This document shows, piece by piece, positions 1 to 44,031 of a DNA stretch of 44,031 bases; the first letter of the stretch is position 1, and every line of letters begins with the position of its first letter. Source of the DNA: Epulopiscium sp. Nele67-Bin005 (GTDB lineage: Bacteria; Bacillota; Clostridia; Lachnospirales; Cellulosilyticaceae); the NCBI GenBank assembly GCA_002007365.1, contig LNZR01000066.1, positions 1-44,031 on the forward strand, in the 5' to 3' direction. The notes below the pieces were generated by a model. The model had not been told where the DNA came from. It saw only the letters and a list, made by a program, of their open reading frames with translations, and ran no database searches. The position numbers and the translations under genes were made by a program.

Positions 1-76
1 TCTTTCGATTGTCTCCCATCCTTTCCTGAGGTTTTCTTTGTTACTCATTCTGCTCTCAAATGGCGTTTACACTTCA

Positions 77-519
77 GTAACCAGGTTACCTTCGGCTTCC
101 ACCAGTAAACTGATTTCTTCTTCAATAAAACTCTGATTTACCCTGAAATAAACTGATAAACCTGATAAAACCTGATTTTCCTATGGAAATATCTCTAGGC
201 AAACACAGATTTCTTGTAACCAGGTTTGCCAGATGAAGACTTCAAACTGGGAAATTAACAACAAAGCAGATGGATGAAAGGAAAGATATTTGCAAAGAGC
301 AGGATATCCTTCTTTTTAAAATCATTAATAAAACTGACTCTAGCAAGATGTTTTCTTCAATTCTAAGTCTGTTTCCCTTGCAGCGAGGAGACGCCAGACT
401 CTGTCCATCAGTGTCTTTAATCACTACAGTTGTAAGTAAGAAGTGCTTCCAAAATGAGGTCCATGTCCAGTGAAGAAATCTAATTATGACCTGCAGCATG
501 TATACAGTAACCAGGTTAC
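77..519. repeat. Palindromic motif gtaaccaggttac occurring at 77-89 and 507-519, with a partial copy at 216-227
   Basis: Two exact 13-bp copies (GTAACC-A-GGTTAC inverted repeat) plus gtaaccaggttt. Possibly termini or body of a nonautonomous eukaryotic transposon. Confidence 0.5.
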
Positions 520-1048
520 TACAGTGCATATGAACGGGTTCCCTGATTACCAGCATAACTTGATTTCTTTGAGTAACATTGTCTCTTAAGTGCATGTAAT
601 CGTACTGAGTGAAGTTCACATCACATGTAGGTGCTTCTACACAAACGAGATTTAGTACCACACACAGATTAACCCTATGACTGTCTCTGGCAACCCACGC
701 TATGACCAACTATGATTTATATTACAAAAAAAAAGCCTGACCGATGTATCACTTCACATATTATATTGGTGATGTTGGCCTATCGCAGACATAACTGCAT
801 ATATTTTCTCCAATCTGCGCTGATATTAAAACTGTTTTTAAAAATGAGTGGGCTAGTGATTTAAATTATAGTAATTAAGTAGTTTGTCTAGCAGAGGGCA
901 GTCCGTTATTTAATATTTAATTACATTACATCTTTGCCACAAGTATTTCATTACTATAGTACATTTATAGCATTGGCCAATATGTTGAATATTTTCCTGC
1001 TCCTTCATATTGGTGTCGGCATCTGCCCAAAGAAATCCTATATTGTAC

Positions 1049-1100
1049 GGAACCCCAGGAAGACTAGCTAACTGCCTCTTGTGGTAGCTAATGGGGATCC
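1049..1100. repeat. Nested stem-loop resembling the 3' tail of a fish non-LTR retrotransposon/SINE
   Basis: ggaacccc...tagct...agcta...ggggatcc nested inverted repeat, followed by an A-rich aaataaacagataaacaaatgaataaac tail. Family assignment is from memory of similar fish sequences. Confidence 0.45.
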
Positions 1101-1756
1101 TTTAAATAAACAGATAAACAAATGAATAAACATTAATACAAACAAAAGGTTCCATTATTTTCACTGTACAATTGCTTTCTTACCAGTCCAGTTCAAGTAG
1201 TATCAGCGGTTGCTGTTCACTTAAATGGCGATACCTGATAAATAAAAATTTAGATGCATTTCACTCGCTAATTCAAATTACTTTTACCTCAGGACTGCAA
1301 AGGATGTCCTCTAAATTCAAAGAGCAATTTCATGGACATTTCAAGACTCCTTGAAGTCATCAGGCCTTGTCAGCCCAATATTTGGAGTAGGGCAGCTTCA
1401 AAAAAACCTACAATTGGGCCATTATCACTACAGAAAAAATCTAACAGTGAATTATCATTTGTTATTTTGGGGGCATTTACTTGTTGGAGGTTTTCTTTAT
1501 GAAAAACAGTTTATTTATCCATCTGTCGTGCACTTCTGTGCAGAATGGCATGCCAGATACCATTACTACAGACAACTGTGAAAATTAGCCTTCAGGATGC
1601 TGCACACAGAAACTGAGGCCAGCTATTGTTTCCCAAGATGTAGCACCTAACCTCCCCTAAAACCATAAATTATCAGAATTGTAATTAATACTCTGGAATT
1701 TGAATGTTTCTGCCTGTTTTATTTTAGGGGAATTTTGATCAAAAGACCATATTTTC

Positions 1757-1814
1757 TGTGTGTGTGTGTGTGTGTGAAGAAGAAGAACAAGAACAAGAAG
1801 GAGAAGAAGAAGAA
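1757..1814. repeat. Compound microsatellite (TG)10 followed by GAA/AAGAAC-rich tract
   Basis: tgtgtgtgtgtgtgtgtgtg then aagaagaagaacaagaacaagaaggagaagaagaagaa read directly. Confidence 0.95.
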
Positions 1815-1922
1815 TTGGGACGACATTTAAAAGAACACACTTTCCAAGAAGTTCCCCATGAGCGAAGGTGAAAACTCCCCTGCTAATGAATTTACTTGAC
1901 CAGCACAGCAACAGACTGTATT

Positions 1923-1949
1923 TGTGTGTGTGTGTGTGTATGTGTGTGT
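1923..1949. repeat. Interrupted (TG)n microsatellite
   Basis: tgtgtgtgtgtgtgtgtatgtgtgtgt read directly. Confidence 0.95.
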
Positions 1950-2439
1950 ACACTGTAAAAAGAGCTCAGGGGATGTAACTTCATGCAGTCTGATGTGCAG
2001 CTGTCAGTTCACGTCACTTTGTGACGATTTCTTTGAATCTGTGTTCATGTTTTATTGATTTTAAAGACATTCATGTTGTTTTTCTCTGAATGAAACAAAT
2101 CACTGTGCCACACTCATTAGTGAACACGACGCAGCGTTTAAATTTAACAATTTGAAAAACTGATGAAAGTCTCTGCAACCAAAAACATGACATTACTACA
2201 AGCATTTTAAAACAAGATGAAGAGCTGAAAAATGTGATCACACTGGAATATTTGCCTTGTTTCATCAGTTACAGACAGAAACTGCTCAAAGGAGATTTTC
2301 TTCTCAGAGTTTTAGTGTGATGAGCTGTAGAGTTCGAGCACTTCATGCTGCTGCAGGTTGATCCTCTGTGATTGACGGCCCAATATGAGCAGGTCGCGTC
2401 TTTCAGGCCTCGATGACAGAAAAGTTCATTTTCTTTCGT

Positions 2440-3696
2440 CAGGACACAATCTATTTGATTTTGATTTTGCAAACTTAAAGCATTATTTTTTTCTATATCA
2501 AAATTCAAAATATCAACTTCTCGTTGCTTATCAAAAATAGCTTGGCGAATATTTTCTAATTGTTGTTGTTTAGTAGCTTTTTCTTGTTTAAACTTATCAA
2601 AATCTTGTTCTAATTGCTCCAACTGCTTGACTTTTGCCGCTTTTTCAAGATTTAAAGCAATTTGTTTTGTATTTGATAATTCTATTTGATGGTTTAAATT
2701 TGCGATGTTGTCACTAGCATTTTGATTGACCTGTGCAATATCTTCGAGGAATTTCTCAAAATTACACACTCTTTCTTTAGAAACCTGAATATGTGAGTTA
2801 GCCTGTTCTTTAGTTTTTTCTAATTGTATGATCTTCTCACTCAAATTATCAATACTTTTTTGGACTTCTATACGTGAATTTTTGGCGTTCTCTTGCATCA
2901 CTACCAAATTATTTTTGCGAGTTTCTTCCTTATTATACTGTAAATTTACAATTTCTAAATTATTTTTGGAAGCCTCAATTTGGTTTTTAATTTGCGTATC
3001 TTCGTTCAAAAATAAATTGATATCTAATACTTTTATTTCATCTTGTAACTTTAAATATTGCTTTGTCTTCTCAGCCTCAACCCTTAGTGGCTCAAGCGTT
3101 CTTTCAATTTCGGAAACGATATCATCAACTCTTAATAGATTTTCTCTCTCTTTGGAGAGTTTTTGCCAAGCTTCTTGCCGACGAACCTTAAATTTATAAA
3201 TCCCTGTTGCCTCCTCAAATAAATTACGCCTCTCCTCAGGCTTTGAGCTTAACACCTTATCAATTTGACCCTGCCCAATAATTGAATACCCATCTTTTCC
3301 AATTCCAGTATCCATAAAGATTTCTTGAATATCTTTTAAACGGCAGGAAGCCCCATTTAAAAAATATTCACTTTCGTTAGAGCGATAAATACGACGTTTA
3401 ATAACTATAGTTTTAAATGCAATAGGCACACTATCTTCATTTTGAATAGTTAATGAAACTTCTGCAAAACTTAATGGGCGTTTTTCTTGAGTCCCTGCAA
3501 AAATCAAGTCTTCCATTTTTGATGCTCGCAACGATTTTGCGCTTTGTTCCCCCAAAACCCAACGAATTGCCTCGGCTATATTACTTTTCCCACTTCCGTT
3601 TGGACCAATAATCGCTGTAATTCCTTGAGGAATATCAAGTTTTATAGTTTCATCAAATGATTTAAAACCGTGTATCCCAACTTTTTCCAGATACAT
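2440..3696 (-). CDS. smc: Chromosome segregation protein SMC, N-terminal part only (truncated at contig chimera)
   Basis: MYLEKVGIHGFKSF..., Walker A GPNGSGKSN, coiled coil follows. The ORF call to 2269 runs into eukaryotic sequence. Confidence 0.93.
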
Positions 3697-3708
3697 AAAA
3701 TTCCACCT

Positions 3709-4434
3709 TTACTTATTTTTTTGCTCCTCAACTAATTTTTTGAGAGCCACATTTGCCGAATTTTGTTCAGCTTCTTTTTTACTTTTGCCTGTTCCTTGAC
3801 CAAGAGGAGTTTCCCCATGAAATACAGTTACATAAAAATCTTTGTTATGGTCTGGTCCTAATTCTTTTGTAATTTCGTATTTTAAAGGAATTGTACTTGT
3901 TTTTTGAATATGCTCTTGAAGCAAAGTTTTATAGTCTGAATAAAGTTTTTCAAACGATACATCTTTGATATTTAACAACAATACTTTATTGATAAATTTT
4001 TTAGTTTCTTCAAATCCACTATCTGTAAAAATTGCTCCTGTAATGGCCTCTAATGCATCTGCCAAAATGGAATTTCTCATTCTTCCTCCAGTAGCCTCTT
4101 CGCCTTTTCCAAGCAAAATATATTGACCAATGTCTAAAGTTTTGGCTGTATCTGCCAATGAAGCTTCACAAACTATGCTGGCACGCAATTTTGATAAATC
4201 CCCTTCTGGTAAATTTGGGTGCTTATTATACAAATATTCACTTACAATAAGGTCTAAAATTGCATCACCCAAAAATTCTAATCTTTCGTTATCTTTCACA
4301 TTTTGGTTACGATGTTCATTAGCATAAGAGCTATGCGTTATTGCTTGTTCAATAAGTGCATAATCGTTAAAATTATACTCTATTATATTTTGAAGCTTAG
4401 TTAGATTTTGAAAGTCTTTTTTCATATTATTCAT
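3709..4434 (-). CDS. rnc: Ribonuclease III
   Basis: NERLEFLGDAILDLIVSEYLY signature, C-terminal dsRBD (GTGKSKKEAEQNSANVALKKL). Confidence 0.97.
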   Translation of the reverse strand: MNNMKKDFQNLTKLQNIIEYNFNDYALIEQAITHSSYANEHRNQNVKDNERLEFLGDAILDLIVSEYLYNKHPNLPEGDLSKLRASIVCEASLADTAKTLDIGQYILLGKGEEATGGRMRNSILADALEAITGAIFTDSGFEETKKFINKVLLLNIKDVSFEKLYSDYKTLLQEHIQKTSTIPLKYEITKELGPDHNKDFYVTVFHGETPLGQGTGKSKKEAEQNSANVALKKLVEEQKNK

Positions 4435-4470
4435 CTCTTTCTTAAAATTATTTTGTATTTTTGCCTAAAA

Positions 4471-4494
4471 AAAAGCTTCGCAAAATACGAAGCT
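4471..4494 (-). terminator. Rho-independent terminator downstream of acpP
   Basis: Stem gcttcg/cgaagc followed by a T-run on the minus strand. Confidence 0.75.
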
Positions 4495-4496
4495 AG

Positions 4497-4733
4497 TTAA
4501 TCTAATCCTTTTTGTAGTTTGATATACTCAACGATGTCTTCAATATTTTTTATGTGTTTAATTTTGTGGGCTGGTATATCAACATCAAATTCCCTCTCAA
4601 TTTCCATAATAATTTGAAATACATCTAGGGAATCCACATTTAAATGTCTACGAAACGAAGTATGTGGCGTTAATTCATTCTCAGGAATATTTAATTGACT
4701 ACTAATAATTGCTTGAATTCTCTTAAAAACCAT
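4497..4733 (-). CDS. acpP: Acyl carrier protein
   Basis: 78 aa with DSLD phosphopantetheine site (LNVDSLDVFQIIMEIE). Confidence 0.95.
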   Translation of the reverse strand: MVFKRIQAIISSQLNIPENELTPHTSFRRHLNVDSLDVFQIIMEIEREFDVDIPAHKIKHIKNIEDIVEYIKLQKGLD

Positions 4734-4784
4734 CAGAACAATCTCCTTAAATTAAATTGCACTAATTAGTATATGTCATCAAGC

Positions 4785-5783
4785 TTATTTTGTTTGTTCA
4801 AATCTAGCAGTTATCTTATTAATTAAATCGTTCTCAACAAACCCTTGTGCCTGTAAAATTGTACTACAAATCTCGGCTTCTTTAGCGTTTCCATGAGTTT
4901 TTAATACGATACCCTTAACTCCCAAAAGAGGTGCTCCACCTTTATCTTCATAATAAAATTTATTTTTAATGCGACCAATTCCATCTTTCATTAATAAATA
5001 CGATAGTTTAGTTTTGAGGTTGCGTTTAAATTCAAACTTTAACATACCAAAAACCCATGTCCCAAAACCTTCCATAAATTTTAAAATTACGTTTCCAACA
5101 AATGCATCACACACCAAAACATCAGCTTTTCCATTAGGAATATCACGAGCTTCAACGTTTCCAATAAATCTAACCTTCTTATCATTTCTTAGAAGTTTAA
5201 AAGTCTCTTTTGTTAGCTCGTTTCCTTTTTCTTCTTCAGCACCAACGTTAATCAGACCAACTTTTGGACTTTGCACACCCATAAACTCTTTCATATAAAT
5301 CATTCCAATATGAGCAAACTGATGGAGGTAACTTGGTTTTGAGTCCATATTTGCACCACAATCAATAAGAAGAGTATATCCTCTTTTTGTAGGAATAAGC
5401 ACAGGTAAAGCCGCTCTCTCAACGCCTTTTATTCTACCCACAATCAAAGTTCCACCAGCAAGAAGCGCACCCGTATTACCTGCGCAAACAAAGCCATCAA
5501 CTTCTTTTTTCTTAACCAAATTAAGCCCTACAACCATCGAAGAGTCTTTTTTTGAACGAATAGCTGCAACAGGTGCATCATTCATTGTAATTTCTTCTGT
5601 TGTGTGTACAATTTCTACTTTTGTTTTATCATAATCATATTTATCAAGCTCTGTTTTTATAGATTTTTCATCTCCAACTAATACTAATGTTGCCGTAGTT
5701 GTTTTTAGGGCCTTAATACAGCCTTTTACAATTTCTTCTGGTGCATTATCGCCACTCATTGCATCTACTGCGATTTTCATCAA
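4785..5783 (-). CDS. plsX: Phosphate acyltransferase PlsX
   Basis: MKIAVDAMSGDNAPEEIVKG..., synteny with acpP and rpmF. Confidence 0.96.
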   Translation of the reverse strand: MMKIAVDAMSGDNAPEEIVKGCIKALKTTTATLVLVGDEKSIKTELDKYDYDKTKVEIVHTTEEITMNDAPVAAIRSKKDSSMVVGLNLVKKKEVDGFVCAGNTGALLAGGTLIVGRIKGVERAALPVLIPTKRGYTLLIDCGANMDSKPSYLHQFAHIGMIYMKEFMGVQSPKVGLINVGAEEEKGNELTKETFKLLRNDKKVRFIGNVEARDIPNGKADVLVCDAFVGNVILKFMEGFGTWVFGMLKFEFKRNLKTKLSYLLMKDGIGRIKNKFYYEDKGGAPLLGVKGIVLKTHGNAKEAEICSTILQAQGFVENDLINKITARFEQTK

Positions 5784-5819
5784 AAAACACCCCTTTATTT
5801 TATTATCTAAAATTTAATA

Positions 5820-5848
5820 TAGAAAAAGACAGCCTAAGCTGCCTTCTC
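5820..5848 (-). terminator. Putative terminator between rpmF and plsX
   Basis: Minus strand aaggcagcttaggctgtctttttc: short hairpin plus T-run. Confidence 0.5.
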
Positions 5849-5849
5849 A

Positions 5850-6026
5850 TTAGTCTACCGCAATCACTTGACGGTTTTTGTATTTTCCACACTCTTTACA
5901 TACACGGTGTGGCATCATTAATTCACCACAGCTGTGACATTCCACTAAGTTAAGTGGAGAAAGTTTCCAGTTAGCTTTACGTTGATTTCTTCTTGCTTTG
6001 GACGTTTTTCTTTTTGGTACTGCCAT
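5850..6026 (-). CDS. rpmF: 50S ribosomal protein L32 (58 aa, absent from ORF track)
   Basis: My translation: MAVPKRKTSKARRNQRKANWKLSPLNLVECHSCGELMMPHRVCKECGKYKNRQVIAVD; CxxC...CxxC zinc ribbon; RBS upstream. Confidence 0.97.
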   Translation of the reverse strand: MAVPKRKTSKARRNQRKANWKLSPLNLVECHSCGELMMPHRVCKECGKYKNRQVIAVD

Positions 6027-6049
6027 TTACTACACCTCCTAAGTTGTCA

Positions 6050-6556
6050 TTATTTTGAAGTAAAACGAAGAATATCTCTAAATTGTTCTAGTCTAATATC
6101 TATATCAGAATTTACACAGTCGCAAGGGTTCTCGTTTTGATTTGCCCCACATTCGCTACAAATCCCTAAACAGTCTTCTTTACAATAAAAACCTAGGGGT
6201 ATGTCTAAAGCAATACTAGCTAGTATATCATCAGATAAATCAATAGTTGACCCTATCACTTGTTTTACATCTTCATTTTCATTTTGGTAAATTTCATCTG
6301 TAGAAAACTCACCATACAACTCTGCATGAAGGGGATAATCCTCTTCTTGCCCACAACGGTTACAAAGTAATTTGAGCGTAGTATCTACAAACCCATTCAC
6401 TAAGTATAACGGCTTATGCTTTGAAACTTTACCATAAACCTTTGTTGTGCAAATTGTTTGTTGTGTGCCTAGCTTTAATCCTTTTAAATTAACTTCTGTA
6501 GTTTCATCAAAAGTCATCTCTGGACTATCAACCAAGGCTTGAATATCTAATTTCAT
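6050..6556 (-). CDS. YceD family protein (DUF177)
   Basis: CNRCG...CSECG cysteine pairs; sits next to rpmF as usual. Start set at MKLDIQ rather than 6586. Confidence 0.88.
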   Translation of the reverse strand: MKLDIQALVDSPEMTFDETTEVNLKGLKLGTQQTICTTKVYGKVSKHKPLYLVNGFVDTTLKLLCNRCGQEEDYPLHAELYGEFSTDEIYQNENEDVKQVIGSTIDLSDDILASIALDIPLGFYCKEDCLGICSECGANQNENPCDCVNSDIDIRLEQFRDILRFTSK

Positions 6557-6684
6557 GTATAACCCCTTTATCTGAAATGTATACATTACTTATTTCCCTA
6601 AAACTTACAATAATTTGGCGTTCAATGTAGGACGCTGACTAATTATATACTAGAAATTTGTTGGAGTCAAGGGGGGTAAGCAAC

Positions 6685-6719
6685 TTTAGCCCACTTATTG
6701 TAGCAAAAAGTGAGCTAAA
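6685..6719. promoter_or_regulatory. Hairpin in the yceD-ackA intergenic region
   Basis: tttagcccactt ... aagtgagctaaa, 12-bp arms with one G-U wobble; no clear T-run on the minus strand. Confidence 0.4.
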
Positions 6720-6767
6720 ATTGCCTTATTTGTAATTATACATATACAGGAATTGTTTGTCAACGCC

Positions 6768-7964
6768 TTATTTTTTAACTAATTCTACAGTATCACGCGC
6801 AATAACTAATTCTTCGTTAGTAGGCACTAGTAACATACGCACTTTTGCATCATCAGCCGACAAGTCACGAAGCTTTCCACGACACTTATTTTTCTCTTCA
6901 TCTATGCTAATTCCTAACCATGTTAATCTTTTAGCAAGAACAGAACGCATATGAGCTCCATTCTCTCCAAGACCTCCAGCAAATGCAACAGCATCAACCC
7001 CGTTCATAATTGCAGCATATGCCCCAATATAAGAAACTAATCTATGCTCAAAAATATCCATCGCTAAAGTACAAGTTGGGTCATTTGCCATAACTCCATC
7101 TTCGATTTCTCTAAAATCACTGCTAGTTTCTGATAATGCTAAAACTCCAGATTGTTTATTTAAAATATCATCAACTTCCTGAGCTGTTAAACCTTCTTTT
7201 TTCATTAAGTAAGGAATAATTGCTGGGTCAATATCTCCAGAACGAGTACCCATTACTAGACCTTCTAAAGGAGTCATACCCATTGAAGTTTCAACAGATT
7301 TTCCACCATTAACAGCACAAACACTTGCCCCATTTCCTAGGTGACACACGATAATTTTTGTTTCTTCTAATGGTTTACCAAGTAATTCTGCTGCTTTTTC
7401 AGAAACATATTTGTGAGATGTTCCGTGGAAACCATAACGACGAACTCCATGTTTTTTGTAAAACTCTGTTGGAATTGCGTATCTATAAGACTCAGCAGGC
7501 ATTGTTTGGTGGAAAGCTGTATCAAAAACTGCTACCATTGGTGTGTTTGGCATAATTTCACGACAAGCATCAATCCCTACAATGTTTGCTGGGTTGTGTA
7601 ATGGTGCAAGTTCGCTACATTCTTTAATTGCATCTTCAACTTCTTCAGTAATAATAACAGAAGCTTTAAATTTCTCTCCACCATGAACTACTCTATGCCC
7701 AACAGCTGTAATTTCGTCCACACTATCTACACATTTAGTTGCTCCTGTAGTTAAAAATTCGATAACTTTTTTAACAGATATGATATGGTCACTAAATTCT
7801 CCCATTTCTTTAACCGCTTCTTGCCCTACAGTTTCATGTTTAATAAAAGAACCATCAATTCCAATTCTTTCGCAAATTCCAATCGCAATAATGCTTTCAT
7901 CTTCCATATTTAATAGTTGATATTTTAATGATGAACTACCACAATTTAATACTAAAACTTTCAT
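6768..7964 (-). CDS. ackA: Acetate kinase
   Basis: MKVLVLNCGSSSLKYQL, GFHGTSHKYV, TRSGDIDPAI motifs. Confidence 0.98.
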   Translation of the reverse strand: MKVLVLNCGSSSLKYQLLNMEDESIIAIGICERIGIDGSFIKHETVGQEAVKEMGEFSDHIISVKKVIEFLTTGATKCVDSVDEITAVGHRVVHGGEKFKASVIITEEVEDAIKECSELAPLHNPANIVGIDACREIMPNTPMVAVFDTAFHQTMPAESYRYAIPTEFYKKHGVRRYGFHGTSHKYVSEKAAELLGKPLEETKIIVCHLGNGASVCAVNGGKSVETSMGMTPLEGLVMGTRSGDIDPAIIPYLMKKEGLTAQEVDDILNKQSGVLALSETSSDFREIEDGVMANDPTCTLAMDIFEHRLVSYIGAYAAIMNGVDAVAFAGGLGENGAHMRSVLAKRLTWLGISIDEEKNKCRGKLRDLSADDAKVRMLLVPTNEELVIARDTVELVKK

Positions 7965-8064
7965 ATTTCAATACTCTCCTTAATGTCCCATAATCTAAAT
8001 TTAAACCGAATACTATATTTGATAGGCTCTCTCCCCAAAATATGACAAGAGAACCTTTAATTTA

Positions 8065-9066
8065 TTAATCTACTTGTTGAGCTTGAACTGCAGTAACAGC
8101 AACTACCCCAACAATATCTTCTGCACTACAACCACGAGAGAGGTCATTTACAGGCTTTGCAAATCCTTGAGTAAGTGGTCCATAAGCTCCAGCCTTTGCA
8201 AGTCTTTGAACTAACTTATAAGAAATATTACCTGAGTCTAAGTCTGGGAAAATTAATACGTTTGCATCTCCAGCTACAGGGCTATTTGGTGCTTTAGCTT
8301 TGGCAGCATCTGGAACTATTGCAGCATCAACTTGTAACTCCCCATCAACTTTTACATCTGGCATAATTTCTTTTGCAATTCTAGTTGCCTCAACAACTTT
8401 ATCAACATCTGGGTGTTCTGCACTACCATAAGTAGAGTGAGATAACATCGCTACAATTGGTTCTGCTTCCACTAATTGCTTAAAGCTATTTGCCGAACTT
8501 TTTGCAATTTGAGCTAATTGTTCAGCTGTTGGATTTTGGTTTAGTCCACAATCTCCAAATACGAAAATTCCATTATGCCCACTTGTGCAATTTGGAACGT
8601 CTATGATGAAAAATGTTGATGCAACCTGTGTTCCTGGTTTAGTTTTTAAAATTTGTAATGATGGACGAAGAACATCAGCTGTTGAGTGAACTGCTCCTGC
8701 AACAACACCATCTGCCATTCCTTGTTGTACCATCATAATCCCCAAATGAACAGGGTCTTTTAAGAATTTTTTTGCCTTTCCTTCCGTCATACCTTTACGC
8801 TCTCTAAGTTTTACAAGAGCCTCGATATAAGCTTCTTTGTGTTCAAAAGTTTTTGGATTTACTACAGTCGCCTTAGAAATATCTAAATTTGCTTCTTGAG
8901 CCATCTCAGCAATCTCAACCTCATCTCCAATCAGGATTAAATTTGCAAATCCCTCTTGTAAAATAATGTGAGCTGCCTCCAAAGTACGGATATCCTCAGG
9001 TTCTGGTAATGCAATAGTTTTAATTGAATTTTTTGCGTGAGCTTTAATTGTTTCTAAAAAAGACAT
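8065..9066 (-). CDS. pta: Phosphate acetyltransferase
   Basis: PTA_PTB-type sequence with GVVAGAVHSTADVLRPSLQI; adjacent to ackA. Confidence 0.97.
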   Translation of the reverse strand: MSFLETIKAHAKNSIKTIALPEPEDIRTLEAAHIILQEGFANLILIGDEVEIAEMAQEANLDISKATVVNPKTFEHKEAYIEALVKLRERKGMTEGKAKKFLKDPVHLGIMMVQQGMADGVVAGAVHSTADVLRPSLQILKTKPGTQVASTFFIIDVPNCTSGHNGIFVFGDCGLNQNPTAEQLAQIAKSSANSFKQLVEAEPIVAMLSHSTYGSAEHPDVDKVVEATRIAKEIMPDVKVDGELQVDAAIVPDAAKAKAPNSPVAGDANVLIFPDLDSGNISYKLVQRLAKAGAYGPLTQGFAKPVNDLSRGCSAEDIVGVVAVTAVQAQQVD

Positions 9067-9251
9067 AAAATTCCCCTTTCATTTTTAATTGATAAGTTAT
9101 TCTTTTTATATTATAGACAAAATGTTCTATGTATACAAGAGAAATTTGCAATTTTTTTAGTTATTTTCACGTTAAATTTGTAACATTTGGAAGGTTAAAG
9201 TATTTATAAATCTTTTTAACTCGAAAATATGGAGTTATTTCACTTTTTCTC

Positions 9252-9280
9252 ATGACATTTTTCATAAAATGACTTATAAT
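9252..9280 (+). promoter_or_regulatory. Putative sigma-A promoter for the tandem unknown genes
   Basis: ATGACA - 17 bp - TATAAT upstream of the 9348 start. Confidence 0.5.
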
Positions 9281-9347
9281 ATTCATAGAACTATTATATT
9301 AAAATTTTATAATTTATTAATCATTAACCAAATAGGAAGGAGTTACT

Positions 9348-10733
9348 ATGTTACAAGAAGATATTGCAATTGAGTTATTAACACCAGCAGAATTTAAGAG
9401 TTTTCCACTAATTATTGGCGATGATATAGAAACAATGGACAAATACATTGTTGATGTATTAAAGAAAAATAAAGCCAACACTAAGTTCAAAAATTTTACA
9501 AAAATCTACGCTTCAAATGAGGATATTTCTCTTCATGAAGATGGTCAATATGTGGGGTTACCATTTATTGATAAATACTTTAAATACAACTCACTTAGTG
9601 AACTTGTTAACTATGTTAAGGAGGCACTAGAACGCAAAGAAAAATTTTTCTTATATTTAAATACTCGCTACAAAGTTCGACCAGATATTGACCCAGAAAA
9701 TAAGTGGGACAACAAGCAAAATGACGCTAAATATTTGGACGAATTACTAACTTTATTAACTAATGCAAAAATGGAATGCATGGTAATTAAGAAATATGAA
9801 GATGAAAATGAAGTTGTTTCTTTTATGTTAGAACGCCTTATAAAAGAAGTCTTTGTCTTTACTTTGGGCAAAAAAAATACCCACCTCAAAGGAATTACAA
9901 AAACACTAAAGCTAGATGACCGTCAAAAAATGGTTCATATTAAAAATGGAATGGAAAGGGATATGCCTTTTGATAGAAATAAAGTCTCTCCTAGCTATTA
10001 TGTAACTTTGCCTCGTAGTAAAGATATATACGAAGATTTAGTTTGTAACAAAGCTCTAACAGAAGAACTTAAAGAAATTTGTGCCTTAAACGCAATGTAC
10101 AAACGTAATGTAGAAGTTGCATATTGGCCTCTTCCATTAGAACAAAAGCTAGAATTTGCAACTGATAGAGGTTGTGAGAGGGTATATTGTGCCAATACTC
10201 AAGTAAAAACCGAGTTAGTTAATTTAATACTTAACGAAGGTCAAAAAATTTCTAGTGAAGAAGTTGAAGTTGTTGTTGTTGATGCGTCTTCAGAACTCAA
10301 AAATTTATCTCAAAAATTCAAAAATGTTTATTGTGGTCAAGAAGAAACTCAAAAATTTGCTTATGACCTCTACGAAAAAGTAGTAGGGAGAATTGAGCGT
10401 TTGGACAACTATTTTAATGGTGATGTTATTAAATTTAGAAGTTATCACGCCAAAAAAATTATTTTAATTAACGGAGTTGATAGCGAAGAAATTATTTACC
10501 CAATCAATTTAGAGAAATTACATAATAATCCTCTAATCGAAATGGTGGTAGAATTTGGAAATATTCTTGGGTTACACATTATTTTTCTAAGTAATGAACG
10601 CCCTACAGTTTCTAATAATGTTGATATTAATAGAAGAATTATGGCGTTTGGGCTTAATCAAACTCACCCAAATATTAATCTTACAATCCAAGATGTTGAA
10701 AATTTTTCTGTAGATATGTATACGTTAAGATAA
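9348..10733 (+). CDS. Unknown protein, paralog 1; C-terminal region resembles a degenerate P-loop (FtsK/EssC-like) ATPase domain
   Basis: 461 aa; RBS aggaagg. C-terminal half aligns by eye to the next gene: VEVVVVDASSELKNLSQKFKNVYCG vs IEVIVLDSMGELSPLKATYPNVFTG. Confidence 0.75.
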   Translation: MLQEDIAIELLTPAEFKSFPLIIGDDIETMDKYIVDVLKKNKANTKFKNFTKIYASNEDISLHEDGQYVGLPFIDKYFKYNSLSELVNYVKEALERKEKFFLYLNTRYKVRPDIDPENKWDNKQNDAKYLDELLTLLTNAKMECMVIKKYEDENEVVSFMLERLIKEVFVFTLGKKNTHLKGITKTLKLDDRQKMVHIKNGMERDMPFDRNKVSPSYYVTLPRSKDIYEDLVCNKALTEELKEICALNAMYKRNVEVAYWPLPLEQKLEFATDRGCERVYCANTQVKTELVNLILNEGQKISSEEVEVVVVDASSELKNLSQKFKNVYCGQEETQKFAYDLYEKVVGRIERLDNYFNGDVIKFRSYHAKKIILINGVDSEEIIYPINLEKLHNNPLIEMVVEFGNILGLHIIFLSNERPTVSNNVDINRRIMAFGLNQTHPNINLTIQDVENFSVDMYTLR

Positions 10734-10760
10734 TTTAGGCAATAATCCAAGGAGGTCAAA

Positions 10761-12077
10761 ATGGAAGCTACTCAAAATAAATACGTTTTACTACTAAATG
10801 AAAATACTATTGATTGTGCAACATACATTCAAACAGATGTAATTGGAAGTTTACAAGCTAATCAACCAAACTTACAATCAATTTTTGCAATGCCTATTAC
10901 TAAAGAAGAAACAGCTAAATATCGCATGGTGTTTATGCCTGAAATAGATTTTTTTCTAACTTACAAAAATCTTGATGAAATTTTTGAAGCCCTCAAAGCT
11001 AAATTTACAGAAGCCGATAATTTAGTTTTGTTTTTAAATATTGATGCTAATACAGCAAAAAATATTGCTCCTAAACTAGAAGAATTTAAAGCTAAGCTCA
11101 AAGTTTTAAAAATTAGAGTTATTTGCGTTATTGATATTGATAATAAACAACAGTTATCCCAACAATTTTTTGATATTTTTGATATTAAGTTTGGATTTTA
11201 TGATGCTGAAAACAACGTTATTTTGAAAAACTTAAACATTATACCAAAGGATAAAAGTTATAATACTGTAGTTTTTGGTGAAGAAGAAGCAAAGTTTTAT
11301 AATACTAGCACTGATGAAGCTGAAATCTCTGAAATTATTAATTTCCCTCAAAATAAAGAAGCACTTTCTTCCTTATTAGAGGAGAAAATTTTGAGTGATG
11401 ATTTAACGAGTATTTTAAATGATGATGCAATTTATTTGCGTGACCAACAAAATATTTATATTCCAATTAATACGACAGTTAACCCAACCCCAAAAACTCC
11501 AACTGCTCTAAATCTTGGAAATCATAAATCTATTAGCGTTGTTCAGTCAGAAAATGCTGAGATTAAAAATAAATTTGTATCTAACGTTCTCACTTCTGCC
11601 AAATTTGTAAACAAAGAAAATATTGAAGTTATCGTTTTGGATAGCATGGGTGAGCTTAGCCCCCTAAAAGCTACTTATCCTAACGTTTTTACTGGCAAAG
11701 ACGGAGTTCGTGAACAAATTTTAAACTTTGATAAATTGCGCAAAAATAGAGAAGTGTTTTGTAAAACTTTTATGAAAGAAGATTTTTCTTTAGTCAATCA
11801 ACACTTTAAACATTACGTTTTTATTATAAATAATGAGCAAACTTTTGAAGATATCAAGTTGCTTGCAAAACAAGATATTGAAGATGAGTGGTTGAGTAAC
11901 AAAGACGGACTAAATTTTCATATTATATTTTTAGCTGATGATATTAATCAATTTAATTATGATGAAAAACATTTAGATAAAAGAATTATAACTATGATTA
12001 ACCCACAAACAAACCATACTACATTAGTATGCCAAGATTTCTCTACACTTTCGGTAGATGCATTTATTTTAAAATAA
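10761..12077 (+). CDS. Unknown protein, paralog 2 of the preceding gene
   Basis: 438 aa; RBS ggagg. Shared motifs include HIIFLADD vs HIIFLSNE and C-termini FSTLSVDAFILK vs VENFSVDMYTLR. Confidence 0.75.
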   Translation: MEATQNKYVLLLNENTIDCATYIQTDVIGSLQANQPNLQSIFAMPITKEETAKYRMVFMPEIDFFLTYKNLDEIFEALKAKFTEADNLVLFLNIDANTAKNIAPKLEEFKAKLKVLKIRVICVIDIDNKQQLSQQFFDIFDIKFGFYDAENNVILKNLNIIPKDKSYNTVVFGEEEAKFYNTSTDEAEISEIINFPQNKEALSSLLEEKILSDDLTSILNDDAIYLRDQQNIYIPINTTVNPTPKTPTALNLGNHKSISVVQSENAEIKNKFVSNVLTSAKFVNKENIEVIVLDSMGELSPLKATYPNVFTGKDGVREQILNFDKLRKNREVFCKTFMKEDFSLVNQHFKHYVFIINNEQTFEDIKLLAKQDIEDEWLSNKDGLNFHIIFLADDINQFNYDEKHLDKRIITMINPQTNHTTLVCQDFSTLSVDAFILK

Positions 12078-12089
12078 TTTGGAGGAAAC

Positions 12090-13310
12090 ATGAAAATTAC
12101 AGGTATCGTTGCAGAATATAACCCCTTTCATAATGGGCATCTTTATCAAATTGAATATGCAAAAAATAATCTTAATTCTGATTTTGTAATAGTTGTTATG
12201 AGTGGAAATTTTTCTCAACGAGGAACTCCCTGTATTTCTGATAAGTTTACTCGCTCAAAAATGGCTTTATCTTGTGGGGCAGATATGATTGTTGAACTGC
12301 CTGCTCCACTTGCTACTGCCAGTGCTGAACGATTTTGTGAGGGAGCAATTTCTATTTTGAATAAATTAAATTGTGTAGATGTTGTTTGTTTTGGAAGCGA
12401 AAACACCAATTTAGAACTAATGAACAACATTGCACAACTATTAATAAATGAACCACCTAGTTATTCTAATTTAATTAAACATAATTTAAAAGAAGGAAAA
12501 AGTTATCCTCTAGCACGGGAACTTGCAATTATAGACCATACCCCAAATTATTTGCATGAAAATATTAACCTCGATAACTTTTTACGGCAACCTAACATAA
12601 TTTTGGGAATTGAATATATTAAGGCCCTTATTAAATTTAGGAGCAATATTAAACCATTTCCAATTAAAAGACAAGTATCTAATTATCATGATACTGAAGT
12701 TTTTCATCATTTTGCATCGGCTACAGCACTCCGACAGGCCTTTTTGCAACAAGATAATGAAGCTCTACAACAAGCTATGCCTCAGCAATCTTTAAATTAT
12801 TTACAAAATCAAATATATTTTGCAAATATAGAAAATATAAATTCTACATTGCACTATAAATTATTGCAAGAGGATAATAATAATTTGTGGGATACTCCAC
12901 CTAAATTATTGCATACAATTTATAATAGTTTTGGTCAATGTAGTAGTTTTTTGGAATTAGTTAATAAATGTAGTTCAAAAACTTATAGCAAAGCTACAGT
13001 TTATCGTACTTTGCTTAGAATTTTATTAAATGTTACATCTGATAATATGGAAATTTTACAACAAAACGACTGGATACCTTATATTAGAATTTTGGGTTGC
13101 AAAAAAGAAGCTCTACCTTTAATTTCCAAAATTAAACAAACTTCAAGTGTTCCGATTGTTATTAATCTAAAAAAAGATTTATCTACCCTATGTCCTATAG
13201 GAAAAATTTTGTTAAATTATGATATAAAATCTACCCAACTATATCATTTGTGTACAAACCAAACTCATCTGTACAAGCAAGATTTTACAGAACGATTTAT
13301 AATTTTATAG
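12090..13310 (+). CDS. tmcAL: tRNA(Met) cytidine acetate ligase TmcAL / YlbM-type nucleotidyltransferase
   Basis: MKITGIVAEYNPFHNGHLYQIEYAK and VVMSGNFSQRGTPCISDKFTRSKMAL are diagnostic. Confidence 0.93.
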   Translation: MKITGIVAEYNPFHNGHLYQIEYAKNNLNSDFVIVVMSGNFSQRGTPCISDKFTRSKMALSCGADMIVELPAPLATASAERFCEGAISILNKLNCVDVVCFGSENTNLELMNNIAQLLINEPPSYSNLIKHNLKEGKSYPLARELAIIDHTPNYLHENINLDNFLRQPNIILGIEYIKALIKFRSNIKPFPIKRQVSNYHDTEVFHHFASATALRQAFLQQDNEALQQAMPQQSLNYLQNQIYFANIENINSTLHYKLLQEDNNNLWDTPPKLLHTIYNSFGQCSSFLELVNKCSSKTYSKATVYRTLLRILLNVTSDNMEILQQNDWIPYIRILGCKKEALPLISKIKQTSSVPIVINLKKDLSTLCPIGKILLNYDIKSTQLYHLCTNQTHLYKQDFTERFIIL

Positions 13311-13430
13311 TAGGATTTGTTAATAAAATTGTATAGTTTTGACGAGTTATGTATTATATTGCTAGAAACTTATAAATATGATATACTTAAAACGTTCGAT
13401 ATATTCAATTTACAGAAAGGACAGATATGC

Positions 13431-15413
13431 ATGGAAGATAAACATAAAAAGTTATCCTCTCGTATTAACTTCATTTTTAGTTGGCTTATTGTATTTTTAA
13501 TATCTATAGTTACAGGGCTAGAAGTTATCAACCTTGGTATCCTTGTAGAAAACGACGCTATAAATGATGTTTTAGTTAATGCCAAACTTGCTAATTATCG
13601 TTTTCGTGATTGGTTAGTTAGCAAAACAGAAGTAATTCATACTTTAGCAAATGATATGCGATATAAAGAAAACTATAACGATTTTGATAATTTAGAAGAT
13701 TACTTTAAGGCTCAGTTATATAACAGAAGCGAAATAGATATGATTTATTTTTATAACTATACAGAAGATAAATTTATAAATTCTGCTGATTGGATACCTG
13801 ACGCTAGTTTTATACCATCTCAAAGACCTTGGTATAAGGGGGCTATTGATACTGAAAACGAATTTTTTATTACCGACCCGTATATTGATGCACAAACTGG
13901 CAAATTATTAGTAACGTTATCCACACCTTTAATAGATAAAACTGGAGATTTTAGAGGTGTTTTAGCAATGGACGTTAGTATGGAAAGTTTTGAACTTATA
14001 ATTGATGATTTATCCACAGAAAATGGAGGATATTTATTCATCACAACTAGCAATAATGATATCGTAATTCACCCAAATCCAGAATATAAACCAACTATAG
14101 AAGAGGTTCACAATTTAGATAGTTTAGTTGGGGAATATCGACTTATCCTTGCACATGATGAAAATTATGTACAGACTATAGCAACGGATTATGGTCCAAA
14201 AACTTATAGCACTTATATAAATATTCCTGATACAACTTGGAAAGTTATTTCTAGTTATCCCGTAAATACAATCCAAATTTATATTTTTGGGCAAATTGTA
14301 TTTGGTGTAGTGCTTAGTTTATTTGCAATTTTATTAGGAAGAATTACAATCAATAGATTTATTAAAGTTTATATTTCACCTCTTGATTATATTGTGGCTG
14401 GTTTAAATACAATCAAAGAAGGAAAATTAGATTTTCAAACTGACCAAATTCCTAAAAATAGTTATGAAATTGCAGTATTAGTAAATGGTTTTGAAGAATT
14501 TACTCATATTTTAACTGGGTATATCAATGAAATTTCTGATATATTACATAGTTTTTCTTATGGAGATTTTACTAACGAACCAAAGCAAACTTACATTGGG
14601 GATTTTGCTCGTATACAAATTTCTTTTGAGGAAATTTCAAATAACTTAAGAAAATTTTTGGCCGAAACTACTTATGCTACAGGTGAAGTTAACGTTGCTG
14701 CGGAACATATTGCAAATGCTGCTGTTGAATTAGCTGATACTTGCCAAGCCCAGTTTGATATTTTACATTATTTTAAAGCAGATACAAAAAATGTGACTCA
14801 AGATTTAATTACCAATATTGACGATATCGGTCAAACTCATATTATCGTTCAAGAAGTTGTAGAGAAAGCTGATAGTAGTAAACAAATTTCAACAGAAATG
14901 GTTGAAGCTATGCACAATATTAGCACTTCTACCAAACATATCGCTGAAGTTATGCAATCTATAGAAAATATTGCTGACCAAACAAATTTACTTGCACTTA
15001 ACGCCACTATAGAAGCTGCAAGAGCTGGAGAAGCCGGAAAAGGATTTGCAATTGTTGCATCTGAAGTCCGTGAATTGGCAGTAAAAACATCTGAAATTGT
15101 GCAGGAAATTCATGGGATAATTGGGAAAAATCTTGAAAGTGTTAACCGTGGAGAAGAAATTGTTATTAGTACAAACAAAGCATTAGAAGAAATTGTGGAT
15201 ATTAGTCAAAAGAATATCCACATGTCATCTAAATTAAAATTTGCAACTATTAAACAACATGATGACTTAGAAAAAGTCATTGTAGAAGTTGAGAAATTGT
15301 TTGAAGAAATTGCAAGAACTACTGGTGTTGCTGAAGAAAACGTAGCTGTTAGCCAAGAACTTTTAGCTCAAAGTCAGCATCTTCGTATGCAAATGGAATA
15401 TTTTAAAGTATAA
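13431..15413 (+). CDS. Methyl-accepting chemotaxis protein with periplasmic Cache-type sensor
   Basis: Two TM segments flanking a dCache-like region ([36 protein letters not shown]); signalling hairpin [36 protein letters not shown]. Start moved to ATG with an agaaagg RBS. Confidence 0.93.
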
Positions 15414-15418
15414 ATTAA

Positions 15419-15453
15419 GCCTCTTTTTGCTCTTTGCAATTAGAGGTTTTTTG
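15419..15453 (+). terminator. Rho-independent terminator after MCP gene
   Basis: gcctct...agaggttttttg. Confidence 0.6.
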
Positions 15454-15521
15454 TGCCTTTACAATTTGCAAAATCTTTTGTAAACTAACCATAACAAACT
15501 TTTTCGGAGAAGAGGAACACT

Positions 15522-15866
15522 ATGCATACTGGAATATTAGAAAACTTAATCGAGCAATACCTCCCACCCCTAATTCATATTTTAGAGATTATGGGAATTT
15601 TTATTTTAGTCGTTGGAGCAGTTGGAGCGTTTTATCATTACTGCAAAAATATTTTTTTTCAAGATACGTTTAGGGTAAAATTCCATTTTGCAAACACTAT
15701 GGCTATGGCTTTAGAGTTCAAGCTTGCAGCTGAAATTTTAAAAACTGTAATCGTTCGTAGTTGGCATGAACTAGTTATGTTAGGAGCAATTGTAATTCTT
15801 AGAATTTTGATGACCGTAATTATCCAATGGGAAATTAAATCCGAAGAAAACACAAAAGTCATATAA
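15522..15866 (+). CDS. DUF1622 family membrane protein
   Basis: 114 aa, multiple TM, FANTMAMALEFKLAAEILKTVIVRSWHELVMLGAIVILR motif. Confidence 0.8.
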   Translation: MHTGILENLIEQYLPPLIHILEIMGIFILVVGAVGAFYHYCKNIFFQDTFRVKFHFANTMAMALEFKLAAEILKTVIVRSWHELVMLGAIVILRILMTVIIQWEIKSEENTKVI

Positions 15867-15976
15867 AAATTTCAAAACAATATAAAAATTTTATTTAACT
15901 TGTAAATTTTGATATGAAAATTCCCAAACGAAAATCTCATTTTCAAATTTCATGATGATCAGCCTTTTTTGTCCTT

Positions 15977-16016
15977 AAAAAAATCCAGACTGATATTTTC
16001 AATCTGGATTTTTATT
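15977..16016. terminator. Bidirectional terminator between convergent genes
   Basis: aaaaaaatccaga...tctggatttttatttt. Confidence 0.8.
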
Positions 16017-18062
16017 TTATTTCAAATATAAACTAGTACTTATTTCAAATAAACTGCCAACATCTCCAGCAAATACTATTTTTGCACCTTCTGGAATAAG
16101 CACCCCTTCTGGACCTTTTATCCAAGAATTGAAAATACACAAATTATCTTTATCATAAATTGCATACATTCCTGCTCCTTCTTGAGCCACATTTAAAATT
16201 TGCCCAACATCGCTATTTGGAATATTATACCATTGTGCAAGACCGTATTTATTAATCTGATATAAACCATGCTCCAAAGTTTTAATTGCATCTTCAACTA
16301 TATAAATTCCATTATTAGAAATCATATACTCAATTCCATTATTTTGGTACATTCTTATATCGCTACTATCTCTACCATAATATTGTGGGATTTGCAAGGT
16401 ACTAACCAAATTATTTTCATCAACAATTTCCAAATTTCCAACATACCCAAATATTGATTTTACCGAGTCTAATTGTCCAATTACAGAACCAGTATAAGCT
16501 ACAGAAGTATACTTTTCACTCACCAAATAATATTTTTTACCTAACCTAGCTTGCCAAATTTGCTCAATTATAGGCAAAACTTGTACTGGCTCTAATTTTT
16601 GCATATGATATCCCGTCATAGGAATTGGTAACATAGTTGTATAAAGCATGCTCGAAGTTTTTATATAAGTATGACCATTACTTTCCTCAATAAATTGTAG
16701 CTCAATTGCTCCTTCTTCATCTTTAAAGATATTATTTCCTTGATAAAAAAACTTCTGCTTAAACTCAGGAGATTGTGCATAGTTTAACAAAAGTACTCCA
16801 TCTTCAGAAAGCGAAACCTCATAAACCCCCGAAAAATCAGCATATACGCCCTCATATTTCAAAAATTTATTAGGCAAGGCTACTGGTTGTGTTGGCAAAA
16901 TATTCGGTGGATAACTCGGTTGAGTCATATGACCATCTTCAATTAATTTATCTAACAAAAGTTGACCTGCCATAGCAAGGTTTAAAGTAGATGAACCACC
17001 TGATGATACTACAGCCACAGAAATATTATACTCTGGTGCAACTATCAGACTTGAATGAGATTGATAAGTATCCCCGTTTTTACTCAAAACAGTTATCCCC
17101 TGCTCATTAAAAGGATACATCTGGACGTTATCCCAGCCAAGTCCAAATTTCATAAATGTTTCGCCATCTTTGTGCCAAATTCCATTATTATATTCTAAAT
17201 CTTGCATAGCATCTAAACTATTTTGACTTAACAAAATTGGACGCATTAACATTCTTGAAAATTTACAAAGGTCTTCAGCTGTACTAAAAATACCCCCTGT
17301 TCCAACACTAGTTAAAACTTCGTTAGGATAATCAGCCCCATTCATTGTACCCTTATACATTTTTGAATAACTTTTTGCAATTTGATTATGGTTAAAATCA
17401 TCATATGGAGTTTTTGTATTTCTTAACCCCAAAGGCTCTGTAATATTGTCATAAATAAATTGCGAAAACGTTTTCCCACTAACATTTTCAACAATCATTT
17501 GTGCCAAAGTAAATCCAGTATTATTATAAACCGAAAATTCCCCTGGGTTAGCCTTTAAAGTTTGAGTGGATAAATTTTGTAAAAAATAATCATAATTTTG
17601 AGTATCTGTATCACTATACAAAATTGAATTTCCCATATCATTACCCTTAAATCCAGCTGAATAATTTAATAACATTCTAACTGTAATATCTTGATATCGC
17701 TCATCAGCCATTGAAAATTCTGGGATATAAGTTGTTATAGGTTTATCTAGCGATACTTTTGCCTTATCAACCAACATCATAATACTAGCTGTTGTATACA
17801 TTTTACTAATCGAAGCAATAGGATACATATGAGTTTTTGTTAGAGGGGTATCGTCCCACTTGCTATAATCTCCCTCCGTTCCTGATAAAATAATTTCACT
17901 CCCTTCCATCATGGCATACTGAATACTTTCTGCTCCTACTTTACTAATAATCGTATCTGCATAAGTAGAAGCAAATAACTCTAAGTTAGACTTTGCAAAA
18001 GTTGGGGTTACCAACATTACAAAAGCCGTAAGAATTGTAATACTTTTGTGATAAAATTTCAT
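16017..18062 (-). CDS. Secreted serine hydrolase, beta-lactamase/penicillin-binding-like family, with long C-terminal extension
   Basis: Signal peptide; SISK (SxxK) motif; YNNTGFTLAQMIVE; ~300 aa C-terminal region. Confidence 0.85.
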   Translation of the reverse strand: MKFYHKSITILTAFVMLVTPTFAKSNLELFASTYADTIISKVGAESIQYAMMEGSEIILSGTEGDYSKWDDTPLTKTHMYPIASISKMYTTASIMMLVDKAKVSLDKPITTYIPEFSMADERYQDITVRMLLNYSAGFKGNDMGNSILYSDTDTQNYDYFLQNLSTQTLKANPGEFSVYNNTGFTLAQMIVENVSGKTFSQFIYDNITEPLGLRNTKTPYDDFNHNQIAKSYSKMYKGTMNGADYPNEVLTSVGTGGIFSTAEDLCKFSRMLMRPILLSQNSLDAMQDLEYNNGIWHKDGETFMKFGLGWDNVQMYPFNEQGITVLSKNGDTYQSHSSLIVAPEYNISVAVVSSGGSSTLNLAMAGQLLLDKLIEDGHMTQPSYPPNILPTQPVALPNKFLKYEGVYADFSGVYEVSLSEDGVLLLNYAQSPEFKQKFFYQGNNIFKDEEGAIELQFIEESNGHTYIKTSSMLYTTMLPIPMTGYHMQKLEPVQVLPIIEQIWQARLGKKYYLVSEKYTSVAYTGSVIGQLDSVKSIFGYVGNLEIVDENNLVSTLQIPQYYGRDSSDIRMYQNNGIEYMISNNGIYIVEDAIKTLEHGLYQINKYGLAQWYNIPNSDVGQILNVAQEGAGMYAIYDKDNLCIFNSWIKGPEGVLIPEGAKIVFAGDVGSLFEISTSLYLK

Positions 18063-18131
18063 AATTATTGCTCCTTCACTGATATATTCTTAGTTAGTAT
18101 TTCTTAACATTTTTTTTATATACATTTTGGC

Positions 18132-18170
18132 AAAAAAATACGGCTACTATAAAATTTTTATAACAGCCTC
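18132..18170 (-). terminator. Rho-independent terminator after second MCP gene
   Basis: Minus strand ggctgttataaaa-a-ttttatagtagccgtattttttt. Confidence 0.75.
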
Positions 18171-18177
18171 CAAATTA

Positions 18178-19890
18178 TTATTTTTGTAAATCTTTGAGTT
18201 TAAATGATAATAATACTTCATTCAATGCTTCAGCTTGGGCAGCCAACTCCTCACTAACTGCCGCACTTTGGTCAGCCGTTTCTGTATTAATATCTGTAAC
18301 CTTTGTAATTTCCTCTGTTCCTTGGTTCAAAATTATAATATTCTGCTTTTGTTTCTCACTATCCTCCAGAACTTCTTGACAAATATTAACCGTCTCATCA
18401 ACACTTACAACAATTTCATCAAGCGTCATAGATGCATGAGTAGCCCATACTTCACCATGCTGAACCATATCAAGTGCAACAGCCATCATCTTCTCAACAT
18501 CTTTAACCGTTTCTGAAGTCTTATGTGCCAATTCACCAACTTCCTTTGCAACTACAGTAAACCCCCTACCAGCGTCCCCAGCCCTTGCAGCTTCAATAGA
18601 TGCATTAAGTGCTAATAAATTAGTTTGCTGCGAAATATCTGCAATCATTTGTGTAACTCCAAAAACAGCCTTACTAGAAGTTTTTATATTCTCCATAGAT
18701 TTTACCATCTCTTGCATCATCAAAGTACCCTCATCTGCCAAAGATTTTGTATTCTCAGAAATTTTTCTAGTAGCATTCATATTTTCAATAAGCTCTAAAA
18801 TATTTGACGAAATATCTTCTGTTGATACAACAAATTTATCAGTCACTTCTTTTTGAGAAGATGCACATTTTGCAAGCATAGTAGCACCGATAGCAATTTC
18901 TTCTGACCCTAAATGAACATCACGAACAGCATATTTAATATTTGATAAACTATAATTTAACTGCGCATTAATTTGTGTAATTGACTTCTGAATTAGCTCA
19001 AAATCTCCAATGTACTCAACCTCACAACCTTGAGTTAAATCCCCCTTAGCCAAATAACCTAGCTGTTTATTGATATCATGTATATAACTTCTCAAAATTT
19101 TAGCTGCATCTTCCACACTATTTGCTAATGAACCAATCTCATCTGAAGATTTATTTTCTATACAAATAGATAAATTCCCACTGCTTAACTGCTTGGCCGC
19201 TTTTTCCACCTCATAAATAGGCTCGACAATTTTTTTAGTATTATACCTAGAAATAACAAAAATACTAACAATACTAATTAGTATACAAACTCCATTTAAG
19301 AAATAAATATATATAACTAATAATCTTGCCTCTTCATAAGCCCCTTCCCCAAACTCTGTAGAATACCTATCAATTTCATCTGCAAATGCTCTAAATACTA
19401 ATTGTAAATCTAAATAATCCTTCTTCAAAAGAGCTTGTCCCTCTTCATCTTTACCACTATCTATAAGAATAATTATTCGCCCAATTAAATCAATTGCTTC
19501 TACTTCAGCATCTTCCAAAGCTCGCACCATCATCATGTTCCCTATATAGTTAGCCTCCAAAACGTCAATTGATTGATGTAATTGAATAATTTCTTCTTCA
19601 ATGAGCAATTTAAGCCTATCTCTATCAGACAAATCATACACATATTCCAAAATATAACTCTCCAAAGCATTAATACTTGACTTAATTTGCTTTGCCGAAT
19701 TAGTAACTAAAAATGAATGTTCATAAAAATGTTCTAACTCTAAATATATCCCTGTAGTTTCCATTATAGTAAGTAACATCGCACTCAAAAACATTACCCC
19801 TATCGCTAAATAACTAGTCATCAACCTATTTTTAATACTAGTATTAACTCTCAATTTTGTGGCTAACTTATTGCCCCCTAATTTTATCAT
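18178..19890 (-). CDS. Methyl-accepting chemotaxis protein (four-helix-bundle-type sensor, HAMP)
   Basis: [44 protein letters not shown]; start set at MIKLGGNK with an RBS. Confidence 0.93.
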   Translation of the reverse strand: MIKLGGNKLATKLRVNTSIKNRLMTSYLAIGVMFLSAMLLTIMETTGIYLELEHFYEHSFLVTNSAKQIKSSINALESYILEYVYDLSDRDRLKLLIEEEIIQLHQSIDVLEANYIGNMMMVRALEDAEVEAIDLIGRIIILIDSGKDEEGQALLKKDYLDLQLVFRAFADEIDRYSTEFGEGAYEEARLLVIYIYFLNGVCILISIVSIFVISRYNTKKIVEPIYEVEKAAKQLSSGNLSICIENKSSDEIGSLANSVEDAAKILRSYIHDINKQLGYLAKGDLTQGCEVEYIGDFELIQKSITQINAQLNYSLSNIKYAVRDVHLGSEEIAIGATMLAKCASSQKEVTDKFVVSTEDISSNILELIENMNATRKISENTKSLADEGTLMMQEMVKSMENIKTSSKAVFGVTQMIADISQQTNLLALNASIEAARAGDAGRGFTVVAKEVGELAHKTSETVKDVEKMMAVALDMVQHGEVWATHASMTLDEIVVSVDETVNICQEVLEDSEKQKQNIIILNQGTEEITKVTDINTETADQSAAVSEELAAQAEALNEVLLSFKLKDLQK

Positions 19891-20116
19891 AAAAACTCCC
19901 TTCCATTTTAACCAATTTACATTCAGATAATATTGATGTTTAATTATTATTATTATACCAAACATACTTTGTAATAAAATAGATTTAATATAATCTTAAC
20001 ATATACTTTACATGAAAATAAATGTATTGCTAAATTTCCACATTTTTACGCACAAAAATATACTTACAACTAACTATATATCTTAAGTTAATTATAAGTA
20101 TATTCAAATTTTATTG

Positions 20117-21296
20117 TTAATCCAAAGCTTCAATGGAACATTTTGGAACTTCTTTTCGCAAAAATTGTTCAATTGTAGCATAAGGATATTTTGTTAGTAA
20201 CTTTTTAGCCGTTGATGCTTCCAAACAACGTACATAAATTTCTTTTTTATTATTCCAAACTCGATAATATGTTCCCTTATCTTTTGGCAAATTATATTGC
20301 TGCATATAAATAGCAAAATCTATAAAATTTTCCACAGATATTTTTTGTTCCACAAGCAAAATTCCTGCATGAACTAAAGAAACATTATATGGGTCAGTTA
20401 CTGAAGGCGTTGTATCATAAGGAATTACAGCACTTTTGGCAACATACAAATCTTTCATAATTCCCTCTTTTAAGTGATTAATTTTGCTAATATGAGGTTC
20501 AAAACGAAGCCTTGCAATTTTGTGATAAAACAATTCTCTTGCCACAACATCAAAAACATTACTAATATTTTTTTGGACCCTATATCTTATCTCTGGAAAA
20601 TGCTTTGGAATTTTGGGCGTTGTTGAGGAAGTTTGACCTTGTGATTTTAATTTGGTTTGACGCTTTTTAAGTTGCGCCTCTTTTAAATCAGAATAATATT
20701 TATCAAAGTAAGTATGTGTACATTTTTTGAAACGACTATGTATACCCATCAAATGATTATTTCCCATAACTCTAAGATAGACATACCCCGTTACTATTGC
20801 ATCATAAAGTGCAGTGTGATATTTATAATGAGGAACGTGTTTTTCGCTCGTTAATCGTAATATTAATTGCTCAATTTGAGTTGGAGGAATGTTGTAATTA
20901 GTAGCTTTTGTTTCTAGCGTACCCCTCCCACACATCTCCAGTTGAGTTTTAAGTGGCATTGTATTTAATAAAGATTTTTTCTTAGTCGTTTTTAGTAAAG
21001 ATTTTAAATCATGCTCAAGACTCATTCCTACTATTTTAATAGAAGAAAGGGGTGCATACATTTTGCATGATTCCAAAAATCCGTTGATACAAGTATTAAT
21101 TTGGTTGGTATTGCATAAATGATAATTATTTTGTTGATGAGAATACGTAATATTTTGTGCGCCAGATGGACTAATTACCACCTCAAGCACCCTTACAATT
21201 TGATTTTCTTTATAAAGTAAAATGGCAAGCTCACGCACAAAACCTTGGTCATTAAATTCGCAGTCTAGTGTAAAGTAAAGCGTAGGTGTTTGCATA
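20117..21296 (-). CDS. DEDDh-type 3'-5' exonuclease domain protein with uncharacterised C-terminal region
   Basis: LDCEFN (DxE), VGMSLEHDLKSL, YHTALYDAI (Hx4D); start MQTPTLYF with aaggagaac RBS. Confidence 0.7.
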
Positions 21297-21445
21297 GGTT
21301 CTCCTTCTCTAAAGTCTAACTTCAATTCTTATTTAAATAGTATACAAGATATGTCTTTATTATGATAGGGGAATTTTAAAAAATAGATTAACTCTTACAA
21401 AAATATGGTATACTTATAATATAGAAACAAAATTTGGAGGACAAA

Positions 21446-23185
21446 ATGAAAGTTTTACTAATCGCATTTAATGCAAAATTTATTCATTCATCATTATCAC
21501 TACGCTATTTAAAATCATATTGTACAGATTATAGTGAGCAAATTCAATTGCTAGAGCTTACAATTAACCAAGATGAAAACACTATTATAAAGGAAATTTT
21601 TACTCAAAATCCAACTATTATAGGGTTTTCTTGTTATATATGGAATATTGGATATATCAAAACTTTAATCCCTACTATAAAAAAAGTATTACCTAATGTA
21701 AAAATAATTTTGGGAGGTCCTGAAGTTTCATACTCATCAAGAGATTTATTAGAAGAATTTTCTATTGATTATTTGGTAGAAGGTGAAGGAGAAGAAACTT
21801 TTAAACAGCTATTAGATTTTGAACTATCTAATAAAATATCCATCTCTGAAATTGATGGGTTAGTATATAAAAAAGATGGCGAAATTATCGCTAACAATTG
21901 TCGATTACCACTAAAGATGGAAAAACTTCCGTTTGTGTATGATGATATTGCAGATTTGGAACACAAAATTATTTATTACGAAGCATCAAGAGGTTGCCCT
22001 TTTAACTGTCAATATTGTTTATCTTCTGTAGAAAAAGGTGTGCGAATGCTTCCTATTGAAAGAGTTAAACAGGAACTCCAATATTTTTTGGATAAAAAAG
22101 TTCCTCAAGTTAAATTTGTAGATAGAACTTTTAATGCTAGCAAAAGTTATGCCGTATCTATATGGGAGTATATAATTGCAAACGACAATAATTTTACTAA
22201 TTTTCACTTTGAAATCGCAGTAGAAAAATTAGATGATAGTATGCTAGAAGTTTTAAAAGGAGCAAGAGAGGGGTTAATTCAATTTGAAATAGGTGTTCAA
22301 TCTACCCATTTACCAACGCTTGAAGCTATCAAACGAAAAATGCCTTTTGAAAAATTAGAAGGAATAATTACTCAAATAGACTGCCTTGGAAATATTCATC
22401 AACATTTAGATTTAATAGTTGGCCTACCCTATGAAAGTTACAAAATTTTTGGAAAATCGTTTGATGATGTAATGTCAACAAGACCTCAACAACTTCAACT
22501 TGGATTTTTGAAAGTTTTGAAGGGTTCAGGGCTTTATATTGATGCCAAAAAATATGGAATTGTCTATAAAGATGAACCACCATATGAAGTTTTATATACC
22601 AACGATATCACTTATGCCGAAATTCTAAAATTGCATTTAATAGAAGATTTGCTAGAAAAATATTATAATAGTGGTAGATTTAGGGCCTCACTAGAATATT
22701 TCTTTACAATACTATTCTATAGTACTTTTGAATTTTTTGAAAGCTTTGCAAACTATTGGGAAGCCAAGAAATATGACCAGTTATCACACAAAAAAGAAGC
22801 TTACTATTTTAAATTATTAGAATTTGGACAAACTTTAGAAAACTGTGATGAAGCTTTACTCAAAGAATTAATTAGATGGGATTGGTTATGTCATGAAAAC
22901 CCTAAAAATAAAGCAGATTTCTTAATTACTCTTGACCAACAACAATTTAAGTCTAACATTCACGCTAAATTTAAAGATGACGAATGGCTCAATAGTTTTG
23001 ACACAAAATTTGTAGACTATACTCCCAATCAACGAATTAGAAATTTACATGTAGAACATTTTTCTTATAATGTAAAACAGTTTGGAATTATGGAACACGT
23101 GCCAATTAAGGTTCATCAAGCAGTTTTATTTGATTATAGCTACGAAAACAAACAACCTAAGTTTTATTTTATAGATAAAATATAG
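21446..23185 (+). CDS. B12-binding domain radical SAM protein (DUF4080-like C-terminus)
   Basis: B12-binding-type N-terminus; RGCPFNCQYC radical SAM cluster motif; ggagg RBS before ATG 21446. Confidence 0.9.
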   Translation: MKVLLIAFNAKFIHSSLSLRYLKSYCTDYSEQIQLLELTINQDENTIIKEIFTQNPTIIGFSCYIWNIGYIKTLIPTIKKVLPNVKIILGGPEVSYSSRDLLEEFSIDYLVEGEGEETFKQLLDFELSNKISISEIDGLVYKKDGEIIANNCRLPLKMEKLPFVYDDIADLEHKIIYYEASRGCPFNCQYCLSSVEKGVRMLPIERVKQELQYFLDKKVPQVKFVDRTFNASKSYAVSIWEYIIANDNNFTNFHFEIAVEKLDDSMLEVLKGAREGLIQFEIGVQSTHLPTLEAIKRKMPFEKLEGIITQIDCLGNIHQHLDLIVGLPYESYKIFGKSFDDVMSTRPQQLQLGFLKVLKGSGLYIDAKKYGIVYKDEPPYEVLYTNDITYAEILKLHLIEDLLEKYYNSGRFRASLEYFFTILFYSTFEFFESFANYWEAKKYDQLSHKKEAYYFKLLEFGQTLENCDEALLKELIRWDWLCHENPKNKADFLITLDQQQFKSNIHAKFKDDEWLNSFDTKFVDYTPNQRIRNLHVEHFSYNVKQFGIMEHVPIKVHQAVLFDYSYENKQPKFYFIDKI

Positions 23186-23255
23186 AAACAAAAACTTACT
23201 TTTGGAGTTAGAATTTTTAATTCTTGCTCCTAAGTATAATATTGGAGGATAAAAC

Positions 23256-23942
23256 ATGAAACATCATATTGATGCACTTTTAAAAACGCTAGATGAATTT
23301 TATGGAACAGAAATAATTTGTTATTTAAACCATGATACACCGTTTCAGCTATTAGTAGCTACGATTTTAAGCGCACAATGCACCGATGACCGAGTAAATA
23401 TTGTTACAGCTGACTTGTTCAAAAAATATCCAGACGTTCAACATTTCGCTAATGCAAATATTGAAGAACTTGAATTAGATATTAAAAGTACAGGTTTTTA
23501 TAAAAATAAAGCAAAAAATATTATGGCCTGTTCTCAAAGATTAATTTCTAATTATGATAGTCAAGTCCCTAAAGAAATTGAGGATTTAACAAGCCTTGCA
23601 GGGGTTGGGCGCAAAACAGCAAACGTAGTTCGAGGAAATATTTTTGGAATTGAAAGCGTTGTTGTAGATACTCATGTAAAGAGGATTAGTATCCGTTGGG
23701 GGCTTACAAAAAGCACTGACCCCGTTGTAATTGAGCATGATTTGATGGCAATTTTACCAAAATCTCATTGGATACGATATAATACACAAGTTATTGCTCA
23801 TGGACGTGCTATTTGTACTGCCAGAAAACCACAGTGTAAAGAGTGTATGTTTTTGCAAGATTGCCCTTTTGGTTTGGAACAATTGCTACAAAATATGCCT
23901 CCTGAAGTAAAAATTTGCTTAGAAAAAGGACATATGTACTAA
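23256..23942 (+). CDS. nth: Endonuclease III
   Basis: HhH LAGVGRKTANVV, VDTHVKRIS, 4Fe-4S CTARKPQCKECMFLQDC. Confidence 0.96.
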   Translation: MKHHIDALLKTLDEFYGTEIICYLNHDTPFQLLVATILSAQCTDDRVNIVTADLFKKYPDVQHFANANIEELELDIKSTGFYKNKAKNIMACSQRLISNYDSQVPKEIEDLTSLAGVGRKTANVVRGNIFGIESVVVDTHVKRISIRWGLTKSTDPVVIEHDLMAILPKSHWIRYNTQVIAHGRAICTARKPQCKECMFLQDCPFGLEQLLQNMPPEVKICLEKGHMY

Positions 23943-23956
23943 AGAAAGGAATTATT

Positions 23957-25945
23957 ATGAATGAAAATCAACAAAAAGCTGTAACTGCTCCTCTTGGAAC
24001 TACGATGGTAATTGCAGGTCCTGGAAGTGGAAAAACTTATGTTATAGTTGAAAGAATTAATTATATGATAAATAAACTTGAGTGTAACCCACTAAATATT
24101 TTAGTAATTACATTTACAAGGGCTGCCGCTGATGAGATGAAACAGCGATATGTACAAAAATACGGAAATTCAAAAGTAAATTTTGGAACATTTCACTCTA
24201 CGTTTTATCGTATTTTACAAATGTATGATAGAGATAAATATAGTATGGATAAACTCCTAAAAGAAGAGCAAAAATATCAACTCATTGAAAAAATTTATAG
24301 AGAAGTTGGTAAGGGTGAATACGAAGATTTTACAGATACTTTTTTATCAAATTTAACTTTGATGCAAAATCAATTGATAAATATCAAGTATTATAATCCA
24401 ACTGATTTATCAAAAGAAATTTACCAAAAAGTTTATATGGAGTATATGAAATATAAGGAGAGCGCTGGACTTTTTGATTTTGATGATATGTTAGTTGACT
24501 GTTATCTTTTGCTAAAAAATGAGCCACAAGTGTTAGAGTTTTTTCAAAATAAATTTAAGTATGTTTTGATTGATGAATTCCAAGATATTAACTGCGTACA
24601 ATTTGAAACTTTACGCCTTCTCCAGCAAAATAATCCTAATATTTTTATTGTTGGTGATGATGACCAAAGTATTTATCAATTTAGAGGGGCAAGACCAGAA
24701 TTTTTATTACAATTTGGAGATTATTATAATAATGTAAACCAAGTTGTTTTGGATACAAACTATCGCTCAACCCCTCCAATTATTGAGTTTAGTAATCAAC
24801 TTATTCACTATAATAAAAATCGTTATGATAAAGTTATGAAACCTAATAAAAAAGGAAGTCAAGTCCCTATTATAGAAAATTTTGAGAGTACTAAAGAGCA
24901 AACTAAATATATCATTGACCAATTAGTAAAATTAAACAACGAAGGTCATATTTTAGGAGAAATTGCTATCATCTATCGTCTAAATATGCAGTCTCGACCA
25001 ATTGTTGAAAAGTTGTTAAATATAAATCTAGCTTTTAAAGTTCGTGATAGTGTATATACTTTACACGATCATTGGGTTACTAAAGATATTCTTGCTTATC
25101 TACAGTTAGCACAGGATAAAACAGAGGTTGATCCTTTTATTAGAGTTTTAAATAAGCCTTCTCGTTATGCATCTAAAGACATTATTTATGCTCTAAAAAA
25201 ATGTGAGCATAATCCCTTTCTAGCTCTAAAAAATATGGACCTTCCAAAGTGGCAAACTAGTAGATTTGATGAATTTGAACTTCACCTAAAAAAAATGCAT
25301 TCAAAAACTTTACCTGAGCAAATTAGATATATTCGCCAAAATATCGGTTATGATGCATATATTTCTGAGCATTGTGCATATAGAAAAATTTCTTCCGAAG
25401 GATTATATGATATTTTAAATGATATTGAAGATTCTGTTGATGAACATAATTCATGGCAATCATGGGAAAATCATATGCTTGAAATAGCCAAAAATCTTCG
25501 TAATTCTCAAAGAGATAATCATAACAAAAATGCTATCACTCTAACAACTATGCATAGTGCCAAAGGGTTAGAATTTGATGTTGTTTTTATTCTTGATGTT
25601 GTAGAAGATGTTGTACCTCACAAAAAAAGTATGTTACAATCAGAAATAGAAGAGGAGAGGCGTTTATTTTATGTATCACTCACTCGTGCAAAACGTCATC
25701 TTTATATATGTGTTCCAAAAAAGCGCTATAATAAGGACGTTTCTCAGTCACCATTCATTGAAGAAATGCTAACTCCACTTGAGCCATTAAAGGTTGGAGA
25801 TACAATTCGACATAAAAAATACGGAGTGGGAATTGTTAATAAAGTTGATGAAAATATTGCAACTATCAAATTTAAATCTGGAACAAAACCTGTAGATTAT
25901 ATATTTTGTTTTAAGAAAAAAATTATTGAAAAGGAGATTTTGTAA
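23957..25945 (+). CDS. UvrD/PcrA-family superfamily I DNA helicase
   Basis: AGPGSGKTYVIVERI, DEFQDINCVQFE, GDDDQSIYQFRGA, TMHSAKGLEFDVVF, YVSLTRAKRHLYI. Confidence 0.96.
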   Translation: MNENQQKAVTAPLGTTMVIAGPGSGKTYVIVERINYMINKLECNPLNILVITFTRAAADEMKQRYVQKYGNSKVNFGTFHSTFYRILQMYDRDKYSMDKLLKEEQKYQLIEKIYREVGKGEYEDFTDTFLSNLTLMQNQLINIKYYNPTDLSKEIYQKVYMEYMKYKESAGLFDFDDMLVDCYLLLKNEPQVLEFFQNKFKYVLIDEFQDINCVQFETLRLLQQNNPNIFIVGDDDQSIYQFRGARPEFLLQFGDYYNNVNQVVLDTNYRSTPPIIEFSNQLIHYNKNRYDKVMKPNKKGSQVPIIENFESTKEQTKYIIDQLVKLNNEGHILGEIAIIYRLNMQSRPIVEKLLNINLAFKVRDSVYTLHDHWVTKDILAYLQLAQDKTEVDPFIRVLNKPSRYASKDIIYALKKCEHNPFLALKNMDLPKWQTSRFDEFELHLKKMHSKTLPEQIRYIRQNIGYDAYISEHCAYRKISSEGLYDILNDIEDSVDEHNSWQSWENHMLEIAKNLRNSQRDNHNKNAITLTTMHSAKGLEFDVVFILDVVEDVVPHKKSMLQSEIEEERRLFYVSLTRAKRHLYICVPKKRYNKDVSQSPFIEEMLTPLEPLKVGDTIRHKKYGVGIVNKVDENIATIKFKSGTKPVDYIFCFKKKIIEKEIL

Positions 25946-26091
25946 TGAGTAAAAAAGTTAAGAAAAAAGAACCGTTTAATATCTATGAATTTACGTACAG
26001 ACATAAGAAAAAAATTGTGGGTACTGTTAGTTTTATCATCGTTCTTAGTATGATATTTAGTATATTTGCACAATTTGCTTACGCCCTATAA
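25945..26091 (+). CDS. 48-aa small basic membrane protein, start overlaps helicase stop (absent from ORF track)
   Basis: MSKKVKKKEPFNIYEFTYRHKKKIVGTVSFIIVLSMIFSIFAQFAYAL; taATGa coupling, aaggag upstream. Confidence 0.75.
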   Translation: MSKKVKKKEPFNIYEFTYRHKKKIVGTVSFIIVLSMIFSIFAQFAYAL

Positions 26092-26158
26092 TTTTTAGTA
26101 TAAAATAAAGTAAAAAATCCAAACTAATTGTATATATATCGCAAAGGAGATGTTGTAC

Positions 26159-26587
26159 ATGACGCAAATGGTAGCAGTTTTATCTGGGCTACTTATGAGT
26201 ATTCAAGGGGTTTGGAATACAGCTTTAAGAGGATCTATTGGAACTTGGTTTACAAATACCATTGTTCAAGGGGTTGGGCTTTTGTCGGCACTTATCGGGC
26301 TTGCTGTAGTAAGAGATGCAAATTTGACTGGTCTACGTTCGGTTAATAAAATATATTTACTAAGTGGTATATTAAGCGTTGGAATTGTCTATACTGTAAT
26401 TTTTGCAATCACAAAACTAGGGCCTGCTCAAGCAACAATGTTAATTTTAATTACTCAAATGACAGCCTCATATTTAATTGAATTATTTGGTTGGTTTGGT
26501 ATGGAAAAGGTTGATTTTAGTTGGATAAAAGCCATAGGAATAGGCGTAATTTTAATAGGAATTGTTATATCCCAATATGCAAAATGA
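26159..26587 (+). CDS. DMT superfamily/YdcZ-like (DUF606) membrane protein
   Basis: Four-TM pattern with GPAQATMLILITQMTASYLIELFGWFGMEK; aaaggag RBS. Confidence 0.8.
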   Translation: MTQMVAVLSGLLMSIQGVWNTALRGSIGTWFTNTIVQGVGLLSALIGLAVVRDANLTGLRSVNKIYLLSGILSVGIVYTVIFAITKLGPAQATMLILITQMTASYLIELFGWFGMEKVDFSWIKAIGIGVILIGIVISQYAK

Positions 26588-26592
26588 CAAAT

Positions 26593-26625
26593 GGTCAACC
26601 TTAATCGGTTGGCTATTTTTTGTAG
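26593..26625 (+). terminator. Rho-independent terminator
   Basis: ggtcaaccttaatcggttggctatttttt. Confidence 0.65.
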
Positions 26626-26697
26626 GGCAAAATTTTTATACTTCTCACATAATAAAAACTGTTCCTTATAAATCTTGTCATTTAAGCTTGTCTGATA

Positions 26698-26726
26698 TTG
26701 CTATCAATTATGCACTTTGGTATAAT
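26698..26726 (+). promoter_or_regulatory. Putative sigma-A promoter
   Basis: TTGCTA - 17 bp - TATAAT upstream of the 26762 gene. Confidence 0.5.
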
Positions 26727-26761
26727 AAGTAATTGTAAACCTATCAAAAGGAGATATCAAA

Positions 26762-27280
26762 ATGAAAAAAGTAAATACAATGTTATTAGTACTTTCGGCA
26801 ATGTTTATAGCTATGGGGCTAGCATTACCAACGGTTTTCCATAGTTTTGGAATGGCTGGAAGTGTATTCTTACCAATGCATATTCCAGTTTTATTGTGTG
26901 GATTAATTTGTGGCTGGAAATATGGATTAGTAGTTGGGGCAATTATCCCAATTTTATCCAGCATCACTACAGGTATGCCCCCAATTTACCCTGTCGCAAT
27001 TTTTATGGCGGCTGAAACGGCTACATATGGTGCAGTTTCTGGGTTTATGATGCAAAAATTCAATGTGGTTATAAGCCTTGTAATTGCTATGGTTGCAGGA
27101 AGAATTTCACTTGGAATTGCACAATTTATTTTAATTGGTGCATCTGGAAATTTAACTTTTCAATCATTTTTAGCAGGAGCAGTTGTTACGGCAGTTCCTG
27201 GAATTGTGTTGCAAATTATATTAATTCCTATAATTGTAATGTTGCTTAAAAAAAGTGGCGTATTAAATCGTATTGCGTAA
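26762..27280 (+). CDS. ECF transporter S component-like membrane protein
   Basis: ~6 TM; AMFIAMGLALPTVFHSFGMAGSVFLPMHIPVLLCGLICGWKYGLVVGAIIPILSS typical of S components. Confidence 0.85.
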   Translation: MKKVNTMLLVLSAMFIAMGLALPTVFHSFGMAGSVFLPMHIPVLLCGLICGWKYGLVVGAIIPILSSITTGMPPIYPVAIFMAAETATYGAVSGFMMQKFNVVISLVIAMVAGRISLGIAQFILIGASGNLTFQSFLAGAVVTAVPGIVLQIILIPIIVMLLKKSGVLNRIA

Positions 27281-27355
27281 AATTTTTGGGATAAGGGCTT
27301 TAAATCAAAAGTTGTTTCCTGTATAATGGTTAAAAATTGAAATGGAGGATTTCCC

Positions 27356-29122
27356 ATGTTAAGAAAAGACGTTAATCCAAATGATACTTGGAAATTAGAA
27401 GATATTTTTGCAACTGATGATGATGTAGTAACTCAGATTTCCGAGCTAAAACAACCAATCGAAGAAATAAAAAAGTTTTAAGGAAGAGTTTTAGAAAATG
27501 GCAACACTTTATTTGAACTACTTTCAAAAGTTGATAAAATTTCTATAAATGCAGAAAGAGTTTATGTGTACTCAAACATGAGATTACACCAAGATGGACA
27601 AAACTCTTTTTATCAAGATTTAGCTATGCGTGCAACAAATTTAATTACAGAATTCCAAACTTCAACTTCATTTATGACTGCCGAACTTGGAAATTTAACC
27701 GAAGAACAACTTAATGATTTTCTGCAAAATTGTTCAGAACTCAAACTTTACAAAAGAAAACTTCAAGAAGTTATTCGTCAGAAAAAACATATTTTAGATG
27801 CTCAAACTGAATTATTGCTTGCACAACTTAGCGAAGTTACTGGTGCTGCTGACGATATTTTTAGTATGTTTAACAATGCTGATGTGAAATTTGATACTAT
27901 TAAAGATGATAGTGGAAACGATTTGGCAGTAACACACGGAACTTTTATCAATCATATGGAAAATCCATCAAGAGATATACGAGAAAGCGCATTTAAATCG
28001 GTGTATAAATCTTATGAGCAGTTCCAAAATACTATTGCTACAATTTTTTCCACAAACATAAAAGAATATGATTTAATCGCAAAGTTACGCCATTTTGAAA
28101 GCCCAATTCATAGCGCATTAAGTCCAAATAATATTCCTGTTGAAGTTTATAACAATTTATTAGATACCGTAACAAGTCGTTTAGGATTTCTTCATGAATA
28201 TGTAACACTTAGAAAAAATACTCTAAACTTAGAAGAACTTCATATCTATGACCTATACGTTTCAATGCTTCCTGACTATGAAAAAACTGTTAGTTATGAT
28301 GAAGCTTGTGAAACAATTATTGAGGCTATGAAACCACTTGGAGATGATTATATTGAAGCTCTAAAGCTTGGATTTAACAGTCGTTGGGTTGATAAATATG
28401 AAAATGAAGGTAAGAGAAGTGGAGCATATAGTTGGGGTTGTTATGGAAGCCCTCACCCGTTTGTACTTATGAATTATACAGACAATGTTAACAATATGTT
28501 TACACTAGCTCATGAGATGGGTCACGCACTACATTCGTATTATTCGCACAAGACTCAACCATATCCATACGCTAGATATTGCATTTTTGTTGCAGAAGTA
28601 GCCTCAACTGTTAACGAAGCATTACTAATTAATTATTTGTTAAAAACTACAACTGACCCTGACTACAAAAAATATTTAATTAATCACTTTATGGAACAAT
28701 TTAGAAATACTCTTTATCGTCAAGTAATGTTTGCAGACTTTGAAAAACAAGTGCATACAATGAATTGGGAAGGCACTCCTCTTACTGCAAAACTTCTTTA
28801 TGATACGTATTACAATTTAGTTAAGAAATATTACGGAGATGATTTAACAGCTGATAGAGAGATTGGTTTTGAGTGGGCAAGAATTCCTCATTTTTATAAG
28901 CCATTTTATGTATATCAATATGCTACAGGGTTCTCGGCTGCCATTGCAATTTCAAAACGTATCTTATCTGACGACCCTCAAGCTATTACGGATTACAAGA
29001 CTTTCCTAAGTGGAGGTTCTTCAAAAGACCCAATCGAGTTATTAAAAATTGCTGGGGTTGATATGAGTTCACCAACTCCAATTATTGAGGCACTCGACCA
29101 GTTCGAGTCTTTAATTAAATAA
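27356..29122 (+). pseudogene. pepF: Oligoendopeptidase F family peptidase interrupted by one in-frame TAA at 27479-27481
   Basis: ATG 27356 with ggagg RBS gives MLRKDVNPNDTWKLEDIF...EEIKKF*GRVLENGNTLFELL...; frame continues into the 27566 ORF with HEMGHALHSYYSHK (HExxH). Confidence 0.85.
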
Positions 29123-29148
29123 ATGACAGAATTATTAAATATGTAATA

Positions 29149-29187
29149 TACAAGAAGGATACTTAATGTGGTATCCTTCTTGTATAT
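29149..29187 (+). terminator. Rho-independent terminator after pepF
   Basis: tacaagaaggatac ttaatgtg gtatccttcttgta, 14-bp arms. Confidence 0.7.
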
Positions 29188-29289
29188 TTCCTCAAAGTGT
29201 ATAAATTTTTATAAAATATCACCTTTACTTTGTCCGATAAATATAATAATAACAACTTAAACTTTGACATATTGAAAGAATGTGCTACT

Positions 29290-29532
29290 ATGATAAATAA
29301 ATTTTGGATTGTATTTATATATATTTATTGGTCGTTTTTATTGATTTTTAGCTTTTGTAGAACTTTTTTAGATATAAATTTATTTACTTACTGGGAATTT
29401 TCGCATAATGTGATGATGCAAAGTCAACTCCTTCCAACTTTTACAAAAATTATACTTTTAATAATATATACTGCATTTAATGTATATACTCTTGTTAGTT
29501 TTAATAAATTATTTGAGGGAAAGAAATATTAA
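29290..29532 (+). CDS. Small hypothetical membrane protein
   Basis: MINKFWIVFIYIYWSFLLIFSFCR... two hydrophobic segments; weak RBS. Confidence 0.4.
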   Translation: MINKFWIVFIYIYWSFLLIFSFCRTFLDINLFTYWEFSHNVMMQSQLLPTFTKIILLIIYTAFNVYTLVSFNKLFEGKKY

Positions 29533-29615
29533 GTTATTGACTTTTTTAGCATAATCTCATCTCTTGAATTGATAATCTCAAGTCTATATCCATAAAAAAC
29601 AAATCAGATTAAATC

Positions 29616-29648
29616 AAAAAAAGATACCCAAGTTGGTATCTTTTTTAA
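29616..29648. terminator. Terminator between 29290 gene and esterase
   Basis: aaaaaaagatacccaagttggtatctttttt. Confidence 0.7.
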
Positions 29649-30658
29649 TAGTGTTCGATAGCATATTTATAAGCATGTATAAGTTTCTTAATTGCTACTT
29701 TTGAAAGTGAGAAGTCTGGATTTACTACTTCAAATCCATGATACATATGTTCATAAACATCACATTCAGCATTAACTCCAAAATCATTTAATCGACTAAC
29801 ATATTCTATAGTATCATTACAAAACGGGTCTTCCCTCCCTACAAAAGTATATGTTGGTGGCAACCCCAAATAGTCTATTTCTAAAAGGGGTGAGGCATAT
29901 TTAGGGATATCATCAGCACCATAAAACTCTCCCAAATATACTTTCCACGCAACTTCATTTTGTCGTAAATTCCATAATAAAAAATCGTCTTTTACTGTGC
30001 CATCATAAATAGTTTTGTGGTTAATCATTGGGTAAAGTGGCATTTGGAATGATATATCAACTTCTTTTTTATCTCTTGCATAAAGACTCAAGGCAGCCGT
30101 TAACCCTCCTCCTGCACTAACCCCTCCTATCATTAGTTGATTTTCATTAATTCCAAGACTTTTTGCATTATTTTTTGTCCATAATAAACAAGTATAGCAT
30201 TCTAAAAGTGCTGTTGGATATGGTTTTTTAACAGATAATGTGTAATCTGGAGCAATAACTACTGTATTAGTATTCATAACAAATTTTTCGATTATTGGTT
30301 CTTCAGTTTCGGGGGTTGCCAGTGCATGCCCACCACCATGAAGCCACAAAAGCCCCGTAGCATTTGGTTTTGTATTTTTTCCTCTATAAATTAATACACG
30401 TATCTTTTCATCGTTATCAAATTTTATATAAACTTCTTCTTTTATCAAATTTTTATTTTGTATATATGGAGCTTTTTGCATACGTCTACTAAGTTTTCTT
30501 AGAGATTTTTCATCATCAAATTTTATAAATAAATTAACTATAACTCCTCTTTTTCTTATTTTAGGAGATATATTTTTATACTTTTTATTAATTTTATGAT
30601 TAATTATACATAAACCAGTACTCAATCCTGTCCCCATTACTAGAATTTTTTTATTCAT
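29645..30658 (-). CDS. Alpha/beta hydrolase (HSL-type esterase/lipase)
   Basis: LWLHGGGHALATPE (HGGG), GVSAGGGL (GxSxG), MYHGFEV. Confidence 0.9.
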   Translation of the reverse strand: MNKKILVMGTGLSTGLCIINHKINKKYKNISPKIRKRGVIVNLFIKFDDEKSLRKLSRRMQKAPYIQNKNLIKEEVYIKFDNDEKIRVLIYRGKNTKPNATGLLWLHGGGHALATPETEEPIIEKFVMNTNTVVIAPDYTLSVKKPYPTALLECYTCLLWTKNNAKSLGINENQLMIGGVSAGGGLTAALSLYARDKKEVDISFQMPLYPMINHKTIYDGTVKDDFLLWNLRQNEVAWKVYLGEFYGADDIPKYASPLLEIDYLGLPPTYTFVGREDPFCNDTIEYVSRLNDFGVNAECDVYEHMYHGFEVVNPDFSLSKVAIKKLIHAYKYAIEHY

Positions 30659-30744
30659 TGCTTGCCTCCAAATTTATAAAGTATATTAGCAATAATTATA
30701 GGGTACATTGTAAACTTAATCAACCTATTTTTAATGGGGATTTC

Positions 30745-31968
30745 TTATTTTTGTAATAATTTTTGTAACAATTCTAGCTGAATATAATATCCTGTTTCAT
30801 CTTGGAAAATAGGTAGCTCTTCAAAACTTTCTTCTCCGTTAATTATAACTTTATTTCCGTTGATGATAATTTCACTATCAGCAAATAACGTGATTTTTTC
30901 ATCTGGATATGCCAAAATTATTTGTTCATCTATAATTTTTAGTTGAATATTATTTGCCTTAATATATTCTTCTAACAAAATATAGGTTCTATCCAAAACT
31001 TGCATAAAAGTATATCTTCTTCCATCTAATTCTCCTATATACCAATTGCTATATAGATGCATTTTTGGGGATAGGGGTAGTAATTTTGATTGAGATGGCA
31101 ATTTTAAAAACTGGTCAACCTGTTCTAAATCTATAATATTATCAGCATTTTCAATGAGTTGAGGCAAAGTAATTTTTTCTTTATTTACCATGACGATATC
31201 ATTTCCAACTTCAAAAGTTAGACGGTTTCCATTAAATATCAAACTAATAATATTTTCCTCTTGTTCAATTTCTATATTATGTTGTTTGGCATAGTCCTCC
31301 AAAGTCGGTTTTGGTTTTATAGTTACGGCTTGTTGCCCCATAGCTTCCCACATTTTTTTAAATATTTCAGCGGGATATTGCTCAACGGCTGCTGTTTTTG
31401 GATCTGTTGCATAAACAAAATATTTATCATACCCAACTACTACTAAAGTGTGAAGTGGAGATGCCCAATATACTCTCTCTCCTACAGGGTCAATCCAGCT
31501 ATTTGTTATTTCTGCTTCTTTCAAACTCACCCAAACCATTACAGGTTGATTATTAGTTAATGAATTATATATATCATTTAGTGACGTATTTGTTAAATCT
31601 TGGGCTTGATTTGGTAAATAATTGTTAATCATTTTAATAATTGCTGGGGCATATATACCAAGTCCTCTTTCTGAAAATGGGCTGCCAATAAATGCTTCTG
31701 TTGGATTTTTTGCATACCACTGCTCCTCAACTATAATTATTTCATCTTTTGGCATATCTTTTGCAACCTGAATTTTTGATATGTCATAACCTGAATATTG
31801 AAGTAACATAGTAAGAGCTGTAGCCTCGCAACCTGTTGGTAATTCGGGCATCTGATTAATTTTTGGAATATCATATATCATATAACTATAGGGTAGTGAA
31901 GCTTCGTTTGCAAAGTTTATGTTAGAAACTGTTAGGAATGTTAAAAAAGTTATTATAGTTTTTTTCAT
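30745..31968 (-). CDS. Secreted C39-family peptidase with copper-amine-oxidase-N-like C-terminal domain
   Basis: Signal peptide; LPTGCEATALTMLLQYSGYD; HTLVVVGYDKYFVYATDP; NGNKVIINGEESFEELPIFQDETGYYIQL. Confidence 0.8.
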   Translation of the reverse strand: MKKTIITFLTFLTVSNINFANEASLPYSYMIYDIPKINQMPELPTGCEATALTMLLQYSGYDISKIQVAKDMPKDEIIIVEEQWYAKNPTEAFIGSPFSERGLGIYAPAIIKMINNYLPNQAQDLTNTSLNDIYNSLTNNQPVMVWVSLKEAEITNSWIDPVGERVYWASPLHTLVVVGYDKYFVYATDPKTAAVEQYPAEIFKKMWEAMGQQAVTIKPKPTLEDYAKQHNIEIEQEENIISLIFNGNRLTFEVGNDIVMVNKEKITLPQLIENADNIIDLEQVDQFLKLPSQSKLLPLSPKMHLYSNWYIGELDGRRYTFMQVLDRTYILLEEYIKANNIQLKIIDEQIILAYPDEKITLFADSEIIINGNKVIINGEESFEELPIFQDETGYYIQLELLQKLLQK

Positions 31969-32090
31969 ATAAGTAGTATTCTCCTTTTAAATTGTAATAT
32001 TAGTATCTAAAATTTGTAATACTTTTATTCATATGGCAGCAATTTTAATAGTAAAAATATGTATGAGATATTTATTATTTTTTGCAGACA

Positions 32091-32120
32091 AAAAAACCCT
32101 ACTATTATTAGTAAGGTTAA
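32091..32120 (-). terminator. Terminator at the 3' end of the flagellar/chemotaxis operon
   Basis: Minus strand aaccttactaataatagtagggttttttt. Confidence 0.75.
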
Positions 32121-32125
32121 TTTTG

Positions 32126-32908
32126 TTATTCGGGTTTTGTTAAGAGTCTAGTTAAAGCTTCTTCGTAAGTTGAATTTTTTTCAAATATTATGTTTCCATG
32201 ATGCAACAATCTTGTTTTGTCATAATAATCTATATATGCATGAAATTTTTCTTGGCTATCTACAATTTCATTGTCATATAACATTTGACTCATTTGTGTA
32301 GCCGTTGCATTTTGGGGGATAAATATCGAAACTTCTTCTGGAGGGTGTAGGGTTTCTCCAAGGTCAGTTTCTGGAGGTGCTGTTTGAGCTGGTGTCGCAC
32401 TTCCTTGAGTAATAGTTAAAGGGGTTTCTGGCATAGTATTATTATTTTCTGGAATAGTATTTTCTAGTTGAGTTTCAAAATCTTCTGGTATCGGTTCTTC
32501 TTCAGTATTATTAAACTCTTCCTCAAAAATATCCAAAACTATATTTTCTATTAATGTTGTACCTGCATTAAATGCCTGAATTGGTGATACTGGTCCTTCT
32601 TCTTTGACATATTCTTCATCTAAAGAGCTTTCATCAATGTATTCCATTTCTTGAATATTTTCACCTTCTGGGAAATACTCATTTTCTGGAGCATCAAAAT
32701 TTTCTTTTGCATATTCTATATTATTTTCGTTGTAGTTCTCGACGTTTGGTGTTGCTATATTATTTTGATTTATAATATTATTGCTATCATCATTAGAGGC
32801 AACTTCACTTCTCATACTTTCAATTCCAATAACTAAAGTAACTCCTCCTGTAATCATAAGCCCAATACCTAGGCCAATTAACAACACCATAAGCGTTTCT
32901 TTTTTCAT
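32126..32908 (-). CDS. Membrane-anchored protein with acidic low-complexity linker and MltG/YceG-like C-terminal subdomain
   Basis: N-terminal TM; Asn/Glu-rich linker; VSIFIPQNATATQMSQMLYDNEIVDSQEKFHAYIDYYDKTRLLHHGNIIF. Confidence 0.65.
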   Translation of the reverse strand: MKKETLMVLLIGLGIGLMITGGVTLVIGIESMRSEVASNDDSNNIINQNNIATPNVENYNENNIEYAKENFDAPENEYFPEGENIQEMEYIDESSLDEEYVKEEGPVSPIQAFNAGTTLIENIVLDIFEEEFNNTEEEPIPEDFETQLENTIPENNNTMPETPLTITQGSATPAQTAPPETDLGETLHPPEEVSIFIPQNATATQMSQMLYDNEIVDSQEKFHAYIDYYDKTRLLHHGNIIFEKNSTYEEALTRLLTKPE

Positions 32909-33265
32909 CTATTTAAGGCCTCTCTTTTTCTGCTCAAGCGAAAGGATTAATTGTATCTCTCCTTTGCCTCGTTGTAATTGTCGTGCAATCTGCTCAACGT
33001 TCATTCCCTTATTTGCTAGGTATAGGACTTGCTCATTTTCCGTTGTGCCATAAGCTGAAACTTCATTTTTAATTTCATTATCCAAACATTTATCAAAAAT
33101 TTCTTTTTTTGTTGCTGTTGGTAATTTATCGCTTTTGTTGGATAGTGCTTCTACTTCTTGGTTTTTTATATGTGCTAATCCAAATATTCCTACTAAAACG
33201 ATTATTAATCCAATACCTATTAGACCAAGCCCAACATAGGGCAAATTTTCTATCATTGTTCCCAT
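32909..33265 (-). CDS. DUF6115/SwrB-like single-TM protein
   Basis: N-terminal TM, C-terminal MNVEQIARQLQRGKGEIQLILSL; positioned after the sigma gene as swrB is in Bacillus. Confidence 0.65.
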   Translation of the reverse strand: MGTMIENLPYVGLGLIGIGLIIVLVGIFGLAHIKNQEVEALSNKSDKLPTATKKEIFDKCLDNEIKNEVSAYGTTENEQVLYLANKGMNVEQIARQLQRGKGEIQLILSLEQKKRGLK

Positions 33266-33379
33266 TTATTCTCCTTCTGAATTTAAAATTATATTATACG
33301 AAGTTAAATTAGTCATAGATATTTCGTTGTAAGAATACTCACATTAGTAAATTTTAATATTAGTTTAGTTTCACTTATT

Positions 33380-34129
33380 TTATAATGGAAAAGATAAATT
33401 ATACTTGTGTAGTTGCGGTCTTAATTTTTTTATTGAATTTGTGTGTAGTTGTGAAACTCTTGATTCTGATACTTCGAGTATGTGACTAATCTCTTTTAAT
33501 GTTAGCTCTTCAAAATAATATAATTTAATTACAAGTTGTTCTCGCTCTGACAAACTTTCAATTGCTAATCGTAAAATTTCCATTAGCTCTTGACGTTGTA
33601 TTTGTTGATCTGGAGTTTGTGTTGCTTCATCTTTAATACTACCGACATACCCTTCATGTTCATCAATTGAAATTAGAGTATTAATATTTGTTTCTTGCAT
33701 CAGCCTAAAATATTCTTCTTCATTTATCTCTAAGGCCTTCATAACTTCTTCTTGTGTTGGAGGTCTACCAAATTCGGCTTCCATTTCTAAACATTTTTTA
33801 GTCAAGTCTTTTTGCTTTTTGCGTAGTGTTCGTGGTACCCAATCTAGTTTTCTAATTTCATCTATTATAGCTCCCCTAATACGTAGGGAAGCATAAGTTT
33901 CAAATTTTACTTGCTTTTCGTGGTCAAATTTATCGATAGCATCTATTAATCCAATTACGCCATAGCCCATAAGGTCATCGACTTCGACGTAATTGTTTAA
34001 ATAAATTCCGAGCCTTCCAGCCACGATTTTAACGAGTTGGGCATAATGTGCAATAAGTGCTTGTTTAGTTTCTTTTGAAGCATTTTGTCGGTATGTACTC
34101 CACAATTTACTTACTTCTTTTTCGTCCAC
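33380..34129 (-). CDS. fliA: FliA/WhiG-family flagellar RNA polymerase sigma factor
   Basis: Sigma-70 region 2 and 4 motifs (KFETYASLRIRGAIIDEIRKLDWVPRTLRKK; LKEISHILEVSESRVSQLH). Confidence 0.95.
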   Translation of the reverse strand: MDEKEVSKLWSTYRQNASKETKQALIAHYAQLVKIVAGRLGIYLNNYVEVDDLMGYGVIGLIDAIDKFDHEKQVKFETYASLRIRGAIIDEIRKLDWVPRTLRKKQKDLTKKCLEMEAEFGRPPTQEEVMKALEINEEEYFRLMQETNINTLISIDEHEGYVGSIKDEATQTPDQQIQRQELMEILRLAIESLSEREQLVIKLYYFEELTLKEISHILEVSESRVSQLHTNSIKKLRPQLHKYNLSFPL

Positions 34130-34148
34130 CGTTAATCACCTCTGTTTT

Positions 34149-34634
34149 CTATATCTCTTTATGCCCATGACCAATTGTTTTAATTAGTAACACTCCTGTA
34201 TCTAAATTAAGTTCAATTGTTCTTCCATAGTTAGCTCCTACTTCACTTGCAACAATAGGAATTCTTAATTCTGCAAGCTTAGTTTTTGTTGCCTGAATGT
34301 TTCTTGCTCCAATTCTTAGTGTATCGTCCATGTTATTAAATTCAAACATCTGCGCTCCACCAGCAATTTTAGCTTCTAATTTTGATCTATTAACGCCTTC
34401 TTTTAATAATTGATTTAACAATTCATCGATACCAGTATCTGCAAATTTTGCTAAATTTTTATTATTTTTGATTTGTGTACTATCTGGTAACATAACATGC
34501 GCCATTCCACCAACTTTTTTCTGACGATCGTAAAGTGTTATCCCTACACAAGACCCAAGCCCTAGTGTTGTTAAGGTTTCTGGGGCTTTTCCTACCTTTA
34601 AATCTGCCATACCTACTTTAACTATTTTGCTCAT
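34149..34634 (-). CDS. cheD: Chemoreceptor glutamine deamidase CheD
   Basis: LTTLGLGSCVGITLYD, GGMAHVMLPDS. Confidence 0.97.
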   Translation of the reverse strand: MSKIVKVGMADLKVGKAPETLTTLGLGSCVGITLYDRQKKVGGMAHVMLPDSTQIKNNKNLAKFADTGIDELLNQLLKEGVNRSKLEAKIAGGAQMFEFNNMDDTLRIGARNIQATKTKLAELRIPIVASEVGANYGRTIELNLDTGVLLIKTIGHGHKEI

Positions 34635-35251
34635 AATAAACTCTCCATCGCCCCTATAATACGTCGTAAAGAAGAATCGTCAACTACAAATACATATCTA
34701 CCTTTAATTAGGTCTTCATTTCCTCTTACGCTCGTTTCTACTAAAACTAAGTTCTCATAATCTTCACTGTATGCAATTGCTGGTAGAGATAATACTGCTC
34801 CTGCCATATCAAATGCTGTACGTGGAGGTGTTTGATTGATGTCTAAAGATGTTAATGTTGTTAATGCATTTAGGTATGAACCAGCTAAAATGTTTCCAAC
34901 TTCACTAAGCAGAGAACGCTCCATCTCTCCTATTGAAAATACATCTTCTACAGTAATTCCCATAACTTGGTTAATAACTTGAACAACACTATCAATATCA
35001 AATACTAAAAGTAATAATCCTCTAACATCTTGAATAATTTCAATTAAGTTTACTGCAACGTAACTTTCTGGATCACCAAATACTGTTTCTAATTCACCAA
35101 TATCTCTTACCTTTACGTTTACAACTTCCATATGCACTCGGGCATTAATAACTTGCGATAATGCTGTAACTGCGTTTGCCGCGGCAATATTTCCTGCTTC
35201 TCTTAAACAATCTAACGATTCCGTTGATATGTCTTTGTATGCATCTATCAT
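34631..35251 (-). CDS. cheC: CheY-P phosphatase CheC
   Basis: LREAGNIAAANAVTALSQVI and ERSLLSEVGNILAGSYLNAL dual phosphatase motifs; overlaps cheD start. Confidence 0.96.
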   Translation of the reverse strand: MIDAYKDISTESLDCLREAGNIAAANAVTALSQVINARVHMEVVNVKVRDIGELETVFGDPESYVAVNLIEIIQDVRGLLLLVFDIDSVVQVINQVMGITVEDVFSIGEMERSLLSEVGNILAGSYLNALTTLTSLDINQTPPRTAFDMAGAVLSLPAIAYSEDYENLVLVETSVRGNEDLIKGRYVFVVDDSSLRRIIGAMESLL

Positions 35252-35263
35252 TTCAAATCCCCC

Positions 35264-35722
35264 CTATTCACTAATTTCAAAAGCTACTTCAATTAATCTT
35301 GGGTGGTCAAGTAGTGTAATAATTTCTTCGCCGTCTTCCATTTTTCCAACCCCAATAATATAACTTGAATCAATTTTTCCTTGCATAGAAGAAGAATTTT
35401 CAATTTGATCTCCTTCTAGGCCAACAACTTCTTTTACCTTATCAACGATAAGTCCAACCATTGCATCTTCCATACGTACAATGATAATTCTTGTACTATC
35501 TGTTGTTTCCATCTCTGGCATATAAAACACTCGTCTTACATCTACAACAGGAATAATCTCCCCACGTAAATTCATAACTCCACGAATGTTATATGGCGCA
35601 TTTGGTACGCGCATTATACTTTTCATTCTTTCAATAATTTGTACACTCTGAATGTCAATTCCATAATTTTGGCTATCCATCTCAAAGATTACAAACTGTC
35701 TAATTGTTGATGCTTCCGTCAT
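35264..35722 (-). CDS. cheW: Chemotaxis coupling protein CheW
   Basis: VIFEMDSQNYGIDIQSVQIIERM..., NLRGEIIPVVDVR. Confidence 0.96.
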   Translation of the reverse strand: MTEASTIRQFVIFEMDSQNYGIDIQSVQIIERMKSIMRVPNAPYNIRGVMNLRGEIIPVVDVRRVFYMPEMETTDSTRIIIVRMEDAMVGLIVDKVKEVVGLEGDQIENSSSMQGKIDSSYIIGVGKMEDGEEIITLLDHPRLIEVAFEISE

Positions 35723-35733
35723 TTTTTTACCTC

Positions 35734-37806
35734 CTATACTAACGTGTTAATATCCAAGATAAGAGCAACTTCACCATTTCCAAGAATAGTAGCTCCAGCT
35801 ATCATATGAATATTACCTAAGTATTTTCCAAGTGGCTTGATAACGATTTCTTGTTGTCCTGTTAATGAATCTACAACGAACCCAACTTGTTTTTCACCTT
35901 TTTTAACAATAACTACGATTAAGTTATCCTCTTGGCTTGACTCAAGTCCTAAAATAGAATCAAGTCTAACAATTGGAATTACTTCCGTTCTTAACACGAT
36001 AACTTCTTGATTTTGTACAAGTTTAATTTCATCTCCTGTGATATTTTCAATGTTTTGGATTGTGTTAAGTGGAATAGCATATTTCTCTCCACCAACATTA
36101 ACCATTAACGCTTGAATAATCGCAAGTGTAAGAGGTAGTCTTACAATAAATCGGCTTCCTTTTCCAAGTTTTGTTTCAACTTCAACAAGTCCACCAAGAG
36201 CAGTAATTTTACTTTTTACTACATCAAGACCTACTCCACGTCCTGATAAATCTGTAATTTGTTCAGCCGTACTAAAACTTGGTCTAAATAATAAATCAAT
36301 AGCTTCTTGCTCTGACATACTATCAAATACTTCTCTTGAAATATCTCCACGGTCAAACGCTTTTTGTTTAATTTTTTGAGTATCAATACCTTTACCATCA
36401 TCTTGTACTTCAATAACTACGCTGTTTCCATCTTGGTATGCACGAAGATTAATTGTTCCTTTTTCATTTTTACCAATTGCAATACGTTCTGCTGTAGTTT
36501 CAAGACCATGGTCAGCTGCATTTCTAAGAATGTGAATTAATGGATCTCCAATCTCATCTACTACTGTTCTATCTAGTTCAGTTTCTTCCCCAGACATTAC
36601 AAGCTCAATGTTTTTCCCGATTTTTCTTGATACGTCACGTATCATACGAGGGAAACGGTTAAATACTGTTTCAACTGGAACCATTCGCACTTTCATAACA
36701 GCATCATGAAGGCTTGTTGTAATACGCTCTAAGTATTCTACCGAGTCACTATAGTTGCTTTCTGAGTTGCTCATATCAGCCTCATTTAATCCTTCTAACT
36801 GAGTTTTGATAATGATAAGCTCACTAACTAGGTTCATCAGTGTATCAAGTCTTTCAATGTTAACACGTACACTTTTCCCTGCAACTTGTTGTTTTGCTCC
36901 ACCTGCTGCTGGTGCTGGCGTTGAGGCTGCTGGTGCCGCTGGTGCTGGCGTTGAGGCTGCCGGTGCTGCTGGTGCTGGTGTTGGCTCAACTTTTTCCTCA
37001 GCAATTTGTACTGGAGTTTGCTCTAATACATCAATTGCTACACCTTCAACTTCAGCTGCTGTTTCTACAGTCTTATAAATTTTGTCGTATTCTTCTTGTG
37101 TTAAATAATATAAAGTAAATTGTTGGTCAAACTTTTCATCTTCAATATCTTGAACACTAGGAACAGTATGTATAACTTCTCCCATACTTTCTAGGTCATT
37201 AAAGATTACAAAAGAACGAGCTGCTTTTAACATACAATTGCTAGATAATGTAATTGTAATTTTGAAAGCATGTAACCCAGAACGAAGTGCTTCGTCTTTA
37301 ACTTCTGCAACTTCTGCAGGTAAATCAGCGTCTGGTGGTGTAGATGATTTTGTTTCTGCTCCTCCTCCCACTGCTGGTGCTGCCCCCCCTGCTGCTGGTG
37401 CTGCTGCTACTGCACTTGCTCCTTTTGTTGCTAATATTGCTTCTAGTTGGTCAATCAAATCACTATAACTCTCATCACCCTCGCTAGAAGTATTAATAAT
37501 TTGATCTACATAGTTTTCTAGTGCATCTAAACATTGAAAAAGAATGTCTAGCATCTCTGGTGTAATGTGCAATTCACCATTTCTAATTTCAGATAACACG
37601 TTTTCTATACTATGTGTTAAACTTTGCATTCTTACAAAGCCCATTGTCCCTGCCATACCCTTTAATGTATGTGCAACACGGAAGATATCATTTAAAACCT
37701 GAATGTTATCTGGCTCGCCTTCAAGCTTTAAAAGGTTCTCATTAAGACTTTGTAAGTTCTCTCTAGATTCTTCAATAAATATTTGCAAATATTGATTCAT
37801 ATCCAT
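35734..37806 (-). CDS. cheA: Chemotaxis histidine kinase CheA
   Basis: HPt FRVAHTLKGMAGTMGF; ATPase NAADHGLE, GRGVGLDVVKSKI; C-terminal CheW-like domain. Confidence 0.98.
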   Translation of the reverse strand: MDMNQYLQIFIEESRENLQSLNENLLKLEGEPDNIQVLNDIFRVAHTLKGMAGTMGFVRMQSLTHSIENVLSEIRNGELHITPEMLDILFQCLDALENYVDQIINTSSEGDESYSDLIDQLEAILATKGASAVAAAPAAGGAAPAVGGGAETKSSTPPDADLPAEVAEVKDEALRSGLHAFKITITLSSNCMLKAARSFVIFNDLESMGEVIHTVPSVQDIEDEKFDQQFTLYYLTQEEYDKIYKTVETAAEVEGVAIDVLEQTPVQIAEEKVEPTPAPAAPAASTPAPAAPAASTPAPAAGGAKQQVAGKSVRVNIERLDTLMNLVSELIIIKTQLEGLNEADMSNSESNYSDSVEYLERITTSLHDAVMKVRMVPVETVFNRFPRMIRDVSRKIGKNIELVMSGEETELDRTVVDEIGDPLIHILRNAADHGLETTAERIAIGKNEKGTINLRAYQDGNSVVIEVQDDGKGIDTQKIKQKAFDRGDISREVFDSMSEQEAIDLLFRPSFSTAEQITDLSGRGVGLDVVKSKITALGGLVEVETKLGKGSRFIVRLPLTLAIIQALMVNVGGEKYAIPLNTIQNIENITGDEIKLVQNQEVIVLRTEVIPIVRLDSILGLESSQEDNLIVVIVKKGEKQVGFVVDSLTGQQEIVIKPLGKYLGNIHMIAGATILGNGEVALILDINTLV
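36895..36990. repeat. Tandem 30-bp repeat encoding AASTPAPAAP units in the CheA linker
   Basis: Encodes PAPAAPAASTPAPAAPAASTPAPAAGG; repeated ggtgctggcgttgaggctgc. Confidence 0.8.
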
Positions 37807-37978
37807 AGAGTAATCCCTCCATATCTTTTACTAAAATTTTCTGTTTTTATCTAAATTTCACGCCAATATATAATAATATGACGTTGATCCTTTGTTTAAT
37901 GCCTTCCTATATAAAGAATGACAAATTTATAATCCTATTATATTACAAAATTCTATTCCAAACAATTAAATTATTTAT

Positions 37979-38851
37979 TTAAGAATTTTTATTAGCTAAA
38001 ATTCGTCTAAACTTGTCTTTTAAACTCTCTTTTTGAGGAGCAACATCACTCATATTTAGTAATTTTCTAGCGACACTTGTATAACCAAGGCTAGATGGAG
38101 CATTTGCATTTACACTTTGGATTGGTTGTTGTGCTTTTATGGCCTTAACAAGTTGAGGGTCATATGGTATGCAACCACCATATTTAATGTCAAGGCCTAA
38201 AAAGTTCTTTCCTGTAACTGCGATTTTTCTATATACAGCGTCTGCTTCTTGCTGGCTATCTACTCTGTTTACTACTGCTGTAAAATTTGGTTTTAATCTT
38301 AAATCACGAACAAAAGTTTTTATTAATGCATATGCATCTGTTATTGAAGATGGGTCTGGTGTTATTACCAAACATACATCATCTGCCATCTCACAAAACT
38401 TGATAACAGTATCATTAATTCCTGCTCCTGTATCAATAATTAAAGTATCTGCTACAAATGTAAGTTTACTAAGCTCTTCTGCTATCATATCTAGTTGGTA
38501 ATCTTTCAAAAATAACATCTCTCGTACCCCAGAACCCCCCGAAATAAATGGTACATCATGAGGAGTGTACGTTATTATATCTTTAATCCCGTACCCCCCT
38601 TCAATCAGATGGGCTAAACTATATGTTGGGCGTTGTCCCAAAATTAAATCTATATTTGCAAGCCCAAAATCTGCATCTAATATTATGGGCTTTTGCCCAA
38701 GATTTTTTAGAGCTACAGATAAATTAGCCGAGAAATTACTTTTTCCAACGCCACCCTTACCACTTGTTACTGTAATAATTCTAAAAGGTTTTTGTGAGTC
38801 AAATTCTTTGTTCTGTATCATATCACGTAGTCGTGACGCTTGATCACTCAT
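37979..38851 (-). CDS. flhG: MinD/ParA-family flagellar number regulator FlhG
   Basis: ITVTSGKGGVGKSNFSANLSVAL; adjacent to flhF. Confidence 0.94.
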   Translation of the reverse strand: MSDQASRLRDMIQNKEFDSQKPFRIITVTSGKGGVGKSNFSANLSVALKNLGQKPIILDADFGLANIDLILGQRPTYSLAHLIEGGYGIKDIITYTPHDVPFISGGSGVREMLFLKDYQLDMIAEELSKLTFVADTLIIDTGAGINDTVIKFCEMADDVCLVITPDPSSITDAYALIKTFVRDLRLKPNFTAVVNRVDSQQEADAVYRKIAVTGKNFLGLDIKYGGCIPYDPQLVKAIKAQQPIQSVNANAPSSLGYTSVARKLLNMSDVAPQKESLKDKFRRILANKNS

Positions 38852-39917
38852 ATTTTACTCTCCCTATTAACAATTTAACATACTGCAAACTCTCAAATTT
38901 TTCAATATCTTCTGGTACTGCTTGTCCGTTAGTCATAAAGGCTATTGGTTTTTTCGTGCAATACGTAATATTCATCAAGTTCCCTATTGCATCTGTTTCA
39001 TCTAGCTTCGTTACTATTAGCGAAAAATCTTTTGCCACATTCTCGTATATTTTAATTATATTCTTAATATCTCTATAAGATGTGCTAATATTTAATACTA
39101 AGAAAATTTGGCGTTCTTTTGGCCATGCAAGAAGCCTTTTTAATTCATCTAATTGTTCTAGGTTTTTGTGAGAACGACCTGCCGTATCTATAAAAATATG
39201 GTCTGCGTCTTTCCATTTTTCAATGTATGTTATTACATCTTGTTCATTGTAAATAGTTTCAATTGGTACACCCAAAATCTCTGCATATGTTCTTAGTTGC
39301 TCAACTGCTGCAATTCTGTACGTATCTGCTGTAAGAAGCACCACTTTTTTCTTTTCTTGTAATACTTTCATAGCTGTTAGTTTTGCTATTGTAGTAGTTT
39401 TTCCAACTCCTGTTGGCCCAATAAAAAAGTTTACTTGTGGCAAGTTGTGATTAAATTTTGGCATTAGCTGAGTTAGTGTTCCATATAAAGATTTACTTAT
39501 TTCTCGAACATCATCACTTGTAGTTTTTGAGATAATTTCATCTATAATTTCAGGCTGAATTCCCTCTTCCAAAAGTGATGCTCGTAAAAATTCTTTTGGG
39601 CTACTTATATCATTACTTATTTTGTCTTCTTTTTGGGTAGTTAATACCTCAATTTCGTTTTTTTGTACTGGATTTAAAAGGTCGTCCCACCCAGTTAAAT
39701 CATTTTCGATTAACTGTTCCTCATCTTCTTTGTGATAAGATGGTTCTTCATCTTCTAGGGCAATTGTAATACACCATTGAGACTTATTAAATAGCCCAAG
39801 TAGCCCAGATTTTTTTTCCTCTTGGCTACTTATAACTATTACATCTTCCCCATAGTCTTTTTTTATTTGCTCTTGAAGTTGTCCCTCGCTCTTTCCAGTA
39901 ACTCTTAAAATCCTCAT
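38844..39917 (-). CDS. flhF: Flagellar biosynthesis GTPase FlhF
   Basis: SRP-GTPase FIGPTGVGKTTTIAKL, DTAGRSHKN, TKLDETDAIG. Confidence 0.96.
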   Translation of the reverse strand: MRILRVTGKSEGQLQEQIKKDYGEDVIVISSQEEKKSGLLGLFNKSQWCITIALEDEEPSYHKEDEEQLIENDLTGWDDLLNPVQKNEIEVLTTQKEDKISNDISSPKEFLRASLLEEGIQPEIIDEIISKTTSDDVREISKSLYGTLTQLMPKFNHNLPQVNFFIGPTGVGKTTTIAKLTAMKVLQEKKKVVLLTADTYRIAAVEQLRTYAEILGVPIETIYNEQDVITYIEKWKDADHIFIDTAGRSHKNLEQLDELKRLLAWPKERQIFLVLNISTSYRDIKNIIKIYENVAKDFSLIVTKLDETDAIGNLMNITYCTKKPIAFMTNGQAVPEDIEKFESLQYVKLLIGRVKYE

Positions 39918-41962
39918 TATACGCTCACCATTCCTATTGATTGAATTTCAACGCTTTGCTCAATTTCGTTGTATGATATTACGGTTAAATCTGGTATATA
40001 TTGTTTTGTTAATTGTTTAAAATAAATCCTTACTATTGGTGAAGTTAAAATTATTGGTTGAAGTCCAAGAGATGATAATTTTTGAACTTCTTTCTTTAGT
40101 TTAATAATAATGTTTTGTAAAGTTTGTGGATCTAGTGCCACGTATGAGCCTTGTTCTGTATGTTGCACGCTACTCATTATCATTTGTTCTATAGCTGGAT
40201 CTAGAGTTATTACTTGATTTGTTGGATTTAAAAATACTTTTTTAGAAATCGCTCTTGACATACCTTGACGAACATATTCTGTTAATACATCGGTATCTCT
40301 AATGCTTGGGGCATAATCTGCTAAAATCTCGCAAATTGTTGGTAAATCTCTTATAGAAATATGCTCGTTTAATAAATTTGCCAAAACTTTTTGAATTTCT
40401 CCAAGTCCTAATAATTTTGGTGTTAACTCTCCAATTAGAGCCGAGTGTACTTCTGAGATATTGTTTAATAATGTTTGTGTATCTTGTCTTGTTAATAGCT
40501 CAGCTAGGTGAAGCTTAATAACTTCTGTTAAGTGTGTTGCAATAATTGATGGGCAGTCTACAACTGTATATCCTTTTACTTCTGCTCTTTCTCTTTGACT
40601 TTCTGTAATCCATAATGCTGGCAGTCCAAAGGCTGGCTCAGTTGTTGAAATACCATCAATTTCTTCTTCAACATATCCTGGGTTCATCGCCATATAGTGG
40701 TCAAATAAAATTTCTCCACGTGCAACTTCAATCCCTTTAATTTTAATACTATAAATATTTGGTGGTAACTGAATATTATCTCGTAGCCTAATAATTGGTA
40801 CAACTGTTCCAAGTTCTAGTGCAATTTGTCTACGTATCATTACTACCCTATCCAACAAGTCCCCACCTTGATTTACATCGGCAAGAGGGATAATCCCATA
40901 CCCAAATTCAAGCTCAATTGGGTCAACTTGTAATAAGTTTACAACATTTTCTGGCTTTCTTGTTTCTTCGGCTGCTTCATCTTCTGTTGCAATTTCTTCT
41001 TCAACAGTTGCCACTTTGCTAGCTCGTTGAATTCTGCTTGCTAAAACTAGCCAAACAATTGCTACTGGTAATGTTACGGCAAGCCCCATAGGAGTTAATG
41101 CTCCCAAAAGTACTAATACCCCAGCTACTAAATATAATACTAATGGTGAACCTACAAATTGCATAAATAAAGTTTCACTCATTGCCTTATCTTTTTGTTG
41201 GTTTTTAGTTACCAAAACCCCTGTTGCAATTGATATAAATAGTGCAGGAATGGCACTTACAAGACCGTCTCCAATAGTTAAAATTGTGTATGTGCTAAGT
41301 GCTTGCCCAAATTCCATATCTCTTGTTACCATACCGATAACAAGTCCTGCTATAATGTTGATTGCTGAAATTAATAAACCAGCAACGGCATCATTTTTTA
41401 CGAATTTTGAGGCCCCGTCCATTGCTCCAAAGAAGCTGGCCTCATCTTGTACCTTTTGTCGTCTTTCTTTTGCTGTTTTATCATCAATAAATCCTGAATT
41501 CAAATCGGCATCAATCGCCATTTGCTTCCCTGGCATCGCATCTAGTGTAAAACGTGCAGAAACCTCAGCAACACGCTCAGAACCTTTTGTAATAACCATG
41601 AAGTTTACGATTGTAATAATTATGAAAATAATTACCCCAATAACCAAATCTCCTCCAGATACGAACTCACCAAACGCCTCAACTACTGGCCCTGCATCGG
41701 CTTTTGTCAAAATTAACCTCGTGGAAGAAATATTCAAACCTAGCCTAAATACAGTGGTAATAAGTATCATAGTTGGAAATAATGACAAATCCAACGATTC
41801 ATTGGAAAAAAGAGAGCTTAGAAGTACCATTGAACCAATTGATATATTTACAATCATAAGAACACTTAATATTTGTTCTGGTAATGGAACGATGATAAGT
41901 CCAATTATCGCAACAACAAATATCCCAAGTATTGCATCTGACATTCTAAAGTTCATACTCAT
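39917..41962 (-). CDS. flhA: Flagellar export protein FlhA
   Basis: TTVFRLGLNISSTRLIL, MPGKQMAIDADLNSGFI, synteny. Confidence 0.98.
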   Translation of the reverse strand: MSMNFRMSDAILGIFVVAIIGLIIVPLPEQILSVLMIVNISIGSMVLLSSLFSNESLDLSLFPTMILITTVFRLGLNISSTRLILTKADAGPVVEAFGEFVSGGDLVIGVIIFIIITIVNFMVITKGSERVAEVSARFTLDAMPGKQMAIDADLNSGFIDDKTAKERRQKVQDEASFFGAMDGASKFVKNDAVAGLLISAINIIAGLVIGMVTRDMEFGQALSTYTILTIGDGLVSAIPALFISIATGVLVTKNQQKDKAMSETLFMQFVGSPLVLYLVAGVLVLLGALTPMGLAVTLPVAIVWLVLASRIQRASKVATVEEEIATEDEAAEETRKPENVVNLLQVDPIELEFGYGIIPLADVNQGGDLLDRVVMIRRQIALELGTVVPIIRLRDNIQLPPNIYSIKIKGIEVARGEILFDHYMAMNPGYVEEEIDGISTTEPAFGLPALWITESQRERAEVKGYTVVDCPSIIATHLTEVIKLHLAELLTRQDTQTLLNNISEVHSALIGELTPKLLGLGEIQKVLANLLNEHISIRDLPTICEILADYAPSIRDTDVLTEYVRQGMSRAISKKVFLNPTNQVITLDPAIEQMIMSSVQHTEQGSYVALDPQTLQNIIIKLKKEVQKLSSLGLQPIILTSPIVRIYFKQLTKQYIPDLTVISYNEIEQSVEIQSIGMVSV

Positions 41963-43071
41963 CTCCTTCCGTTTTTCGTGTCTTCTTCTAATTGGTAAAC
42001 ATATGCTAACACTTGTGCAACTGCCTGATAAAGTTCTGGTGGAATTGCTTGGTCAACCTCTACAGTATAATAAAGAGTTCTTGCTAGTGGTTTATTTTCC
42101 ACAATCGGAATTTTATTTGCTGTACCTAATTCTCTAATTTTGGCCGCCATATGGTCTGTACCTTTTGCAACTACAACTGGTGCTTGACTATTTTCTTTAT
42201 CATAAAAAATTGCTACTGCAAAATGTGTTGGGTTTGTAATAATAACATCAGCATTTGGAACTGATTGCATCATTCTCTTCATACTCATCTCACGCATTTT
42301 CTGACGGATTTTCCCTTTAATTTGAGGGTCCCCTTCAGACTGCTTATATTCATCTTTAACATCTTGCTTACTCATCTTCAAACTATCTTCAAACTTATAT
42401 TTTTGATAAGCATAATCAAGCAGTGCAATAACTAAATACGCTCCTCCAACATAATAACCAATTTTTATTATAGTTTTGGCGAGATAACCAACAACATTTA
42501 TAGTTGCCATGTCAGGAAATAAGAAGAAGGAAGGCATTTCCTGACTTAAAATACTAATAAAAATAGCACCTAAAAATACTACTTTAACGATACTTTTTGC
42601 AAGCTCAAAAAGTGTACTTAATGAAAATAACTTTTTAATTCCTTCAATAGGGTTCATTTTACTAAATTTTGGTTGCATAGTTTTCATACTAGGTTTAAAC
42701 CCTACTTGCAAATACGATACTCCAAATGCTACGACTGCTAATACTATAAATAAAAAGGCATTTATAGTCAAAATTTTAATTAAAGTCTGCCCTACCATCG
42801 ATAAAAACGTGTTTTTTTCAAAATTTAGCACATAGTATGGGATTTGTAAAAATAAATTTACAAACGTTTGTTGTATCGTTTCATAATAACTTTGCCCATA
42901 AACTGTAATATATGCAAAAAATCCTGTTATTAGTAATGCTGTCCCTAATTCTTGACTTTTTGCTACTTGACCTTCTTCACGTGCTTTTTCTCGTTTTTTG
43001 GTAGTGGCAGTTTCTGTTCTACCTTCTGACTCGGCAGATGCAAAAAACTGCAAATCAAATTTTATGTTCAT
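41959..43071 (-). CDS. flhB: Flagellar export protein FlhB
   Basis: ADVIITNPTHFAVAI (NPTH autocleavage site). Confidence 0.98.
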   Translation of the reverse strand: MNIKFDLQFFASAESEGRTETATTKKREKAREEGQVAKSQELGTALLITGFFAYITVYGQSYYETIQQTFVNLFLQIPYYVLNFEKNTFLSMVGQTLIKILTINAFLFIVLAVVAFGVSYLQVGFKPSMKTMQPKFSKMNPIEGIKKLFSLSTLFELAKSIVKVVFLGAIFISILSQEMPSFFLFPDMATINVVGYLAKTIIKIGYYVGGAYLVIALLDYAYQKYKFEDSLKMSKQDVKDEYKQSEGDPQIKGKIRQKMREMSMKRMMQSVPNADVIITNPTHFAVAIFYDKENSQAPVVVAKGTDHMAAKIRELGTANKIPIVENKPLARTLYYTVEVDQAIPPELYQAVAQVLAYVYQLEEDTKNGRR

Positions 43072-43856
43072 GGCGTTAATCCTTGTACTATAGCATAAAA
43101 AATATCTGTTATGTTTTTAATTATTATATTGTTATAATCCGGAATTAGTTGTAGCAAAAATGTCATTAAAAATAATAATACTATTAGTTTAATTGGTAAC
43201 CCAATAACGAACATGTTCATCTGTGGTGCTGCCTTTGCCAAAATTCCAAGTCCACAATCTATTGCAATAATTACTCCAAGTATTGGCATTGCTAGTCTAA
43301 ATCCTAATTCAAAAAATAAACTAATGGCATCGGTCATCGGATACATCAAGTTTGGGTTGATTACTCCTGTTCCAACTGGTATTTGAGTAAATGTTTCTAT
43401 CAAAGCTCTTATAAACCAATGATACCCCCCAGATAACATAAATATTACACTAAATCCTAGATAGTATAATTTTCCTAAAATCGGCACTTGTCCACCACTT
43501 GATGGGTCTAATTGTGTACTCATTCCAAGACCACCTTGCGTTCCAAATAAATGCCCTATTATATAATATACTTGGAAAAAAATAACTAAACTAAACCCGA
43601 TAATTGTACCAATCATTGTTTCTTTAATAATTATCATAAAATATGCAAGAAAATTTTCGGCGTAATTAATGGGTTCTAATGGGATTGTAAAAAACACCAT
43701 TAGGGATAAAATCCCTGTTAGACCTCCTGCCACTGTAGCTGGTAATTGTGTTTCAGTTACTAACGGAATAACTAAAAATGCTGCTACTATTCTAACTAAT
43801 ATTAAAAGCCAAATATCAGTATGTGCATAGAGGTGTAAAACATCATTCATAATCAT
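43068..43856 (-). CDS. fliR: Flagellar export protein FliR
   Basis: Multi-TM FliR-type sequence; overlaps flhB start. Confidence 0.95.
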   Translation of the reverse strand: MIMNDVLHLYAHTDIWLLILVRIVAAFLVIPLVTETQLPATVAGGLTGILSLMVFFTIPLEPINYAENFLAYFMIIIKETMIGTIIGFSLVIFFQVYYIIGHLFGTQGGLGMSTQLDPSSGGQVPILGKLYYLGFSVIFMLSGGYHWFIRALIETFTQIPVGTGVINPNLMYPMTDAISLFFELGFRLAMPILGVIIAIDCGLGILAKAAPQMNMFVIGLPIKLIVLLFLMTFLLQLIPDYNNIIIKNITDIFYAIVQGLTP

Positions 43857-43865
43857 AATATTTAC

Positions 43866-44031
43866 CTACAAAAATGTCGAGAACCCAGTAAAGATCCTCG
43901 TCATAAAATCTACTAATATAGTAATCATCCATGGTCCAAATAGTATTAGTGCCATAAATACACACACAACTTTTGGGATAAATGATAAAGTTTGTTCTTG
44001 AATTGAAGTTGCTGTTTGGAAAATACTAACT
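43866..44031 (-). CDS. fliQ: Flagellar export protein FliQ, C-terminal part (runs off window; absent from ORF track)
   Basis: My translation: VSIFQTATSIQEQTLSFIPKVVCVFMALILFGPWMITILVDFMTRIFTGFSTFL*. Confidence 0.92.
   Translation of the reverse strand, partial: VSIFQTATSIQEQTLSFIPKVVCVFMALILFGPWMITILVDFMTRIFTGFSTFL

Follow-up and report, generated by a model that had tools for sequence, protein, structure and literature searches.

A tandem pair of unclassified paralogues with putative degenerate EssC-like domains in the pta–tmcAL gap of Epulopiscium sp. Nele67-Bin005

Two intact, homologous genes for previously unclassified proteins, hereafter P1 and P2, are inserted in the divergent gap between pta and tmcAL of the anaerobic bacterium Epulopiscium sp. 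Nele67-Bin005, within a window (the whole stretch of DNA that was analysed) of 44,031 nucleotides. Profile comparisons support an EssC-type fold for the C-terminal half of both proteins, whose Walker motifs are lost, and we lean towards regarding P1 and P2 as soluble, duplicated pseudo-ATPases with tandem RecA-like domains of the FtsK/EssC type, which would form a non-catalytic heteromeric scaffold or regulator. The features of the locus are as follows, in window positions:

8065–9066, minus strand: pta, the divergent neighbour, normally 119–219 bp from tmcAL
9252–9280, plus strand: candidate sigma-70-like promoter (ATGACA-17-TATAAT) upstream of P1, with 11 of 12 matches
9348–10733, plus strand: P1, 461 aa, putative tandem degenerate EssC/FtsK-like alpha/beta protein
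9399–9803, plus strand: P1 N-terminal module, residues 18–152, as predicted in the AlphaFold model
10053–10730, plus strand: P1 C-terminal module, residues 236–461, putative EssC-like degenerate ATPase domain (hhalign, D3 HMM, motif scan)
10761–12077, plus strand: P2, 438 aa, paralogue of P1
11385–12074, plus strand: P2 C-terminal module, residues 209–438, putative EssC-like degenerate domain (D0 HMM, alignment A3)
12090–13310, plus strand: tmcAL, 12 bp downstream of P2

Results

An intact homologous pair in a conserved divergent gap

Both open reading frames are intact and start with ATG behind strong Shine-Dalgarno sites (GGAAGGAG, AAGGAGG), 27 bp separate them, and their codon usage and GC content by codon position agree with those of the adjacent genes. 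P1 and P2 are homologous throughout (BLASTP, 63.5 bits, E = 3e-15), with 21% identity over 441 columns, and the N-terminal halves resemble each other less (shuffle Z = 4.9) than do the C-terminal halves (Z = 17.8); a preliminary description of this DNA, which had delimited the same two frames and read them as tandem homologues of a common layout, is thereby borne out. The N-half of the pair does not match its C-half in profile and shuffle comparisons. Neither protein has a clear transmembrane helix by 19-residue hydropathy, the maximum being 1.8 in P1, within the C-half, and 1.0 in P2.

Across the same GTDB family, tmcAL is present in 22 of 24 genomes, that of the host counted, and pta is its direct divergent neighbour at 20 of these 22 loci, as expected from the proximity of the two genes noted earlier, with a median gap of 170 bp; in Epulopiscium sp. 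Nele67-Bin005 this gap is occupied by P1 and P2. In the nearest relative by tmcAL identity (G005), the locus is rearranged and no pta was found next to tmcAL. As such sites occur in the region at chance level, the promoter upstream of P1 is a candidate only; no terminator-like site was found across 8900–13600, and P1, P2 and tmcAL are probably co-transcribed. Position is all that ties the pair to tmcAL, and the association may be accidental. A methyl-accepting chemotaxis protein is encoded directly after tmcAL (13317–15413), and in several family genomes a ylbJ-like sporulation gene seems, by eye, to follow tmcAL. Elsewhere in the window, which has no Rfam match, the left contig end (1–3700) looks misassembled or chimeric, the smc frame at 2269–3696 (minus strand) has an unrelated-looking tail beyond residue ~430, and the GC skew shifts near 1–2000.

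Relatives and known families

Neither protein is claimed by any Pfam, NCBIfam, PHROG, PADLOC or PDB sequence family, in keeping with their first designation as unknown proteins, and current profile libraries do not recognise them. By the tests made they also stand outside the EssC family, NCBIfam TIGR03928 matching neither, and both fall below the gathering threshold of PF01580 (FtsK_SpoIIIE). No EssC was retrieved when PDB sequences were searched with P1 by itself or with a profile of the C-half. The family-library matches that did appear are sub-threshold noise (HrpE/YscL, 0.0026; Fe-hydrogenase, 0.016; phrog_4040, 0.0029).

Searches of about 790 genomes sampled from the family, the order and the phylum (24, 392 and 399 genomes, respectively, the sets overlapping slightly and containing no further member of the host genus), five EssC-bearing family genomes included, returned no relative of P1 or P2, and neither did those of phage, plasmid, viral (IMG/VR) and GTDB contig collections, the GTDB and IMG/VR scans being made with a few peptide patterns whose reach is limited to close relatives. 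To date a single genome, a draft that is 89% complete, is known to carry the pair, and residue conservation is read from P1 and P2 of this genome alone. Two weak matches of the A1 profile are due to chance, one in G001 (E = 0.02) to an unrelated frame that resembles an rpf-type 3D-domain protein and adjoins ksgA, the other in G510 (E = 1e-4) lying inside MiaB; a third, in G371 (E = 0.006), spans 59 columns in a 164-aa frame broken by TGA. When a joint profile of EssC and P1/P2 was run over the 392 order genomes, the strong matches were long EssC-type frames and the pair itself, with no stand-alone intermediate among them, and a few short or weak matches fell in frames of 627, 738 aa and smaller.

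Profile comparison with EssC domains

Twelve EssC proteins from related genomes were split into their D0 (DUF), D1, D2 and D3 domains and compared with the halves of the pair. The C-half matched D0 with an hhalign probability of 86% (pairwise E = 4.6e-6) and D3 with 38–48%, and did not match D1 or D2, while column-shuffled queries (200 per target) reached 3.5% at best and the controls (reversed, Pta, TmcAL, SpoIIIE) at most 0.5%. A broader D0 alignment lowered the probability to 50%, but this was not a clean repeat, since the set included some adjacent D2/D3 sequence. The N-half showed no sequence match to any EssC domain (probability at most 0.3%), i.e., an EssC-type RecA-like domain is recognisable by profile in the C-half only.

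Single-domain HMMs were each decisive for one paralogue: the D3 HMM scored 14.4 bits on P1 at residues 285–424, where 1,776 scored shuffles reached 8.9 at most, and the D0 HMM 13.4 bits on P2, where 1,881 shuffles reached 8.7 at most, whereas D0 on P1 and D3 on P2 both stayed inside the shuffle range. Against 268 natural frames, the D0 HMM placed P2 first behind the 12 EssC proteins (next frame, 4.4); with the D3 HMM, P1 was outscored by FtsK/SpoIIIE proteins and tied with ABC proteins of the P-loop type. Pairwise Z values of the pair to single EssC domains are modest (mean at most 2.0). The earlier reading of an eroded EssC/FtsK-like domain has thus survived three tests, namely profile–profile comparison with controls, domain HMMs against backgrounds of shuffled and of natural sequences, and the unbiased Foldseek search of the PDB described below.

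Loss of the nucleotide site

A motif scan found the Walker A pattern [AG]xxxxG[KR][ST] in neither protein, as the preliminary description had it. When aligned by eye to the EssC consensus 'yGspgtGkTtLlq...yilDfgg...lphv', P1 reads YCANTQVKTELVN...VVVVDASSELKNLSQKFKNV and P2 reads VQSENAEIKNKFV...VIVLDSMGELSPLKATYPNV. At the Walker A position P1 has CANTQVKT, in which K-T is kept and the glycines are lost; the Asp of strand 2 is kept in both proteins; and on the Walker B strand (KIILIN in P1, YVFIIN in P2) N replaces D. What had been proposed as a Walker B-like strand with a final D (VEVVVVD / IEVIVLD) is instead the strand that follows helix 1 in FtsK/EssC ('yilDfg'), because the consensus alignment places Walker B at a later strand. 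The Walker motifs are lost from both proteins, which with the residues for ATP binding and hydrolysis gone are predicted pseudo-ATPases; as P1 retains the Walker A Lys-Thr, residual nucleotide binding may persist. Degeneration of this kind has precedents: the published D0/DUF domain also lacks the Walker A Gly, Lys and Ser/Thr and binds no ATP (PMC11154593), and in S. aureus EssC canonical motifs are present in D1 and D2 and missing from D3 (PMC9436818).

Predicted structures

AlphaFold2 models built on a two-row alignment are of low confidence (mean pLDDT 37.5 and 41.4, below 50 over most of the chain); they have a similar strand–helix order in each half, with a topology that may be RecA-like, suggesting two alpha/beta modules per protein. 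The P1 N-terminal module is predicted as strand-helix-strand-strand-helix-strand-helix-strand, with pLDDT block means of about 75–83 in parts of residues 51–100 and lower values elsewhere. In a Foldseek search of 350,542 PDB chains, the P2 model retrieved EssC 5fv0 at ranks 1–2 (prob 0.85 and 0.82, 442–453 columns), with EccC 4n1a, EssC D3 6tv1 (prob 0.92) and EccC 4nh0 among the top 18, FtsK 2ius (prob 0.75), and Rossmann-like folds such as universal stress proteins and von Willebrand A domains; the P1 model retrieved the tandem-RecA protein KaiC, EccC 4n1a and 4nh0, EssC 5fv0 and EccCb1-D2 (9jv8). Since TM-scores are low, about 0.1–0.2 against the tandem structures of EssC and EccC, and no E-value is below 0.001, these lists are ranking evidence and no proof of fold.

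In the suggested check by AlphaFold and Foldseek, EssC came first for P2, on models of poor quality. Of the D3-like domain first proposed, the EssC-like character of the C-half is upheld by the profiles, and its counterpart may be D0, D2 or D3. As the models appear to have an alpha/beta module in the N-half too, P1 and P2 each look like a tandem unit of D2-D3 type and not like one D3; the models thus hint, weakly, that the N-half is a second module of the same type as the C-half.

Type VII secretion and FtsK genes

In the host assembly (89% complete), neither EssC (TIGR03928) nor a WXG100 match above the family cut-off was found, which makes a role of the pair in type VII secretion unlikely and leaves the link to this system drawn at the outset without a footing; full EssC is present in five of the 24 family genomes. 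A match to the FtsK/SpoIIIE ATPase family occurs in 22 of the 24, and no such gene was found in the host genome, where TIGR03928 gave nothing and PF01580 only sub-threshold P-loop matches, one of which (contig 57) is an ABC-F ATPase and not FtsK; this reflects either assembly gaps or loss. The missing spoIIIE, with a chemotaxis gene where several family genomes seem to have a ylbJ-like one, is a hint that sporulation may be absent from this lineage. Related genomes also contain stand-alone FtsK-like ATPase frames of 431–451 aa (L066, 7197–8513; L067, 7425–8777; L068, 2387–3679), possibly coupling proteins of integrative elements, which were dropped as relatives of the pair, having one ATPase domain that matches EssC D1/D2.

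Discussion

The history that we favour would begin with an old duplication giving two soluble proteins, each of two tandem FtsK/EssC-type RecA-like modules that shed their residues for ATP binding and hydrolysis. The pair would have entered the pta–tmcAL gap as a unit in the host lineage, to be transcribed together with tmcAL, and P1 and P2 would associate by way of their RecA-like faces, the resulting heteromer acting, without catalysis, as a regulator or as a scaffold that binds peptides or a partner. The heteromer and its scaffold role are inferred by analogy with degenerate EssC/EccC domains, for which regulatory roles have been proposed (PMC11154593). A more specific version, in which the pair represents a lineage-specific family of pseudo-ATPases, EssC D2-D3-like, duplicated and free-standing, that left type VII secretion and became a heteromeric scaffold tied by its operon to tRNA modification (TmcAL), is possible but doubtful.

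Among the alternatives, the proteins might belong to another alpha/beta superfamily, of the Rossmann or receiver type, and resemble EssC through fold convergence and chance. The poor models, the universal stress proteins and von Willebrand A domains in the Foldseek lists and the modest pairwise Z values would all fit this account; we nevertheless hold it unlikely, as EssC heads the whole chain collection for P2, type VII ATPases recur for P1, and in overlapping regions of both paralogues no shuffle reaches the profile scores.

Mycobacteria have split EccCa and EccCb proteins, and P1 and P2 could likewise belong to a type VII secretion system of divergent kind, as a split D2-D3 unit resembling EccCb, with the membrane components encoded in the 11% that the assembly lacks. 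The P1 match to EccCb1-D2, the EssC proteins elsewhere in the family and the incomplete assembly speak for such a system, but it is improbable given that EssC and WXG100 were not found, that the nearest genes of the pair are housekeeping genes and that none of the EssC-bearing family genomes has a relative of P1 or P2. That the pair is what remains of the FtsK-like coupling ATPase of a mobile element, now functionless and in decay, has little to recommend it: its restriction to one lineage, its insertion in a conserved gap, its lost catalytic motifs and the FtsK-like proteins of similar length in the family would agree with decay, but the frames are full length and in frame despite their mutual divergence, have native codon usage and good ribosome sites, match no mobile element in phages or plasmids, and appear to hold two modules where those proteins have one ATPase domain.

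If P1 and P2 are indeed soluble tandem pseudo-ATPases, dead type VII ATPase modules can leave the translocon and persist as a stand-alone pair, which would add a family unseen by current profile libraries and offer a clean soluble system for asking what degenerate EssC/EccC domains do other than hydrolysis.

Of the known systems, FtsK/SpoIIIE (PF01580) would share with the pair the wider P-loop family at the level of fold (2ius), whereas P1 and P2 have neither a PF01580 match nor Walker motifs. The D0 (DUF) domain of EssC/EccC (PDB 8rin, PMC11154593) is the best profile match to the C-half and has likewise lost the glycines of Walker A and the catalytic acid of Walker B, but in the EssC set it is without the strand-2 Asp present in P1 and P2, and unlike them it is placed after a transmembrane stalk. 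In contrast with EssC as a whole, P1 and P2 are free-standing and duplicated, without FHA, transmembrane, D0 or D1 parts and without the Walker A and B of an active D1, and other type VII genes were not found alongside. They resemble EssC D2-D3 (5fv0) and D3 (6tv1) in what the models predict to be two tandem RecA-like modules of about 450 residues in all, D2-D3 in the order strand-helix-strand(D)-'NV/HVGG'-helix-strand-helix-strand, and D3 in a degenerate ATP site, and we infer that they work like a degenerate EssC D2-D3 unit.
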